This document shows positions 1-50,463 of a DNA stretch of 50,463 bases, piece by piece. Within the stretch, counting starts at the first letter, position 1. Every line of letters begins with the position of its first letter. The notes under the pieces are model-generated. The model ran no database searches and was not told the DNA's origin. It saw only the letters and a list, made by a program, of their open reading frames with translations. The DNA comes from a virus. A program made the translations under genes and the position numbers. The stretch spans positions 1 through 50,463 of IMG/VR virus record IMGVR_UViG_3300038548_000551; one strand, given 5' to 3'.

Positions 1-182
1 TCGAGGCGCTGCCGGTGATCGAGGAGATCATTCACGGCGGGATCCAGGTCGACCCGGAGGCGGCGGCGATTCTCGAGGAGCGCAAGCAGCCGGTGGTTGC
101 CGGCCGGCTGATCGCGACGATCGACCAAAGACTAAGTGCCATAAAGCTTTACGCGCAGTGTGGCGTGGGTTACCGGTCGGAC
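1..182. repeat. Terminal direct repeat, left copy
   Basis: These 182 bases match 50282-50463 in full length, with differences only at 128, 129, 131, 134, 137, 143, 149 and 155. The repeat means either that a circular map was cut with overlap or that the molecule is terminally redundant. The differences are all silent in the shared reading frame. Confidence 0.9.
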
Positions 183-353
183 CATACGTCCGGCGACGAG
201 GTTATCCGGCGCGGTGTGGTGGCCATGCCACCGTGGGACAGCGAGGTCCATGCGGTCGAGGTCGGGCCCAGGGCGAAGCTGCTGCCGGCCGACGGTAACG
301 GGCACAGCGGGAATGGGTCCGCAAACGGGGCAGGAGGTAGCGGTGCTACATAG
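1..353 (+). CDS. Hypothetical protein, 3' part of a gene split by the window ends
   Basis: This is the C-terminal part of a 139-residue protein that begins at the ATG at 50215 and continues across the circular junction. The frame is unbroken over the shared 182 bases and ends with TAG at 351-353. The tail after residue 100 is rich in Gly, Ala and Ser and looks disordered. No family was recognised. Bases 126-155 carry eight synonymous differences from the copy at 50407-50436. The following gene starts 11 bases before this stop, so the two are likely co-translated. Confidence 0.8.
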   Translation, partial: EALPVIEEIIHGGIQVDPEAAAILEERKQPVVAGRLIATIDQRLSAIKLYAQCGVGYRSDHTSGDEVIRRGVVAMPPWDSEVHAVEVGPRAKLLPADGNGHSGNGSANGAGGSGAT

Positions 354-642
354 CCATTTTCCTGGGGAAAGTGGGGTAGTGCCACCGACGGGAGACCGGC
401 CGCCAGAGCAGGTGCCATGCAAGGGCCTGGATTGCGGTGCGGACCTCCTGTGGGTCCAGGTGGAGCGGCCGGACGGTAGCCGGCGCCACATGCCCTTGGA
501 CCCGGACCCGGTCGAGGGCGACGCGAAGGGGCTGTTCATGTTCATCGAGGACGATGTGGTCCGGTCTATCCAGCCAGGTGACGAGGGCCCGTTCTTCCAG
601 AGCCACTTCTCCAGCTGTCCCAACGCGGAGGACTTCCGATGA
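343..642 (+). CDS. Small zinc-binding phage protein
   Basis: A 99-residue protein with a GTG start, chosen because AGGAGGT at 332-338 sits just upstream; longer in-frame starts have no such site. It has a CKGLDC pair early, a conserved-looking RHMPLDPDPV segment in the middle and a terminal HFSSCPNAEDFR. This Cys pair / MPLDP / SHFxxCPxAxxFR arrangement is typical of small phage zinc-ribbon proteins of unknown role. It overlaps the previous gene by 11 bases and the next by four (ATGA). Fold is inferred from the motif; function is unknown. Confidence 0.75.
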   Translation: MLHSHFPGESGVVPPTGDRPPEQVPCKGLDCGADLLWVQVERPDGSRRHMPLDPDPVEGDAKGLFMFIEDDVVRSIQPGDEGPFFQSHFSSCPNAEDFR

Positions 643-776
643 GCTCCCGTCGAATCAGGCCGGCACCTTGCCGGTCTGAGCCTTGGTCCGGCGCTCCTCG
701 GCGGGAGCTTTCCCTTACGGCCGGCCTGGCCGTGGTGCTCCCGGGCACCGCTCGAGACGGCCAGGTCCAGCTGTGA
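639..776 (+). CDS. Hypothetical short protein, 45 aa
   Basis: A 45-codon ORF that starts in an ATGA overlap with the previous stop and ends where the next gene's GTG begins (GTGA at 773-776). The N-terminal half is basic (SSRRIRPAPCRSEP) and the second half has a short hydrophobic stretch (LSLTAGLAVVLPG). The exact overlaps at both ends are the main argument that it is real. No family was recognised. Confidence 0.45.
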   Translation: MSSRRIRPAPCRSEPWSGAPRRELSLTAGLAVVLPGTARDGQVQL

Positions 777-916
777 CCAGGGAGCTCGCCACCGTCTGTA
801 GCCGGTGTGGGTGTCCCTGGCCGGCCAAGCTGATGAGACGGTGGGCCAAGACCCACCTGATGTGTTCGTTGTGCATCCGCGCGATTCTCTACCCGGCGAG
901 GGTGCCCCACCCATGA
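773..916 (+). CDS. Small four-cysteine zinc-ribbon protein
   Basis: A 47-residue protein with GTG start overlapping the previous stop by four bases. It has CSRCGC near the N-terminus and CSLC about 20 residues later, a CxxC...CxxC arrangement expected to bind one zinc ion. The linker is basic (KLMRRWAKTH). It is probably a nucleic-acid- or protein-binding accessory factor, but nothing identifies its target. Its stop overlaps the next ATG. Confidence 0.6.
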   Translation: MTRELATVCSRCGCPWPAKLMRRWAKTHLMCSLCIRAILYPARVPHP

Positions 917-1311
917 TCGAGACCCAGTGGGTGCTGCTGCCGGCGCTGTTCACGGGGCTGTACCATTGGCTGATCTGGGTGGCCCAGCAGCAGCAGCCGG
1001 ACCTCGAGCGGCCACCTCGAGAGCGAATGACCAGGGCCCGGCCGGCGGTGTTGATGGCGGAGCTCCAGGCGTCGCACCGATGGACCCAGGCGGTCCAGGC
1101 CCAGCAGGTCCACCAGCTGGCCAGCCGGTGGGCGGCGCTCCAGTCGAGCCACGAATCCATGCGCCAGCGGTCCCTCCAGGCGGTGTTCGCCCAGCAGGTG
1201 TTCGCCCAGCAGCAGCAGCAGGACCACACCTTCACGCTCGAGTCGATCCTGGCCGGCGCCCAGGTGACCAGGCCGTATCTCATTCCACCCCTTCCAGGAG
1301 GTCCACCGTGA
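913..1311 (+). CDS. Membrane-anchored Gln-rich coiled-coil protein
   Basis: A 132-residue protein in an ATGA overlap with the preceding gene. Residues about 4-22 (WVLLPALFTGLYHWLIWVA) form one hydrophobic segment. The rest is helical and very rich in Gln (QQQQ, QAQQVHQL, AQQQQQ), suggesting a coiled coil. One N-terminal membrane helix plus a coiled coil would fit a spanin or other envelope protein, but there is no lipobox or other diagnostic motif. The assignment stays open. Confidence 0.6.
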   Translation: MIETQWVLLPALFTGLYHWLIWVAQQQQPDLERPPRERMTRARPAVLMAELQASHRWTQAVQAQQVHQLASRWAALQSSHESMRQRSLQAVFAQQVFAQQQQQDHTFTLESILAGAQVTRPYLIPPLPGGPP

Positions 1312-1601
1312 CCGAGCAGCAGGAGCAGGCCCACGTCCCGAAGCGCACCCACGAGCGACGCACCGGCGAGCGGATCGCCGAGAACCAGAAGCTGGACCAG
1401 CTGTTCAAGGTCAAGCAGTCCCCAGCCGGCGAGACCAACCAGGGCCGGTACCTGCGGGCGGTCCGAGAGATGGCTCGCGAATTCAGCCAGGTCATTGTCG
1501 AGAACACGCCCAGCTGTCCGGACCAGTCAGCAGCGCTCCGGGCTGTCCGGCAGGCAGCGCTGTGGTCCGAGGAAGCCATCATGCGTGGTGGTGTCGGATG
1601 A
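1308..1601 (+). CDS. Acb2-like (anti-CBASS) candidate with N-terminal extension
   Basis: A 97-residue protein with GTG start; CCAGGAGGT lies about seven bases upstream and the start overlaps the previous stop. After a charged extension of about 36 residues it has RYLRAVREMAREFSQVI, then CPDQSAALRAVRQAALW and EEAIMRG. The helix pattern and the CPD...AL..V..A..W...AI.R signature resemble the Acb2/Vs.4 family. That family consists of small phage helical proteins that sequester cyclic nucleotides and block CBASS. The family's YHPP-type N-terminal loop is not clear here. It may be a divergent paralog of the gene at 3957. Confidence 0.5.
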   Translation: MTEQQEQAHVPKRTHERRTGERIAENQKLDQLFKVKQSPAGETNQGRYLRAVREMAREFSQVIVENTPSCPDQSAALRAVRQAALWSEEAIMRGGVG

Positions 1602-2152
1602 GCCGCCAGGCGGAGCTCGAGCGGCGGGAGGGCCCGGGCGATCGACGCCAGGAGGAGCGGCTCGAGATCCAGGCGGCGAGCCAGGTAGGGCCCCAGCCAG
1701 ACCGGCGGGAGGACCAGACCAAGATGTCCGAGCAGCCCCGGGAGGTCGTGACGGAGCTCACCCACCAACGGCCAGAGCGGCGGACGACCCAGGAGCTGGT
1801 GGCAGCCCAGGAGCAGGCGGCCGAGAAGGAGGTCGAGGAGGCTGGCCGGCCGGGCCAGACCCGGCTGGACGGCCCCGAGCTGCTCGAGGTGACCAGGGTC
1901 CAGGAGGCGGCGGCCAGGGACCAGGTGGACGTCCAGGTCGAGCGGCTCCGGCGGACGGCTCCGGATCCCTGGAAGCACCGGAGTGACGGGATGCAGTGCC
2001 GGACGTGCATCTGGTACGTGGCCAAGCCAGGCCCGAGCAACGGCCAGGAGATCGGACGGTGCCGGCGCCATGCCCCGACGCTGGGTGGCTACCCGGTGGT
2101 GTTCCCGGTCGACTGGTGTGGGGACCACAAGCTGAGCGAGGTGCGGGTGTGA
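1598..2152 (+). CDS. Coiled-coil protein with C-terminal Cys/His domain
   Basis: A 184-residue protein starting in an ATGA overlap. Residues 1 to about 125 are charged, Glu/Gln/Arg-rich and probably helical. The last 55 residues form a compact domain with MQCRTCIWY, GRCRRHAP and VDWCGDHK, whose CxxC...C...WCGDHK layout recurs in phage proteins and looks metal-binding. The combination suggests an oligomerising stalk carrying a zinc knuckle. Function is unknown. Confidence 0.65.
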   Translation: MSRQAELERREGPGDRRQEERLEIQAASQVGPQPDRREDQTKMSEQPREVVTELTHQRPERRTTQELVAAQEQAAEKEVEEAGRPGQTRLDGPELLEVTRVQEAAARDQVDVQVERLRRTAPDPWKHRSDGMQCRTCIWYVAKPGPSNGQEIGRCRRHAPTLGGYPVVFPVDWCGDHKLSEVRV

Positions 2153-2604
2153 TGCGGCTCGAGTTCAGCCGGCGGTTCAACCAGGAGCAGCCCTCGAGCC
2201 CCGGCGGCCCGATCGAGTGGGAGGCGGTCCGCATGACGCTGTTCGCCCAGGAGTGGGAGGAGGGCCAGGGCCCGGACATCCAGGGGCTGATCGCCCATGT
2301 GAACGGGCTGAGCACCGGCGAGCTGTGCCAGTGCAGCCACACCGGTGGGAACCACGAGGGGACCGGCCGGTGCCAGGTCTACAGCTGCGGGTGCAGCCGG
2401 CTCCGGCTCCGGAGCGAGGTGGCCCTCGAGGAGGTCCGGCACGAGCTCCGGGAGGCCCGAAAGGACGTGCTCAAGGTGAGCCAGCAGCGGGACCTTGCCA
2501 TTGGTGCCGGTGAGCGCGCCCACACGGCCCTCGAGAAGGCGGAGGCCAGGGCCACCCGGGCGACCAACCGACTGACCAGGCTCAAGGCGGAGTACGACAT
2601 CTGA
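2152..2604 (+). CDS. Cys-rich knuckle plus coiled-coil protein
   Basis: A 150-residue protein starting in a TGATG overlap. Around residues 57-83 it has LCQCSHTGGNH, GRCQVYSCGCSRL, a cluster of Cys and His like zinc-binding segments of other small phage proteins. The remainder to the C-terminus is a long predicted helix (EEVRHELREARKDVLKV, LEKAEARATRATNRL). It sits in the same tightly packed run as other Cys-rich genes. No precise family was recognised. Confidence 0.65.
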   Translation: MRLEFSRRFNQEQPSSPGGPIEWEAVRMTLFAQEWEEGQGPDIQGLIAHVNGLSTGELCQCSHTGGNHEGTGRCQVYSCGCSRLRLRSEVALEEVRHELREARKDVLKVSQQRDLAIGAGERAHTALEKAEARATRATNRLTRLKAEYDI

Positions 2605-2831
2605 TGGGGGCCAAGAGCCGGGATGTGGCCATCATCGCCCCGGTGTGCTGCGCGGCGGCCATGCTCAATTCGACCCGGCTGGCGCTCCAGGGGATGTGCG
2701 ACAGTGCGCCGGACGACCGGAAGGACGGGCGCTTGCATGCGAGCCTCCAGGCGATGGAGGCGGCCCTCGAGGAGGCGCTGCTCCACGTGGACCATTTCCG
2801 GATCCTGTACGACCAGCACCTTGGCGACTGA
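2604..2831 (+). CDS. Hypothetical protein, 75 aa
   Basis: A 75-residue protein whose ATG overlaps the preceding stop by one base. The N-terminal third is mildly hydrophobic (VAIIAPVCCAAAMLN) and the C-terminal half is helical and acidic (MEAALEEALLHVDHFRILYDQHL). It overlaps the following nuclease gene by 11 bases. No family was recognised. Confidence 0.55.
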   Translation: MGAKSRDVAIIAPVCCAAAMLNSTRLALQGMCDSAPDDRKDGRLHASLQAMEAALEEALLHVDHFRILYDQHLGD

Positions 2832-3153
2832 TCCGCTCGAGGAGGCCCGATTCGAGGCGTGGATCCGGGGTGGCGAGCTGCCGTGCGTGGCCTACGAATC
2901 GGGGGAGTGCGACGGCCGGATCCACTTTGCCCACTTGAAGCACCGCGGCATGGGTGGCACCGTTCAGCCATCCATCGGGAACGGGGTGCCCATGTGCGCC
3001 CACCATCATCTGGACGTCTACCATGGCCAGGGCCGGGAGACGTTCGCCAAGCGATACGAGGTGGACCTTGAAGCCATCGCAGCCTGGTACGCCCTCCGAT
3101 TCGACGCCCCGTTCGGAGCCTCTGAGACCGTTGCGCCCAGCGGGGCCATCTGA
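2821..3153 (+). CDS. HNH-type nuclease-like protein
   Basis: A 110-residue protein with a proposed TTG start; no ATG or GTG in frame would keep the N-terminal segment. The core has DGRIHFAHLKHRGMGG, then VPMCAHHHLDVYHGQG, then FAKRYEVDLEAIA. The H.AH..H...G and C.HHH...H.G motifs followed by a Tyr-x-(V/I)-Asp-Leu segment match HNH/DUF968-like phage nucleases. These cut DNA or help process recombination intermediates using a metal held by the His cluster. Its role beside the accessory genes is unclear. Confidence 0.7.
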   Translation: MATDPLEEARFEAWIRGGELPCVAYESGECDGRIHFAHLKHRGMGGTVQPSIGNGVPMCAHHHLDVYHGQGRETFAKRYEVDLEAIAAWYALRFDAPFGASETVAPSGAI

Positions 3154-3373
3154 GCTCCAGCCGGGGTGGGTCGCCTTCTTCCAGGATGAGGTGCGACGGG
3201 CGGAGATCCAGACGCTGATGGCGCTGCTGAAGTGCGAGGCCTGGCAGGCGATCGTGGTCCACCAGGCGATCGTGGGAGCGGTGTCGCATATCGAGGTCCA
3301 TGAAGGCCCGGAGCGGGATGAGGAGGACGACTGGGGGCCCGGAGTCAAACCAACCAACGAGGAGGCACCATGA
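3131..3373 (+). CDS. Hypothetical protein, about 80 aa
   Basis: The ORF ends with TGA at 3371-3373, overlapping the next ATG. A TTG at 3131 is the best visible start, giving 80 residues; the conserved-looking part begins at SELQPGWVAFFQDEVRR. The middle is helical (IQTLMALLKCEAWQAIVVHQAIVG) and the tail acidic (EGPERDEEDDWGPG). No family was recognised and the start is uncertain. Confidence 0.5.
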   Translation: MRPAGPSELQPGWVAFFQDEVRRAEIQTLMALLKCEAWQAIVVHQAIVGAVSHIEVHEGPERDEEDDWGPGVKPTNEEAP

Positions 3374-3960
3374 TCGACCAGTGGCCGGCGACCTTTCCGA
3401 CCGAGCTCCAGCAGAAGCTGGGCCAGACCCTGCTGATCCCTGCGATGACCAGCTGGCCGGAGGGGGTGCCGCTGATGACGGCGCCGGAGGTGGAGGCGGT
3501 GGCCCGTCCGCTGATCGGAGCGTTCCACCCGGGCCTGGCCAACGCCCAGATCGCGTTCCTGTTCCGGGAGGACATGCAGACCCGGGAGCGGGCGGTGTGG
3601 GGCAAGGCCATGAAGGCCAGCGCCCGGCTGAAGCTGTTCGGCAAGATGGACTTCACCATCGACATCAACTGGACGGTGTGGAGCGGGCTGGGGATCCATG
3701 CCCGGGCGGCCCTGGTCGACCACGAGCTCCAGCACTGCTATCTCGAGGACGACGGCCGCGCGACGATGATCGGCCACGACCTCGAGGAGTTCGTCACGAC
3801 GGTCCAGCGCTGGGGCCTGTGGCGGCCCAGCATCGAGCTGATGGCCACGGTGATGCCGCGCCAGGGGGAGCTGTTCGACGGCGACGGCCAGGAAGCGGAC
3901 ACGCCGGTGGCGGACCCGGTGGGTGAGCCGGCGGAAGCCCAGCCGGCGCTGGTGCCATGA
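3370..3960 (+). CDS. Putative phage metallopeptidase
   Basis: A 196-residue protein with ATG start and GGAGG about nine bases upstream. It contains MDFTIDINWTVWSGLGIHARAALVDHELQHCYLEDD. The VDHELxHC segment is the zinc-binding (D/H)ExxH motif of the small phage putative-metallopeptidase family, preceded by its usual beta strand. The C-terminus is a Pro/Ala/Glu-rich tail. Such proteins are common in phage accessory regions; the substrate is unknown and host proteins are the inferred target. It overlaps the next gene by four bases. Confidence 0.8.
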   Translation: MIDQWPATFPTELQQKLGQTLLIPAMTSWPEGVPLMTAPEVEAVARPLIGAFHPGLANAQIAFLFREDMQTRERAVWGKAMKASARLKLFGKMDFTIDINWTVWSGLGIHARAALVDHELQHCYLEDDGRATMIGHDLEEFVTTVQRWGLWRPSIELMATVMPRQGELFDGDGQEADTPVADPVGEPAEAQPALVP

Positions 3961-4184
3961 GCCGGCCCATCGAGCCGCACGACCTGGACGATGTGTTCAG
4001 ATACCACCAGCCCACGCCGGAGCAGGAGCAGGCCTACCTCGAGGTCCAGGCGGTGATGCAGCAGGCGGCCCAGACCCTGCTGCGCCACTGTCCGGCGTCC
4101 ACCGATCGGGACCACGCGATGCGCCAGCTGCGGGACGCCCGGATGTGGGCCAACGCCTCGATCGCCCTCGAGGGGCGATATTGA
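3957..4184 (+). CDS. acb2-like: Acb2-like anti-CBASS cyclic-nucleotide sponge
   Basis: A 75-residue protein starting in an ATGA overlap. It has FRYHQPTPEQEQAYLEVQ, a helix rich in Gln and Ala, HCPASTDRDHAMRQL and ARMWANASIALEG. The (F)xYHxPxxxQ...Y opening, the CP-S/D-R loop and the closing MWANASIA are the hallmark order of the Acb2/Vs.4 family. Those proteins form hexamers that bind cyclic di- and trinucleotides, stopping CBASS effectors. Length matches the family. The CP-(A)STDRD loop replaces the more usual CPDSRE, so ligand choice may differ. Confidence 0.75.
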   Translation: MSRPIEPHDLDDVFRYHQPTPEQEQAYLEVQAVMQQAAQTLLRHCPASTDRDHAMRQLRDARMWANASIALEGRY

Positions 4185-4390
4185 ACCAGCCTAGCATGTT
4201 CCGGCAGTGCCCCGGTCGCGGCGCCGTGGAGTGTTCCGAGCGCCCGGGTGAGCGGTGCGAGTGCTCGGGCGTTGACGGCCACGAGACCAGGGTCCATGCT
4301 TGCCTACATTGCCAGGGGCTGTTCCTCGGAGACCGATCCGGTGAGGTGTTGACCGATGATTCTACACGTACCCGAGGGCCAGTGGGCTGA
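4181..4390 (+). CDS. Cys-rich small protein
   Basis: A 69-residue protein with a TTG start that overlaps the previous stop (TTGA); an in-frame ATG at 4196 is the alternative. Residues include QCPG, ECSER, CECSG, HACLHCQ, giving seven Cys and two His in about 45 residues, as in treble-clef or double zinc ribbons. The last 35 bases overlap the next gene. Function is unknown. Confidence 0.5.
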   Translation: MNQPSMFRQCPGRGAVECSERPGERCECSGVDGHETRVHACLHCQGLFLGDRSGEVLTDDSTRTRGPVG

Positions 4391-4595
4391 TGCCCTGACG
4401 GCCCTGACGGCCGGCCTGGACGACTACGTGGCGGGGGTCGATAACGAGGACGCGACGTTCAAGACGTTCCATTCCTCGATCCTGTCCGACCGACTCCGGC
4501 CGCACGTGGAGAAGGCGCTCCGGGCGGCGCTGCTCGAGATCGGCCTCGGGGTGACGGTGACCACAGACGAGCCCGGGCCCGAGGTGGTATCGTGA
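4356..4595 (+). CDS. Hypothetical protein, 79 aa
   Basis: A 79-residue acidic, mostly helical protein with ATG start and GAGGTG a few bases upstream. Visible segments are VPEGQWADALTALTAGLDDY and LRPHVEKALRAALLEIGLGV. It ends in a GTGA overlap with the next gene. No family was recognised. Confidence 0.6.
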   Translation: MILHVPEGQWADALTALTAGLDDYVAGVDNEDATFKTFHSSILSDRLRPHVEKALRAALLEIGLGVTVTTDEPGPEVVS

Positions 4596-4849
4596 GCCCG
4601 GCGCTCGAGTTCATGGGTGGGCCGCTGGACGGCAAGGCGGACTTTGCGACGCCGGAGGGCCAGCGCGAGTTTCACCTGGCCGTCTGGGTGCCGGAGCCGA
4701 TGCAGATAGGCAAGGTGGCCGAGGCCACGTCCGTGGGGCCCTGCCGGCGGATCGTCCACCAGTACCTGCTGGGTGGGTTCTGCCGCTGTACGCCGGAGAA
4801 GTACGACCACGAGCCGGTGTGGGAATACTACGGGTGCTGGGCGGAATGA
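4592..4849 (+). CDS. FxGGPLDG-type small phage protein
   Basis: An 85-residue protein with GTG start in an overlap with the previous stop. It opens with LEFMGGPLDGKADF, the F(M/H)GGPxDG motif found at the start of many small phage and plasmid proteins of unknown function. It ends with aromatic residues (YDHEPVWEYYGCW), as those proteins often do. Likely a conserved accessory protein; mechanism unknown. Confidence 0.65.
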   Translation: MSPALEFMGGPLDGKADFATPEGQREFHLAVWVPEPMQIGKVAEATSVGPCRRIVHQYLLGGFCRCTPEKYDHEPVWEYYGCWAE

Positions 4850-5133
4850 TGGAGCGCCGGGAGTTCGTGGGGTCCATGCTCGCCCTGTTCACCGGGGTGG
4901 CCATGCCCGAGCCGGTCCGGGAGCTGGTGTGGGTCCAGGATCCCTGGATGCCGCCCAACAACCTCCTGATCTCCGAGGACGTGCTCAAGCGGATCTACTG
5001 CGAGCCGATCATGGCCGCGTTCGCCCCGAGCCAGGCGGAGGTCAACAAGATATTCGCCGGCGCGGTCGAACACTGGGACACCGGCGGCGGCCGGTACGTG
5101 GAGATGGCTCACTACTTCGAGCTCGGAACCTGA
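4846..5133 (+). CDS. Tat-leader protein with capsid-protein-like body
   Basis: A 95-residue protein in an ATGA overlap (a second ATG follows at 4849). The N-terminus is ERREFVGSMLALFTGVAMP: twin Arg, Phe and a hydrophobic stretch, a convincing Tat-type signal. Residues about 44-92 align by eye with residues 49-97 of the capsid protein at 17332. They share LK.I(F/Y)..(D/E)P, then E...IF, then TGGR(F/Y)(I/V)EMAHYF. The reading is a secreted or membrane-held piece of capsid N-domain. The next gene has the same leader on a different body. Function is unknown. Confidence 0.7.
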   Translation: MMERREFVGSMLALFTGVAMPEPVRELVWVQDPWMPPNNLLISEDVLKRIYCEPIMAAFAPSQAEVNKIFAGAVEHWDTGGGRYVEMAHYFELGT

Positions 5134-5474
5134 TGCAACGACGCGACTTCCTGGGATCCATGCTGGCGATCTTCACGGGCCTGGCCCTGCCGGCGCCCGT
5201 GCGGGACCAGATCCAGGTCTTCCAGTGGGACGACCTGACGCCGGGGGTGTTCTTCGGGGGCGGAAAAGGGGGCGGGAAGTCGGACGCCTATGTGTCCGTG
5301 TTCCGGCAGTATTACCAGCTGGGCATCACCCCGCGGAATCGGGTCATCCTGTCAGGCCTCGTGGAGCCAACACAGTCGGTGAAGGTCGCACAAGGGCAGG
5401 GCGTGATTAGCCTTGCGGCTGCTCCACCGGGGAGCGTGGTGAGCGTTCCGGCTGCTGCGGGGATCTGGGCATGA
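5133..5474 (+). CDS. Tat-leader protein with terminase-like Walker A segment
   Basis: A 113-residue protein starting in a TGATG overlap. Its leader MQRRDFLGSMLAIFTGLALP is nearly the same as that of the preceding gene. Residues about 39-59 read VFFGGGKGGGKSDAYVSVFRQ, matching residues 31-52 of the phage's own large terminase (LFYGGAKGGAKSDALLFKSLRQ). No Walker B motif follows; the tail (VISLAAAPPGSVVSVPAAAG) is low complexity. An active ATPase is unlikely. Co-occurrence with the capsid-like partner suggests a paired role in the envelope, which is an inference. Confidence 0.65.
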   Translation: MQRRDFLGSMLAIFTGLALPAPVRDQIQVFQWDDLTPGVFFGGGKGGGKSDAYVSVFRQYYQLGITPRNRVILSGLVEPTQSVKVAQGQGVISLAAAPPGSVVSVPAAAGIWA

Positions 5475-6160
5475 CGCCCTGGCCGCCGGTCCGCATCGGG
5501 GCGGTCATCGGGATCGGGCTGCTGGGGATCTACGCCCTGGGCCGGTGGGAGGCCCGGGTCGACGCCGGTGACGCGGCCCTCGAGGCCCAGACCCGCACCG
5601 TGCTGGCCCAGGCCCGGGTGTCCCGGGTGCTACGTGACTCACTGCGAGAGGTAGAAGATGCGCTCCTGCTCCGAGACCAAGAGATTGCCGATGCGACGGC
5701 GAGGCATCGGCGATCGCTTGCGGCGCTGGTGGAGCAGGGTCGTCGCGAGGTGGAGGAGCTCGAGGTACAGCCAGTGGACAGTCTGCTGCGTTCACTGCGG
5801 ATGCGGCCGATTCGAGTATCACCCGACACCACTCTCTATGCCACGGACTCCAGCGGGGTCGTTGTACTGGCCCGTGGGATGCTGCGCCTTCACCAACTTG
5901 ACCGACAGCGTGTTGTCCTCGACTCTCTGGCTGCTGCCGATGCGACCCGGATTGCGGGGCTTGTCCTGGTCGTCGCCACCGCCCGGCTACGTGCTGATAC
6001 TGCGGAGTCGGATCTCGAGGTCTCCCAGGCCCTCCTCGAGGGGTGGCTAAACCGCTCCCAATGTAGAATCCTGTGGCTCATTCCGTGTCCATCCCGGACG
6101 GTGACGCTGCTGGTGGGCGTCGCGGCCGGCGGTGTGGCCATTCTCGTGCTGAAGGAGTGA
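5471..6160 (+). CDS. Spanin-like membrane coiled-coil protein
   Basis: A 229-residue protein starting in an ATGA overlap. An N-terminal hydrophobic helix (IGAVIGIGLLGIYAL) is followed by a long charged helix with heptad-like spacing, then a mixed region and a C-terminal hydrophobic segment (TVTLLVGVAAGGVAILVL). CRILWLIPCPS precedes this last helix. Two terminal membrane helices around a periplasmic-size coil would suit a one-piece spanin, and it lies just before a holin-like gene. No sequence motif proves the role. Confidence 0.55.
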   Translation: MTPWPPVRIGAVIGIGLLGIYALGRWEARVDAGDAALEAQTRTVLAQARVSRVLRDSLREVEDALLLRDQEIADATARHRRSLAALVEQGRREVEELEVQPVDSLLRSLRMRPIRVSPDTTLYATDSSGVVVLARGMLRLHQLDRQRVVLDSLAAADATRIAGLVLVVATARLRADTAESDLEVSQALLEGWLNRSQCRILWLIPCPSRTVTLLVGVAAGGVAILVLKE

Positions 6161-6164
6161 GCCC

Positions 6165-6449
6165 ATGCCCAGCCAGCCACCACGGCCCTCGAATGGCGGC
6201 ACAGCGGTGCGGAAGGCGGTCGCCGGCCTCGAGCCCTGGCAGCGCCGGCTGCTGTTCAGCGTCGGCGCGGTAGCGTTCCTGCTCCCGATCCTCGATCACC
6301 TGGTCAACGAGATCATCCGGGGCCAGACCGGCAACATGACGCTGCTCCATGTCATCAACGATGGGACGTTCCTGTTCGCTGGCGTGTTGGGGATGATCCC
6401 GCCGATCGCCCTGCGAATAGCCGACAAGCTGCTGAGCTGGAAGCGGTAA
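6165..6449 (+). CDS. Holin-like small membrane protein
   Basis: A 94-residue protein with two hydrophobic segments (LLFSVGAVAFLLPILDHLV and FLFAGVLGMIPPIALRIA) and a basic C-terminus (LLSWKR). Size and two-helix topology fit a class II holin, which opens the inner membrane at lysis. It sits between a spanin-like gene and the large terminase. No endolysin was recognised next to it, so the role is inferred from topology only. Confidence 0.5.
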   Translation: MPSQPPRPSNGGTAVRKAVAGLEPWQRRLLFSVGAVAFLLPILDHLVNEIIRGQTGNMTLLHVINDGTFLFAGVLGMIPPIALRIADKLLSWKR

Positions 6450-6452
6450 CCG

Positions 6453-7991
6453 ATGCCAGCCGAGCTCCAGGACGGCGAGGAGCTCTACTGGGAGCCGAAT
6501 AGCGAGCCGCAGGCGGCTTTCTGCGCGGCCGAGGAAGACGAGCTGTTCTACGGCGGGGCCAAGGGGGGCGCCAAGTCCGACGCCCTGCTGTTCAAATCGC
6601 TGCGCCAGGTCAACCTCTCCCGCTACAAAGCCCTGATCCTGCGCCAGACGTTCGGCGAGGTCCAGGAGCTGATCGACCGGTCGCACCGGGTCTTTCCCCA
6701 CCTGGCCAACGGGCCGGAGTGGTCCGGGACGCTCAAGCGCTGGGTCTTCCCCAACCCGCGGACCCAGACCGGGGCCGGCGGGGCGATCGTCCAGTTTGGC
6801 CACTGCAAGCGCAAGGAGGAGGTCCAGCAGTTCCACGGCCAGGAGTGGGCCTACATCGCGTTCGATGAGATCGCCGATGTGGCCGACGAGCAAATCTGGG
6901 TGCGGCTCCAGGCGGAGAATCGGTGCCCGAATCCGGAGGTCAAACGCCAGCTGGCCGGCTCGGGCAACCCGGGCAAGGCCGGCCATCCCTGGGTGAAGCG
7001 CCGCTTCATCGACAAGTGCGGGATCGCCGGCGACAAGATTTACCACGAGGACATCAACGTGCCGGGTCTGGGGACGGTCACCCGGTCCCGGCGTTTCATT
7101 CCCGCCAAGGTCACCGACAACCCGGTCTACGCCTCCGACCCGATCTACATGGCCAACCTGCTGTCCCTGCCGGAGGTGCTCAAGCGCCAGCTGCTCTATG
7201 GCGACTGGGAGGCCGGGTTCGGCATGGGGCTCGAGGAGCTCACCGAGGGCATCCACATCGTGACGCCGTTCGACGTGCCGGAGCACTGGCGGATGTTCGG
7301 GGCCTTCGACTGGGGTTTCCAGCATCCCTGGGTGTTCGGCCTGTACGCCATCAACGAGGACGGGGTCATCTACAAGATCGACACCATCCGGGGCCGGTGG
7401 ATGAGCGATCGCCGGATTGCGGAGCGGATCAAGCACTGGGTGGACATCGACCGGCTGAGCTACGTGACCGCCGGCCACGACTGCTGGGCGGAGTGGAAGG
7501 CCCGGCGCGACGACACCACGCCGTCGACGGCGGACCGGTTCTCCGAGGTGGGGATCCACCTGACCCGGGCAGCTACGGGCCGGCATGCGGGGCTCAAGAA
7601 TTTCCGGGAGCAGGTGGCCTGGAAGGAGATCATGCCGGGTGAGCCCGGCGAGCAGGAGGACGGTGAGCCCAATTTCTTCTGGATGGACACCCCAGGCAAC
7701 CGGAAGGCGTTCGAGTCGATCGCCACCATGGTGGTGGATGAGGATGACCCGGAGGACGTGCTCAAGCAGAACGCGGACCCGGTCACCGGCGAGGGGGGCG
7801 ATGACGACTACGATGAGACCCGCTACGCCCTGGCCAGCCGGCCGGCACGGACCATGCCCACCTGGACCGAGCAGGACGTCCGGGCGTGGTCTCCGGCGGT
7901 CCTACACTACGAGCGAGAGCAGCACCGGCGCCACAGTTCCATCGTGGTGCGGCGCACACGCATCGGTCACCAGGACATGGGGGGCTACTGA
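6453..7991 (+). CDS. terL: Terminase large subunit
   Basis: A 512-residue packaging motor. The ATPase half has the Walker A segment FYGGAKGGAKSDA at residues 32-44 and the Walker B segment YIAFDEIAD at 134-142, followed by GSGNPGK near 167. The nuclease half has FDWGFQHPWVFGLY near 284, GHDCWAEW near 340 and DDDYDETRYAL near 450, giving the expected acidic residues of the RNase-H-like cutter. It threads DNA into the prohead through the portal (13539) and cuts it. No neighbouring small subunit was identified with certainty. Confidence 0.95.
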   Translation: MPAELQDGEELYWEPNSEPQAAFCAAEEDELFYGGAKGGAKSDALLFKSLRQVNLSRYKALILRQTFGEVQELIDRSHRVFPHLANGPEWSGTLKRWVFPNPRTQTGAGGAIVQFGHCKRKEEVQQFHGQEWAYIAFDEIADVADEQIWVRLQAENRCPNPEVKRQLAGSGNPGKAGHPWVKRRFIDKCGIAGDKIYHEDINVPGLGTVTRSRRFIPAKVTDNPVYASDPIYMANLLSLPEVLKRQLLYGDWEAGFGMGLEELTEGIHIVTPFDVPEHWRMFGAFDWGFQHPWVFGLYAINEDGVIYKIDTIRGRWMSDRRIAERIKHWVDIDRLSYVTAGHDCWAEWKARRDDTTPSTADRFSEVGIHLTRAATGRHAGLKNFREQVAWKEIMPGEPGEQEDGEPNFFWMDTPGNRKAFESIATMVVDEDDPEDVLKQNADPVTGEGGDDDYDETRYALASRPARTMPTWTEQDVRAWSPAVLHYEREQHRRHSSIVVRRTRIGHQDMGGY

Positions 7992-8013
7992 AACCCCACC
8001 AGGAGGGAGTTTC

Positions 8014-8415
8014 GTGCTTGAGTTTGGGCTCAACGCTCTTATCTTCGTGCTCGCGGTCCTGTTTGCCCTGGCTTTCATGGCCATGGGCGCCTTCCTCCTC
8101 GGCTGGGCTCTGGTGAGCGGCTATGTCCAAATACAAGGCGTCACGCCGACGGGCGAAGTCACTGCCATCCGCCGTCATCCCCGACGAGGGACTGACGATC
8201 GCCGCCTGGTACAAAGCGGCTCCCGAAGGGCGAGTGACACGCTTCGAGCTCATGCGGGTGATCGACGGAATGGCCCTGGTCAACCGGCCGGAGGTCATGC
8301 AAATCCTGAAGGACTACGACCAGATGCAAGCGGCGATCCGCCGGGACCAGGTGTGGTGGAGGGTGTGGTGGCGCTGGATCAAGGCGACAATGGGGCGCCG
8401 GCAGAGCCTGGCTGA
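8014..8415 (+). CDS. Small membrane protein, long out-of-frame overlap with next gene
   Basis: A GTG start with AGGAGGGAG about nine bases upstream opens a 133-codon frame. Residues 4-31 are hydrophobic (NALIFVLAVLFALAFMAMGAFLLGW), enough for one membrane helix. From 8123 on, this frame is overlapped by the next gene for 293 bases, and its residues become Arg/Gly/Pro-rich, as out-of-frame GC-rich DNA does. The N-terminal helix seems genuine; the tail may be overprinted. Holin- or spanin-related roles are possible. Confidence 0.5.
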   Translation: MLEFGLNALIFVLAVLFALAFMAMGAFLLGWALVSGYVQIQGVTPTGEVTAIRRHPRRGTDDRRLVQSGSRRASDTLRAHAGDRRNGPGQPAGGHANPEGLRPDASGDPPGPGVVEGVVALDQGDNGAPAEPG

Positions 8416-8527
8416 CCTCTCACCAGCCGCCAGGCAGCAGGTCCAGGACCAGCTGGACGCCGCAGCCGCCATGGACCAGCCAGAACCCTCAGAATCCCCC
8501 GAAAAACCGGAAGACCCCCCCAAATGA
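8123..8527 (+). CDS. Hypothetical protein, 134 aa (small-terminase position)
   Basis: A 134-residue basic protein with normal codon use. Its first half is mixed (TIAAWYKAAPEGRVTRFELMRVIDG), the middle is helical with many Trp (VWWRVWWRWIKATMG), and the tail is Pro/Glu/Ser-rich. It lies just after terL, so it could be the small terminase subunit, but no clear DNA-binding helix-turn-helix is visible. An accessory packaging protein is an alternative. Confidence 0.6.
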   Translation: MSKYKASRRRAKSLPSAVIPDEGLTIAAWYKAAPEGRVTRFELMRVIDGMALVNRPEVMQILKDYDQMQAAIRRDQVWWRVWWRWIKATMGRRQSLADLSPAARQQVQDQLDAAAAMDQPEPSESPEKPEDPPK

Positions 8528-8877
8528 TCGAGATATTGGTCGGATTGGCGCTGTTCGTGGGCGGCTACCTGCTCGGGCACTGGGCAGCGACCCAGTCGAA
8601 CCGCCAAAGCGCCGAATATTGGGCCCGATTCGTGAAAACAGGATCCGGAGAGGCCTTCCAGGCGCGCTCATACACCCCAGAGACGGCCGAAATGCGGATT
8701 GACAAGGCCGCGGCCATGGCCAGCAGCGATTATACGACGGAAACAGTGGCCCGAGGGGTCGAGGACCTCACCAAACAGTACCAGGCGGAAGGGGTAGCGG
8801 TCCCATCGGCGGACAAGCTGGCCGAGGAGGTCCGAAACATGCTCGCCGCTGCCGGCCGGGGCGACAGCGCGGTTTAG
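8524..8877 (+). CDS. Single-pass membrane protein, 117 aa
   Basis: Starts in an ATGA overlap with the previous stop. MIEILVGLALFVGGYLLGHW forms one membrane helix at the extreme N-terminus, followed by a soluble helical domain with charged repeats (TAEMRIDKAAAMASSDY, VRNMLAAAG). The topology resembles small phage inner-membrane proteins, some of which act in lysis or superinfection control. No family was recognised. Confidence 0.55.
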   Translation: MIEILVGLALFVGGYLLGHWAATQSNRQSAEYWARFVKTGSGEAFQARSYTPETAEMRIDKAAAMASSDYTTETVARGVEDLTKQYQAEGVAVPSADKLAEEVRNMLAAAGRGDSAV

Positions 8878-9123
8878 GTGCCCGAACGCCTCGCACCCCG
8901 GGCCCGGTTCACCACCATGCAGAAACTGGTGGCTATCCTGGTCGGTCGAGGCCAGAGCTACGATGAGATTGCCGGCCGGCTCTCCGTGAAGCGCTCCACG
9001 ATCAAATACCACGCCGAAAACGCCGCCGCGAAGCTGCCGGGGGTGGATCCCCCTCGCATGAAGCTCACCATGTGGTGGCGCCACGCCACCGAGGAGCAGA
9101 TGTCCCCCCGCTCGGAGCGGTGA
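8878..9123 (+). CDS. LuxR-type helix-turn-helix protein
   Basis: An 81-residue protein whose GTG start follows the previous stop directly. MQKLVAILVGRGQSYDEIAGRLSVKRSTIKYHAENAAAKLPG is a near-complete LuxR/GerE or sigma-region-4-like HTH: the SYDEIAGRL helix, turn at SV, and recognition helix KRSTIKYHAENAAAKL. There is no sensor domain. It could control late genes, or it could be a DNA-binding small terminase, as it lies between terL and the virion genes. The sequence alone cannot decide. Confidence 0.65.
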   Translation: MPERLAPRARFTTMQKLVAILVGRGQSYDEIAGRLSVKRSTIKYHAENAAAKLPGVDPPRMKLTMWWRHATEEQMSPRSER

Positions 9124-9182
9124 CCAGAGCGCAGAACCCCACCTAGCTTGGCCTCGACCCCACCGACTCGAGGAGCTCCACC

Positions 9183-9572
9183 ATGGTCTTTCCCCCAGGT
9201 ATGCCCGGGCTCCCATCTCCAGACGGAAACACCATCGCGCGCAGGCTGTTCAAGGCAGGGGACATCTTCACAGTCTCCACGACGTTCCTGGTCCCAGTGG
9301 CGCAGTGGGGAGCCATCTCCATCCATGTGGACACGGGGCTCGGTGGGGACTTCACCTTGCGGGCCCGCTGGACCGACCTCCTGGGCATCACATACGAGGA
9401 AGCGGGGGCCGATCCGGCGATCGACGGCACGGTCCACCTCGACAACACGCGGGTGCGCTACGTCATCACCGCCGCGGAACACCAGGCCGAGGCCTTCCTC
9501 CAGGTGATCGCGCAGGTCCCGACGGCCCAGGTCAACGTGAACAACTTCGACATCATGGGCACCCCTAACTGA
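9183..9572 (+). CDS. Virion protein candidate, tandem paralog A
   Basis: A 129-residue beta-rich protein with GAGGAG about seven bases before the ATG. It shares with the next gene the order FLVP.AQW..(I/F)SIHV, G..FTLR.RW.DL.G..Y, T.VRYV.T..EH and a final VN...NFDI.GTPN. The shared pattern and equal length show a tandem duplication. A small beta-sandwich of this kind at the start of the virion genes could be a decoration or fibre-head protein. Confidence 0.65.
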   Translation: MVFPPGMPGLPSPDGNTIARRLFKAGDIFTVSTTFLVPVAQWGAISIHVDTGLGGDFTLRARWTDLLGITYEEAGADPAIDGTVHLDNTRVRYVITAAEHQAEAFLQVIAQVPTAQVNVNNFDIMGTPN

Positions 9573-9593
9573 CCTGAACCACGGAGCTGACCC

Positions 9594-9968
9594 ATGACTT
9601 CACCGGGTGTGCCCTCGAAAGACGCCACGGCCCTAGCACGGCAGATCCTGAAGGTCCCGGACCAGGTCCTAGTCACCACCGATTTCCTGATCCCGGCTGC
9701 CCAATGGCGCGGTTTCTCGATCCACGTCGAGATCGGCGGCGGGACCAATTTTACCCTGCGGGTGCGATGGGCCGACCTGGACGGCAACATCTACGATGAC
9801 GGCGGGGATCCGGCCGTGGACGATACGCTGCACGTGGGAGGGACGCGGATCCGCTACGTGGTCACGCCCACCGAGCACGTCGGCGAGCCGTTCGTGGTGG
9901 TGACCATCGCGTCGCCGACCGGTGTGGTCAACATCATCAACTTCGACATCTATGGGACGCCCAATTAA
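9594..9968 (+). CDS. Virion protein candidate, tandem paralog B
   Basis: A 124-residue paralog of the preceding protein, 21 bases downstream. It keeps FLIPAAQWRGFSIHVEIGGG, FTLRVRWADLDGNIYDDGG, TRIRYVVTPTEH and ends INFDIYGTPN. Divergence between the two is substantial, so the duplication is not recent. TAATG couples it to the next gene. Likely a minor structural protein; specific role unknown. Confidence 0.65.
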   Translation: MTSPGVPSKDATALARQILKVPDQVLVTTDFLIPAAQWRGFSIHVEIGGGTNFTLRVRWADLDGNIYDDGGDPAVDDTLHVGGTRIRYVVTPTEHVGEPFVVVTIASPTGVVNIINFDIYGTPN

Positions 9969-10633
9969 TGCCCTTCGGCGACTCGACCACCGACAAAGAC
10001 CTCGAGCTCGGGTGGTCGCGCGGGGCCGATGACGAACAGTTCTTCCAGCGGCTCCTCAACAACCTGCGGCAGATCGACGCCCAGCTCCACAACCAGTTCG
10101 CCCACAACCCGAAACAGGATCTCGGGTTAAAGTTTGCCATCTTCGGCGGCACCCTCCAGACCGACACCGAATGGGTCTTCGTCGGCCCGCAGACCATCAC
10201 CCTGCCGGACGGCGCGACCAGCTTCGTGGAGCGTGGTAGCGGCGGCGGCATCCTGGCCAACCAGACCGAATTCACCTTCGAGAACATCCCGATCGCCGAG
10301 GTCCGGACCAAAACGGGCCTCATCGAGCTGGTGACCGATCGCCGGCCCGAGCTCGGCACACCCTCCGGCGGCGCGGCCGTCTCGATCACCTTCCCCGAGA
10401 TCATCGGGGTGATCCTGGACAGCCAGGTGCCGCTCTCGGCCGTGAAACAGCACGAGGGCTCCCTGGTCATCGACTTCACCCAGCTGACCGGCGTGGCCAC
10501 CAGGGTCCAGCTGCCGCCCGAGATCGCCTACGAGGATGAGGCCAACACCTTCACCCTCCTCCAGACGACTCCCCAGCTCGAGGCGATCAACCTCGAGGCG
10601 CTGCTCCGCTTCGTCGGGAACAGCGACCGATGA
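9968..10633 (+). CDS. Tail/fibre-like structural protein
   Basis: A 221-residue protein starting in a TAATG overlap. It has a helical N-terminus (DEQFFQRLLNNLRQIDAQLHNQF), a beta-rich middle (WVFVGPQTITLPDGATSFV) and a C-terminal region (YEDEANTFTLLQTTPQLEAINLEALLRF) of the type seen in phage fibre and host-attachment proteins. It is coupled to the next gene by ATGA. Structural assignment is inferred from composition and neighbours. Confidence 0.55.
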   Translation: MPFGDSTTDKDLELGWSRGADDEQFFQRLLNNLRQIDAQLHNQFAHNPKQDLGLKFAIFGGTLQTDTEWVFVGPQTITLPDGATSFVERGSGGGILANQTEFTFENIPIAEVRTKTGLIELVTDRRPELGTPSGGAAVSITFPEIIGVILDSQVPLSAVKQHEGSLVIDFTQLTGVATRVQLPPEIAYEDEANTFTLLQTTPQLEAINLEALLRFVGNSDR

Positions 10634-10956
10634 GCACCGGCCGGCTGGGAGCGGTCGATCTGGCGGCGGCAGTGGAGACGGCGCTGTACGCGCCGGCCGG
10701 GGGCGAGCGCACGGCCATCAAGGTGGTGTTCGCCAACCGGAACACGAGCCTCTCGGCCAGGGTCCGGGTGGTCCTGCGCCCGGGCGCGGGGCCGACCGTC
10801 GCCGCCGACTACCTGGCCTTCGATGAGGTCATCCCGGTCAGCGAGTCCCGGGTCTCGGCAGTGTTCGACGTCGAGAATCCCCAGGAGGTGCTGGTGGAAT
10901 CTGATGTGCCCGGCGTATCGGCGCAGGCCAACGGTCTGGAGCGGGCGATCGTGTGA
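10630..10956 (+). CDS. Small virion-associated beta protein, 108 aa
   Basis: ATGA overlap with the upstream gene. The layout LYAPAGGERTAIKVVFANRNTS, ARVRVVLRPG, DYLAFDEVIP, SRVSAVFDVENPQEVLVES, VSAQANGLE resembles short beta-sandwich proteins found beside phage tail fibre genes. These share the 'ADYLxxD...V.....G.E' pattern. It probably forms part of the tail tip or fibre base; this is an inference from similarity of layout. Confidence 0.55.
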   Translation: MSTGRLGAVDLAAAVETALYAPAGGERTAIKVVFANRNTSLSARVRVVLRPGAGPTVAADYLAFDEVIPVSESRVSAVFDVENPQEVLVESDVPGVSAQANGLERAIV

Positions 10957-11213
10957 GCCATCTCGACAACTGGGATGACGGCGGGATCCTGGTGGACGTG
11001 CCGGTGACCAAGCTGTACGAGCTGCACCACGTGAGCCTGCCGTGCCCCTGGTGTGACCGGCACCATTTCATGGTGCTGGAGGACCGGCAGCGCTCGATCA
11101 AAGGGCACCAGCTTTGTGACCACTGCGGGCAGTTTTTCAAGTTTGAAGTCGTGAATCTAGAATCGCGGACGTTGCGCTCGAGGGCGCGGCCGAAACTACA
11201 AGGGGGAGGCTAA
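10953..11213 (+). CDS. Zinc-ribbon protein
   Basis: An 86-residue protein with GTG start overlapping the previous stop. Two Cys pairs, LPCPWCDRHHF and LCDHCGQFFKF, spaced about 25 residues apart, form a classical zinc ribbon. The C-terminus is basic (LRSRARPKLQ). It is an odd insertion among structural genes and could be a nucleic-acid-binding regulator or an assembly factor. Its partner is unknown. Confidence 0.65.
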   Translation: MSHLDNWDDGGILVDVPVTKLYELHHVSLPCPWCDRHHFMVLEDRQRSIKGHQLCDHCGQFFKFEVVNLESRTLRSRARPKLQGGG

Positions 11214-11214
11214 C

Positions 11215-11664
11215 ATGGCACGTTTTACAGGGTCGGCCACCGCGGTGGGCACCGTGCTGGTGGGGGCCACGGCGAAGTCACTGGTTCAGCTGGTCACCGT
11301 GGCGAATCACATCATCGCAATCACCGGCTACGGCATCGGGGGCCGGGGCACCTCGAACACGCAGCAGCCGGGCCTGATCGAGCTGGTGCGCCAGAGTGAC
11401 GCGGGTACCTCGGCGGCGCTGGCGACACGCAAGAAGCAAGTCTCGCGGACAGAGACCTTGCAAACGACAGCCCGCAACCTCATCACGGTCGAGCCGACGA
11501 CGGGTGACACGGTGCGCTCGCACACGGTCCACCCGCAGACCGACCTGGAGATCCGGGACGGGTTCGGCAACGAGGTGGAGGTCGAGGGCGGCAGCCGGCT
11601 GGGGATGCGCGCAGAATTCGCCGACGCGCAGACCATCGACGCCTATATGGACTTCGAGGAGTAG
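11215..11664 (+). CDS. Putative structural protein, 149 aa
   Basis: ATG start with AAGGGGGAGG about seven bases upstream, which marks the start clearly. Beta-rich composition: SLVQLVTVANHIIAITGYGIGG, IELVRQSDAGTSAALATRKK, VHPQTDLEIRDGFGNEVEVEGG. Such folds occur in small capsid or tail proteins. It directly precedes another small structural candidate with three bases between. No family name can be given. Confidence 0.55.
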   Translation: MARFTGSATAVGTVLVGATAKSLVQLVTVANHIIAITGYGIGGRGTSNTQQPGLIELVRQSDAGTSAALATRKKQVSRTETLQTTARNLITVEPTTGDTVRSHTVHPQTDLEIRDGFGNEVEVEGGSRLGMRAEFADAQTIDAYMDFEE

Positions 11665-11666
11665 TC

Positions 11667-12119
11667 ATGGCCGTCCAGGTCGTGAAGATCGCCAACAAGA
11701 ACCTCAACCTGCCGCTGCTGTTCGACCAGCTGCGGGCGGCCGGCCTCACGCAGCAGGGGCTGCTGGTGGCCGGCTTCGAGCACGTGAGCAACCAGCGTTA
11801 TCGGCCGTTCACGGTGCGCACGGTGATCGGGCGGAGCGGGGACGTCGTGGACTCCGCCGACCCCGGCGAGCTGCGCTTCCGGTTCGCGGATCCGTTGTCG
11901 GGCGCCGAGGATACCGCGCTCGATGGGGTGTTGGCGGCGCACGATGCCACGCAGACCTCCAGCGACCAGGACAACAAGCGGTCCGACCGGGATGCGATTG
12001 ACCCCCTGGTGAGCAACTATCGCAACTGGGCCACGCTCTCCGCGGCGCAGAAGGACAACAACGCCCGGCAGGTCACCCGGCTGGTGGCGAGGCTACTCGA
12101 CAGCACCCAAGACCTGTAG
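11667..12119 (+). CDS. Putative structural protein, 150 aa
   Basis: ATG start two bases after the previous stop. Contains LPLLFDQLRAAGLTQQGLLVAGFEHVS, then an acidic middle and a helical C-terminus (SNYRNWATLSAAQKDNNARQVTRLVARLLD). The helical tail could mediate oligomerisation or attachment to the larger repeat protein downstream. No family was recognised. Confidence 0.5.
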   Translation: MAVQVVKIANKNLNLPLLFDQLRAAGLTQQGLLVAGFEHVSNQRYRPFTVRTVIGRSGDVVDSADPGELRFRFADPLSGAEDTALDGVLAAHDATQTSSDQDNKRSDRDAIDPLVSNYRNWATLSAAQKDNNARQVTRLVARLLDSTQDL

Positions 12120-12122
12120 CCC

Positions 12123-13517
12123 ATGGCGATCCTCAAGGCTGCGGCGACCGCCAACGATACGCTCGACTCGTTGAGCGATACGCTGATCGACGGCCTGATC
12201 CTCACCACGCCGCCGGCGGGGGACTATCTGCTGTGGACGACGATCCAGATACTCACGCCGGGCAGCACCACCACCGCCACCTTCCTGTTTTTCAACGTCT
12301 ACGTGGGCGGGGTGCTCATCCCCCACACCGAGCGCATCTACGAACAGGACGGTAGCGTCGACGACGCGGCGTTCACCTACGTCATCGGGGCGATCGTCTC
12401 GCCCAACGGCTCGCAGGACGTGGAGATCCGCCACCGCGTGAGCGCGACCGACACCCCGTTGGTGGCGCAGAATCGTGAACTCACCCTGTTCCCCTCGCTC
12501 GACGCCGCGCCGATTGAAGTCACGGCGACGGGCGATGCCACCACCTCCAGCAACACGTTCGCCGCGCTGATGACCGCGACGCTTCCACCCAACGGCACAT
12601 ACGTCTGCACCTTCGGCACGTCCGGCCAGGGCCCCACCAACAACGCGGTCACGTTTCGGGTGGTCGTGGGGGGCGTGGTGGTCGCGCACTCCCTACGCGA
12701 GCAAGGGCCGAGCAATTCCAGCGCCGCCGACCGCGACGAGTGCCAGGGTAGCTTGGCCGTGGTGGTCACCCCCGATGGGACCGAGGATGTGGTCATCGAG
12801 TGGCGCCGCTCCAATGCGCCGGGAACGCGCACCATCCACCAACGCACGTTGACGCTGACGCCGACAGATCCCATCGACGTGAAAGAAGCCTCCAGTGTGG
12901 CCGCCGACAGCGACTCCACGACCAGCGACGTGCTGATCGACGGCATGACGATCACCGATCCCGGCCAGGAGCAGTACCTGGTCCTGTTCACCGCCTACGA
13001 CTTCTACGGCACCGTCGGGACGCCCGACGCGCAGACCAACTACAGCATCCGCGAGGGCGGGGTGAAGGTGCCGGACAGCGACCGGCGGGCCGACCACGAG
13101 GAATCGCTGGATGATGTCAACATGAGCGTACAGGCAGGCGGGCGTGTGAACGTCACGACCATGACCACCGACCTGGAAATGTTCTGGCAGAACACCTCGA
13201 CCACCACCCGCACCATCTTCGAGCGCACGTTCATTGCCATCCGGCTGCGGCCGTTCATGCGCCCGCAGCATTTCGTGCGGCAGGTGTTCGGCACCCCGCG
13301 GGCCCATCCCGGCTCCTATCAGTTCCGTGCGGCACCGGTGTCGCCGACGCCGGACCCGGCCACGTTGCCGGGCTTCATGGTTGTCATGGGCATCGAGCGA
13401 TTCCCGCGCTCGCGCGCCAGCGCCTACACCGCCCGTGCTCCCGGAAACGGGGTGTTCAGTCTGACGCCGTTGCCGGGCGTCGCCACGGGATTCGTGGGCA
13501 CGAAATTCCTTCGATGA
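12123..13517 (+). CDS. Three-repeat beta-rich virion protein
   Basis: A 464-residue protein built of about three repeats of 120-130 residues. Each repeat opens with a T.(D/S)(D/S/N)TLSDTLIDGLI- or TSDVLIDGMTI-type strand, then a (F/Y)(R/N)V(Y/V)VGG(V)-type strand (the third has YSIREGGVKV), then a strand with (D)VE(I/M). The last 80 residues (FGTPRAHPGSYQFRAAP onward) are different and may attach it to the virion. Tandem beta modules suit a fibre or capsid-surface protein that binds the host; this is inferred. The Shine-Dalgarno sequence is weak. Confidence 0.65.
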   Translation: MAILKAAATANDTLDSLSDTLIDGLILTTPPAGDYLLWTTIQILTPGSTTTATFLFFNVYVGGVLIPHTERIYEQDGSVDDAAFTYVIGAIVSPNGSQDVEIRHRVSATDTPLVAQNRELTLFPSLDAAPIEVTATGDATTSSNTFAALMTATLPPNGTYVCTFGTSGQGPTNNAVTFRVVVGGVVVAHSLREQGPSNSSAADRDECQGSLAVVVTPDGTEDVVIEWRRSNAPGTRTIHQRTLTLTPTDPIDVKEASSVAADSDSTTSDVLIDGMTITDPGQEQYLVLFTAYDFYGTVGTPDAQTNYSIREGGVKVPDSDRRADHEESLDDVNMSVQAGGRVNVTTMTTDLEMFWQNTSTTTRTIFERTFIAIRLRPFMRPQHFVRQVFGTPRAHPGSYQFRAAPVSPTPDPATLPGFMVVMGIERFPRSRASAYTARAPGNGVFSLTPLPGVATGFVGTKFLR

Positions 13518-13538
13518 CTCTCACGGTGAGGTAGCACC

Positions 13539-15869
13539 ATGCCAACTGCACCCCCAGGAGCTGGCCGTGGCACGGGCTCCCGCACCGGCGGGACCACGTT
13601 TCGCCAGTTCACGTTCAAGGACATCCCGCCCATTCGGCCCCAGGCCATGGAGCCGGACCGGGAAAATGACGGCCAGCGCCTCGCCTGGGCCCAGTTCCTG
13701 TGGGACAGCCAGGATGAGCTGGTCCGGCTCCGGGATCGCATGATCGAGGAGAACCTCCGGATGCTCGCCGGCCAGCACTGGACGGTGTTCAACGCCCGGA
13801 TCGGCCGGTTTGTGGACGTGACCCGCTGGATGACCGACGAGGAGAAGCGCTGGCGCCAGCGGCCGGTCTTCAACCGCCTGCTGCTGTGGTTCATGCTCAC
13901 CCACGCGCGGATGCAGGAGAATCCGCCGATTATCACGTTCGTGCCGGGGCCCGATCGGATCGACTCCGACCTGGCCGCCACCAGCGACGTCATCTGGAAG
14001 ACCAAGTGGCGCGAGGTCAACATGGCGGAGGTCTGGGACCGGGCCAGCGCCTGGCTGATCCCGGCCGGCACGGTCTACCTGCGCTCGAGGCTGGATCCGG
14101 AAAAGGGGGACCTCGAGGCCCGGGTGGGCCGCTCCGAGATCCCGGTCATGGGCGCCGACGGCCCGGAGCTCGATGACGCCGGCCAGCCCCGGATGAGTGA
14201 CGAGGAATTCGATGACGTCCCGTTCGATGAGGACTTCAACCCCCAGATGCAGCTCACCCCGGACGGCCCGATGCAGACCGGGGAGGCGTTCGCCGAGAAG
14301 ACCGGCGATCTCAGCGTGGACGTGCTGAACGCCCTGCAAGTGCGGGGGGCCTGGAACGTCAAGCCGTGGCACGAGAAGGAGTGGCATATCATCCGGACGT
14401 TCCTCTCGCCCCAGGAGCTCAACCAGAAATACGGCGTCGACACCGTCGGGGAGGCGGAAACGACCCCGGACGGCACCGGAGCACTCGAGCGGATCCTGTT
14501 TGGGAAGGGGTTTTTCGGGGCGGCGGACGCCTTCTTCGGCTCGGATTTCGCCAACGCCAGCATGCCGGAGCAGCTGGTCGAGGTCTTCGAGCTCTGGCAC
14601 AAGCCCACTCAGCTGGAGTCGGCACCACGCATGCGCGAGACGCTGGAGAGCGCCGGCGGCCGGCTGCTGATCTGCACCCGGACCAAGGTCCTGTTCGATG
14701 ACGTCCGGCCCATTCGGTTCCGGCACACCAGCGGGATCCGCCGGTTCGAGTTTGTGCGGCTGCCTGGGCGCTCGGGCGGGGGCACGACCCCCCAGGAGGC
14801 CATGAATGGTGCCCAGCGCGCCTACAATCGCGGCTGGGCGCAGATCCTCGAGCACCGCAACCTGGTGACCAACCCCAAGGGGCTGATCGCCTCAACGTCC
14901 GGGCTCGAAGAAACCCAGATGACCAACGAGCCGGGCACCTTCCACGTGGTGACCATCACCCCGGGCGTGGAGCCGTTCGCCTGGGTGGCTCCACCGGAGC
15001 TCGGCCGAGACGTCTACCAGACGCAGGCCCTGCTGCTCAACGAGATCACCGACCTGGGCGCGCTGTCCGGGACAGAGGGCGATGCACCCACCCAGGACGC
15101 CTCCGGCGAGCTGGTCAAGGAGCTGCGATTCAATTCCGATCGGTTCCTGGGTCCGACGCTGCGGCGCTCCGTCGAGGAATTCGCCCGGATGGGCGACGAC
15201 TGGATGGCGATGATGCCGCTCATCTTCACCAAGGAGGAGCTGCTCAGCTACGCCGGGGACGACAACGTGGCCCGCACGATCACGGTGCTGCCCGAGATGT
15301 TCGCGGAGGGCAAGCAGAACATCGTGCCGGACGTCGAGTCGATGTTGCCGGAGGGGCGTGGGGAGCGGCAACAGCGGATTACCTCGCTCTACGCCAACGG
15401 CCTATTCGGTCCGCCGGGCACCCCGGAGTCCCGCAAGGCGTTCTTCGAGCTCTCCAGTTTCCCCCACATCAGCCGGGCCCAGAAGTTTGGCGGGGTCGAT
15501 CGCACGACCGCCGAGCAGGAGAACGGCCAGCTCATCCAGGGTGCGCCGCCCCAGCAGATCCCCACGTTCGAGTGGTACGATGACGCGATCCATCTGCTGA
15601 TCCACGAGGGGTTTATGAAATCGCCGGAGTATCTCCAGCAGGCGCCGGAGGTGCAGAAGGCGTTCGAGTTCCACCGGGGCATGCACATCCTGAACATCAT
15701 GCTCAAGGTCCAGCAGACCGAGGGCGGCCCGGTCGGCAACGGTCCCCCCGCTTCGAGCGGTGACGGGAACGGCGAGCCGGGCCCAACTTCTGATCCCGCG
15801 GCCCCAGGAGGCACGATCGGCCGAGAGCCACGCAGCCAGGCCGAGACGCCCACGGCCGCGGGATTGTAG
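13539..15869 (+). CDS. Portal protein (P22-type)
   Basis: A 776-residue protein with GAGGTAG before the ATG. The N-terminal region WAQFLWDSQDELVRLRDRMIEENLRMLAGQHW, then RPVFNRLLLWFMLTHARMQENPPIITFVP and the later ALLLNEITDLGALSG fit large podovirus portals. The C-terminal 60 residues are Pro/Gly-rich. Twelve copies would form the ring through which terminase pumps DNA. It heads the head-assembly block (small basic protein, scaffold, capsid). Confidence is high from length, motifs and order. Confidence 0.85.
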   Translation: MPTAPPGAGRGTGSRTGGTTFRQFTFKDIPPIRPQAMEPDRENDGQRLAWAQFLWDSQDELVRLRDRMIEENLRMLAGQHWTVFNARIGRFVDVTRWMTDEEKRWRQRPVFNRLLLWFMLTHARMQENPPIITFVPGPDRIDSDLAATSDVIWKTKWREVNMAEVWDRASAWLIPAGTVYLRSRLDPEKGDLEARVGRSEIPVMGADGPELDDAGQPRMSDEEFDDVPFDEDFNPQMQLTPDGPMQTGEAFAEKTGDLSVDVLNALQVRGAWNVKPWHEKEWHIIRTFLSPQELNQKYGVDTVGEAETTPDGTGALERILFGKGFFGAADAFFGSDFANASMPEQLVEVFELWHKPTQLESAPRMRETLESAGGRLLICTRTKVLFDDVRPIRFRHTSGIRRFEFVRLPGRSGGGTTPQEAMNGAQRAYNRGWAQILEHRNLVTNPKGLIASTSGLEETQMTNEPGTFHVVTITPGVEPFAWVAPPELGRDVYQTQALLLNEITDLGALSGTEGDAPTQDASGELVKELRFNSDRFLGPTLRRSVEEFARMGDDWMAMMPLIFTKEELLSYAGDDNVARTITVLPEMFAEGKQNIVPDVESMLPEGRGERQQRITSLYANGLFGPPGTPESRKAFFELSSFPHISRAQKFGGVDRTTAEQENGQLIQGAPPQQIPTFEWYDDAIHLLIHEGFMKSPEYLQQAPEVQKAFEFHRGMHILNIMLKVQQTEGGPVGNGPPASSGDGNGEPGPTSDPAAPGGTIGREPRSQAETPTAAGL

Positions 15870-15875
15870 GGGGAG

Positions 15876-16070
15876 ATGCCACTCAAACAGGGCACGTCAC
15901 AAGCGACGATCAGCGAGAACATTGCGCGGGAGATCGAGACAGGTCGCCCGCAGAAGCAAGCAGTCGCGATCGCGCTCAGCACGGCCCGCCGGAGTCGCAA
16001 GCCCAGTCGTGTGAAGGCCCGCCGCAAATCCGCGGCCCGCCGGAAACGGACTCGAGTGACCAGGAGATAG
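15876..16070 (+). CDS. Small basic protein, DUF6496-like
   Basis: A 64-residue very basic protein. It opens [37 protein letters not shown], the pattern (PLxxG.SQ.TIS.NI......[11 protein letters not shown]) of a widespread short phage family (DUF6496). It ends with an Arg/Lys-rich tail able to bind nucleic acid. It is five bases after the portal stop and is probably a minor head-assembly or DNA-binding factor. Confidence 0.75.
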
Positions 16071-16071
16071 C

Positions 16072-17301
16072 GTGACCGTCCCAGTGACGCCGGAACCGGC
16101 CGAAGCGGCCCCGGAAGGCGAACCGAAAGCACCAGAGCTCAACCCGCTGGCAGCAGCTCTCGCCGGCGCCCGAGCTCGCCAGGCGGCTGGAGAGCCGGTC
16201 TTCAAGGCCCCAGCCGAACCAGCACCAGAGCCAGAGGAGCCAGCAGCCGAGGATCCCCCCGTCGAGGAGGAACCACCTGATGGCGAGAAAGAAGGGGCGG
16301 CAGCGGAGGGTGCTGCCGGAGACGAAGGGGCGGAGGGCGAGCCGGCCGAGCCGGACGAAGGCGAACCGGCCGAACCGGAAGCCCCTGAAGGAGCTGAAGG
16401 CGTTGAGGAGGCAGTAGACGAGGCGCTGGTGGTCGGCTTGCCGGGCCGGCGCGAGGGGGAGGACGAAGTCGAGATCGTTGCGGAAAACGAGGAAGTCGCC
16501 GAGCGATTGCGGCAGCTGAAAAACGCCGCGGTGCGGGGCGACCAGATCAAGGCGCGCGAGGAGAAGACCGCGCGGGACCAGCAGCAGATCGAGGAGCTCG
16601 AGGTCTACATCGGCACGGACCCGGCCGGGTTTATCCTGGCGAACGTGCCGGCGGCGGTGGTGGATGAGGTGGCCATGAGCCTCATCACGCACCCGGAGGT
16701 CTGGGCGCGCATCCAGGAGCAGGTCCGGGCCCTCGAGGACCCGGCAGAGCTGCGGGTCGTGACCGCCGAGCTCAAGGCCAAACGCGCCGAAAGCGCGACC
16801 AAGCTGCGCCAGGCCGTTGACGATCGACGGTACGCGCGGGAGCAGGGCAAGATTTTGAAGGACTCGATCGCCAAGATGGTGCCGGTGACCGAGGGCATTA
16901 CCGAGAGCCGGCGCGACACGATCGTGCAGACCCTCGAAGGGGAAGCGGCGCGGCTGATCCGGGAGAAGAACCTGGAGAAGGTCGACCCCGCGGACCTGGT
17001 GTTACTGCTCGCGGGGACGCTCCGCGCGCAGGGGATCGAACCGATGGCCGCTGCGGCGGCCCTCGCTGGGAAGGCTCCGACCGACAAGCCCGCGCCCGCC
17101 AAAAAGCGGACGTCCGCAAAACGGAAACAGCCAACCAAGGCAGAGCTCAAGACGGCGAGTGAAAAACGACGCAAAGCTGCCGCTACGACGCCTCCAGGCG
17201 CCTCGGCCCCAGCCGCTCGAACCAAGCTGCCGCCTGGCACACGAGTAGAAGAAGCCATCGCCCTCGCGCGTGAGAAAGGGATTGCTGCGCTGCGATCGTA
17301 G
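16072..17301 (+). CDS. Scaffold-like protein
   Basis: A 409-residue protein with GTG start one base after the preceding stop. Residues 1-120 are Pro/Glu/Ala repeats, strongly acidic; the middle is a long helix (NEEVAERLRQLKNAAVRGDQIKAREEKTARDQQQIEELEV); the C-terminal 70 residues are basic (KPAPAKKRTSAKRKQPTKAELK). Acidic disordered, helical and basic parts just before the capsid gene are the usual plan of an internal scaffold, which shapes the prohead and leaves. Assignment is from position and composition. Confidence 0.7.
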   Translation: MTVPVTPEPAEAAPEGEPKAPELNPLAAALAGARARQAAGEPVFKAPAEPAPEPEEPAAEDPPVEEEPPDGEKEGAAAEGAAGDEGAEGEPAEPDEGEPAEPEAPEGAEGVEEAVDEALVVGLPGRREGEDEVEIVAENEEVAERLRQLKNAAVRGDQIKAREEKTARDQQQIEELEVYIGTDPAGFILANVPAAVVDEVAMSLITHPEVWARIQEQVRALEDPAELRVVTAELKAKRAESATKLRQAVDDRRYAREQGKILKDSIAKMVPVTEGITESRRDTIVQTLEGEAARLIREKNLEKVDPADLVLLLAGTLRAQGIEPMAAAAALAGKAPTDKPAPAKKRTSAKRKQPTKAELKTASEKRRKAAATTPPGASAPAARTKLPPGTRVEEAIALAREKGIAALRS

Positions 17302-17331
17302 GTGGCACTAACGCTAAACGGGAGACATCGC

Positions 17332-18777
17332 ATGCTGAAGCTCACACCGGGCTTTTCGCGATTTCTGCTCGGGGCGCTGGTACTCGTTGCAGCCTTCCTG
17401 GTTCCCGAGGTGGCTTTGGGAGCGGGGCCGATTCTGTTCGGCATGGCGGGCGATACCACAGTCACCGACGACATCGACGAAGCCCTCAAGATCATCTTCT
17501 CGGATCCGCTCATCAACAACATCGTTGAAGACACCGAGCTGATGGACATTTTCAAGGTCGACATGAACGTCCAGGCCGACGACACCACGGGCGGCCGGTT
17601 CATCGAGATGGCGCACTACTTCCGGCTGCCGGCCGGCGTGGGTGCTCGAGCGGAGAACGAATACATCCCCGAGCCCGACGATCCGCGATTCGTGAACAGC
17701 CGGCTATTCCTCCGCAAGCTCCAGGGTACGGTCGAGATGACCGGTGACGTCATGCGTCGGGTACGCTCCGACGAGGGCGCCTTCCTGAATTACATGGAGC
17801 GGGCGCTGCCGGATCTGGTCACTCGGTTGGTCAACGAGATCGACCGTATGTACATCTCGGACGGCTCGGGCATCAAATGCCGGATCGCCAGCATCTCCGG
17901 CGCTGCCGGCGTCTACGACGTGGTCATCAACCGCACCTACGGCATCGACGGCCTGACGGCCTCCTTCCTCCAGTTCATGGAAGGCGAGCGCATCGTGGCG
18001 GATCCCGCCGCGGACGGTCAGTCGCTCCGGTCCAACGGTGCGATCTTGTCGGCGCAGGTCACCGACATTGACGAGGAAACCAGCACTCTCGAGGTCACGG
18101 GCGACGACACGTTGCTCGCCTCGTGGGCCCCGGATGACTACATCTTTTCCGGTGATGACGCCGGCCAGTCGACCAACACGGCCGCTGGCGAAGACCGCGA
18201 AATTGCTGGCCTCCTGGCCGGTGATGACGACGGTGGCATCATCGCCACCTACAACAACATCGACCGCACGGCCTCCGGCAATCGGCTCTGGAAGTCCATC
18301 GTCATCGACTCGGATGTCCCGCAGTGGGGCGGCCAGATGACGGAGGAGCTGCTCACGTTCTCCGACGACCAGGTGACCGTGAAGGGCGCGGGGCGCATCG
18401 ACACGCTGGTGATGTCGCGCTCGGCGAACCGGGGCTATTGGCAGTCCCTGAAGGGCGATCGGACGATGATCGACCCCCGCAGTTTCACCGGGGGCAAGGC
18501 TGGAACCTCCGTGCTCTTGGGTGATCGCACCCTCGACCTCAAGGTATCGCGGAAGCTGCCGCCCGAGCTGTCCTTCGGGCTGCAATCCGACACATGGCGC
18601 CGCATCACCTTGGGCACGTGGGAGTGGGATGACCGGACCGGCTCGATCTGGAACCGGGTGACCGACTCGGTTGGTCGCAAGGATGCGTTCTTCGCGGTGG
18701 GCAACATGTACGAGCAGCTGTTCTGCATGGCGCCCCGGAAGAATTTCCGGTTGGACAACATCACGGCGGTGTTCTAA
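17332..18777 (+). CDS. Major capsid protein with signal-like N-terminus
   Basis: A 481-residue protein. ATG at 17332 is chosen because GGGAG lies about seven bases before it; a GTG at 17302 has no ribosome site. Residues 1-31 read as basic start, hydrophobic core FLLGALVLVAAFLV and an ALGAG end, just like a secretion signal. The capsid region follows: IDEALKIIFSDPL, TTGGRFIEMAHYFRLPAG, VEMTGDVMRRVRSDEGAF, ALPDLVTRLVNEIDRMYISD. Position after the scaffold and content support an HK97-fold shell protein. A downstream in-frame ATG at 17443 would remove the leader. Confidence 0.85.
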   Translation: MLKLTPGFSRFLLGALVLVAAFLVPEVALGAGPILFGMAGDTTVTDDIDEALKIIFSDPLINNIVEDTELMDIFKVDMNVQADDTTGGRFIEMAHYFRLPAGVGARAENEYIPEPDDPRFVNSRLFLRKLQGTVEMTGDVMRRVRSDEGAFLNYMERALPDLVTRLVNEIDRMYISDGSGIKCRIASISGAAGVYDVVINRTYGIDGLTASFLQFMEGERIVADPAADGQSLRSNGAILSAQVTDIDEETSTLEVTGDDTLLASWAPDDYIFSGDDAGQSTNTAAGEDREIAGLLAGDDDGGIIATYNNIDRTASGNRLWKSIVIDSDVPQWGGQMTEELLTFSDDQVTVKGAGRIDTLVMSRSANRGYWQSLKGDRTMIDPRSFTGGKAGTSVLLGDRTLDLKVSRKLPPELSFGLQSDTWRRITLGTWEWDDRTGSIWNRVTDSVGRKDAFFAVGNMYEQLFCMAPRKNFRLDNITAVF

Positions 18778-18786
18778 GCCGGCGAT

Positions 18787-18827
18787 GCAGGTGGGGTACG
18801 GGTGGGGCCCGTTTGGGCTCCACCTGC
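18787..18827. terminator. Nested hairpin after the capsid gene
   Basis: GCAGGTGGGG at 18787-18796 pairs with CTCCACCTGC at 18818-18827 (one G-U pair). Within its loop ACGGG at 18798-18802 pairs with CCCGT at 18808-18812. There is no long T run after it, so it may slow polymerase or protect the capsid mRNA end rather than stop transcription fully. It lies in the 82-base gap between capsid and decoration-like genes. Confidence 0.55.
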
Positions 18828-18859
18828 CACCCACATCATTTCGCTTTGAAGGAGAGACT

Positions 18860-19741
18860 GTGTCTACTCAAGATCGCAATATCGACCGGAACGCCGAGGT
18901 GGCCCGGAAATACCCCGTGGCGATCGCCGCGGCACCGACTGCCACCAACATCGACCAGATCCGGTTCCTGTTCCAGGTGCGGCACAACTTCCGGGTGACC
19001 GACCTGGAGGTGTACGCCCAGGATGTGGGCACGGCCATCATCCGCGCCCGGGCCTGTATTGCCAAGGAGCTGAGTGCGGTGGGTTTCCCGCTGGCGGCTC
19101 CGGCTGCGGCCGTCACGTTCGCCATCGAGGCTTTTACCCAGCTCGACGCCGGCGTCTTCGTGTCTGTGGGCGCGACGGCGGCGCAGGCGTTCGGCAACGT
19201 CGCCCAGATCGCCGACACCTTCTGGGGGTCGTGGACCATCCAGATTGACGGCGCGCAGGTCATCACCACGAAGCCCGCGTCCCTCTCCATGGCGTTCCTG
19301 ACCCAAGAGGAGGCCCTCAAGCAGGCGCCGGCGCCGGATGCCGCCAACGGCTTGGTCGGTGTGCTGACGATCGAAGCCAACGGCGGGCCTTTCATCGCCG
19401 GCACCACCCTGACCAACGCCGCGCTGGTCGACAGCTTCGACCTCGTTGGCCGGGGCGGGCTTTTCGTTGACGTGCCGATCCTGGCGACGCCCGATGCGGT
19501 ACAGGCGAATATTGATCCCGGAGCCACCTCATCGGTGTTTGCGCCCAATCGGCGACTGCATGTGGCCAAGCTGGGCAACCTGATCGGCGAGACGGGCGAC
19601 TTCCTGGTTGCCACCGTGCGTTCGACCGGGGCGGCCACGATCACCGACGGCAAGATCACGCTCGGCTATCGCAAGTTCCCACTCCAGGGCGAGTCCGGAC
19701 CGGACGTGGCTACCGGCCTCTCGGCCGCTCAAGTCGTGTAA
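18860..19741 (+). CDS. Capsid decoration or minor capsid protein candidate
   Basis: A 293-residue protein. The GTG at 18860 is chosen because GAAGGAGAG lies seven bases upstream. It is beta-rich: NFRVTDLEVYAQDVGTAIIRARA, NVAQIADTFWGSWTIQIDGAQVI, GLFVDVPILATPDAVQANIDPG. Its place directly after the capsid gene and its composition fit a capsid-associated structural protein. The specific family is not recognised. Confidence 0.6.
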   Translation: MSTQDRNIDRNAEVARKYPVAIAAAPTATNIDQIRFLFQVRHNFRVTDLEVYAQDVGTAIIRARACIAKELSAVGFPLAAPAAAVTFAIEAFTQLDAGVFVSVGATAAQAFGNVAQIADTFWGSWTIQIDGAQVITTKPASLSMAFLTQEEALKQAPAPDAANGLVGVLTIEANGGPFIAGTTLTNAALVDSFDLVGRGGLFVDVPILATPDAVQANIDPGATSSVFAPNRRLHVAKLGNLIGETGDFLVATVRSTGAATITDGKITLGYRKFPLQGESGPDVATGLSAAQVV

Positions 19742-19750
19742 GGAGGCAGC

Positions 19751-20047
19751 ATGCCCAAGGGCAAAAGAGCAGGATCCAACCTGGCGTTCCCCGATCGTGG
19801 GGGAGCGCCGAACACCCTGCGGACGGGGAAGGACATGGCGTCGGAGAACGCCGCCCAGTCCGGGCCGAATCGGGGGACCAACACCGGCAGCGCGAGCCCT
19901 GGCGGCATCGTGGCGTCGGCCAAGGCCGGTGCGGGGATGCGCGCTGGGATTCGCAGCAAGGACGGCAACCGAGCCAACCCGGTGGTGATTCCGGGCTCCT
20001 CGCGTGGTGCCACCACGATCGACGGCAAGAAAGTCGGTCACAGCTAG
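19751..20047 (+). CDS. Disordered basic Gly/Ser/Asn-rich protein
   Basis: A 98-residue protein with AGGAGG six bases before the ATG. Low-complexity, basic, with many Gly, Ser, Asn and Pro (AFPDRGGAPNTLRTGK, GPNRGTNTGSASPGG). It resembles the next gene's product in character though not in detail. It may be a flexible capsid-interior or head-completion peptide. No family was recognised. Confidence 0.55.
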   Translation: MPKGKRAGSNLAFPDRGGAPNTLRTGKDMASENAAQSGPNRGTNTGSASPGGIVASAKAGAGMRAGIRSKDGNRANPVVIPGSSRGATTIDGKKVGHS

Positions 20048-20056
20048 GAGGAAACG

Positions 20057-20395
20057 ATGCCATTGAAAGGCAGAAGGTCGGCGCTGGGGCCGGCGCACAA
20101 GACCGTCCATGCGATCGACCCGGAAGCGGTCCCGGGCCCGCGCGGCGGGCTGAGCCCGAAGAAGATGTCCGGCACCGCGCAGAGCGGTGGAGCGGCCGGT
20201 CTCAAGAGCAACGTCTCCGGGCACCAGTTCAAGGGCAGGCCGCCCTCCGGTGGTCCGGGTGGGAAGTCGCCGACGGCGGCCAAGGTCGGCGCGCAGGCGG
20301 CGAAAGCCGGCCGGATTGCGACCTCCGGCCAGGCGCGTGGCGGCCCGCAGTCCCAGGGCGGCGAATCGAACCAGCCGTCCAGCGGTCTCGGGTGA
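20057..20395 (+). CDS. Disordered basic Gly/Pro/Ser-rich protein
   Basis: A 112-residue protein with GGAGGAAAC before the ATG. It starts MPLKGRRSALGPAHKTVH and is otherwise rich in Gly, Pro, Ser and Lys with no hydrophobic core. Together with the gene before it, it forms a pair of flexible basic proteins right after the capsid genes. DNA condensation in the head or a linker role is possible but unproven. Its stop overlaps the next GTG. Confidence 0.55.
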   Translation: MPLKGRRSALGPAHKTVHAIDPEAVPGPRGGLSPKKMSGTAQSGGAAGLKSNVSGHQFKGRPPSGGPGGKSPTAAKVGAQAAKAGRIATSGQARGGPQSQGGESNQPSSGLG

Positions 20396-20943
20396 ACACC
20401 GGGCGCCTGGTTGATGTGTCGGTGGCGCGAGTGGCGCCACCGGAGGTGATCGCCGAGCTCCGGAGCATCGACCCCCGGGTCGACCTGGTCTACATCGGCC
20501 GGGGCAAGTGGTGGACGGGGATGGTGTACTCGAACATCCCGCTGATCCACATGGGCCGGCAGGCGCTGGTGCGGATCCAGGCCGAGGGAGGGGCCAGCTG
20601 GCCCACGCTCCGCTTGTGCCAGCTGAAGTCGCAGGGGTTTCGGGCGGTCAAGCTGCTCGACATCGACGCCGCGGGGAATTGGGTGGAGCTCGCGCGCTGG
20701 CCGCGGGATCCCCACTGGGGGCGCCTGGTCAATGCGTTCCGCCGGCAGGATTACATCTTCCGGCATTTCCCCAATTCTGACGCCTCGTGGCTCCGGCTGA
20801 TGCTGCGCCACGAGCTCGGCCAGGAGACCGCAGAGGAGGCGGCGGCGGTGTACCGGGCTCTCGATATGGTCCACGCGGAGCGCAAGAGCCTGATGCGCGT
20901 CATCCAGGGGAATCGGCTATTCGGCTGGCGCAAAGCCGGCTAA
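20392..20943 (+). CDS. Hypothetical structural-region protein, 183 aa
   Basis: GTG start in a GTGA overlap. A globular protein with many Trp and Arg: RVDLVYIGRGKWWTGMVYSN, DAAGNWVELARWPRDPHWGR, and a helical C-terminus with LRLMLRHELGQETAEEAAAVYRALD. The latter half resembles small proteins found between capsid and head-tail genes of podoviruses. The precise role cannot be named. Confidence 0.55.
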   Translation: MNTGRLVDVSVARVAPPEVIAELRSIDPRVDLVYIGRGKWWTGMVYSNIPLIHMGRQALVRIQAEGGASWPTLRLCQLKSQGFRAVKLLDIDAAGNWVELARWPRDPHWGRLVNAFRRQDYIFRHFPNSDASWLRLMLRHELGQETAEEAAAVYRALDMVHAERKSLMRVIQGNRLFGWRKAG

Positions 20944-20954
20944 AAGGAGACACC

Positions 20955-21386
20955 ATGACGGTGAAGTTCGGACCCAGGAAAGTCGGCCTGGCCAAGTTCA
21001 AGCTGGCCCAGGTCCAGGAAAAGCAGACCTCGAAGTTTGGGCCGAGAAAGTTCGGTGCGCGCAAGGCGGCAGTGCGGGCCGACGAGCTCGCGGCGGCCAA
21101 GCAGGCGGTGGCCGCGGAGCGGGCGGCCACGCAGGCGGCCAAGGCCCCGCCGGTCGCGGATCCGGTAGCGCCGGCGCCGGAACAGTCCACGGGCTCGCTC
21201 TCGATCAACCAGATCGGCGAGCACCTCGAGGAGAATCCGGCTCTGTACGAGGAGTTCTACCTGGCTGAGCTCGGGCGGGCGGAGCAGCCCCGGAAGGGGG
21301 CGCTGCGGATCTTCCTGGCGCTCGAGCAGGGCAAGGATGAGCCCAACCCCAAGCGCATCGCCGAGATCGAGCGCTTCCTGGCGTGA
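20955..21386 (+). CDS. Hypothetical protein with repeated KFGPRK motif
   Basis: A 143-residue protein with AAGGAGAC seven bases before the ATG. KFGPRK occurs twice in the first 33 residues (TVKFGPRKVGLAKFK and SKFGPRKFGARK). An Ala-rich disordered linker follows, then a helical acidic C-terminal domain (IGEHLEENPALYEEFYLAELGR, ALRIFLALEQGK). The basic repeats could bind DNA or a capsid surface. Its TGA overlaps the next gene's GTG. Confidence 0.55.
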   Translation: MTVKFGPRKVGLAKFKLAQVQEKQTSKFGPRKFGARKAAVRADELAAAKQAVAAERAATQAAKAPPVADPVAPAPEQSTGSLSINQIGEHLEENPALYEEFYLAELGRAEQPRKGALRIFLALEQGKDEPNPKRIAEIERFLA

Positions 21387-22054
21387 CGATCACGGCCGAG
21401 CAGGTGATCGACGCCGCGCGGGACGAACACCCCGCGTTTTCGCCGCAGCGGTTCCCACCGGCCACGCTGCTGCGCCAGCTCGAGCGCTACCACAAGCGCC
21501 TGGCCGGCAAGCTCTCGAACGTCAATTCGAGTGTGCTGGCCGTCGAGCTGGTGATCGACCTGCTCACGTTCGATTTCGTGAACGGGCTGGCCTTCCCGGC
21601 CAACCTGTACGTGCTGCCGGATGGGGAAGTCGAGCCGCAAAATGAGATTGACCCAGGGGACAGGGCCAAATTCGTGCTCATTGGGCAGAACGTGCGGCTC
21701 GGCACCCGTCCGGTGCTGAGCGGCTGGTTCATCCAGAACCAGTTCTACCTCAACGGAGACGCCCGGAATTGGGCCGGCTTCCTCCGGCTGCACATGCACT
21801 ACACGGCCGAGCCGGTGGGGCCGGTGGCCCTGGCGGACAACTTCGACCCGATGCCCGACGAGGTAGAGGATGTCCTGGTGGCCCGGCTGGCCATGCACAT
21901 GGCGAAGCGGGGACACATCGACGCCAGCATCCCGCCGATCGACAAACCGGTCTACCTGGCCGAATTCGCCGACGCCGAGCAGCGATTCCTCGAACAGCAG
22001 GGGGAGAAGAAAAAGGCCCGGCTCATCAAGACCCAGGACGTATTCCCATTCTAG
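21383..22054 (+). CDS. Head-tail connector candidate
   Basis: A 223-residue protein, GTG start overlapping the previous stop. The N-terminal half is helical (TLLRQLERYHKRLAGKLSNVNSSVLAVELVIDLL) and the middle is beta-rich with YVLPDGEVEP. A C-terminal helix pair contains VEDVLVARLAMHMAKR. Two similar-looking proteins follow (22064, 22771) and share a late D-E-x-x-x-(E/L)LLI or VLVARLA helix. Together they are the most likely head-completion proteins. P22 gp4/gp10-type roles are a guess from position. Confidence 0.55.
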   Translation: MTITAEQVIDAARDEHPAFSPQRFPPATLLRQLERYHKRLAGKLSNVNSSVLAVELVIDLLTFDFVNGLAFPANLYVLPDGEVEPQNEIDPGDRAKFVLIGQNVRLGTRPVLSGWFIQNQFYLNGDARNWAGFLRLHMHYTAEPVGPVALADNFDPMPDEVEDVLVARLAMHMAKRGHIDASIPPIDKPVYLAEFADAEQRFLEQQGEKKKARLIKTQDVFPF

Positions 22055-22063
22055 AGGTGGCCA

Positions 22064-22774
22064 ATGGCAGTCACAACGACGGTCCAGGACATCCTGAATG
22101 GGGCCTACGGTAAGAGCCTCAAGAATCAGCCGGGCACGATCGCCGCGGAGGCGACCGAGCTCCTGAACGTGGTCAACCGGATCCACCGGGGGATCTATGC
22201 GTTCTCCGCCCGGCTCAACCCCATCTTCTTCGCGGAGGCCGTCCCGATCACCGAGGCCGGCGGGACCTGGCCGCGGCCGGAGGAGGCAGAGGCCATCGCC
22301 CGGATCGAGGATTCGGCGTTCGCTGAAGTGATCGTGGTCCCCTTCGATGACCGCGCGGCGGAGCCCGGCAAGCTCTCCGTCTACGAGTTCGGCCAGGTCT
22401 TCACGGTGGCCGGCGCCGGTAACGACCCGTCCGGCGATCTGACGTTCTGGTTCTCCCGCCGGCCAACGGCCTACACGGCCCTGGTCGACACCCTGGATGC
22501 GCAGTGGCGCGAGGAGTACAACGAGCTGCTGATCCTGGAGCTGGCCATCTACCTCTCGGCCAAGGACGGCCGCTTCGATGAGGTGGGGCTGTGGGTGCCC
22601 GAGCGCGACCGGTGGGCCTCGCTGTTGGGGGCGTTCCTCCAGCATGCCACGAGCAACCTGGTCAAGCGCTTCGGCCACACCAACCGCATGAACGCCGAGA
22701 CGCTCCAGTCGATCATCCCCCTGTTCTTCTCGACGCCCAACCAGCCCCGTGGGGCGACCGGAGGTGGCGGATGA
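22064..22774 (+). CDS. Head-completion/adaptor candidate
   Basis: A 236-residue protein with GAGGTGG before the ATG. It has VQDILNGAYGKSLKNQPG near the start, a beta-rich middle with VIVVPFDDRAAEPGKLSVYEFGQVFTVAG and a C-terminal EEYNELLILELAIYLSAKDGRF helix. The opening resembles podovirus tail-accessory proteins that sit under the portal ring. The stop overlaps the next ATG (ATGA). Confidence 0.55.
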   Translation: MAVTTTVQDILNGAYGKSLKNQPGTIAAEATELLNVVNRIHRGIYAFSARLNPIFFAEAVPITEAGGTWPRPEEAEAIARIEDSAFAEVIVVPFDDRAAEPGKLSVYEFGQVFTVAGAGNDPSGDLTFWFSRRPTAYTALVDTLDAQWREEYNELLILELAIYLSAKDGRFDEVGLWVPERDRWASLLGAFLQHATSNLVKRFGHTNRMNAETLQSIIPLFFSTPNQPRGATGGGG

Positions 22775-23463
22775 CCTACGAGGAGGTGGTGGAAAACGCC
22801 CTCGCCCGGACCCTGGATTTCGATGGCCAGTTCCCGAGCTCCCGCCGGCCGATGTACCGGCGGATCGGCAAGCGCCAGCAGCAGCTGATGAGCATGGCCT
22901 CGAAGGTCAGCCCGGATTACCACGGCGCCTGCGCAACGGGTGCGCTCGACGCCAACGGCTGCCTGGATCTCCGGGATCTCGAGACGGCGGTCGGTCTGGA
23001 CCAGGCCGGCGTCATCCAGCGATTCGAGATCAACGATCCCGGGACCGGTGTCTTCCCCACCGGCACCCAGGTCCACCTGGTCTCGCGCGACGACGTCAAG
23101 GCGGGGATTGCCCCGCGGGCCACGCTGCGCGACCGGTTCATCAAGGGGATTGCCCCGGACCTGGATGGCGTGGTGTCGATCGACGTCTACTACGGCCGGA
23201 TTGCCGACATGCCGCTGGCGGCCGAGGACGGCACGACCGACCTGGAGATGCACGAGACCCACCAGGAGCTGCTCATCATCGACCTGACCAAGGACCTGGT
23301 CCGCAAGGCCCTCGAGCTCTCGCCCGAGGCCAAGGGGGGGGTGCTCGCGATCCTGGAGACGGAGGAGCAGGCGGCGCTGGCCGATTACACCAACGACGTG
23401 GCCGCGTTTGCGTCCGCCCAGGAGAAGCGGTTCTCCGAACCTCCGCCGACGGCCGTCCGGTAG
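22771..23463 (+). CDS. Head-completion/adaptor candidate
   Basis: A 230-residue protein coupled to the previous gene by ATGA. MTYEEVVENALARTLDFDG opens it; RRPMYRRIGKRQQQLMSMASKVSPDY follows; the C-terminal ETHQELLIIDLTKDLVRKALELS helix parallels the EEYNELLILELAIYLS helix of the preceding protein. The matching layout suggests related connector proteins. The tail accessory role is inferred. Confidence 0.55.
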   Translation: MTYEEVVENALARTLDFDGQFPSSRRPMYRRIGKRQQQLMSMASKVSPDYHGACATGALDANGCLDLRDLETAVGLDQAGVIQRFEINDPGTGVFPTGTQVHLVSRDDVKAGIAPRATLRDRFIKGIAPDLDGVVSIDVYYGRIADMPLAAEDGTTDLEMHETHQELLIIDLTKDLVRKALELSPEAKGGVLAILETEEQAALADYTNDVAAFASAQEKRFSEPPPTAVR

Positions 23464-23504
23464 ATGCCTCCCGACTGGTTCATCCCATCACACGAGGCAG
23501 TCTG

Positions 23505-24260
23505 ATGTCCAGCACTGACTTTTTGGTTGAATATCAGGACTCTGCGCTAAACAACATCGTCGGCAACCCGACGATCATCGGCTCTACGGGTCCTGGGGGC
23601 TGTTCTACCCTCGTCAACACTGACGGTTGGAACGCCACTTACAAACGGATGCTGCGCGAGATCGACATGACGGCATCGTCCAACTGTCAGAATTTCGATG
23701 GCGTTGTGCCTTGGCGGACAGCCGAGGGCATGATGCCCGCACAGCCGCCGAGTGGCTTGATCTACCGTGTGCGCGAGGAGGTTGCTGCCGAACACGTCAG
23801 TGGTGGGGGCGTCTCGCGTGTGTTCTGGGGGCAGGTGATGACCTGGAGCCATCTGTTCCCAGGAGCCCCGCCCTTCAGCACCACCGATCCGGGGATGATT
23901 GGATTCCTGTGGTATCAGACGGGGGCCACAGCGGCGAATTGGCGCTGCAAAGCCTCCGCCAACGACGGGACGCCTCTTTTCGATTTCGATACAGGGCTCC
24001 CCGGCGACGGGCCGCTCTACAATTTCCGCATCGACTTCGACGGCAGGCTCGGCGAACAGAACATCAAGTATTACGTGGACGAGGTTCTCATCGCCACGTT
24101 CAATCCTCCTGACGACGTATTTGGCGGGCTCAACACCAGCGATAGACGGCTCGGTATCGGCATCAACTGCCAGGGGGGCAATCGGGCGAGAGCATTTCAC
24201 GCGATGGTGGCGCGGCATGGATGGCAGCACTACATCCAGACTGGCCCGGAGGTTCTCTAA
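23505..24260 (+). CDS. LamG/ConA-like tail receptor module, copy A
   Basis: A 251-residue protein with GAGGCAG before the ATG. Strands YNFRIDFDGRLGEQNIKYYVDEVLIATFNPP and a closing RLGIGINCQGGN match a jelly-roll (LamG/concanavalin-like) fold of the kind that binds sugars. The next gene has the same RWYVDEVLI strand. Base composition is noticeably less GC-rich than neighbours, which suggests import. A spike or fibre receptor module is the likely role. Confidence 0.6.
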   Translation: MSSTDFLVEYQDSALNNIVGNPTIIGSTGPGGCSTLVNTDGWNATYKRMLREIDMTASSNCQNFDGVVPWRTAEGMMPAQPPSGLIYRVREEVAAEHVSGGGVSRVFWGQVMTWSHLFPGAPPFSTTDPGMIGFLWYQTGATAANWRCKASANDGTPLFDFDTGLPGDGPLYNFRIDFDGRLGEQNIKYYVDEVLIATFNPPDDVFGGLNTSDRRLGIGINCQGGNRARAFHAMVARHGWQHYIQTGPEVL

Positions 24261-24991
24261 TGTCCGAGAACGTCCAGCCTCTCATCACGTTCAACGCGCA
24301 GGGCCGCACCTTCTATCCCGGCTTGGATGTGCTGGGTTTCGACGCGCAATTCGGAAGCGGGAATTTCAGCAACATCATCAGCTTCAACGACATCCAGTGG
24401 GTGAGGATTCGCCACAGCGCTGCTGGCGATGATGCCTTCGTGAATGTCTTGGGCGCCCACCCTTTCGTGCATCCGATCCTCGACCCGCTCATCCCTCTGC
24501 CGTACCAAATCCGCCTCACCGAAACGATTCAGGTCGACTTCGGAGCGGCAACACAGGGCCGGATCTTTTTCGGGTTCGGGGAATGGGTCGATGTCACGGC
24601 CGACGACTCGCTCCGTGGCCTCGGCTTCTACTGCGACGAGACGGGCAACTGGTTCGCGCTGCTGTCGGACGCACTCGGGGATCGGGTGCGCGTGGACACG
24701 GGCGTCTCGACGGCAGCGGCTCACTTCTTCCGCGTCGAGCTGGACGGTGTTCTCAAAGAAGTTCGCTGGTACGTCGACGAGGTGCTCATCACGTCGCACT
24801 TGGTGGCGACCCCACTTGACCAAATTGCCTCGGGAACGGACTTGCAGTTCTACGATGTTGGCGTCCGCTCGACGGGTGAACAGATTGACGCCTACATCGC
24901 TGCCGGCGCCTTGGCGCAGATGTCGTTCATCACCAACGAGCCAGAAGCCGGGGGTGCGAACCCTTGGACTCCGGGCTGTGGCTGTTCCTGA
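24260..24991 (+). CDS. LamG/ConA-like tail receptor module, copy B
   Basis: A 243-residue protein sharing one base with the previous stop. It has RIFFGFGEWVDVTADDSLRGLGFY and HFFRVELDGVLKEVRWYVDEVLITSH, paralleling YNFRIDFDG...KYYVDEVLIATF in copy A. The order of strands is the same, so both come from one jelly-roll ancestor. It ends WTPGCGCS. Likely part of the host-recognition structure. Confidence 0.6.
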   Translation: MSENVQPLITFNAQGRTFYPGLDVLGFDAQFGSGNFSNIISFNDIQWVRIRHSAAGDDAFVNVLGAHPFVHPILDPLIPLPYQIRLTETIQVDFGAATQGRIFFGFGEWVDVTADDSLRGLGFYCDETGNWFALLSDALGDRVRVDTGVSTAAAHFFRVELDGVLKEVRWYVDEVLITSHLVATPLDQIASGTDLQFYDVGVRSTGEQIDAYIAAGALAQMSFITNEPEAGGANPWTPGCGCS

Positions 24992-27370
24992 ATGGGCCAG
25001 CGCGACCGGCAGCGTCTGTTTCTCCCGTTCGGCCAGGGCCTCGAGCGCTCCGACGGCGTCCAGGTGACCGAGCCGGCCAAGTTCGAGGACCTCCGGAACG
25101 TCTTCCAATTCCGGGGCAAGGCCCAGGTGCGCAAGGGCTACACCCGGACCACGCAGCTGGTGGACCAGGACGACGTCACGGTGCTGGATCGGGTCCTCGC
25201 CCTGACGGCGCTGCGGGCCGAGCAGGCGGCGCTCGCGGTGGGCTACGACGACGTGAGCAAGGAAGCCCACGTCAACATCCTGAGTGTCATCGGGACCAAC
25301 GCCACCCACGTCGACAGCGCGGATGCCAACGGGCAGCTGTTCACGCTGCCACCCGGGGCCACCCTGGATCCGCCGGTGGTCGTGGCGGCGGGCTCCTCGC
25401 CGCGGGTGTTCTTCGCCCATGACGAGCCGCTGATGACCTCGCGGGCCAACACCCGGTTCTACGATCCGGATTCCTCGCCGCAGATCCGCGACCTCCTTGG
25501 GGACTTGGATGATGATGGCGTAGAGGAGCCCATCCAGTTCCGCGGCGTCTCGCGCTTCCTGGCGTTCCTGGTGGGCTGGGGCTACGGCACCGACGCCGAG
25601 AAGGACCGGCCGGACGTGCTGCGTGTCAGCCTGGCCGGCGATCCGACGATCTTTAACCCGCGACACTTCTTCATTGCCGGCCAGCGCTCCGAGCCGATTG
25701 TCACCGCCCGGCAGGCGGGCCGGATCCTGCTGGTGTTCAAGGAGGGCGAGACCCATGAAATCTTTGGCTACTCCCCGGAGACTTTCGGGATTCGCCCAGC
25801 CGATGCGCTGTTCGGGTGTGTCGGATCGCGTCTGGCGGTCAGCGTGGCCGACGCTGTGTTCTTCTGGAGCACCCAGGGCCCCCGGATGTCACAGGGGGGC
25901 CAGTCCGTCGACCTGGCTGTTCCACTCGACATCGAGGGACCAGACCCCGCGACTCTGGTTGCGGAGTCTGATCCTGAACGCGCGTTTGCCGAGTACGACC
26001 CCGAGAATCGCATCGTCATGTTCGTGTGGGGCCGGCGCGTCTACGCCCTTTCGATCCGCGACCCCAACACGCCCCGGTGGAGCTACTACGAGCTCGGGGC
26101 CAATGCGGAGCCGCTGTGTGGATCCCAGTTCTTCTCCGGCATCGGTGGCGGGGGTGGCGGTGCGGCACCGGTAGGGTGGCCGCGCCTGGGTGGGGCGACG
26201 ATCCCCACCGCGCCCCCGCCAGCGCTGCCGACGTTCGGGGATACCACCATCGACCTCACCTGGGAAAACAACGGCGGCGGCGGGGCCAACGGCAACGAAG
26301 TCGTCCAGATATGGGTCCGTGACGTCGAGCAGGCGCTGCCGGGCTCGCCCAATCCGAACCATTGGTTCCTCAAGGCCAGTCCGGCGGTCGATCTCCTCAC
26401 TACTGGCGGCCCGGATTTCACCCAGACGTTCCAGATCACGGGGCTGAAACCTGCCCGGGAGTGGGAGGTCTCGCTCCGCTACAAGGCCGCCGGCCAGTTC
26501 ACCCCCGGCTTTATAACCGGCGACCCGGACACCTGGACGGATCCAGCCTGCCCGGGCCCGGCCGAATGTCCGCCGGCTTACGCGGTGGGGCTATTCACGA
26601 CGGCCAGCGCGCCCGTGCTACCCAGTCGCGGCGGCAACAACGAGGGCAAGTGGGAGCGCACCACCGGAAGCGCGGAGAGCATTACCGTCCCGATCAACAT
26701 TCCGGCTGACCACGAGGAGCTGGTCATGGAGGTCGAGCGGTTCGAGGCCACGATCGGCGATCCCTCTGTGCAGGACATCGGGGGCACGGGCATGGGGCCG
26801 CCCGACACCGCGAACATTGCCCAGGGACCGTTCGCGGTGATCGAGCCGGCGCTGGCGGCGGGCTCGACTACGTTCGTCGACAGCTCTCCGGTGCCCGAGC
26901 AGCTGCACAACTACCGGATCCGGTTCTTGGCCCCGGGCAATGCGGCGGATAGTGCGTTCAGCAACACCTTGAGCTGCCATGCCGGGCCCGATCCGCCCAC
27001 GGGATTCGGGGTCGATTGCACGGTTGGGGGGGGGGAGTTCCTCACACAGTGGGCCAACACGGCCACGCCGGTGGCGTCGGATCCCAACTTCCCGCGGTTT
27101 TGTCCGCCACCGATCCCAGCGCCCTCGGCTGCGCCCGCCGCGCATTTCACGGAGACGTGGTTTGCCAACAAGACGGCGGCACCGACGACCTGGATCCTGA
27201 ATCCCGGCGGCCCGTCGCTTCCGTTCTCAAACGGCGGCAGCGTCTTGTTGGTCGGTGCGAGCCCCGGGGATGAGGGGCGCGCAGCGGCGCGTCACCGGGT
27301 GGAGTGCTCCCCCGGAGTCTTCGATTACTCGCGATGGTCCAACTTCGACTCCTGTTTCGTGTCGGCGTAG
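24992..27370 (+). CDS. Large tail protein with propeller-like and FnIII-like parts
   Basis: A 792-residue protein directly after the preceding stop. The start FLPFGQGLERSDGVQVTEPAKFEDLRNVFQFRG and repeated VFFAHDEPLM, FIAGQRSEPIVTARQAGRILLVFKEGETHEIFG, AVFFWSTQGPRM segments resemble beta-propeller tail hub proteins (P22 gp10-like plan). Residues from about 400 on look like fibronectin-type strands (TIDLTWENNGGG, TGLKPAREWEVSLRYK). A run of ten G at 27026-27035 encodes Gly-Gly-Gly-Glu and could slip. Likely a tail core with surface extensions. Confidence 0.65.
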   Translation: MGQRDRQRLFLPFGQGLERSDGVQVTEPAKFEDLRNVFQFRGKAQVRKGYTRTTQLVDQDDVTVLDRVLALTALRAEQAALAVGYDDVSKEAHVNILSVIGTNATHVDSADANGQLFTLPPGATLDPPVVVAAGSSPRVFFAHDEPLMTSRANTRFYDPDSSPQIRDLLGDLDDDGVEEPIQFRGVSRFLAFLVGWGYGTDAEKDRPDVLRVSLAGDPTIFNPRHFFIAGQRSEPIVTARQAGRILLVFKEGETHEIFGYSPETFGIRPADALFGCVGSRLAVSVADAVFFWSTQGPRMSQGGQSVDLAVPLDIEGPDPATLVAESDPERAFAEYDPENRIVMFVWGRRVYALSIRDPNTPRWSYYELGANAEPLCGSQFFSGIGGGGGGAAPVGWPRLGGATIPTAPPPALPTFGDTTIDLTWENNGGGGANGNEVVQIWVRDVEQALPGSPNPNHWFLKASPAVDLLTTGGPDFTQTFQITGLKPAREWEVSLRYKAAGQFTPGFITGDPDTWTDPACPGPAECPPAYAVGLFTTASAPVLPSRGGNNEGKWERTTGSAESITVPINIPADHEELVMEVERFEATIGDPSVQDIGGTGMGPPDTANIAQGPFAVIEPALAAGSTTFVDSSPVPEQLHNYRIRFLAPGNAADSAFSNTLSCHAGPDPPTGFGVDCTVGGGEFLTQWANTATPVASDPNFPRFCPPPIPAPSAAPAAHFTETWFANKTAAPTTWILNPGGPSLPFSNGGSVLLVGASPGDEGRAAARHRVECSPGVFDYSRWSNFDSCFVSA
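27026..27035 (+). repeat. G10 homopolymer inside the large tail gene
   Basis: Ten consecutive G bases, in frame as GTT GGG GGG GGG GAG. Homopolymers of this length slip readily during replication. A one-base change would cut off the last 110 or so residues of the tail protein and could vary the surface or host range. Whether it varies in a population cannot be seen here. Confidence 0.9.
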
Positions 27371-27373
27371 ACG

Positions 27374-27898
27374 ATGACAGGCACACCGATCCCGACCCTG
27401 TTCCTGGGGAGCAACGGCCCCACGGCCGACGTCTGGCAGTGGGATGACGGCATCACCGACGGCCAGGTTCTGGCCGGCGACGGTGACGCCATCGGCATGC
27501 TGGCCAAGAGCGTTCGGGCCTCGCCGGCCGGCGTGGGGGGCGAGTGCATTTTCACGCAGTTCTGGATTGCGATTACCTACGACATGGACGCCGTGACGAT
27601 GCGATTCACCCCGATCGTGGACGGTGTGATTTTCGACGGGACGGGGGGCAATCCAGACCTCTCCCAGCAGCTCGCGCTCACGGGGACGCCCGGCACCCGG
27701 GTGACCGAGCGCTTCGAGTTTGGGATGTCGGTGCCGTTTGACGACGGGGTGAGCGCCGACGCCATCCGTACCGCGCTCCGCGGGGCGTGGTTCCAGCTTC
27801 AAATCGACCTGGTGGGTGGCCTGGGAAATGGCGACCTGATAATCGAGCAGCCGGAGATCGAGTTCGAGATCGTGCGCGAATCTCTGCAAGCCCAATAA
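27374..27898 (+). CDS. Small tail-associated protein, 174 aa
   Basis: A 174-residue acidic, beta-rich protein: PTLFLGSNGPTADVWQWDDGITDG, FTQFWIAITYDMDAVTMRFTPIVDG, RGAWFQLQIDLVGG. It sits four bases after the large tail protein and 12 before the ejection genes. Composition suits a beta-sandwich tail component. No family was recognised. Confidence 0.55.
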   Translation: MTGTPIPTLFLGSNGPTADVWQWDDGITDGQVLAGDGDAIGMLAKSVRASPAGVGGECIFTQFWIAITYDMDAVTMRFTPIVDGVIFDGTGGNPDLSQQLALTGTPGTRVTERFEFGMSVPFDDGVSADAIRTALRGAWFQLQIDLVGGLGNGDLIIEQPEIEFEIVRESLQAQ

Positions 27899-27910
27899 GG
27901 ACGGTGCATT

Positions 27911-28507
27911 ATGGGATTTTCCCAGTTCCGGCAAGAGAACACTCAGCGCTCCCAGGATGAGCTCCGCCGCTCCCAGCAGCTCGGGGGGCAGGCGGAGAAT
28001 GAGTTCTTCCAGCGATCGCTCGACTTCGACGCCCAGGCCGCCGCCGAGACCAGCGCCCGGGGCATCGCCGGATCCCTCTCCGGGCAGCTCGGGCGGAACC
28101 TCGAGCTGGCTCGAGGACAAGCCGTGGGCTCGGGGCGACTCGACACGGGGTTTTTTGACGAGGATCGTGGACGGATCTTCGAGGACTTCAACGAGCGACT
28201 GACCAACGCCATCGCCCAGCAGGCGCTGCAAGCCCAGTCGCTGAACCTCCAGAACCTGGGCAACATCGGCAACTTCGGGGCGAATGTCTCGAATCGGTTC
28301 GTCAACCTGCTGGGTGGCTCGCTCGATCGGGCGACGGCCGAGGAGAACGCGCGCCGGCAGCAAGGCGGCGGGCTGTTCGGCAAGCTGCTCGGTGGGGTGA
28401 TCGGCGCGGCGGCTCCGGGTATCGGCGGCGGGATCGGCGCGGCGATCGGTGGCGGGATTAGTGGCCTGTTCGGTGGCGGCGACAAGAAAGGGAAGGCCGG
28501 CCAATGA
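27911..28507 (+). CDS. Internal virion/ejection protein, small
   Basis: A 198-residue protein. Residues 1-135 are helical and rich in Gln, Arg and Ala (QENTQRSQDELRRSQQLGG, LTNAIAQQALQAQSLNLQNLG). The end is a Gly/Ala/Ile-rich hydrophobic stretch (LLGGVIGAAAPGIGGGIGAA) that could cross a membrane. This is the plan of podovirus internal proteins (T7 gp14, P22 gp7 type) that leave the head first and form the channel. The following two genes are its usual partners. Confidence 0.7.
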   Translation: MGFSQFRQENTQRSQDELRRSQQLGGQAENEFFQRSLDFDAQAAAETSARGIAGSLSGQLGRNLELARGQAVGSGRLDTGFFDEDRGRIFEDFNERLTNAIAQQALQAQSLNLQNLGNIGNFGANVSNRFVNLLGGSLDRATAEENARRQQGGGLFGKLLGGVIGAAAPGIGGGIGAAIGGGISGLFGGGDKKGKAGQ

Positions 28508-29871
28508 CTGTCCCCTTCCGCCCCAGTGTGCTGCCGGTCCCCGAGCCGCAGACGCCTTTCTTGGACACGATCACTCGGGCGTTCCTCCAGACGCGCAACC
28601 TGGTGCAGGCTGACCAGGCCACCGCCCAGGCCAACCAGCTGTTCGAGGACCAGCGCCGGCAGAACAAGCTGCGCTCGGAGACCCTGGCCGACGAGCTCAC
28701 CACGCGCCGGCAGGACCGGGCCATCCAGATCGCCGAGGATCCCCGGATCATCCAGGCCCCCCGGCCGGGGGCGGCAGCCCCTGGCCCGGTGACGGCTCCG
28801 GCCCAGCCACCCATCCCGGCCCAGCCCGGCATCCCGCCGGCACCGGGCGAGGAGACGATCGGTGGGCGGATTGCGGACGAATTGGCCCCGCCCCCGGGTG
28901 GGGGTGCCCCGGTGGGGGGTATTCCGCCCCAGGTTGCCCCAGGAGCGCCTCGCGGGCGAGGCGTCACCGACATCGGTGGTGGCCTCTCTTTCGATCCCCA
29001 GGGCCCAGCACGGGCCCAGGATGCGGCTTCTGCGCGATTGCGCGAGATGCTCGAGCAGGTGGCGGTCGGCCACGAGGATCCGGAGACCGGCGAAGCCATT
29101 CGCCAGGCCATCCCACAGATGTCCGCGATGATCCAGACGGGCCAGAACCCGTTGCAGGTGGTCCAGGCGACGATCGGCATGGTGGAACGCATCCAGGCTG
29201 CCCTGCGCGCGCTGCCCGAGAACGCCCGAACGCGCCTGGCGGCGATCGACATTTCCCGGCTGCCGCTCGAGAATCAGCTCGAGGCCGTCCAGGCGGCGGG
29301 GGCCCAGGCCGCCGGCACGGCGGCCGACATCGCGGCGCGCGCCGAGGAGACGCGGATCGACGAGCGCGAGCGGATCCAGGCCATCGAGCTCAAGCGGACG
29401 CCGACGGGGGGCCAGCTCCTCACAGGGGCACAGGGAGAGAAGCCCATCGGCCAGCGGTCCAACACCAAGTCCCTGATGACCCGGTTCACCCGGCTGTTCA
29501 CGGACAACCTGGAGGCGGCGCGGAGCGTCTCGATCACCGATCCGAACCTGCCGGCGCTCCAGGCGTCGGGCGAGGTGGTCTTCCAGGACGGCAAATTCAT
29601 CCGCCTCAACGTCGATGAGGCCGACATTCGGCTGAAAGCCCAGCTCCAGGCGTTGGAGGAGCGCGCGATCTTGTTCACCGACGAGGAGCTGGTGGAGGTG
29701 CGGGCGCGGTTTGACGAGCTGGCCGACGCGGCCCTGGCCGGAATCGGGCTCGAGGGTGGCCCCGAGCGGCCCACGCCGGGGGAGCGCACCACCCAGCTGC
29801 TGGCGGATGGCGTCACTGATCCGGATAGGATCAGGGAGATCCTCCGGGCCGAGGGATACAAAGTCCAGTGA
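28504..29871 (+). CDS. Internal virion/ejection protein, medium
   Basis: A 455-residue protein starting in an ATGA overlap. Helical N-terminus (FLDTITRAFLQTRNLVQADQATAQANQLFEDQRRQNK), Pro/Gly-rich linker near 90-160, and a long helical C-terminal half (QLQALEERAILFTDEELVEVRARFDELADAAL). It lies between the small and giant ejection proteins, the place of T7 gp15 or P22 gp20. No enzymatic motif is visible. Confidence 0.7.
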   Translation: MTVPFRPSVLPVPEPQTPFLDTITRAFLQTRNLVQADQATAQANQLFEDQRRQNKLRSETLADELTTRRQDRAIQIAEDPRIIQAPRPGAAAPGPVTAPAQPPIPAQPGIPPAPGEETIGGRIADELAPPPGGGAPVGGIPPQVAPGAPRGRGVTDIGGGLSFDPQGPARAQDAASARLREMLEQVAVGHEDPETGEAIRQAIPQMSAMIQTGQNPLQVVQATIGMVERIQAALRALPENARTRLAAIDISRLPLENQLEAVQAAGAQAAGTAADIAARAEETRIDERERIQAIELKRTPTGGQLLTGAQGEKPIGQRSNTKSLMTRFTRLFTDNLEAARSVSITDPNLPALQASGEVVFQDGKFIRLNVDEADIRLKAQLQALEERAILFTDEELVEVRARFDELADAALAGIGLEGGPERPTPGERTTQLLADGVTDPDRIREILRAEGYKVQ

Positions 29872-32800
29872 CCACCCCGATTGTGCCGCAGCAGGCGACC
29901 GACGACCCGTTCGACCTCGAGGCGTTCCTGGCCTCCAGGCCCGGGCAGGCGTTCGACGTGGGCCGGTTCGTGGCGGACAGTGTGCCGTTCGACGTCGAGG
30001 CGTTCGTGGCGGAGGCGGAGTCCCGACGCCGGCCGTCGGCCCAGGAGGCGGCGGCGATCTTCGCGGCCACGCCGCGCCGGACGCTGCCCCGGGAGCTGGC
30101 CGAGTTTGGCCGGGGGGTCAACGTCAAGGACTTCCGGCCGGGCCAGCTCGGCCGGACCGTGCGGATGCCCTCGCCGCGGGCGACCGGCGCGCCGCTGATT
30201 ACCCCTCGCGTCGAACGGCCGCTCCCCAACCCGCCGGCCTCGGACGCTCTGGCGTTCGCGGATCCCCCTTCGATCGAGCCACTCAAGGCCCCGGTGACGG
30301 GCGGAGAGGTTCGACCGGCGGACCAGCCCTCCGATGCCGCGGACCTCCTGGCGGGGGCGGTCGAGCGAATGGCGGCCCACCGGGACTTCCTGCGCGAGGG
30401 GATCGGCGACGTCTTCGACATGAACCAACGGGCCTCCGAGCTCACCCTCTCGGCCCTCGAGGGCGCCACCAGTCTCGGGCAGGAGCTTGGCCTCCGGGTG
30501 CCGGCGAGTCTCGCGCAGCGGGCCGGGATCCTGCCGGAGCCGGTCGCCGAGTTTGTCTTCGATCGCATGACCCCATCGGAACGCAGTGCGGAGCTCCAGC
30601 GGCGCGGGCTGCGTTTCCAGCCGCGGATTACCGGAGACCTGCCGTTCGTCGTGACGCCGGAGTCGATGCGCCCGAAAGAGCGCGAGCTGGGATTCGGCCT
30701 GCCCGTGGGGGGCCTCGTCACGGAGCCATTGCTCGGGATCAAGACCGAGACGGACTTGGCCGAGTTCATCGGCAGCCTGCCCCTCATTATCCCGTTTTTC
30801 AAGGGACCGGCGCGCCTGGCGGCCTCGCTCGGCGATCGGGCGACGCGCGCAGCAGCGCGGGCGCTTGGTCCGGCAGTCGCCCGGGGTGCCCCGCCGGTGG
30901 TCTCGCGGCTGGCCAGGGCAGCGGGGGGCGCGGTCACGGCGGGCACGACGGTCGGCGTGGGCAGTGGGCTCCTGGGTGGCGTTCAGGCCGTGGGCGCCGG
31001 CGAGGACCTGCCCGGCATCCTGCGGGCCGCGACCGGACCGCTGATCCACGAAGTCCGCAGCTTGATAGATCCGAGCCAGGGCGTGGGTCTGTTCCGGAGC
31101 TTTAGCCGGGTGGGGGCGGTGGCCGGGCTGCTGCGTAAGCCGCCGTTCGCGGCGACCGTCTCGCGCGAAGTGCGGGCGGATGACCTCGCGTTTCGCGAGG
31201 CGGTTTTCCAGGATATGGAGAACAAAAACCCGTTCGAGCTGTCCCGGGTGGACCTCGAGATCCAGAACGCGATGATCTCGCAGACGGCCGAATTCCACCG
31301 GGACATCATGGCCCCGAAGAAGTTACGGACCATGCGGGGCCGGCTTGCGGTCAACGAGGTCATCCTCCGGCCACCGCCAGACCTCAAGACCCCCCTCGAC
31401 ACCCCCGAGGTCCTGGCGGCGCGGGCGGCGGCCGGCTCGGCGATCCAGACCTCGACTATCAACACGGCGGCGCGCCAGCAGCTGCGCACGGAGTGGCTCG
31501 ATAAGGTCTACGGCGAGGGCGCGCGCCGGCAGGAGCGTCGGGTCACCCTGGTTCTGGGGCCGCCGGCGGCGGGCAAGTCGCAGGCGGTGGCGAAAGCGCT
31601 GGTCGAACGGCTGGGCGCCCTCCTGGTGGACGCGGACGTGTTCAAGGAGCTCATCCCCGAGTTCGAGGGGGGCCCCGGGGCGGGCGTGGTCCACAAGGAG
31701 TCGGCTAGATTGGCTGCCCAGCTCTACAAGCGGGCCCTGAAGGCCGGAGACAACATCGTCATGCCCCGGGTGGGGAAATCCCTGGCCGGCCTACTGGAAG
31801 ACATCCGAAAATTCCACGAGGCCGGCTACACGATCGACCTCCAATATGTCGATCTGCCGATCCAGAAAGCGGCCGTGCGGGCCGTGATTAGGTTTTATCA
31901 GGAGGGCCGCTTTGTCGATCCCTTTTATGTGCTCAACGACGTCGACGGCTTCCCCCTTCGCAGCTTCGAGGCGGTGAAAAATGACCCACGAGTCTCCACC
32001 TATCGACGTGTCAACAACGACGTTCCGCGATCGCGTGGACCAGTCACGGTCGATCAAGGACTTCAGCGAGGAGGAGCTGGCCTTGATGCACGAGCCGGAC
32101 TACGAGGAGCTGCTCCAGCGGGAGGCCCTGGACGAGGCCCACCGGGAGATCCTGGAAGCCCGGCAGCAGCAGTCCTCGCCCGACGCCTCGAAGCCGTCCG
32201 AGTAGCGCACGACGCGGATGCGGCGGCCGGCGCCCGCCTCGCCGGCTTGGCGCGGGCCGACCTGGCCCGGGAGCTCCGGGTGGGCAACGTGACCCTGGCC
32301 GAGGCCCAGAAATTCGAGCGGGAGCTCCGGCAGTTCGAGACCGACGTCCCTCTGGACACGGCCGCCCAGCTCCTGGAGGGGGCCGGGCTGTCCGAGACCG
32401 TGGTCAATTCCATCCTCCAGGGCCTCAACGAGATGGGCACCCGGGTGACTCGGGACATTCTGGCGGAAGCCAAGGGGGATCCGGCGGTCTTCGCCAAGGC
32501 GGCCGGCGAAGCGGTCGGCCGAGAGGCGGGGGTCAGCCCGGGGCTGATTATGAACGAGCGGGGCTCGGTGCGCTTGACCCCCGACGAGCTCCAGGCCCAT
32601 CCGAACCTGTCTGACTTGCCGGCGCACTCCCGCCGGATCCAGGCGCAGCTCCGCATCGGGCTGAACGATCGTTCGCTCCCCACCATGGAGGACATCTACA
32701 CCGCCATCGTGCGGCGCACGTTCGGGATCGAGTCGGTGGAGCGGACCATCTCCGGCGCGTCGGACCTGCCGGCCTCGGCCTCACCCGGGGCGGCGGCGCG

Positions 32801-35330
32801 GCTGGCGGCCGGGTCCAGCCGGCGCTCGGAGGGTTTCCTCGAGATCGGGCCGGCCCAGTGGGATGCCCAGGGCAACCTGGTCTTCTCGGGCACCCCGTCC
32901 TACAAGCGGATCCTCAAGGTGGTGGCCGACCTGAACAAACTGCGGCGCTACGAGGTCGCCCGGCTGACCCTGGACCTCTCCGTGGAGCGGGAAGGCCCCA
33001 CCGGCGCGCGCCGGCCGGAGGTGGAGACGGGCATCTCGGTGGAGGACGCGCGGCTCGAGGTGGCGGACGCGACGGCAGTGATCCGCGAAGCCGCCGACCA
33101 GAGCGTCATGTTCCGGCTCCAGGGCCTCGAGTACCTGGCCGAGGCCGGCGGGGTCTCTCCCACCCTGCTCGCTCTCGCGCGCTCGCTCATGGAGCGCTAC
33201 GTGCCGCTCAACCGGGTGTTCGAGGGGAAGGATCCGATGGCCGGCGGCGGCGGCACCGGTTTCGTGGGCCGGGTGGGCCAGCAGATCCGCCGGCGGGTGG
33301 GCAGCAAGCGGCCGATCCTCGATCCCGTCGAGTCGACCATCGACCAGAACCGGCGATTCATCCGGGCGGGCGACCTCAACCGGGTGGCGCTCCGGCTGAT
33401 CGAGCTGGCCGAGGCGTTCCCCGAATCGGCGTCCGGATTCATCGAACGGGTGAAGGAGCCCTCCGGCAGGCCCAGCTCGGTCGAGGTCATCCGGCTCCGA
33501 GAGGCGGCCGAGCGGCGCGGCATCGAGATGACGGAGGCCGAGGCCCAGCAGCTGTCCGGCATACTCGGCGACCGCAAGCTCGACATCGCCGACGGGATCA
33601 TCAATGTCTGGCGGGATGGCGTCGAGCAGCAGTGGCGCGTCTCGCCCGAGGTGGCGCGGGCCATCCAGGCCCTGCGGCCCGGGGACGTCCCGATGTACCT
33701 CCAGCTCTTGGGCATGCCGGCGGTGCTGATGAAGGGCGGCATCACGCTGAACCCGGCGTTCCAGGCGTTCAACTTCATCCGCGACACGTTCGACGCCACG
33801 GTCCAGAGCCAGTACGGTTTCAAGCTGGGCATCGACTCCTTCCGCGGCTTCTACGAATCGGCCAAGGGCCAGTGGCTGGGCGACCCCAGCCAGATTTACC
33901 AGGAATTCGTGCTCGGCGGCGGCGGCTTCTCTACCCAGCGGGGCCAGGGCGGGCGGCGGGCCCAGGCCCAGCTCCGGAGGATCCTCCCCCAGTCCGGCGG
34001 GCGGCGGGTGCTCGGGCGGATCATGCACCCGATCGACGCCATGAAAGAATTCGGGGCCCCGTTCGAGGAGGCGGCCCGGGTGGGCGAGTTCATGCGGGCC
34101 CGGAAGCAGGGCGCCAGCGTCATGGAGGGGATCCTGGCCAGCCAGGAGGTGACGGTCAACTTCCAGCAGATCGGCGCCCAGATGCAGGGTTTCGCCTACA
34201 TGACGGCGTTCCTCAACCCGGCGATCCAGTCGATGGACCGGGCGGCCCGGGTGGGGGCGTTGCCGTTCCAGCGGCTGAAGGCCAGCCGGCGCGCCGGCGG
34301 GGATGCCCTCGACCAGGCCGCGGCGTTCGCGGATCCGGCCGGCCGGGCGCTGGTCGCCGCGGTGGGCTCGATCGCCCTGCCGTCGATCATGTTCTGGCTG
34401 GCGGCCCGGGATGACCAGGAGATCAACGATCTCCGGAAGACCAACGCCGGCCTCATCTACTGGTTCGTGCGTCTCTCGAAGACCGGCGAGATCATCCGGC
34501 TCCCGAAGCCCTTCCTGTACGGCCAGATTTTCGGCACGGGGATGGAGACGGCCCTCGACATCGCGTTCGACAAGGACCCGGAGGCCATGGGTCGGTGGGC
34601 CGAGGGCATGCTCGACCAGCTCCAGGCCAACGTCATCCCCACCGCCGGCGTCCTGGTGCTCCAGCAGGTGTTCAACAAGAATCTGTTCTTCCAGAGCCCG
34701 ATCATCCCGCGCGGCCTGGAGAACGTGGAGCCCCGCTTCCAGTCGCGCGCCACCACCGGCACTGTGGCCCGGAGGATCGGCGACCTGCTGAACATCAGCC
34801 CGGCCCGCATCGAGCAGTTCAACCGGGACCTGTTCGGCACCCTGGGCGGAGAAGCGCTGAAGGCGGCGGACATGACCGCGGACCGGCTGAGCGGCGGCAC
34901 GACGTCGGCGCCCACCCGGGTCTCGGCCGATCGCCTCCTGATCGGCCGGTTCTTCGCCCGGAGCCCGACCACCAACGTCCAGCCGATTCGCAAGTTCTAC
35001 GATGACGCCCTGAAGGCGGAGGAGGCCGAGAACAGCCTCCGGATCAACCGGGACAACCAGACCCGGTTCACCGATGTCTTGACGCGCCGGCAGGTCGACC
35101 TAGCTTTGGCGCCGACCTACGCCGGCGTCCGGAGCCAGCTCAACGTGGAGCGGAACAAGATCGAGGTCATCCGCTCGGTACCGGACGCCGTCCTGTCACC
35201 CGATCGCAAGCTCGAGTCCATCGCCGAGGTGATGCGCACGATGATCGAGCTCGCTCGCGCGACCAATACGATCGCCGATCTCATGCGCGCCCAGCTCGAG
35301 GCGGCTCTGGAGGGTCAAGGTGGACGCTAA
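29868..35330 (+). CDS. Giant ejection/polyvalent protein with zeta-type kinase domain
   Basis: A 1,820-residue protein, GTG start overlapping the previous stop. Residues about 558-715 form a zeta-toxin-like kinase. They include VTLVLGPPAAGKSQAV (Walker A at 564-571), VDADVFKELIPEFEGG (Asp 588/590), VHKESARLAAQL, GYTIDLQYVDLP and GRFVDP. Near 1288-1310 NPAFQAFNFIRDTFDATVQSQYG matches the LPD38-type polyvalent region, and SIALPSIMFWLAA near 1505 is hydrophobic. Polyvalent proteins travel with the DNA into the cell. Residues 715-780 have poor codon use, where another ORF is embedded (31981). The kinase could phosphorylate UDP-GlcNAc like zeta toxins; this is inferred. Confidence 0.8.
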   Translation: MTTPIVPQQATDDPFDLEAFLASRPGQAFDVGRFVADSVPFDVEAFVAEAESRRRPSAQEAAAIFAATPRRTLPRELAEFGRGVNVKDFRPGQLGRTVRMPSPRATGAPLITPRVERPLPNPPASDALAFADPPSIEPLKAPVTGGEVRPADQPSDAADLLAGAVERMAAHRDFLREGIGDVFDMNQRASELTLSALEGATSLGQELGLRVPASLAQRAGILPEPVAEFVFDRMTPSERSAELQRRGLRFQPRITGDLPFVVTPESMRPKERELGFGLPVGGLVTEPLLGIKTETDLAEFIGSLPLIIPFFKGPARLAASLGDRATRAAARALGPAVARGAPPVVSRLARAAGGAVTAGTTVGVGSGLLGGVQAVGAGEDLPGILRAATGPLIHEVRSLIDPSQGVGLFRSFSRVGAVAGLLRKPPFAATVSREVRADDLAFREAVFQDMENKNPFELSRVDLEIQNAMISQTAEFHRDIMAPKKLRTMRGRLAVNEVILRPPPDLKTPLDTPEVLAARAAAGSAIQTSTINTAARQQLRTEWLDKVYGEGARRQERRVTLVLGPPAAGKSQAVAKALVERLGALLVDADVFKELIPEFEGGPGAGVVHKESARLAAQLYKRALKAGDNIVMPRVGKSLAGLLEDIRKFHEAGYTIDLQYVDLPIQKAAVRAVIRFYQEGRFVDPFYVLNDVDGFPLRSFEAVKNDPRVSTYRRVNNDVPRSRGPVTVDQGLQRGGAGLDARAGLRGAAPAGGPGRGPPGDPGSPAAAVLARRLEAVRVAHDADAAAGARLAGLARADLARELRVGNVTLAEAQKFERELRQFETDVPLDTAAQLLEGAGLSETVVNSILQGLNEMGTRVTRDILAEAKGDPAVFAKAAGEAVGREAGVSPGLIMNERGSVRLTPDELQAHPNLSDLPAHSRRIQAQLRIGLNDRSLPTMEDIYTAIVRRTFGIESVERTISGASDLPASASPGAAARLAAGSSRRSEGFLEIGPAQWDAQGNLVFSGTPSYKRILKVVADLNKLRRYEVARLTLDLSVEREGPTGARRPEVETGISVEDARLEVADATAVIREAADQSVMFRLQGLEYLAEAGGVSPTLLALARSLMERYVPLNRVFEGKDPMAGGGGTGFVGRVGQQIRRRVGSKRPILDPVESTIDQNRRFIRAGDLNRVALRLIELAEAFPESASGFIERVKEPSGRPSSVEVIRLREAAERRGIEMTEAEAQQLSGILGDRKLDIADGIINVWRDGVEQQWRVSPEVARAIQALRPGDVPMYLQLLGMPAVLMKGGITLNPAFQAFNFIRDTFDATVQSQYGFKLGIDSFRGFYESAKGQWLGDPSQIYQEFVLGGGGFSTQRGQGGRRAQAQLRRILPQSGGRRVLGRIMHPIDAMKEFGAPFEEAARVGEFMRARKQGASVMEGILASQEVTVNFQQIGAQMQGFAYMTAFLNPAIQSMDRAARVGALPFQRLKASRRAGGDALDQAAAFADPAGRALVAAVGSIALPSIMFWLAARDDQEINDLRKTNAGLIYWFVRLSKTGEIIRLPKPFLYGQIFGTGMETALDIAFDKDPEAMGRWAEGMLDQLQANVIPTAGVLVLQQVFNKNLFFQSPIIPRGLENVEPRFQSRATTGTVARRIGDLLNISPARIEQFNRDLFGTLGGEALKAADMTADRLSGGTTSAPTRVSADRLLIGRFFARSPTTNVQPIRKFYDDALKAEEAENSLRINRDNQTRFTDVLTRRQVDLALAPTYAGVRSQLNVERNKIEVIRSVPDAVLSPDRKLESIAEVMRTMIELARATNTIADLMRAQLEAALEGQGGR
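31981..32205 (+). CDS. Embedded 74-codon ORF inside the giant gene
   Basis: This ORF lies in another frame of the giant gene just after the kinase domain. Its ATG follows GAGGCGG. Codons end mostly in G or C and the product is a normal acidic helical protein (SIKDFSEEELALMHEPDYEELL, EALDEAHREILEARQQQ). The giant frame over the same bases uses GGA, CGA, GTA and CTA and gives Gly/Arg/Pro-rich sequence. The signal says the embedded frame is, or was, the real coding frame here. An antitoxin to the kinase is one possibility. Confidence 0.55.
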   Translation: MTHESPPIDVSTTTFRDRVDQSRSIKDFSEEELALMHEPDYEELLQREALDEAHREILEARQQQSSPDASKPSE

Positions 35331-35517
35331 TTTCCCGGTGTACGTGGGCCTGGGGGTCAACTTCCTGGCCATCCTGGCCCTGGTCTACCGGATCTCGGCC
35401 TGGGGTGGGAAGGTCGACACGTTGCTCGAGCGCCACGAGAGCGAGCACGGCCTCCATCGGAAGGCCGTCACTCAGCTCCAGCAGGATGTGGCGGGATTGA
35501 AGGGGCGCCGGTACTAG
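35320..35517 (+). CDS. Small membrane protein, holin/XhlA-like
   Basis: A 65-residue protein with GTG start overlapping the giant gene by 11 bases. It has a hydrophobic segment YVGLGVNFLAILALVYRISAW and then a coiled-coil tail (VDTLLERHESEHGLHRKAVTQLQQDV). One helix plus a charged coil resembles XhlA-type and other small lysis-associated membrane proteins. Its TAG shares the CTAG at 35514-35517 with the stop of the opposing gene. Confidence 0.5.
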   Translation: MDANFPVYVGLGVNFLAILALVYRISAWGGKVDTLLERHESEHGLHRKAVTQLQQDVAGLKGRRY

Positions 35518-35837
35518 AGCACCGTGTCGGGCTCGGACTTCGAGCTCGAGAAGCGATACTCCGTGCGCACGTGGACGTCGAACCACTTCGCGCAGCTGGC
35601 GCAGCGCTGGTGGTGGTCCTCGGTGGGACCTTTCCCGGGGTGCCAATTCCCACAGTGAGGGCAGACCACATCCTGGTGGTCCTGGCAGTCGCCGGGGTCG
35701 GGGATACCGGCAGCGATCCGCTCCGCCCGGGCGTCGCGGTACTTCTCCCGCTGGGCCTGCCGCTCCTCGAGCCTCTGGCTGGTGTGCTTTTCGATCGCCA
35801 CGGATTCCTCCATGGTGTAGCCGGGGGGTGGGTGCAT
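35514..35837 (-). CDS. Zinc-ribbon protein, 107 aa
   Basis: ATG at 35837 with AGGAGGT seven bases upstream (reading leftward). The N-terminal half is helical and charged (EKHTSQRLEERQAQREKYRDARAERIAAG). The C-terminal half has VVCPHCGNWH and RCASCAKWFDVHV, a zinc ribbon. It is the last gene of the leftward arm and its stop overlaps the rightward arm's last stop. Function is unknown. Confidence 0.6.
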   Translation of the reverse strand: MHPPPGYTMEESVAIEKHTSQRLEERQAQREKYRDARAERIAAGIPDPGDCQDHQDVVCPHCGNWHPGKGPTEDHHQRCASCAKWFDVHVRTEYRFSSSKSEPDTVL

Positions 35838-35865
35838 CTCACACCTCCTGTTCCACGTGAAACTT

Positions 35866-36321
35866 TTACCAGTGATTGGGCAGCAGGTCAAGCTTGGCGA
35901 TGCCGTACCGCTCCAGGAAAATGATGGCCGTGTTGACCCCACCGACGATCGAGAGCACCCCGTAGACCGCCAGCTGCCGGTGAAACTGGACCTGGCTGGC
36001 ACTGGCGTGGTTGCGGGCGCTGTAGCGCTTCACCTCGTGGCCCCAGTGGACCACATGCCACAGCTGGCCCTCCCGGTCGGAGTGGATGTGGCCGGCCCCG
36101 GGCACGACGGGCCCAGGCGCCACCTGCTTGCGGTAGTAACACTCGATGTCCCAGATCCCTTTGGTCTGAGACGCCTTGTGGGGCTGGGAGTGGCGGATGA
36201 CCGTCAATCCCACGTTCCGGTACAGGCTCACCACCATCTCGTAGATGGGCTTCTCCGTGGACTTGCGCGGATCGTTGACCTCGCGCAGCCACAGGGGCGG
36301 CCTGTCTTTCTGCCCGCTCAA
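35866..36321 (-). CDS. VRR-NUC-type nuclease
   Basis: A 151-residue protein. TTG at 36321 is the start, with AGGAGGT eight bases before it. Motifs in order: YEMVVSLYRNVGLTVIRHSQPHKASQTKGIWDIECYY, LWHVVHWGHEVKR and ASQVQFHRQLAVYG. The G-x-(P/W)D, (E)VK and S..Q..F pattern is the VRR-NUC fold, which cuts branched DNA in other phages. It lies downstream of the replication and recombination genes, fitting a junction-processing role. Confidence 0.75.
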   Translation of the reverse strand: MSGQKDRPPLWLREVNDPRKSTEKPIYEMVVSLYRNVGLTVIRHSQPHKASQTKGIWDIECYYRKQVAPGPVVPGAGHIHSDREGQLWHVVHWGHEVKRYSARNHASASQVQFHRQLAVYGVLSIVGGVNTAIIFLERYGIAKLDLLPNHW

Positions 36322-36719
36322 AACGGCACCTCCTGGTCAGCGGTGGGCTCGGGCCCATCCAGGAGGTCGGTCTGTTCTCCTCGCGGATCCCCCTCCTCCC
36401 GCGGCTTCAGCAAGACAGGGTCGCCGGTGGGGCTGGACTTGCCGGCGCGGGGCCGGGTGCGCTCCTTGAACGCCACGGCGTCGGCGTCCTCCGCCGGCAG
36501 ACAGCTCGGGCAGGTGCGGTACCACCAGGGATCCTCCCGCTTCATGCGCTCAGCGATGTCCACGAAAAACTGGGGGACCTTACCCCGCCACTCCGTTCCG
36601 CAGCGCCGGCAGTGACAGTCGGCCTCGACTAATTCCCATCGCCGGACGGTTGCGACGTCTCCAAGCCAAGATCCTCCCGCAGCGTCGCGCGCAGCTCCGG
36701 CAAAAACTTGCCCGTCCAC
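36318..36719 (-). CDS. Zinc-finger protein with uncertain start
   Basis: The recognisable part begins near 36640: RRWELVEADCHCRRCGTEWRGKVPQFFVDIAERMKREDPWWYRTCPSCLPAED. CHCRRC and RTCPSC form a zinc ribbon. No good start lies just upstream; the nearest in-frame GTG at 36719 would overlap the next gene by 91 bases. The C-terminus is Lys/Arg/Pro/Glu-rich (RTRPRAGKSSPTGDP). Probably a DNA-binding accessory of the neighbouring replication genes. Confidence 0.5.
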   Translation of the reverse strand: MDGQVFAGAARDAAGGSWLGDVATVRRWELVEADCHCRRCGTEWRGKVPQFFVDIAERMKREDPWWYRTCPSCLPAEDADAVAFKERTRPRAGKSSPTGDPVLLKPREEGDPRGEQTDLLDGPEPTADQEVPF

Positions 36720-36904
36720 TCCGCCTCCACCGCTGCCGCCACTCGCTGGACGATCCCCTGGATCAGGGTGTGCTCCACCAGCAGGTCCAGCACCGACTGG
36801 GCTATGATCTGGTCCCGCTGCCGGATCACCTCCTCCAGCACCATGATCCGGTGCTCCAGCTCCGAGATCCTCTCGTCGTGGTCCTTCGGTTGTGGGGCTG
36901 TCAT
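36629..36904 (-). CDS. Coiled-coil protein, 91 aa
   Basis: ATG at 36904 overlaps the previous stop by four bases. MTAPQPKDHDERISELEHRIMVLEEVIRQRDQIIAQ is a clear coiled coil, followed by a helical segment with VQRVAAAVEAEWTGKFLPELRATL. It is coupled to the replication gene and could be its partner, such as a helicase-loading factor, but no motif shows it. Confidence 0.55.
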   Translation of the reverse strand: MTAPQPKDHDERISELEHRIMVLEEVIRQRDQIIAQSVLDLLVEHTLIQGIVQRVAAAVEAEWTGKFLPELRATLREDLGLETSQPSGDGN

Positions 36905-37776
36905 TCACTGGGCCTCCATCCTTTGGCGGTGAGCTTGTCGATGATCGCCTTCACCTGGCGGTGGTGGCGCTGGCCGGCGTCGCGCAGCTTCTCGATCGTG
37001 CCGGAGCCACGGGCCTTGAAAATATTCTCGAGCTCATGGTAGGTGCGGCCCTCCTGGTTGTGGTCCGGGTGGTGGAACGTGCCCTCCACGGCCAGCAGGC
37101 AGTCCTCGAGCCCGTAGATTTTCAGCCATCGCTGGATCCGGGCGCGTCGGTCATCGGTGAGGATGACCACCTTGCCGTTCTTGCCGGCTCGATAATGCCA
37201 GAACGCGAAGACGGTCCGGGCCTCCCAGAGCAGGCGCTCCGCGGTGAAGTCCTCGACGCCGGCGTCCTTGATGGCCTCGGAGACCCAGTTCCCGGTCTCT
37301 TTCGGCCGAACCGTCGACAATGCTGTTGTAGTCTTTGCCTCTGCATCTCCCTCTCCCTCTCCCTCTGCATGGGTTGACAATGTAGACGGTTGTTGACGGT
37401 CAACGCCAGCGGCACGAGCACGAGCGCGAGACTCCTGTTTTTTGACCCGCAGGTATTCGCGGCGCTCCTCGGCGTCGCGGATCTGACGGTACTCGAGATA
37501 GTTGACCACCCGGAACAGGAAGGGTCCTTCGTTGACCAGCCGGCGTCCCTCCTCGGCTGGCGATCGACTGGTCGAGTCCGGCGCTGCCAGGTAGTCCAGC
37601 GCCGCCTGGACCTCCTGCTCCGCGCCTCCGAGCTGGACAGCCACCAGTTTCGGGTTGAGCTCAACGAACCCCTTCCGGTCGGTGTTTGCCAGCACGTAAC
37701 CCCAGACAGCAAAGACGTGCATCCCGGCGCCGAGCATGGACCCGGTGTACATCGAGGCGAAGGATTTGCCGAACAC
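36901..37776 (-). CDS. Replication initiator-like protein (lambda O-like), carries iterons
   Basis: A 291-residue protein with GTG start at 37776. Its N-terminus FGKSFASMYTGSMLGAGMHVFAVWGYVLANTDRKGFVELNPKLVAVQLG is typical of phage replication proteins that start with a winged-helix DNA-binding domain. The middle is low complexity (EGEGEGDAEAK), and the C-terminus has FWHYRAGKNGKVVILTDDRRARIQRWLKIYGLEDCLLAVEGTFHHP, a replication-protein-like domain. Four GTTGAC-type sites lie inside the gene, as lambda's origin lies inside O. It should bind them and recruit host helicase. Confidence 0.7.
   Translation of the reverse strand: MFGKSFASMYTGSMLGAGMHVFAVWGYVLANTDRKGFVELNPKLVAVQLGGAEQEVQAALDYLAAPDSTSRSPAEEGRRLVNEGPFLFRVVNYLEYRQIRDAEERREYLRVKKQESRARARAAGVDRQQPSTLSTHAEGEGEGDAEAKTTTALSTVRPKETGNWVSEAIKDAGVEDFTAERLLWEARTVFAFWHYRAGKNGKVVILTDDRRARIQRWLKIYGLEDCLLAVEGTFHHPDHNQEGRTYHELENIFKARGSGTIEKLRDAGQRHHRQVKAIIDKLTAKGWRPSE
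37346..37366. repeat. CTCCCT tandem repeat beside the in-gene iterons
   Basis: A pyrimidine-rich tandem of TCTCCC/CTCCCT units on the + strand, coding for alternating Glu-Gly on the other. It stands six bases from the iteron cluster at 37373. Homopurine/homopyrimidine tracts unwind or form triplexes easily, so this may serve as the opening region of an origin, but it may also just be the linker of the protein. Confidence 0.6.
37373..37404. promoter_or_regulatory. In-gene iteron cluster (candidate replication origin)
   Basis: GTTGAC at 37373, GTAGAC at 37382, GTTGAC at 37392 and an inverted GTCAAC at 37399-37404. The spacing (9, 10 and 7 bases) nearly repeats the set at 37810-37841. A weaker GTCGAC lies at 37313. 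Evenly spaced direct repeats in a replication gene are the layout of lambdoid origins. Confidence 0.65.
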
Positions 37777-37809
37777 GGGCCACCCCTGGTGTGGAAAGGT
37801 GCAAAACCT

Positions 37810-37841
37810 GTTGACAACCGTTGACGCTGTTGACCGTCAAC
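37810..37841. promoter_or_regulatory. Iteron cluster upstream of the replication gene
   Basis: GTTGAC at 37810, 37820 and 37829, with inverted GTCAAC at 37836-37841. Steps of 10, 9 and 7 bases place the copies on one helix face. Lying 34 bases before the gene's start codon, it would let the initiator protein repress its own gene or form a second origin block. The 101-base gap holds nothing else obvious. Confidence 0.65.
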
Positions 37842-37877
37842 TTACAACCTACCACTGGGCCTCGTATGTGACGCGCG

Positions 37878-38714
37878 TCACTTCTTCGTGGCCTGCTCGG
37901 CCTTCTTGTCATCGAGGGCCATCTTGAGCTCCTCCTGGCGGGCCTGGGTCTCCTCGCTGATGGCCGTGGCCAGCTCGCCCTCGCTCTCCTCCCGCAGCGG
38001 CCGGGTCACCTTGCCGGTGTCGCCCCGGGTGTCGATCTCGAGCATGTCGGTGATCTCCCGGACCTTGGTGAGCGGCAGCCGCTTGTCGACCAGAAACTTG
38101 GTGACCGTCTTCATGGCCTGGCGGTCCCACCACTGGGTCCAGGGGATGCCCTCGGCCATCCTCGAGCTCTTACGGATCCGCTCGACCTCCATCCGGTTCA
38201 TCACGTGGAACAGGGGCTTGGGGGCGTCGCGGAGCCAGGCGATCGCGTAGACGAACAGGATCTCCTCGGTGTTGCCCCGGTCGATTCCGTAATCCGGAAT
38301 GTGGATGAGCTTGGGGTCGCTGCCCTTGGACACCTCGAAGCGGTCCTGGACGAAGACCACGTCGGCGTCGATGATCGACACCGCGCCGGAGCGCATGGCC
38401 GCGGCCACGTAGCCCCGGTAGTCGGGGACCATGGTACACTTGCGGTTGAACGGCACCAGGTGGGCCTCGCGCCCCAGCAGCAGGCCCAGCCGGGCTGCGT
38501 CGTAGACGGCCCCGACGATCGAATTCGGCTCACACTCGGCGAGCTTGGGATTCCGGTTACACTCGAACGTGGCAATCTGGATCAGCTGGCCGGCGGTCAA
38601 CCCGCTGGCCTGGGGCAGGATCTCATCCAGCCGATCGGCTCGCAGCTGGAGCATGTCGAGGGCGGTGTAGTCCTTGCCGTTGTGGCGAATCTTCTGGAGC
38701 TCGGTTCTGGCCAT
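37878..38714 (-). CDS. recT: RecT-family ssDNA annealing protein
   Basis: A 278-residue protein, ATG at 38714 overlapping the preceding stop. It has the RecT core: QLIQIATFECNRNPKLAECEPNSIVGAVYDAARLGLLLGREAHLVPFNRKCTMVPDYRGYVAAAMRSGAV, then FEVSKGSDPKLIHIPD and IPWTQWWDRQAMKTVTKFLVDKRLPL. The C-terminus is charged and helical. RecT anneals complementary strands produced by the partner exonuclease at 38714-39745, for recombination and circularisation of the genome. Confidence 0.9.
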   Translation of the reverse strand: MARTELQKIRHNGKDYTALDMLQLRADRLDEILPQASGLTAGQLIQIATFECNRNPKLAECEPNSIVGAVYDAARLGLLLGREAHLVPFNRKCTMVPDYRGYVAAAMRSGAVSIIDADVVFVQDRFEVSKGSDPKLIHIPDYGIDRGNTEEILFVYAIAWLRDAPKPLFHVMNRMEVERIRKSSRMAEGIPWTQWWDRQAMKTVTKFLVDKRLPLTKVREITDMLEIDTRGDTGKVTRPLREESEGELATAISEETQARQEELKMALDDKKAEQATKK

Positions 38715-39745
38715 CAATCCTCCTCGGTGATGTGGTAGACCTTGAGCTGCTTGCTGGCTTTGGTGGTGGTGCAGAGAGCCTCGATGTCCGCGCGCATGTG
38801 CGCGATCGCGTCCTTCAGGTCCTCGAGACACCCGTACTCCGCGGCCCAGGCCGTGAGCAGTAGCGGGTCAATCAGTCCGGCCCCCTCTATGGCCTTGCGG
38901 TTCAAACGCTTCTGGCCGGCCAGCAGCTTGTAGTAGACGCGGGCCCCGGCGCCCTCGAAGACGCCCAGCCTGGTGCAGAGCTCGGCCAGGGTGTTGCGCG
39001 CCAGGTCCTTGAGCACCCCGGCCTCCTTGGCCATGGCCCGGAGCTCGACGTAGGCCTGGACGGCCGCGGCCCACTCCGGATCCGTCCGGGTCTCGACCAG
39101 GCCCTCGACGGCCGGCAGCTCGATCTTCCACTCGGGCTCTTTCTCCCGGGGGGGGATCCGGGGGATCACGTGGTCATTCCAGAAGTGGTCGCAGACCTCG
39201 ATGGCCTGCTTCTGGATGTCCGGGTCGACCTCGTAGTTGATGATCTCGAGTCGCCAGGAATCGGGGTGGAGCACGGCGAACGCCACCCACCGGTGATTGC
39301 ACAGCGAGGCGTAGTGGATGCCCTGGAATTGGTAGGACATCTGCAAGCCCTTCTTCACGATCTCGTTGAAGACCCACATGCCCATGGTCTTGATCTCGAG
39401 CACCCCGCCCTCGCCGAACGGTTTCGGCAGGGCGCGGGGCGTGACGTGCTCGCGCACCAGGCCGTCCGGGTGGCCGATCAGCCAGGCCCAGCGGGAGTGC
39501 TTCCGGAAGCGGGCCGGCTTGGTCTCCCGGCCAGACTCCTCGCGATAGCGCCGGCGGATCAGCGGCTCGAGGGCGATGCCCCGCTCGAGCACCAGCTTGG
39601 GCTCCTCGCGTGGCGGGACCTCGGCGATCTTCTCCCGGTAGACGTCCAGCGGGCTGGTGTACGGATCCACGCCTACAATCGGCCCCACATCTGATCCCCC
39701 GATGCCTGATTGCCGGCGCAGGTGGAACGCAGTGCGGTCACTCAT
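38714..39745 (-). CDS. YqaJ/lambda-exonuclease-type recombination nuclease
   Basis: A 343-residue protein. Residues RRQSGIGGSDVGPIVGVDPYTSPLDVY, LVLERGIALEPLIRRRYREE, WLIGHPDGLV, GVLEIKTMG and QFQGIHYASLCN give the order E...G/HPDG/ExK/Q of the YqaJ fold. The metal site is the Asp and Glu-x-Lys pair. It degrades 5' strands to make tails for RecT. Its start overlaps the stop of a possible 42-codon ORF. Confidence 0.9.
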   Translation of the reverse strand: MSDRTAFHLRRQSGIGGSDVGPIVGVDPYTSPLDVYREKIAEVPPREEPKLVLERGIALEPLIRRRYREESGRETKPARFRKHSRWAWLIGHPDGLVREHVTPRALPKPFGEGGVLEIKTMGMWVFNEIVKKGLQMSYQFQGIHYASLCNHRWVAFAVLHPDSWRLEIINYEVDPDIQKQAIEVCDHFWNDHVIPRIPPREKEPEWKIELPAVEGLVETRTDPEWAAAVQAYVELRAMAKEAGVLKDLARNTLAELCTRLGVFEGAGARVYYKLLAGQKRLNRKAIEGAGLIDPLLLTAWAAEYGCLEDLKDAIAHMRADIEALCTTTKASKQLKVYHITEED

Positions 39746-39870
39746 TGCGGACCTCCACGGTCATGGGTAAATTGCGGTCTCCATTCGTAGTCTGTTCTCC
39801 CTGGAGAACGGTCCACAGGCCCCGTCGCTTTGGTGTTAGCGCTCCTTCTCGGCGGGGTTTGTGCGTTCAT
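39742..39870 (-). CDS. Possible 42-codon ORF between HTH and exonuclease genes
   Basis: An ORF that starts in an ATGA overlap with the HTH gene's stop and ends in an ATGA overlap with the exonuclease start. The product is basic and polar (QTPPRRSANTKATGPVDRSPGR) with codons unlike its neighbours (AGA, AGG, ACA). Exact overlaps favour a real gene; composition, the orphan leader box and the palindrome inside it favour a regulatory gap. Confidence 0.35.
   Translation of the reverse strand: MNAQTPPRRSANTKATGPVDRSPGRTDYEWRPQFTHDRGGPQ
39794..39809. promoter_or_regulatory. Perfect inverted repeat, candidate operator
   Basis: GTTCTCC at 39794-39800 and GGAGAAC at 39803-39809, separated by CT. It lies upstream of the exonuclease/RecT genes and downstream of the HTH gene, so it is a natural target for that protein. 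TGGACC directly precedes it on the minus strand, but no good -10 follows. Confidence 0.55.
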
Positions 39871-40154
39871 CCCTCGAGGATCTTGTCGAGGGTGGAGCTC
39901 AACGACACGCTGTACTCGACCACCCGGCGGACGGCCCGCTCGGGGATCAGGTACTCGTTGCCCTCCCAGGCCTGCCACGTCCGGGTGGACACGCCCATCC
40001 ACTGGGCGGCCCGGGCCTGGGTCCAGCCGATTCGAGACTCCCCGTTGCGCGCCTTGAAGGTGCCGGGCTGGGTGACGCGCCAAAGGCGGAGGTCGGCACC
40101 ATTGATGGCGTAGACGTTGGTGTGCCGGCACCGTTCGAGGGCGGGGGTCATCAT
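39867..40154 (-). CDS. Cro/CI-type helix-turn-helix regulator
   Basis: A 95-residue protein. The helix-turn-helix reads GWTQARAAQWMGVSTRTWQAWE, with QARAAQWMG as first helix, a turn at V, and STRTWQAWE as recognition helix; a helical tail follows (IPERAVRRVVEYSVSLSSTLDKIL). Start at 40154 or the next ATG. It is the best candidate for an early-gene repressor, acting perhaps at 39794-39809 or the CGAGAC palindromes. Confidence 0.75.
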   Translation of the reverse strand: MMTPALERCRHTNVYAINGADLRLWRVTQPGTFKARNGESRIGWTQARAAQWMGVSTRTWQAWEGNEYLIPERAVRRVVEYSVSLSSTLDKILEG

Positions 40155-40155
40155 A

Positions 40156-40914
40156 TCAGATCGCTCCCTGTACGCGCGTGAACAGCTCTATGAGCGAGGC
40201 CATCTCTACCCCCCCGTAGCGCCGGATCTCTCCCCAGTCGCCAGCCTGGGCCCATTCAAGCACCTTGTGGCCGCTCTCCTCCGCCTCGAGGCCGAAGGCC
40301 TCGCACCACATGGCCAACGTGCCCTTGGCCCGCTTGTCCCCATCGCTGAGCAGCAGCCGGATGTCGACGTGCTCGACGTTCCGGAAGGGGTAGAGCAGCT
40401 CGTACCACTTGAGCTTGGGGACCGCCACGCCCAGCAGCGTCGAGCGCCAGCGCATCATGGGCAGATCGAACCCCTTGCCGTTGAAGGACACGAGGGTCAG
40501 CCGGCGGTCGCGCGCCCAGCTAAGCAGCTGCCAGCCCCGGCGCAGCACCTCCTTCTCGGCCGCCTCGATGTCGGGGATGGCGGCGAGGGGGCCTCGGGCG
40601 AAGTCGTCCAACTGGGCGGTGTCCACCTGGATGTTCCCCTGCTCGCCCAGCATGCCGCTCGAGATGCTCACGATGTGGGCGGTGGTGGGGTGGCAGGCCG
40701 GGATCTGGCCGGTCGAGGCCAGCGGGGCCTCGTGCTTCTGGCAGGCGGTCAGAACGCGGGAGGGTGACTCCTCCTCCCACTGCTCCTCGTTGCCCCCGTC
40801 GGCCAGGAAATTCTCCCGCTCCGTGCGGAGCCAGTACCAGTCGACGGCATACTCCTCCCCAGCCCAATACGGGCGCTGGGGGACTGTCTCGATGTCGAAT
40901 GTGTACGGCTTCAT
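40156..40914 (-). CDS. DEDD-type 3'-5' exonuclease
   Basis: A 252-residue protein. YTFDIETVPQ provides the first acidic pair, LTLVSFNGKGFDLPMMRWR the second Asp, and VEHVDIRLLLSD with the C-terminal EIRRYGGVEMASLIELFTRV the later ones. This is the predicted 3'-5' exonuclease family related to DNA polymerase B proofreading domains. It probably trims 3' ends in recombination or recycles host DNA. ATG at 40914 overlaps the preceding stop. Confidence 0.8.
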   Translation of the reverse strand: MKPYTFDIETVPQRPYWAGEEYAVDWYWLRTERENFLADGGNEEQWEEESPSRVLTACQKHEAPLASTGQIPACHPTTAHIVSISSGMLGEQGNIQVDTAQLDDFARGPLAAIPDIEAAEKEVLRRGWQLLSWARDRRLTLVSFNGKGFDLPMMRWRSTLLGVAVPKLKWYELLYPFRNVEHVDIRLLLSDGDKRAKGTLAMWCEAFGLEAEESGHKVLEWAQAGDWGEIRRYGGVEMASLIELFTRVQGAI

Positions 40915-41213
40915 CCAACGAGCTCCAGCTGCTGGGCCTTCTCCCGCTCCGACGTGCCGATGACCAGCTCCACCGCCAGGCCGGCGCGCACCATCTGGGT
41001 CAGCTGGGTCACGTCGAACATCTCCCGCTTGTCCGCGTAGTAATCGTGGACGCCACCCTGGCAGTCGATGAACCGGGCGATGCTTTGCCGGGCGTTGAAC
41101 GCCAGCAGCACCTCGCCGCCCTTGAGATTCAGGGCGGCGGGTTTCCGGCGGAGCGCATGCCGCTTCCGCATGTCCCACGTCTCGATGATCTTGGTGATTC
41201 GTAGCCTGGACAT
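40911..41213 (-). CDS. Hypothetical protein, 100 aa
   Basis: AGGAGGCATGATG: the second ATG (41213) has better spacing. The product is basic at the start (MSRLRITKIIETWDMRKRHALRRK), then VLLAFNARQSIARFIDCQGGVHDYYADKREMFDVTQL. A mixed alpha/beta fold is likely. It lies between the exonuclease and an HTH gene; no family was recognised. Confidence 0.6.
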   Translation of the reverse strand: MSRLRITKIIETWDMRKRHALRRKPAALNLKGGEVLLAFNARQSIARFIDCQGGVHDYYADKREMFDVTQLTQMVRAGLAVELVIGTSEREKAQQLELVG

Positions 41214-41500
41214 CATGCCTCCTTGGTGATGATGGGCCCGCCGCAGTGCGGGCAGAAAAATTCCTTGGCCACCAGCGCACGGGCCCGCTTCCGCTGGGCG
41301 CGTGGGATGGTGGGCATCTGGTCCACGGACTGAGTGAGCCGGTTGACTCCCCCGTAGCGAGGATCCCGCACCCAACGTGAGAGGGTGCCGGAGGAAATGC
41401 TATGCTTCTCGGCGACCTCGACGGCGCTGGTCTTCAGCGCCTGGCTCACCAGCTGGGCTTTGCGTCGGTCGCTGTACTGGGTCCGCTTTTTCTTGGTCAT
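41213..41500 (-). CDS. Transposase-type HTH protein with zinc half-ribbon
   Basis: A 95-residue protein. RTQYSDRRKAQLVSQALKTSAVEVAEKHSISSGTLSRWVRD is an IS3 OrfA-like HTH (residues 6-45). The end has EFFCPHCGGPIITKEA, one Cys pair. No transposase catalytic gene is near, so it looks like a transposon DNA-binding domain taken over by the phage as regulator. The ATG is preceded by GGAGGCGCC. Confidence 0.65.
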   Translation of the reverse strand: MTKKKRTQYSDRRKAQLVSQALKTSAVEVAEKHSISSGTLSRWVRDPRYGGVNRLTQSVDQMPTIPRAQRKRARALVAKEFFCPHCGGPIITKEA

Positions 41501-41520
41501 GGCGCCTCCAGGTTACAGTG

Positions 41521-41546
41521 AGGCCGCGGCGTTCCCACCGCGGCCT
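41521..41546. terminator. Strong hairpin between early genes
   Basis: AGGCCGCGG at 41521-41529 pairs perfectly with CCGCGGCCT at 41538-41546 around an eight-base loop. It sits after the DUF932 gene (leftward reading) and before the HTH gene. No T run follows on the minus strand, so it may attenuate or protect RNA ends rather than stop transcription completely. Confidence 0.6.
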
Positions 41547-41564
41547 GGTGAAGTGATCCGGGTC

Positions 41565-42347
41565 CTAGTTGACCCGGACGTCGACGTCGGCGCTGCCGGC
41601 GCCGATTTCTGCTGCCGGCGCGATGACGCCGGCCACCTGGTCGAGCAGCCCGTAGAGCCGGGTGGTCCGGCGCGGGAGCTCCAGTGCGTTGGAGGGTTTG
41701 AGCACCTCGGTGAAGGCGTTCAGCAGGGACCAGGCGTTGCGGGCCTCGAAGGCCTCGTGCAACGGCTTCCGCCACTGGGCCAGGACCTTGGGCACCGTGC
41801 CGTTGGCGATGACGCTGGCGTCCACCGACCGGAGCAACAGGTCGTGGGCCGTGCGATCGTCCACCTCGGCGACCTTGTACGCTGCGATCCGCTCATCCTG
41901 CCGGACCCGCATGTTCCCGATCTTGCCCACAGCCTGGGCGGCGAGGCGGGGGAGATCCCGCTCGATCCACCGGGTGTGCTTCCGGGCAATGGTGATCTCG
42001 CCGGAGAAGGCGAGGTTGTCGCAGACGAAGACGCGACCCCCGACGGCCAGGCCGGCGGAGAACGCCTTGTCATGCGAATTGCGGAGGCCCACGACCAGCG
42101 AGTAGTCATCGGCGTTGCTGCCGTTGAACAGCTCGAAGGTGGCGAACATCCGGGCTCCCTCGAGCCACAGACCAAACTCCCGATTCTTGGCCTCGTAGCC
42201 CAGGCCGGTCAGCTGGTCGAGAATCGTCTCGATCAGCAGCCGGTGAGAGATGGGCTGCCAGGTCTCGGTCGGTTCCGGGGTCGGAACCTCGAAGACCTCC
42301 ACCTCGGTGGCGGCGTTGGCGCCGCAGTGAAGCATCATGTTGGTCAT
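41565..42347 (-). CDS. DUF932-family protein
   Basis: A 260-residue protein. FGLWLEGARMFATFELFNGSNADDYSLVVGLRNSHDKAFSAGLAVGGRVFVCDNLAFSGE is the diagnostic core of the phage/plasmid DUF932 family, followed by a helical domain (LLRSVDASVIANGTVPKVLAQWRKPLHEAFEARN). The role of DUF932 is not established; some relatives sit with recombination genes. The leader box CAGAAGGAGCGCG precedes its ATG. Confidence 0.75.
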   Translation of the reverse strand: MTNMMLHCGANAATEVEVFEVPTPEPTETWQPISHRLLIETILDQLTGLGYEAKNREFGLWLEGARMFATFELFNGSNADDYSLVVGLRNSHDKAFSAGLAVGGRVFVCDNLAFSGEITIARKHTRWIERDLPRLAAQAVGKIGNMRVRQDERIAAYKVAEVDDRTAHDLLLRSVDASVIANGTVPKVLAQWRKPLHEAFEARNAWSLLNAFTEVLKPSNALELPRRTTRLYGLLDQVAGVIAPAAEIGAGSADVDVRVN

Positions 42348-42372
42348 CGCGCTCCTTCTGTGGGGGAAAATC

Positions 42373-42630
42373 TCAGGCGGCGAAGGCCGCCATGTGTTTG
42401 TTGCAGCGCTCGGCGTAGTTGCGGCGGGCCTCGAGCTCCTGGCCCTCGCCGAAGTAGTGGCCCTCGAAAGTGCCGCTGAAGCCGCGCTCGACGTCCTGCT
42501 TGTTCAGCATCCAGGTGGCAAACCGGGGATTGACGGCCCCGGTGTCTTCCAGGGCGACCAGGACGATGGCCAGGTAGTGATCCAGGGCGTTCGGCAGGTC
42601 GCAGTGGGCCAGGGTGCGGCGGGTGGTCAT
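42373..42630 (-). CDS. Hypothetical protein, 85 aa
   Basis: AGGAGGCATGATG at its start; the second ATG is chosen for spacing. Helical, with ALDHYLAIVLVALEDTG, FATWMLNKQDVERGFSGTFEG and a C-terminal EARRNYAERCNKHMAAFAA. Part of the leftward run of short early genes. No family was recognised. Confidence 0.55.
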   Translation of the reverse strand: MTTRRTLAHCDLPNALDHYLAIVLVALEDTGAVNPRFATWMLNKQDVERGFSGTFEGHYFGEGQELEARRNYAERCNKHMAAFAA

Positions 42631-43073
42631 CATGCCTCCTTCGCTGTGGGGATGCGGCCGTCGTAGAGGACGGTGGCGGTCGCGAGGTGGGGCTCGATCA
42701 GGGTGTCGAAGTCGGACTCCCAGCGTGGGTCGCACATGCTGTAGCGGCCCTCGCGGAATTCGAGGCCGGACTCGGAGGTCTGGGCCTCGCCGAACATCGA
42801 GTCCGGATCCGGGTGGCCCCAGCCCTCGAGGACCAGCAGGAAGATGCCGCTGGTCCCGGTGGGGGTGATCGTGGAGCCGCGGAGATTCCGGGCGCGTGGC
42901 TGCTTGTACCGGAGCACCGCGGCCTCTTTGTACTGGGCGTAGGGCTGCAACAGGATGGAGCCCTCGCGGACCTCGGTCTTCACGATTCCCATGAATCCGC
43001 CGGCCCGGTAGATCGTGGCCTTGCCGAAGGTGATCGGCACGAGGTCGGTGCTGCCGTCCATGCGGTTGGTCAT
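42630..43073 (-). CDS. Hypothetical protein, 147 aa
   Basis: A 147-residue mostly beta-rich protein (ITFGKATIYRAGGFMGIVKTEVREGSILLQPYAQYKEAAVL, GIFLLVLEGWG). Its ATG overlaps the previous stop and its stop is coupled to the gene downstream. It may be a single-domain early protein that binds another protein or DNA; nothing specific was recognised. Confidence 0.55.
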   Translation of the reverse strand: MTNRMDGSTDLVPITFGKATIYRAGGFMGIVKTEVREGSILLQPYAQYKEAAVLRYKQPRARNLRGSTITPTGTSGIFLLVLEGWGHPDPDSMFGEAQTSESGLEFREGRYSMCDPRWESDFDTLIEPHLATATVLYDGRIPTAKEA

Positions 43074-43333
43074 TTTCCACCTGCCAGCTTGGAGTAGTTG
43101 TCCCAGGTCCCGTAGGCGGCGCAGAGCTTCATGGCTTTGGCCTCGCGCGGGGTGACGTCGAGCTTCTCGTTGAGCTCATCGACGGCGGCCTGGTCGTAGT
43201 GGATGGGGTCCGGCAGCTTGGTCTCGAGGAGCCAGCGCTCGCCGGCCCGGATCATGCCGATCCGGTCGGCGCCCAGTCCGGTCATCAGGACGTAGGCTTG
43301 TTTTGGTGGGGTCAGGACAGTGTTGGGGGTCAT
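43070..43333 (-). CDS. Hypothetical protein, 87 aa, first gene after promoter P4
   Basis: An 87-residue protein whose ATG follows GAAAGGAGCGCTGACC, a variant of the shared leader box. VLMTGLGADRIGMIRAGERWLL precedes a helical C-terminus (AVDELNEKLDVTPREAKAMKLCAAYG) of a kind common in early phage proteins. The promoter at 43364-43392 lies just upstream. Confidence 0.55.
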   Translation of the reverse strand: MTPNTVLTPPKQAYVLMTGLGADRIGMIRAGERWLLETKLPDPIHYDQAAVDELNEKLDVTPREAKAMKLCAAYGTWDNYSKLAGGK

Positions 43334-43363
43334 GGTCAGCGCTCCTTTCTAGACTGCACTAGA

Positions 43364-43392
43364 AACTTACAGCCGCGGCGGTTGCCGGTCAA
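43364..43392 (-). promoter_or_regulatory. Promoter P4 (leftward)
   Basis: On the minus strand: -35 TTGACC at 43392-43387, a 17-base spacer, and -10 TAAGTT at 43369-43364. The spacer holds the CCGCGGCTG block also found in P3. It overlaps the end of the upstream gene and faces the gene starting at 43333. Confidence 0.7.
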
Positions 43393-43678
43393 GGTAAAAG
43401 GCGGCGATGTACTCGCGGGCGCGCTCGAGCTCGCCGGGGAACAGGTGGGGGAAGGCCTCCACCACGAAAGCAACGGCGCAATCCTCCTCGAACCAGTTTT
43501 CGGACCCGCTCGAGCGCTTGGAGAAGGCCACCTTGCCGGGGTCCATCTTGGCCACCAGGGCGCTTGGGACGAAGAATCCACCGTGACTCGGGGTGCTCAC
43601 GGAGTAGATGCCCTCGCCGATCTCGTCTACCGAGTCGGCCTTGCCCCAGGGGGTGTTGGTGTAGAGCGTGGCGATCAT
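43367..43678 (-). CDS. Hypothetical protein, 103 aa
   Basis: ATG at 43678 overlaps the previous stop (TGATG); an ATG at 43693 would add five residues. TLYTNTPWGKADSVDEIGEGIYSVSTPSHGGFFV opens a beta-rich half, and the rest is helical (FVVEAFPHLFPGELERAREYIAAF). The 'THTPWGxAD...GI..VST.SHGG' start is seen in conserved phage and plasmid proteins of unknown function. Confidence 0.6.
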   Translation of the reverse strand: MIATLYTNTPWGKADSVDEIGEGIYSVSTPSHGGFFVPSALVAKMDPGKVAFSKRSSGSENWFEEDCAVAFVVEAFPHLFPGELERAREYIAAFYLDRQPPRL

Positions 43679-43959
43679 CAGTCGACTCTCCATCCTGCCT
43701 CGAGGAGCTCATCGAGGCTCTTGAAGGTGACGGTCTCGGCCGCCTTGAGGTCCTCGAGGGTGACGCCCCAGGGGCTCACGTCCAGGTAGATGATGATGGC
43801 CGGCGGGGTGGTGTGCGTGGCGACAATGACGCCGGTTTGGGGGAAGCCAATCCCGTCTTCGTTGTAGCGCTTCATCGGGAGCACCGGCCAGTTTGGCCAG
43901 ACGCCGGCCTCGATGAACGCGCGCTGCTTGGCCAGGAATTCTGGGGTTTCGGTTCTCAT
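43678..43959 (-). CDS. Hypothetical protein, 93 aa
   Basis: ATG at 43959 with CTGGAGGGCTG upstream. Visible segments: TPEFLAKQRAFIEAGVWPNWPVLPMKRY, then VIVATHTTPPAIIIYLDVSPWG and a helical end. A compact alpha/beta protein of the early run; no family was recognised. Confidence 0.55.
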   Translation of the reverse strand: MRTETPEFLAKQRAFIEAGVWPNWPVLPMKRYNEDGIGFPQTGVIVATHTTPPAIIIYLDVSPWGVTLEDLKAAETVTFKSLDELLEAGWRVD

Positions 43960-44756
43960 CAGCCCTCCAGGAGTTTGGGGATCTCGGGAGCCAGGTAGTA
44001 TTTCCAGCTGTTCCTGGCGGCGTCGTTGAGCTGGCGGACCCAGGCCGTCCGGGTGGGCGACCACTTCCAGCCGTACATCCGGAGGTGCTTGGTCACGGCC
44101 TTGTTCGGCCGGCGGTCAAACTCGATCCAGGCCCGATTCTCCTCCGGGTGCTCGGTGAAGGTGAAGCCATCTTGCCGGTCCGGTTCCGGGGTCGGCTCCT
44201 CGCGGCGGGCGGTCTCCTCCTCGATGACCTCGAGGCGCAGCTTGAGCCGGCGGATGTTGGCGTTGTTGTTGGAGAGGGCGTAGCTGGGGTAGGGCTTCCG
44301 GGCCCAGCTGTAGCGGCCGGGGATGTCCTCATCGAGGAGCTTGGCCTTGGCGTCGCTGACTCCCGGGCATCCCACCATGGTGGCGTTCTTCCGCCAGTAG
44401 GCGTTCCGGGACTTCATTTTCTCCTGCCGGGCGGTGAGCTCGGCGATCCGGTCGGCGATCTTGGCCGGCGCGTCCTCATCGTCGGCGGAGATGCCGCCGG
44501 TGCCGACGGCCGCGGCGCGGTAGCGCAGGTCCTTGGCCCGGTCGTGGGCCTCGCTGCCCTTGCGCATGTTCACGTCGCTGCGCTTGATGGCGGCGCGGTG
44601 GCGCTTCTCGCTGTGGTGGCCCACCAGAATCGGTTGGCCCATCGGGGGGAGGCCCTCGGTCGCGGCCTTGAAGCGGCGATCGGTCTCGGCCTCGGCCTTG
44701 GCGGCGGCAGCTTCGAGCCGGTCGCGGCGGTCGTCCAGTCGGTCCTGGTAGGTCAT
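43959..44756 (-). CDS. DUF3560-family protein
   Basis: A 265-residue protein. The N-terminus has YQDRLDDRRDRLEAAAAKAEAE, GQPILVGHHSEKRHRAAIKRSD and MRKGSEAHDRAKDLRYRAAA, the full signature of DUF3560. The C-terminal part (TEHPEENRAWIEFDRRPNKAVTKHLRMYGWKWS, AWVRQL) is a second conserved segment. These proteins occur widely in phages and plasmids beside antirestriction genes; activity is not known. Coupled by ATGA to the genes on both sides. Confidence 0.8.
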   Translation of the reverse strand: MTYQDRLDDRRDRLEAAAAKAEAETDRRFKAATEGLPPMGQPILVGHHSEKRHRAAIKRSDVNMRKGSEAHDRAKDLRYRAAAVGTGGISADDEDAPAKIADRIAELTARQEKMKSRNAYWRKNATMVGCPGVSDAKAKLLDEDIPGRYSWARKPYPSYALSNNNANIRRLKLRLEVIEEETARREEPTPEPDRQDGFTFTEHPEENRAWIEFDRRPNKAVTKHLRMYGWKWSPTRTAWVRQLNDAARNSWKYYLAPEIPKLLEG

Positions 44757-45094
44757 ATCGTGTCCTTTCGGTGTTTGGCGAGCAGGCGCTCGGCCAGGTC
44801 GGCCTTGCCGTGGCCGGCCCATACTCGCTCGAGGTGAGTGGTGACCAGCTTCATTTCCTCCCGGAGCGAATCGTCGCCGATGATGTAGGACGGGGTGATG
44901 GTCCCCAGGGCGTCGATGCAGGCGCGGCAGTGGTCCAGGACGGCCTTGCGGGTGGTGAGCTCATCGAGGTTGGGCATGCCGTGGGAGCGGGCGACCAGCC
45001 AGACGGCCAGGTCTTCGAGACTGGCGCGCACCCGGACGTCGAAATTGAGCCGCTCGACACCGTCCCTCGAATGGGTCAGGTCGAATCGGGTCAT
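44753..45094 (-). CDS. Hypothetical helical protein, 113 aa
   Basis: ATG at 45094 overlaps the previous stop. Mostly helical: VRASLEDLAVWLVARSHGM, LDELTTRKAVLDHCRACIDALG, EEMKLVTTHLERVWAGHGKADLAERLL. No family was recognised. Coupled to the DUF3560 gene. Confidence 0.55.
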   Translation of the reverse strand: MTRFDLTHSRDGVERLNFDVRVRASLEDLAVWLVARSHGMPNLDELTTRKAVLDHCRACIDALGTITPSYIIGDDSLREEMKLVTTHLERVWAGHGKADLAERLLAKHRKDTI

Positions 45095-45279
45095 CGGGCG
45101 GCCTCCTCATCGGCGAGGGCCTCGCCCAGGGTGGACTCCAGGTCGCGGGCCTCGGGGACGGTCAGCCGGAAGGACTGGCCGGTCGAGGTGGTCACTTTCA
45201 CCGGTCGTGGCGATTCGTACTTCCCCCGCCGATCCTCTGGCGGGAGGTAGCGGGCGGTCAGCGGGATGTAGGTGGTCAT
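45091..45279 (-). CDS. Hypothetical protein, 62 aa
   Basis: A 62-residue protein, ATG at 45279, with AAAGGGACC as weak ribosome site. Basic and polar N-terminus, then VKVTTSTGQSFRLTVPEARDLESTLGEALADEEA. The second half resembles small phage protein-binding domains, but nothing is diagnostic. Confidence 0.5.
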   Translation of the reverse strand: MTTYIPLTARYLPPEDRRGKYESPRPVKVTTSTGQSFRLTVPEARDLESTLGEALADEEAAR

Positions 45280-45281
45280 GG

Positions 45282-45515
45282 TCAGGTCCCTTTCGGCAGG
45301 TTGGCCCCGCTGGAGTAGGCGACCCGGAGGACCGTCTTGGCTTCCTCGCCGAGGATCAACCGGTAGCCGTGCCGGCTCTCGATCGGGGTCACGAAGGGCA
45401 CGATGCCCAGGAGGGGGACCTCGCAGGAATCGCAGGGCTTGCCGCTCATGGTGTTGAACGTGGTGAGCTCCGCGCACACTGGGCAGCGCTCGGTCTTGCT
45501 CAATTCGCTGGTCAT
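45282..45515 (-). CDS. Zinc-ribbon protein, 77 aa
   Basis: ATG at 45515 with GGAGGCCGC upstream, overlapping the previous stop. RCPVCAELTTFNTMSGKPCDSCEVPLLGIVPFV contains two Cys pairs about 18 residues apart. A beta-rich tail follows. One of several zinc proteins in the early arm; partner unknown. Confidence 0.6.
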   Translation of the reverse strand: MTSELSKTERCPVCAELTTFNTMSGKPCDSCEVPLLGIVPFVTPIESRHGYRLILGEEAKTVLRVAYSSGANLPKGT

Positions 45516-45700
45516 GCGGCCTCCTCGTGGTGCCAGGTCCGGGCGATGGCGGCGAGCCGCTTGCCCTGCTGGGCGGTGGTCATGGCGGAGTAGGGCTTCA
45601 CGGGCTCCCAGTGGAGCCGATGGCCCTTGTGGATCCGGTAGGCTGTGTCCCACATGCCGATGGTGACGGGGCGGGACGGGCTGGCGAGGGGTTTGGTCAT
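45512..45700 (-). CDS. Hypothetical protein, 62 aa, first gene after promoter P3
   Basis: ATG at 45700 directly after GAAGGAGCGCTAAC, the shared leader box. The product is basic with several aromatics (WDTAYRIHKGHRLHWEPVKPYSAM). P3 at 45729-45757 drives it. No family was recognised. Confidence 0.55.
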   Translation of the reverse strand: MTKPLASPSRPVTIGMWDTAYRIHKGHRLHWEPVKPYSAMTTAQQGKRLAAIARTWHHEEAA

Positions 45701-45728
45701 GTTAGCGCTCCTTCTGGGTTACAGGATC

Positions 45729-45757
45729 AATTTACAGCCGCGGGCCTCTCGTGTCAA
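45729..45757 (-). promoter_or_regulatory. Promoter P3 (leftward)
   Basis: On the minus strand: -35 TTGACA at 45757-45752, a 17-base spacer, -10 TAAATT at 45734-45729, a near-consensus sigma70 promoter. The spacer starts CGAGAGG, like half of the P1/P2 operator, and ends with the CCGCGGCTG block of P4. It may answer to both controls. Confidence 0.8.
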
Positions 45758-46101
45758 GTGGTGGGTTTCCCCAGGTGGCTCGGGCCGTCCGGCATGAGGC
45801 TCGTGAATTTGTCGTCCGGGTATCGGTCCCGCGGGCCCAGCCAGTCCAGGGCCTTGCCAGTGTTCACGCCCTCGGCTGGCCTCCAGGTGTCCCAGCTCTC
45901 GAGCTTGAGGGTTCTCCGGTCAAACATCTCGGTGGTGATCCGGATGTCCGCGGTGCCCGCCAGGATCCAGAAGCTGATCCGGGTGATCGAGGCGAGCTGC
46001 TCGCCCCGGTTGTCGGTGCGCCACATGCACCGGGCGTCGGCCTTCATCAAGGCGTCCCAGAGAAACGTGTTGGTGGCACTCATGTCCGGTAGGGGTCTCA
46101 T
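45754..46101 (-). CDS. Hypothetical protein, 115 aa
   Basis: ATG at 46101 overlaps the previous stop; an ATG at 46083 is an alternative. Visible segments: FLWDALMKADARCMWRTDNRGEQLASITRISFWIL, IRITTEMFDRRTLKLESWDTWRP. A mixed alpha/beta protein with several Trp. Its 3' end overlaps the -35 of P3. Confidence 0.55.
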   Translation of the reverse strand: MRPLPDMSATNTFLWDALMKADARCMWRTDNRGEQLASITRISFWILAGTADIRITTEMFDRRTLKLESWDTWRPAEGVNTGKALDWLGPRDRYPDDKFTSLMPDGPSHLGKPTT

Positions 46102-46892
46102 GCGGCCTCCTGTTTTGGGGTGATGGGCCCGCCGGCGGCGAGCCAGGTCTCGAGCTCGGGATCCAGCTGGCCGGTCAACACCGTCCAGGCCCGGGCGTAG
46201 CGGATGAATCGAGCGTCCGTCCAGAGGATGAACGCGGAGTCGGCGGAGTCACAGCCGGCAGCGATCGCGGCGGCCAGCTTGCGCGGGGTAGAGGCCCGGC
46301 CGTAGTGGCTGGGCTTGCCGGCGGCGTGGGCGACGGCGGTCATGGCCGGGCCGTGCTCGAGCTTGAAGTCATCGGATCCGCCCAGGAACACGCCATCGAA
46401 GTAGTCGAGGACGGTGGTGGGGCGGCCGGTGAAGACGTCTAGCTGTAGTGGGTCCATGGACTCGAAGTGGAGGCCAGCGGGCTCCTCGAGGGTGGCGGCG
46501 GTCATGCCGTCCTGGACGGCCAGGTACCAGCGCCAGCCAGGGAATCGGTCCCGGAGCTCGGTGATCGCGGCCAGCGATTCGTCCAGGCTCTCCGGATCCA
46601 TGGGGAGGTCCGGGGTGACGGCGAACAGCGGGGTGTGGCCGGCCCGGTAGGTCTTCTCCCAGCGGGCGACCATGCGGGCGTGGTTGGGGACCTCCCAGCA
46701 GGGCTGGAGGGTCTCGTCGGCGTACTCCCGGTTGACCCGGTTGGTCTCGCGGAAGGCGGCGTTGTCGTAGATCCAGGGCTCGTCGGGGTAGGGGCGGACG
46801 GGCCGTTCGATGTAGCACCGGCCCCAGCCGAGGCGAGCGATGCGCTCCTCGCGTCGGCCGGAGAATTCGCCGGTCACGATGGTGATGGTCAC
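46098..46892 (-). CDS. TGT/DpdA-like transglycosylase candidate (7-deazaguanine DNA modification)
   Basis: A 264-residue protein, GTG at 46892. In order: EPWIYDNAAFRETN, TPLFAVTPDLPMDPES, WYLAVQDGMT, FDGVFLGGSDDFKLEHG and SHYGRASTPRKLAAAIAAGCDSADSA. This (D)N.AF / FAV.PD / VQDGM / F(I/L)GG....K / H.GR..(T/S)..(R/K)L..A...GCDS.D order follows the tRNA-guanine transglycosylase barrel as used by phage DpdA-like proteins. DpdA exchanges guanine in DNA for a 7-deazaguanine and so blocks restriction. No preQ0-synthesis genes are present; the base would come from the host. Confidence 0.65.
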   Translation of the reverse strand: MTITIVTGEFSGRREERIARLGWGRCYIERPVRPYPDEPWIYDNAAFRETNRVNREYADETLQPCWEVPNHARMVARWEKTYRAGHTPLFAVTPDLPMDPESLDESLAAITELRDRFPGWRWYLAVQDGMTAATLEEPAGLHFESMDPLQLDVFTGRPTTVLDYFDGVFLGGSDDFKLEHGPAMTAVAHAAGKPSHYGRASTPRKLAAAIAAGCDSADSAFILWTDARFIRYARAWTVLTGQLDPELETWLAAGGPITPKQEAA

Positions 46893-47077
46893 CGGCCGAT
46901 CCAGGGCGAAGCGGCCCAGACCTCGACACCAGCCGGGAGCCGATCGACTCCCTCGAAGTCCCGGGCCCAGGCCCGCGCAGCCTCCTCGCTCTCGGCCTCG
47001 ATCGGTCCGAGGGCGTAGGCGTCGGCGGGGAATTTCACGTACCAGCGCTTGGGGAATGTCACGGACATGGTGGTCAT
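46889..47077 (-). CDS. Hypothetical protein, 62 aa
   Basis: ATG at 47077. MTTMSVTFPKRWYVKFPADAYALGPIEAESEEAARAWARDFEGVDRLPAGVEVWAA is typical of small phage proteins with one beta-hairpin and a helix (ESEEAARAWARDF). Directly upstream of and coupled to the TGT-like gene. Confidence 0.55.
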   Translation of the reverse strand: MTTMSVTFPKRWYVKFPADAYALGPIEAESEEAARAWARDFEGVDRLPAGVEVWAASPWIGR

Positions 47078-47310
47078 GGGGTCTCCTCTCGCTTCCCGGT
47101 TTTACACAGCCGCCAATGGATCATGCCGGGCTCACGCCCACACTCAGAACACTCGCGGAGCTCGCGGAGCTCACGGTCCAGGTCTCGGCGCTCCATCTCG
47201 GCCTCGAGGTAGGACTCGATCTCCTCCCGCTCCTCCGGGGTGTCGCCGGTGATGTAGGCGGCCACCTTGTGGAGCGGTGCGTCGCGGAGCCAGCGATCGC
47301 GGGCGGTCAC
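47074..47310 (-). CDS. Charged helical protein with Cys motif, 78 aa
   Basis: GTG at 47310 overlaps the previous stop. DAPLHKVAAYITGDTPEEREEIESYLEAEMERRDLDRELRELRECSECGREPG: a long acidic/basic helix, then CSECG and a later Cys (HWRLCKTG) that may bind a metal. No family was recognised. Confidence 0.55.
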   Translation of the reverse strand: MTARDRWLRDAPLHKVAAYITGDTPEEREEIESYLEAEMERRDLDRELRELRECSECGREPGMIHWRLCKTGKREETP

Positions 47311-47588
47311 ATGCCCTCGCCGGTTTTGTACATCCAGGCGAGCTCCTCGGCGGCGGCGTAGGCCTCGCCGAAGGTCTCGCGGTTGAATTTCTCCCGTTCG
47401 TAGTCGGCGACACCGGCGGCGTACTCGGTCTCCTCCCAGCCGAGCTCACGAGGAGCGGCCGGCGCCGGATCCGGGCAGCGGGTGTGCCGGCTGGGCTCGC
47501 CGCGGGCCCAGTAGATCCGGTCCCCGATCTCGATTCGCTCGCCGCAGCTGTCGCATTGGCCAGCGTACTTGGCGGTGATGGCTCGCAT
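47307..47588 (-). CDS. Zinc-ribbon protein, 93 aa
   Basis: ATG at 47588. ITAKYAGQCDSCGERIEIGDRIYWARGEPSRHTRCPD has CxxCG..I..G..I.W......H..C, a widespread zinc-binding segment of phage and actinobacterial proteins, often linked to DNA-binding. The rest is acidic and helical (YEREKFNRETFGEAYAAAEELAWMY). Confidence 0.65.
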   Translation of the reverse strand: MRAITAKYAGQCDSCGERIEIGDRIYWARGEPSRHTRCPDPAPAAPRELGWEETEYAAGVADYEREKFNRETFGEAYAAAEELAWMYKTGEGM

Positions 47589-47830
47589 CAGATGGCTCCT
47601 TTCATGGCGGCGGTGACGTCGGCCCCGTCGACCTCGTGAATCGTGACGGTGCCGCCCCAGCGGGTGCTCTTGGTCACCTGCCGGCGGGCGTTGACCAGGT
47701 TGCCGTGCCAGGTGGCGTGGGCGGTGTCGCCCGAGCCGTGGACCACGACGTGGGTGTAGTCGTGGTCGGTCCGCCGGGTGAAGATCCCGGCGGGGGTGGT
47801 GGCGGTGAGCTTGCGGATCCGGTTGGCCAT
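47588..47830 (-). CDS. Hypothetical protein, 80 aa
   Basis: ATG at 47830. A compact beta-rich basic protein (TPAGIFTRRTDHDYTHVVVHGSG, ATWHGNLVNARRQVTKS, GGTVTIHEVDGADV). One base shared with the next gene's stop. Similar small proteins of unknown role occur in phage early regions. Confidence 0.5.
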   Translation of the reverse strand: MANRIRKLTATTPAGIFTRRTDHDYTHVVVHGSGDTAHATWHGNLVNARRQVTKSTRWGGTVTIHEVDGADVTAAMKGAI

Positions 47831-47832
47831 GG

Positions 47833-48099
47833 TCAGCCCTCCCCGCGCAGGGCGGCGGCCAGGGTGATGACCTCCGCGTTGTCGGTGTACTCGGTGGGGA
47901 AATCGAGCGAGCTCGAGGTGAAGATGGCGATGCCGACCGTCCGCTTGGCCTCGCCGAGCTCGGTGGCCAGGCGGCCCTCGAGGTGATCGAGGGCGCCTTC
48001 GGAGTCGATGACCACCGCGCGCTCGGTGTCCTCGCGGTCGCGGTAGCGGGCGACGATCAAGCCGTCCTCGATGGTCAGGAAGATGGTGCCGATTCTCAT
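47833..48099 (-). CDS. Hypothetical protein, 88 aa
   Basis: ATG at 48099 after GAAGGAGCGCTAACCCC. The product is acidic, alpha/beta: IGTIFLTIEDGLIVARYRDREDTERAVVIDSEGALDHLEGRLATELGEAKR. No family was recognised. Confidence 0.5.
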   Translation of the reverse strand: MRIGTIFLTIEDGLIVARYRDREDTERAVVIDSEGALDHLEGRLATELGEAKRTVGIAIFTSSSLDFPTEYTDNAEVITLAAALRGEG

Positions 48100-48103
48100 G
48101 GGG

Positions 48104-48403
48104 TTAGCGCTCCTTCCGGGTTTCGGCCCAGGTGGGCCGGTTGGGGGGCTCATCAGTGGGGCGGGCCTCGGAGTGAGTCGGGACGTACCAGCGCATCAGC
48201 CGGTCGCGGCCCTCGATCTCCGCGGATCTCTTGTCCGGCCAGACCAAGCCGTTGGTGGCCCAGCTGGACCCGATCAAGTACCAGGTCTTCCAGCCCGAGG
48301 GCTCGCCGCAGGCCTCGCAGAGGGTGTCGGCGACGGCGGCCCGTTCTTCGGTGATGTGGGTTCCGCAGCTCGAGCAGGGAATGGTGGGGGAGGAGGTGGT
48401 CAT
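48104..48403 (-). CDS. Zinc-ribbon protein, 99 aa, first gene after promoter P2
   Basis: ATG at 48403 directly after GAAGGAGCGCTAAC. TIPCSSCGTHITEERAAVADTLCEACGEPSG has two Cys pairs about 21 residues apart. The C-terminal half is basic with a WPDKRSAEIEGRDRLMRWYVP segment. P2 lies 33-61 bases upstream. Confidence 0.6.
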   Translation of the reverse strand: MTTSSPTIPCSSCGTHITEERAAVADTLCEACGEPSGWKTWYLIGSSWATNGLVWPDKRSAEIEGRDRLMRWYVPTHSEARPTDEPPNRPTWAETRKER

Positions 48404-48435
48404 GTTAGCGCTCCTTCGGTTGGGGTCACAACACC

Positions 48436-48464
48436 AATCTAAACCCGAGACCGTCTCGTGTCAA
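48436..48464 (-). promoter_or_regulatory. Promoter P2 (leftward) with palindromic operator in spacer
   Basis: Minus strand: -35 TTGACA at 48464-48459, 17-base spacer, -10 TAGATT at 48441-48436. The palindrome CGAGAC-N-GTCTCG fills 48446-48458 between the two boxes; a bound protein there would block RNA polymerase. The same palindrome is in P1. Confidence 0.8.
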
Positions 48465-48468
48465 GGGG

Positions 48469-48705
48469 TCACCAGGGACCAATGACGTCGGCCCGGTCCA
48501 GGAGGGCCTCGAGGTCCTTCCGGTCAACCCCGATCGTGGCGAGCCGGATGTCGGCCGATTCGGCGTGGTCGTAGTCGACCGAGATGGCGTTGACCTCGTT
48601 CACCTCGGGCAGGGCGTTGAGGGAATCGAGGGCGTTGTCCAGGTCGCCATCGTGCTCGATCTCGTAGATCGTGAGCAGGTAGGTCCGGACGGGGCGGTCG
48701 ATCAT
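48469..48705 (-). CDS. Hypothetical protein, 78 aa
   Basis: ATG at 48705 with AAAGGAGAAACG upstream. It is acidic with beta-alpha order: VRTYLLTIYEIEHDGDLDNALDSLNALPEVNEVNAISVDYDHAESADIRLATIGVDRKDLEALL. The fold would be a small ferredoxin-like sandwich. No family was recognised. Confidence 0.5.
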   Translation of the reverse strand: MIDRPVRTYLLTIYEIEHDGDLDNALDSLNALPEVNEVNAISVDYDHAESADIRLATIGVDRKDLEALLDRADVIGPW

Positions 48706-48992
48706 CGTTTCTCCTTTCCCTGGAGCTCATCGGCGATCGAGAATTCCTCGAGGCCGTCCAGCCGGCGAATGTGGTTGAGGGCACCTTCCCAGCGCATGGC
48801 CTCATCCCAGGCCTCTCGGCCTTCCTGGCTGGCGGCCATCCTGTCGGTGTGCTTGTGGTTGCTGTCCCGGGCGTACTCCGCCAGCCAGACGTAGCGCCGG
48901 TAGAAGTCCAGGACGGTCAGGCCCATCGCGTCGAGCACCGCCTTGCGGCTGGCGTTCTGGCGAAGGGTGCGGATCCTGCTGGGCACATGCAT
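48702..48992 (-). CDS. Hypothetical helical protein, 96 aa
   Basis: ATG at 48992 with AAAGGAGGC nine bases upstream, which selects this start. VPSRIRTLRQNASRKAVLDAMGLTVLDFYRRYVWLAEYARDSN: a basic helical start with an HTH-like first part, then a second helical part. No family was recognised. Confidence 0.55.
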   Translation of the reverse strand: MHVPSRIRTLRQNASRKAVLDAMGLTVLDFYRRYVWLAEYARDSNHKHTDRMAASQEGREAWDEAMRWEGALNHIRRLDGLEEFSIADELQGKEKR

Positions 48993-48994
48993 GG

Positions 48995-49315
48995 TCAAGC
49001 CTCCTTTACGTGAGTGGAGTACCACCGCCGGCGGACACACACCTTCCGGCGGGAGTGGCGTTTGCAGCGTTCCATGGCCTTGGTCACGCGGCTCCAGACG
49101 CGGCCGGCGCGCTCGAGGCGCCGCAGGGCGTTGGAAACCTGGCGGACCAGGTCTTTGGTGGGGGTGAGTGGGCGGCCGTAGGGATCCCGGCCGGTGAGGT
49201 GGCTGGCCACAGTCCAGGGCGTCGTCTCCGAGACGTCATAGCCCATGGCGCCGGCCGCAGCCCGCTCCCGGACGCCAACCAGCGCCCGGGCAACGGTCTC
49301 AGTGGTGACGGTCAT
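48995..49315 (-). CDS. Basic winged-helix-like protein, 106 aa
   Basis: ATG at 49315 overlaps the previous stop. PWTVASHLTGRDPYGRPLTPTKDLVRQVSNALRRLERAGRVWSRVTK looks like a winged helix with a helix pair and wing, and the C-terminus is very basic (KAMERCKRHSRRKVCVRRRW). Likely DNA-binding; target unknown. Confidence 0.55.
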   Translation of the reverse strand: MTVTTETVARALVGVRERAAAGAMGYDVSETTPWTVASHLTGRDPYGRPLTPTKDLVRQVSNALRRLERAGRVWSRVTKAMERCKRHSRRKVCVRRRWYSTHVKEA

Positions 49316-49563
49316 TTGTCACCGGTGATGGCCTTGAGCTCCGCCTTGATCCGGCGAGCATCCTCGCCCCGGAACGTGTTGGCGTTGGCCATGAAGTAGC
49401 GGACCACCGAGACTCCGGAATCGTAGCCGTAGTTGTCGGTGATTTTGTCGAGGCTGAACATGGCCTCGAGGTACGGCACCGCACCGAAATTGACCTTTTT
49501 CCAGGTCCGGGCGATGTCCCTGGCGATCTCGTAGATCGGCCGGGGAGTGGTGGTGGTGGTCAT
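49312..49563 (-). CDS. Conserved small phage protein, 83 aa
   Basis: ATG at 49563 with GGAAGGAGCGCC upstream. IYEIARDIARTWKKVNFGAVPYLEAMFSLDKITDNYGYDSGVSVVRYFMANANTFRGEDARRIKAELKA follows a layout (Y.IA..I...W......PYL.AM..L..I.DNYGYDS...VV.YFL.NA..(F/W)RG..AR.IK.EL) common to a phage/plasmid family of unknown function. Confidence 0.65.
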   Translation of the reverse strand: MTTTTTPRPIYEIARDIARTWKKVNFGAVPYLEAMFSLDKITDNYGYDSGVSVVRYFMANANTFRGEDARRIKAELKAITGDK

Positions 49564-49736
49564 GGCGCTCCTTCCGTGGTGGTGGGTGTCGCCGCCCGGA
49601 TGGCGGCGAACAGTGTGTCGAAGACCTTGCCGGCCTCGAGCCAGATCCAGCGCTCGAGCCCAGCGCGGTAGAGGGAGACCGAGCCATCGGCGGAGCGGAA
49701 TCCGCCGGCGACCCGAGTCAGGTGGAGGGCAGTCAC
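49560..49736 (-). CDS. Short protein, 58 aa
   Basis: GTG at 49736 overlaps the previous stop, and its TGA overlaps the next ATG (ATGA). ALHLTRVAGGFRSADGSVSLYRAGLERWIWLEAGKVFDTLFAAIRAATP is a plausible alpha/beta fold with ordinary codon use. Both overlaps support it. No family was recognised. Confidence 0.55.
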   Translation of the reverse strand: MTALHLTRVAGGFRSADGSVSLYRAGLERWIWLEAGKVFDTLFAAIRAATPTTTEGAP

Positions 49737-49903
49737 GCTGCAATCCCGCGGTAGAGGTTGTCGAGGAGAGTGGCGAGCTCGAAGGCGATCGCGTCGCGGT
49801 CGTAGGCGATCCCGGGCGCCTTGGTGTTGGTGAGGAGCTCCACTGCGCTGGAGAGGGTTTTGGCGGTGGCGGCGAAGTCGAGTGTCAGTTTCGAGGTGGT
49901 CAT
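49733..49903 (-). CDS. Short helical protein, 56 aa
   Basis: ATG at 49903, with AGACCTGAG as weak ribosome site; it is four bases from the overlap with the preceding stop. LDFAATAKTLSSAVELLTNTKAPGIAYDRDAIAFELATLLDNLYRGIAA is all-helical. It overlaps the next GTG. No family was recognised. Confidence 0.5.
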   Translation of the reverse strand: MTTSKLTLDFAATAKTLSSAVELLTNTKAPGIAYDRDAIAFELATLLDNLYRGIAA

Positions 49904-49904
49904 C

Positions 49905-50093
49905 TCAGGTCTCCAGGTCAGCGAGGGTCCGGCCGGCCATCCGGCGAGCGGCGGCGACCGAGTAGTCAGTGTGGCTGGTGGCGATGTTGGCGAGGGCGGT
50001 GGCGATTCTGTTCCAGCCCGCTACCGCGGCCTCGAGGGTGTCGGTGGTGGTGCCGGTGTTGGTGGGGGCGAGGGTGATTCTGAGGTCTCTCAT
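49905..50093 (-). CDS. Hypothetical protein, 62 aa, first gene of the leftward arm
   Basis: ATG at 50093 after GAAGGAGCGCTGAAG, the shared leader. LRITLAPTNTGTTTDTLEAAVAGWNRIATALANIATSHTDYSVAAARRMAGRTLADLE: beta strand, then helices rich in Ala. Promoter P1 lies just upstream. No family was recognised. Confidence 0.55.
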   Translation of the reverse strand: MRDLRITLAPTNTGTTTDTLEAAVAGWNRIATALANIATSHTDYSVAAARRMAGRTLADLET

Positions 50094-50121
50094 CTTCAGC
50101 GCTCCTTCTGTGTCTACCACC

Positions 50122-50150
50122 AACTTACACCCGAGACGGTCTCGTGTCAA
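50122..50150 (-). promoter_or_regulatory. Promoter P1 (leftward) with palindromic operator in spacer
   Basis: Minus strand: -35 TTGACA at 50150-50145, 17-base spacer, -10 TAAGTT at 50127-50122. The palindrome CGAGAC-N-GTCTCG occupies 50132-50144, exactly the spacer end. It would start the whole leftward arm and is 40 bases from the oppositely oriented rightward promoter. Confidence 0.8.
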
Positions 50151-50161
50151 GCCCCGAGATA

Positions 50162-50190
50162 TTGACGGCCTGTCTAAAGAATGGCATACT
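50162..50190 (+). promoter_or_regulatory. Rightward promoter, divergent from P1
   Basis: -35 TTGACG at 50162-50167, 17-base spacer, -10 CATACT at 50185-50190, 24 bases before the ATG at 50215. It faces the rightward arm across the circular junction. No palindrome lies in its spacer, so it may be controlled differently from P1. Confidence 0.65.
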
Positions 50191-50214
50191 GCCCGCTTGA
50201 GGAGGACCCGAGAA

Positions 50215-50463
50215 ATGACCGACGAGACCATCATTCGCGGAACGCCCAACTTCATTCGCCAGCATTGCGCCGAGCGATTCCTCGAGGCGCTGCCGGTGAT
50301 CGAGGAGATCATTCACGGCGGGATCCAGGTCGACCCGGAGGCGGCGGCGATTCTCGAGGAGCGCAAGCAGCCGGTGGTTGCCGGCCGGCTGATCGCGACG
50401 ATCGACCAGCGGCTCAGCGCCATCAAGCTGTACGCCCAGTGTGGCGTGGGTTACCGGTCGGAC
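50215..50463 (+). CDS. Hypothetical protein, 5' part of a gene split by the window ends
   Basis: First gene of the rightward arm. ATG at 50215 with GAGGAGGACC eight bases upstream. The product begins TDETIIRGTPNFIRQHCAERFLEALPVIEEIIHGG, then DPEAAAILEERKQPVVAGRLIATIDQRLSAIKLYAQCGVGYRSD, and is helical. It continues at base 183 as given under 1-353. No family was recognised. Confidence 0.8.
   Translation, partial: MTDETIIRGTPNFIRQHCAERFLEALPVIEEIIHGGIQVDPEAAAILEERKQPVVAGRLIATIDQRLSAIKLYAQCGVGYRSD
50282..50463. repeat. Terminal direct repeat, right copy
   Basis: Matches 1-182 apart from eight third-position or synonymous first-position changes in ten codons (50407-50436). This copy uses the G/C-ending codons usual in the genome. 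Confidence 0.9.

Follow-up and report, generated by a model that had tools for sequence, protein, structure and literature searches.

A short gene that joins a twin-arginine leader to a fragment of a major capsid protein (MCP) was found upstream of the terminase gene in the virus record IMGVR_UViG_3300038548_000551 (50,463 bases; labeled G000 among the compared records and referred to here, at its full length, as the window). This gene, A (positions 4846 to 5133, plus strand; 95 amino acids), is followed by a second gene, B (5133 to 5474, plus strand; 113 amino acids), with a similar leader and a body of unproven origin; both of the tandem open reading frames in the original prediction are thus present. 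The A start overlaps the stop of an 85-amino-acid gene (4592 to 4849, plus strand; phrog_1619, of unknown function, with an E value of 0.051 only) in the letters ATGA, the A stop and the B start overlap in TGATG, and the B stop shares another ATGA with the start codon of the gene that follows. This following gene (5471 to 6160, plus strand) encodes a 229-amino-acid protein that by look resembles an inner spanin, having a hydrophobic N-terminal stretch and a long charged region after it, and the one library family that it matched is phrog_31826 (virion structural protein; E value, 0.056). A holin-like small protein of 94 amino acids (6165 to 6449, plus strand), named by look alone and with 0 matches in PHROGs and Pfam, and the terminase large subunit, TerL (6453 to 7991, plus strand; phrog_979; E value, 1.4e-36, with matches to named phages as well), lie downstream. 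On the best explanation, the A and B genes are accessory, coupled to each other, and placed upstream of spanin-like, holin-like, and terminase genes. Elsewhere in the window, a putative phage metallopeptidase (PF18894; E value, 1.3e-21) is encoded at 3370 to 3960, where the phrog_513 label is transposase, and a tRNA-Arg (ccg) was predicted at 9066 to 9152 on the minus strand, with the late genes on the opposite strand.

The MCP of the window (17332 to 18777, plus strand; 481 amino acids from its ATG) was identified through phrog_14242, a major head protein (E value, 1.1e-24), and a 14-sequence alignment. When A was searched against its own genome, it matched the MCP at 17476 to 17628 (plus strand; E value, 7.7e-6; 41% over 50 amino acids), and a profile of 14 MCPs, its own included, gave residues 45 to 94 of A a score of 26.9 bits, which 0 of 2,000 shuffles of the body reached. 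The MCP-like stretch, residues 45 to 95, lies at 4978 to 5130 on the plus strand. Among 43 window proteins the MCP stood out with a z score of 13.2, the runner-up having 2.3, and the DNA of A and the MCP agrees at 83% over 42 nucleotides (E value, 1.2e-6). MCPs of relatives were matched as well, in 6 of 8 records in one search and 9 of 10 in another. The capsid match originally proposed for the first body is borne out, and on these sequence comparisons the A body is shown to derive from an MCP. A spans positions 6 to 56 of the 437 in the MCP profile, and a full-length HK97-type fold with P and A domains was not found in it; judged by its sequence, A is an MCP fragment and not an MCP. We take the matched stretch to be the N-arm and the first conserved E-loop motif, naming these domains from general knowledge of the HK97 fold because the predicted MCP model was too poor for the purpose (AlphaFold2 mean pLDDT, 42.6 for the MCP and 41.6 for A). 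A had no match in Pfam (E value up to 1) or PHROGs (E value up to 10) and one chance match among named phages, a Klebsiella tail assembly chaperone (E value, 7), and no solved structure matched the MCP profile at an E value up to 1.

Codon comparisons bear on the source of the A body. A and its own MCP use the same codon at 15 of 17 identical residues, where codon usage in five window genes predicts 9.8 (P = 0.0046), while 11 other MCPs share 9 to 13 codons with A among 16 to 18 identical residues. The body was therefore most likely copied from the MCP of its own lineage, although the codon argument for the own MCP is not overwhelming, as the MCP of G017 has 13 of 17 codons in common with A. 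The A body differs from its own MCP with pN and pS both at 0.33, whereas comparison of the window MCP with those of G003, G004, G005, and G017 over the same codons gives a pN of 0.02 to 0.05 and a pS of 0.30 to 0.46. The equality of pN and pS in A, against the low pN among MCPs, speaks for relaxed or altered constraint, and neither decay nor fast adaptation of the A body is excluded; since pS is damped by a GC3 bias (near 0.9), a pN/pS ratio of about 1 is only weakly indicative of drift. A retains 14 of the 20 residues that are invariant among 11 MCPs, compared with 7 of the 30 others (one-sided P = 0.0013), and the reading frame of A is intact, with a GC3 of 0.95. The decayed duplication that had been offered as an alternative is in keeping with a body that is seemingly a fast-diverged MCP copy but not with the intact frame, the GC3, the overlaps with neighboring genes, and the preferential retention of invariant residues.

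The body of B resembles two assembly proteins and is accepted as a fragment of neither. Its P-loop-like tract, FFGGGKGGGKSDA (5250 to 5288, plus strand; 13 codons, located by DNA comparison with TerL), shares 10 of its 13 residues and 30 of its 39 nucleotides with the window TerL, and the DNA match of B to TerL (78% over 41 nucleotides; E value, 0.002) is the second best of the A/B region within the window. Among the 43 window proteins TerL was the best match to B (z score, 8.2), with the gene at 4592 at 4.6 and the MCP at 4.5. Against a profile of 13 TerL sequences B scored 7.8 bits over 17 amino acids (17 of 502 positions), and against the C terminus of the MCP profile it scored an equal 7.8 bits over 50 amino acids, 0 of 2,000 shuffles reaching the score in either case; smaller profiles gave 10.3 bits for 6 MCPs and 9.3 bits for 5 TerL sequences, one row of the latter being a wrong-strand open reading frame. 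In a genome search covering G000 to G008, B matched the MCPs of relatives with E values of 1.1e-5 at best versus 0.002 for TerL, and in its own genome TerL (0.002) and the MCP (0.004) were close. When the P-loop was masked, TerL dropped out of the seven best matches and the MCP came third, behind two unrelated genes. TerL phrog_979 was matched in PHROGs with an E value of 0.45 only, and Pfam returned nothing for B at an E value up to 1. At residues identical between B and TerL the codon is the same in 6 of 10 by hand count, with no sign of recent copying.

Given the masking result, the equal 7.8-bit scores, and the PHROGs E value, homology of B to terminase is not established by sequence. The candidate reading of B as a proven terminase fragment was rejected because the match is carried by the P-loop, and that of a proven MCP C-terminal fragment was rejected for the same weakness under masking, despite the E value of 1.1e-5 to the MCPs of relatives. 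B ends about 60 residues past the P-loop tract, and neither a Walker B motif nor a nuclease domain was found in it, as the original prediction had stated for Walker B. Its proposal that the second body is the Walker A region of TerL keeps the likeness of the P-loop itself, and its broader proposal of one leader joined to pieces of two assembly proteins stands for the capsid piece in A and not for a terminase piece in B.

The leaders of A (4846 to 4938, plus strand; about 31 codons) and B (5133 to 5219, plus strand; 29 codons) had been described as a shared, nearly identical twin-arginine leader, and a protein search confirmed that they are shared, with 60% identity over 30 amino acids. Over 29 codons they have a dN of 0.24 and a dS of 0.89, by which they look maintained by selection; their sequences show that the two leaders are homologous and constrained. 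A Tat-like leader has an RR motif followed by an uncharged hydrophobic run, and by this rule, which is no trained predictor, the leaders qualify, with 15 uncharged residues in A, 18 in B, and 15 in a similar protein of the related phage G008. For N-terminal hydrophobicity, B ranks sixth and A eighth among 45 window genes. No clear signal-peptidase site (A-x-A) is evident by eye in A or B, so the leader may remain as an anchor. An outer-spanin lipobox cysteine was not found after either leader, as B contains no cysteine and A has just one, at position 52 within the body. The A leader is unlike that of the MCP, with 325 of 1,000 shuffles scoring as high.

Related phages were gathered by TerL and MCP scans; A and the G008 protein were searched in G000 to G018 and B in G000 to G008. 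Eleven phages have at least 2 kb of sequence before TerL (the window, G002, G003, G006, G008, G010, and G012 to G016), and an RR-leader gene was found before TerL in two of them, as two genes in the window and as one in G008. No second record among those examined shows two such genes. The original prediction took absence of the pair from every relative as a refutation, and by that yardstick the relatives compared here refute a conserved two-gene system; the arrangement is a lineage-specific fusion. The Tat scan is strict and misses the leader of the contig L087, so absence in relatives is not proof. The single gene of G008 has the same leader in the same place and an unrelated body. Its match to B extends to residue 59 of 133, but a comparison restricted to the two bodies scored 28, where shuffles averaged 24.6 (219 of 1,000 as high), and the G008 protein has no P-loop tract. 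Recurrence of the leader with another body suggests that the leader is the shared unit and that the bodies are changeable. As a candidate MCP piece the G008 protein was rejected: 1 of 1,000 shuffles in the pairwise comparison and 2 of 2,000 in the profile comparison scored as high, but the protein ranked fourth among 561 open reading frames of its own record (z score, 4.1).

Scans of IMG/VR with A alone and B alone returned no relative. A leader-specific pattern found G008 only, in a scan that may not have covered the record of the window itself, and two looser RR-leader patterns found 14 and 2 stretches, among which the small RR-leader genes on L075 (an 8,227-bp contig) and L087 (6,760 bp) were judged true. 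In the L087 gene the leader is followed by LWTPSRTFFLPPAGGW, and an open reading frame that resembles a terminase by eye lies about 1.1 kb farther downstream. PHROGs gives no capsid family for the RR-leader proteins of L075 and L087, and a supposed general class of RR leaders joined to capsid pieces in many phages was rejected on that result. Among named phages neither the G008 protein nor the L087 leader protein had a match. A profile built from A, B, and the G008 protein, run on 395 genomes from the G017 phylum, found G017 and, weakly, two others (E values, 0.001 and 0.002), and an MCP profile run on 395 genomes matched G017 and G018 only. G017 is a contig binned in a Gemmatimonadota assembly and is at least 99.9% identical to G008 in the pieces compared; because it is the same phage as G008, the link to a Gemmatimonadota host is suggestive only, on sequence identity. 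At 60 kb, the contig, G017:C31, is longer than the 50-kb G008 record and agrees with it throughout the pieces compared; a circular or redundant assembly would account for this better than a prophage would.

The MCP carries a leader of its own, which may matter more than A and B and is the more promising lead. A signal-like start of about 35 to 40 residues is present on the MCPs of the window, G003, G004, G005, G017/G008, and the more distant G018, whereas eight sister MCPs in the 14-sequence alignment begin directly at the conserved part. The leader lies at 17332 to 17442 (plus strand) in the window, where it precedes an internal ATG at 17443, and at L006:10010, L007:4301, L008:6766, L058:10010, and L059:9962 in the others. 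With a hydrophobicity of 2.71, the N terminus of the window MCP is the most hydrophobic of 45 window genes (median, 0.77), and the five other MCP leaders have values of 1.99 to 2.75. A ribosome-site-like stretch was found by motif scan 10 to 14 nucleotides before the leader ATG in five of six cases (GGAGAC in the window), with GAGAG in G018 seen by eye only. The internal ATG of five phages has, by eye, no ribosome site at a usable distance, and G018 has no internal ATG in that region; because the scan was also blank before three of five sister MCP starts, the ribosome-site evidence is not decisive by itself. As annotated, the leader is absent from the MCPs of two named relatives, an Arthrobacter phage and a spring metagenome phage (the two examined among nine). 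A literature search among open-licence papers found no phage MCP with a signal peptide, and in the passages of PMC10975493, PMC11437467, and PMC9658991 that concern a signal peptide it belongs to proteins other than the MCP. The MCP leader bears on where tailed-phage capsids assemble, and it makes a membrane link of A less far-fetched.

Our tentative preference, held at somewhat less than even confidence, is that A is a membrane-tethered capsid fragment that acts on assembly and that B is a sister leader protein. The Tat-like RR leader would carry the products of both genes to the inner membrane, and A, anchored there by its leader, would display part of the capsid N-arm. Capsid subunits touch one another through N-arms and E-loops, so a fragment of this type could nucleate assembly, hold it back, or spoil it; A might bind capsid subunits and, acting late, hold or time assembly near the membrane or spoil the capsids of a close competitor. 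The signal-like leader of the MCP in this subclade would point to the membrane as the meeting place, one that capsid subunits would also visit. Against the tethered fragment we count the absence of the pair from the relatives, the equal pN and pS of the A body, the limits of the codon argument, the poor structure models, the unlikeness of the A and MCP leaders, and the fact that neither B nor the G008 protein has a proven relation to an assembly protein. Nearly as likely is a young fusion on its way out, in which a leader gene underwent tandem duplication, one of the copies was fused to an MCP fragment, and the body is drifting while selection acts on the leader or the translational coupling only. 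The equality of pN and pS, the absence of the pair from every relative examined, and an A body that stops two residues past the conserved stretch all speak for such a fusion, but the intact frame, the GC3, and the preferential retention of MCP-invariant residues speak against it, and the damping of pS makes the pN/pS value weak evidence for drift.

The conserved leaders and differing bodies would also suit a possible lysis role, in which the weakly hydrophobic RR segment is the active part (through insertion, timing, or aid to the spanin-like and holin-like neighbors) and the bodies are exchangeable. In the window the pair is followed immediately by the spanin-like and holin-like genes, and in G008 the leader gene lies close to such genes; the lysis helper gp25 of phage Mu has, in the passages of PMC9239132 that describe it, an RR or Arg-Lys motif beside a membrane segment, in reversed order. 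We nevertheless consider this unlikely, as A and B have no lipobox and no match to a lysis family in Pfam or PHROGs, the neighbors are named by look only, and relatives with similar neighbors lack the leader genes. Less likely again is a lineage that builds its capsid at the membrane, with a signal-type leader on the MCP and a Tat-type leader displaying the N-arm piece as an anchor, timer, or poison, possibly against close competitors. Very improbable is the display by one leader of both capsid and terminase pieces as decoys against related phages: the match of A to the MCP is solid, and TerL is the best match to B in the window and in PHROGs and agrees with it in DNA, but the TerL likeness is that of the P-loop alone, the MCP C terminus equals it in score, the shared codons give no sign of recent copying, and the G008 protein convincingly carries neither piece. 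At the least, the locus is a case, confined to one lineage, of a small leader gene that captured part of a structural gene; should A be produced and arrive at the membrane, a phage protein would there present a piece of its own capsid as a self-derived decoy or anchor, for which the search of open-licence papers matched no described phage system.

Several known systems offer partial likenesses. The Mu gp25 protein (releasin), a small membrane protein of the lysis region, shares with A and B a small size and an arginine pair next to a membrane segment as described in PMC9239132, but the order of motif and segment is reversed and the likeness is one of description. Of the PHROGs families, phrog_14242 is represented by the window MCP, whose N-arm and first E-loop motif the A body matches, but A covers a small part of the MCP profile and matches no family itself; the P-loop of B agrees with that of the window TerL, a phrog_979 member, but the match takes in few of the TerL profile positions. 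Tat signal peptides share with A and B the RR motif near the N terminus and the run of 15 to 18 uncharged residues, but A and B show no clear cleavage site by eye, and the usual Tat cargo is a folded enzyme, whereas that of A is a capsid fragment. In animals, restriction factors of the Fv1 type are capsid-derived proteins that act on capsids, and in phage T4 prohead assembly starts at the membrane. Although neither is a phage fragment with an export leader, the proposed A would have in common with the former a capsid-derived actor on capsids and with the latter an assembly begun at the membrane.

What the first reader, a model, noticed from the sequence alone, without database searches (positions are those of the whole stretch)
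31981..32205. Embedded 74-codon ORF directly after the kinase domain, possible antitoxin or fusion scar
Over these 225 bases the second frame has normal GC3 and a sensible acidic helical product, while the giant frame switches to A-ending codons and Gly/Arg/Pro sequence. So the local coding frame is the embedded one. Either a small gene (antitoxin-like by place and charge) overlaps the toxin-like kinase, or two former genes were joined by reading through it.
Basis: partly seen in the sequence, partly recalled or inferred. Interest (0 to 1): 0.75.

Follow-up and report, generated by a model that had tools for sequence, protein, structure and literature searches.

The report
Second gene hidden inside phage toxin gene
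Inside a giant phage protein gene, just after a cell-wall-toxin-like kinase domain, a second small protein is encoded in another reading frame of the same DNA; the same arrangement occurs at this spot in dozens of other viruses, and the small protein is most likely the antidote that keeps the toxin silent.

Summary
Over 32046-32205 the embedded +1 frame is the coding frame: it leads the giant frame by 80.6 bits, while no window elsewhere in the phage's genes scores above -1.2. The switch back falls on the embedded stop codon. The kinase itself continues in the giant frame to about 32045, so 31981-32045 is read twice.

It is not private to this phage. Of 80 IMG/VR loci with related zeta-type kinases, 73 carry an ATG-started +1-frame ORF inside the kinase ORF at the same place; two are cut by contig ends, three have it running past the kinase stop, two lack it. 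Among relatives the +1 frame is under purifying selection only there (dN/dS 0.44, flanks 1.05-1.28). The giant frame, although relaxed (0.77), stays open in 54/54 loci where 2.9 are expected. This is true dual coding, unannotated, in no known family.

Best explanation: an antitoxin gene nested out of frame in a polyvalent toxin gene. Loci with an ordinary overlapping pair suggest the toxin frame was extended through its antitoxin. Coding is well supported; neutralisation is inferred and untested. The window's own product is too diverged to prove homology by sequence alone.

The parts
31981..32205 (+). Nested small gene, +1 frame relative to the giant ORF; 74-aa product, predicted antitoxin/immunity protein of the kinase
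   Evidence: Codon-usage score and switch at its stop; same-position +1 ORF in 73 of 80 related loci; +1-frame dN/dS 0.44 in relatives
31968..31971 (+). GAGG, possible ribosome-binding site 9 nt upstream of the nested ATG
   Evidence: within chance for this locus on its own, longer than expected over the set (4.8 against 4.0 bases)
31975..31977 (+). TGA that closes the +1 frame just upstream of the nested ATG
   Evidence: Read from sequence; upstream closure is common in relatives, median 6 codons open before the ATG
29868..35330 (+). Giant ORF, large polyvalent protein, 1820 aa
31527..32045 (+). Zeta-toxin-type kinase domain in the giant frame
   Evidence: Pfam Zeta_toxin E 1.4e-15, residues 554-707; homology to halovirus kinases up to about 32045; PDB fold matches zeta, PezT and AvrRxo1
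32046..32205 (+). Giant-frame linker opposite the nested gene: Gly/Arg/Pro-rich, predicted disordered
   Evidence: pLDDT 40-52 in the model; weak constraint in relatives, dN/dS 0.77
34458..34901 (+). LPD38 domain of the giant protein
   Evidence: Pfam LPD38 E 2.3e-24

Best explanation
31981-32205 is a real small gene nested out of frame in a phage polyvalent-protein gene, and its product is most likely the antitoxin (immunity protein) of the zeta-type kinase just upstream. Shown here: dual coding, and conserved position, frame, start and stop. Inferred: ribosomes start at the internal ATG, so toxin and antitoxin come from one mRNA in a fixed ratio; the small helical protein binds and blocks the kinase while the giant protein is made and packaged; it is left behind or degraded when the giant protein enters the next host, where the kinase phosphorylates cell-wall sugar precursors or another small molecule. 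The arrangement most likely arose from an ordinary overlapping toxin-antitoxin pair when the toxin frame was extended through the antitoxin and fused to downstream domains.
For: Codon-usage flip ending exactly at the embedded stop. Same-position ATG-started +1 ORF in 73/80 related loci. +1-frame dN/dS 0.44 inside against 1.05-1.28 outside. Giant frame open in 54/54 loci, 2.9 expected. Nested-only query: 11/11 hits sit on a zeta kinase, none stand-alone. Linkage holds across different fusion partners: ddrB-ParB (L013, L016), LPD38 (window), kinase at the C-terminus. Small ORF accompanies shorter kinase genes as an overlapping pair (L093, L103, L079). Kinase fold and motif residues (P-loop GKS, D38, K43, P47, E48, R121, R125) conserved, so activity is plausible. 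Zeta-type kinases are characterised toxins with small protein antitoxins, including one encoded downstream (Arc1, PMC4938570).
Against: No toxicity, binding or expression data. The window's product is not recognised by a profile of the others (59/500 shuffles score as high). The acidic charge typical of antitoxins is not conserved. Two related kinases lack the ORF (L050, L085). No match to any antitoxin family or fold. Linkage to the kinase is partly forced, because the two share DNA.
Confidence: 0.6

Rival explanations
1. The nested gene is real and translated but is not an antitoxin: for example a small chaperone for packaging or ejection of the giant protein, or a regulator of it.
For: All coding evidence fits equally; function is inferred from position only; the giant protein belongs to a virion-type class.
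Against: The ORF follows the kinase rather than any one fusion partner, across different architectures and in shorter kinase genes of cellular contigs.
Confidence: 0.22
2. The +1 frame is reached by programmed +1 frameshifting, giving a kinase with an alternative C-terminal tail instead of a separate small protein.
For: The 20-codon overlap shows no constraint in the +1 frame (dN/dS 1.06), so translation could enter the frame anywhere in it.
Against: ATG at the site in 52 of 54 loci where 32 are expected, the other two one codon away; longer SD-like matches; the +1 frame is usually closed shortly upstream of the ATG. No common shift site was seen on inspection of the overlap sequences.
Confidence: 0.11
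3. Not a gene: a compositional accident of a Gly/Arg/Pro linker, or two compensating indels or assembly errors in one long protein.
For: Given the giant protein, +1 openness is not unusual in GC-rich loci (p = 0.22 for the window).
Against: The same frame flip recurs in many independent contigs, including AT-rich phages, and in isolated archaeal viruses. Substitution patterns show constraint on the +1 frame. The codon-usage switch lands on the embedded stop.
Confidence: 0.05

Closest known systems
Epsilon/zeta (PezAT) toxin-antitoxin systems
   Same: Zeta-type kinase fold (best PDB matches 3q8x, 1gvn, 2p5t) paired with a small protein.
   Different: Epsilon/PezA is a separate gene upstream (own knowledge); here the partner is nested out of frame at the 3' end, shorter, and without detectable similarity.
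AvrRxo1/Arc1
   Same: Zeta-like kinase whose antitoxin gene lies downstream of the toxin gene (PMC4938570); the kinase model matches the AvrRxo1 structure.
   Different: Arc1 is a separate downstream gene with its own motif, which the window product lacks; here the gene is inside the toxin ORF.
Rpn intragenic antitoxins (PMC10327210)
   Same: Antitoxin translated from inside the toxin gene.
   Different: [quoted passage not shown] here a different frame and an unrelated protein.
Phage polyvalent proteins with zeta-like kinase (PMC5512222)
   Same: Same class of giant protein, with zeta-like kinase, LPD38 or ddrB-ParB domains.
   Different: The passages on zeta kinases in that survey mention no antitoxin, and the words 'overlapping' and 'nested' (for genes) do not occur there.
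MuF polymorphic toxins of temperate phages (PMC5576092)
   Same: Phage-encoded delivered toxins with a small putative immunity ORF immediately after the toxin domain.
   Different: There the ORF is downstream; here it is nested. No MuF domain was found in the window's giant protein.
Nested viral genes such as phiX174 E within D (PMC8227390)
   Same: One gene wholly inside another, in another frame.
   Different: Here the two products are predicted to be antagonists, and the ancestral state looks like two overlapping genes rather than overprinting of a single old gene.

Membership tests
Overlapping (dual-coding) gene pair | Both frames constrained over the overlap, with position-specific substitution shift | tested here: met
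   measured on relatives rather than on the window's own lineage
Overlapping (dual-coding) gene pair | Both products made | not testable with these tools
   Needs ribosome profiling or mass spectrometry
Zeta-type kinase (toxin part) | Zeta fold and P-loop kinase motifs | tested here: met
   Pfam E 1.4e-15; PDB sequence and fold matches; invariant GKS, D, K, E, R positions
Epsilon/zeta toxin-antitoxin system | Separate upstream epsilon/PezA antitoxin gene | tested here: not met
   The kinase lies mid-protein, about 550 residues into the giant ORF, with no separate gene before it; no known antitoxin family in either product
Type II toxin-antitoxin system | Small protein binds and neutralises the toxin | not testable with these tools
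   Needs toxicity, rescue and binding assays
Arc1 antitoxin family | Motif KExFD(x25-27)(Y/L)ExxYY | tested here: not met
   Absent from the window product by reading it; motif as given in PMC4938570
Rpn-type intragenic antitoxin | Antitoxin is the C-terminal part of the toxin, same frame | tested here: not met
   +1 frame
Phage-type large polyvalent protein (the giant ORF) | Very long multidomain protein with LPD-type domains in a phage | tested here: met
   LPD38 plus Zeta_toxin, next to virion genes
MuF polymorphic toxin | N-terminal MuF domain | tested here: not met
   No MuF match by Pfam in the giant protein
Nested-protein family of the relatives | Window product recognisable by a profile of the other nested proteins | tested here: inconclusive
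   C-part leave-one-out 3.2 bits; 59/500 shuffles as high. A short shared core (window DYEELLQR; others FDYDAAEER, LDLEEIENR) is by eye only

The most novel reading that the evidence does not exclude
A widespread class of viral toxin-antitoxin genes, in bacterial and archaeal viruses, in which toxin and antidote are written in two frames of the same DNA inside a virion-delivered polyvalent protein, so the toxin cannot be inherited or recombined away from its antidote, and the antidote's other frame serves as a disordered spacer between the toxin and the next domains.
Probability: 0.45. Interest if true: 0.88.

Novelty: new variant of a known kind. Interest (0 to 1): 0.78.

Why it matters
If right, annotation pipelines have missed an antitoxin gene in a whole class of phage polyvalent proteins, and the small partner explains how a phage can produce an intact zeta-type kinase without harming the cell it grows in. 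It would be an out-of-frame counterpart of the Rpn intragenic antitoxins, and a case where a toxin-antitoxin pair was locked together by extending the toxin through its antitoxin. It also makes a question testable: are toxin domains of virion-delivered polyvalent proteins active, and what keeps them silent before delivery?

Tried and rejected
Nucleotide search in phages found no relative. Single-sequence scans of IMG/VR with the kinase, the LPD38 part or the embedded product gave no usable relative. Terminase relatives L003/L004 were found, but the related phage G001 carries two different genes (697 and 961 aa) at this place, so it is uninformative. Openness of the +1 frame was rejected as evidence by itself. 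Acidic charge was rejected as a family trait. A stand-alone copy of the nested protein was looked for and not found. Programmed frameshifting was considered and judged less likely. An 18-sequence kinase alignment was too divergent for collection scans. Leave-one-out profile recognition failed for the window and for L013, L014, L016 and L038, was marginal for L017 and L074, and succeeded for L019, L027, L064, L065, L070 and L086.

Full report
What is there. The window is an IMG/VR virus contig. Its structural region runs through portal, major head and internal virion proteins to a 1820-aa ORF at 29868-35330 with a zeta-toxin-type kinase and an LPD38 domain, a phage-type large polyvalent protein. 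Directly after the kinase lies the +1-frame ORF 31981-32205.

Is it real in this sequence? GC3 flips between frames exactly there. A codon-usage model trained on the phage's other genes gives the embedded frame +36 bits and the giant frame -53 over the same 74 codons. Over 32046-32202 the difference is +80.6 bits, while 5030 windows in the phage's genes never exceed -1.2. The best-fitting return to the giant frame is at 32204, the embedded stop. The kinase's own homology continues in the giant frame to about 32045, so the first ~20 codons are read in both frames. Openness alone would not be convincing: resampling synonymous codons of the giant protein keeps a comparable ORF in 22% of cases.

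Is it conserved? An alignment-based scan of IMG/VR gave 80 loci with related kinases; some are near-identical, and 54 sequences including the window remain after removing redundancy. In 73 of the 80 an ATG-started +1 ORF of 53-110 aa lies at the kinase's end, inside the kinase ORF. Two others are cut by the contig end (L031, L044), three have the small ORF running past the kinase stop (L079, L082, L084), and two lack it (L050, L085). The commonest start is at one exact alignment position (the ATG in GAT-GGN of an Asp-Gly pair), but other residues provide the ATG elsewhere: Asn-Asp in the window and in L016/L018, Tyr-Ala in L013/L014. Given the giant protein, an ATG is expected in 32 of 54 non-redundant loci at the scored site and is seen in 52, the other two having it one codon away. 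SD-like matches are longer than expected (4.8 against 4.0 bases), though not notably in the window itself. Caveat: start sites were chosen as the ATG nearest the common position, and the loci are related, so these are not independent probabilities.

Selection. In seven groups of relatives the substitution pattern changes sharply over the nested stretch. The giant-frame wobble position carries 60% of changes upstream and 55% downstream but 38% inside, and its share falls in every group. Nei-Gojobori dN/dS: giant frame 0.14 upstream, 0.77 in the nested part after the kinase, 0.15 downstream; +1 frame 1.28, 0.44, 1.05. So the +1 frame is the constrained one there. The giant frame nevertheless stays open: given the nested proteins it would be open in 2.9 of 54 loci, and it is open in all 54. 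In 37 of 54 loci the nested part is the single most +1-like stretch of the entire ORF by codon usage. The overlap with the kinase itself shows no constraint in the +1 frame (1.06), so the nested protein's N-terminus is probably a passive tail.

Structure. AlphaFold2 gives the kinase domain high confidence, and its best PDB matches are zeta, PezT and AvrRxo1. The giant-frame stretch opposite the nested gene is predicted disordered. The nested product has a low-confidence N-terminus and two helices, the long one at pLDDT about 85, with no PDB match. No member has a credible Pfam or PHROG match, and the small downstream ORFs of cellular loci have no NCBIfam match above cut-off.

Where else. Searching IMG/VR with the nested protein alone gave 11 loci, all directly on a zeta-type kinase; no stand-alone copy was found. 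In cellular contigs the small +1 ORF accompanies shorter kinase genes and runs past the kinase stop in L093 (Selenomonadaceae MAG) and L103 (Butyrivibrio sp. MC2013), an ordinary overlapping-pair state. It is nested in others, for instance L098 (Rhodobacter MAG), which the nested profile recognises although it was not in the training set. More distant zeta-like kinases of Clostridia lack it. Haloarchaeal viruses HVTV-1, HCTV-1, HCTV-5 and HCTV-16, annotated with one zeta-toxin gene, carry a 39-50 codon +1 ORF about 100 nt after the kinase with the same GC3 flip and conservation between genera; whether it is homologous to those of bacterial viruses is not shown.

Most likely mechanism. Antitoxin or immunity protein for the kinase. 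Shown: coding, linkage to the kinase across different fusion architectures, conserved kinase motifs, presence with shorter kinase genes. Inferred: toxicity, neutralisation, internal initiation, delivery with the virion, and loss of the antitoxin on entry. The geometry suggests how it arose: a kinase gene with a short overlapping downstream antitoxin lost its stop, the toxin frame ran through the antitoxin into the next coding unit, and the antitoxin's other frame became a flexible linker. The direction of that change is inferred, not tested on a tree.

What is known. Iyer et al. 2017 list zeta-like kinases in polyvalent proteins and fused to MuF, without an antitoxin in the passages found (PMC5512222). 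Jamet et al. 2017 report small putative immunity ORFs downstream of MuF toxins (PMC5576092). Zhong et al. 2023 describe antitoxins translated from internal starts in Rpn genes as C-terminal domains of the toxin (PMC10327210). AvrRxo1/Arc1 is a zeta-like kinase with a downstream antitoxin (PMC4938570). I found no report of an out-of-frame nested antitoxin in the held library, which lacks most subscription papers.

Limits. The window has no close DNA relative in the searched collections, so selection was measured on relatives whose kinases are roughly 30-47% identical to its own. Its nested product cannot be shown homologous to theirs by sequence; its membership rests on place, frame, start, stop and codon usage. 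No expression or activity data exist.

Noticed in passing
L006 8537-13516 (contig IMGVR_UViG_3300009488_002146) against window 29868-35330: A related phage (70-76% nucleotide identity over the structural genes) has two different genes of 697 and 961 aa where this phage has the giant polyvalent gene, so this module appears to be swapped between relatives.
   Followed up: partly
L008 2234-2353, L009 2207-2326, L012 2216-2368, and the same place in L121 (Haloarcula tailed viruses): Unannotated 39-50 codon +1 ORF after the zeta kinase in cultured archaeal viruses, conserved between HVTV-1/HCTV-5 and HCTV-1/HCTV-16; isolates in which the idea can be tested directly.
   Followed up: partly
L108, L109, L113, L118, L120 just downstream of the kinase: Zeta-like kinase genes of Vibrio and Bacteroidota chromosomes are followed by small ORFs (52-121 aa) without a credible family match; possible downstream antitoxins.
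   Followed up: no
window 31788-31980: GC3 of the giant frame falls to about 0.68-0.80 over the last part of the kinase domain, lower than the rest of the ORF (0.9 and more), even before the nested gene begins.
   Followed up: no
window 37878-38831 (-): Minus-strand ORF that looks like a RecT-type recombinase by eye; the gene direction switches after about 35.5 kb.
   Followed up: no
L050, L085: Two viral kinase ORFs that end right after the kinase and lack a +1 ORF; possible losses or differently controlled kinases.
   Followed up: no
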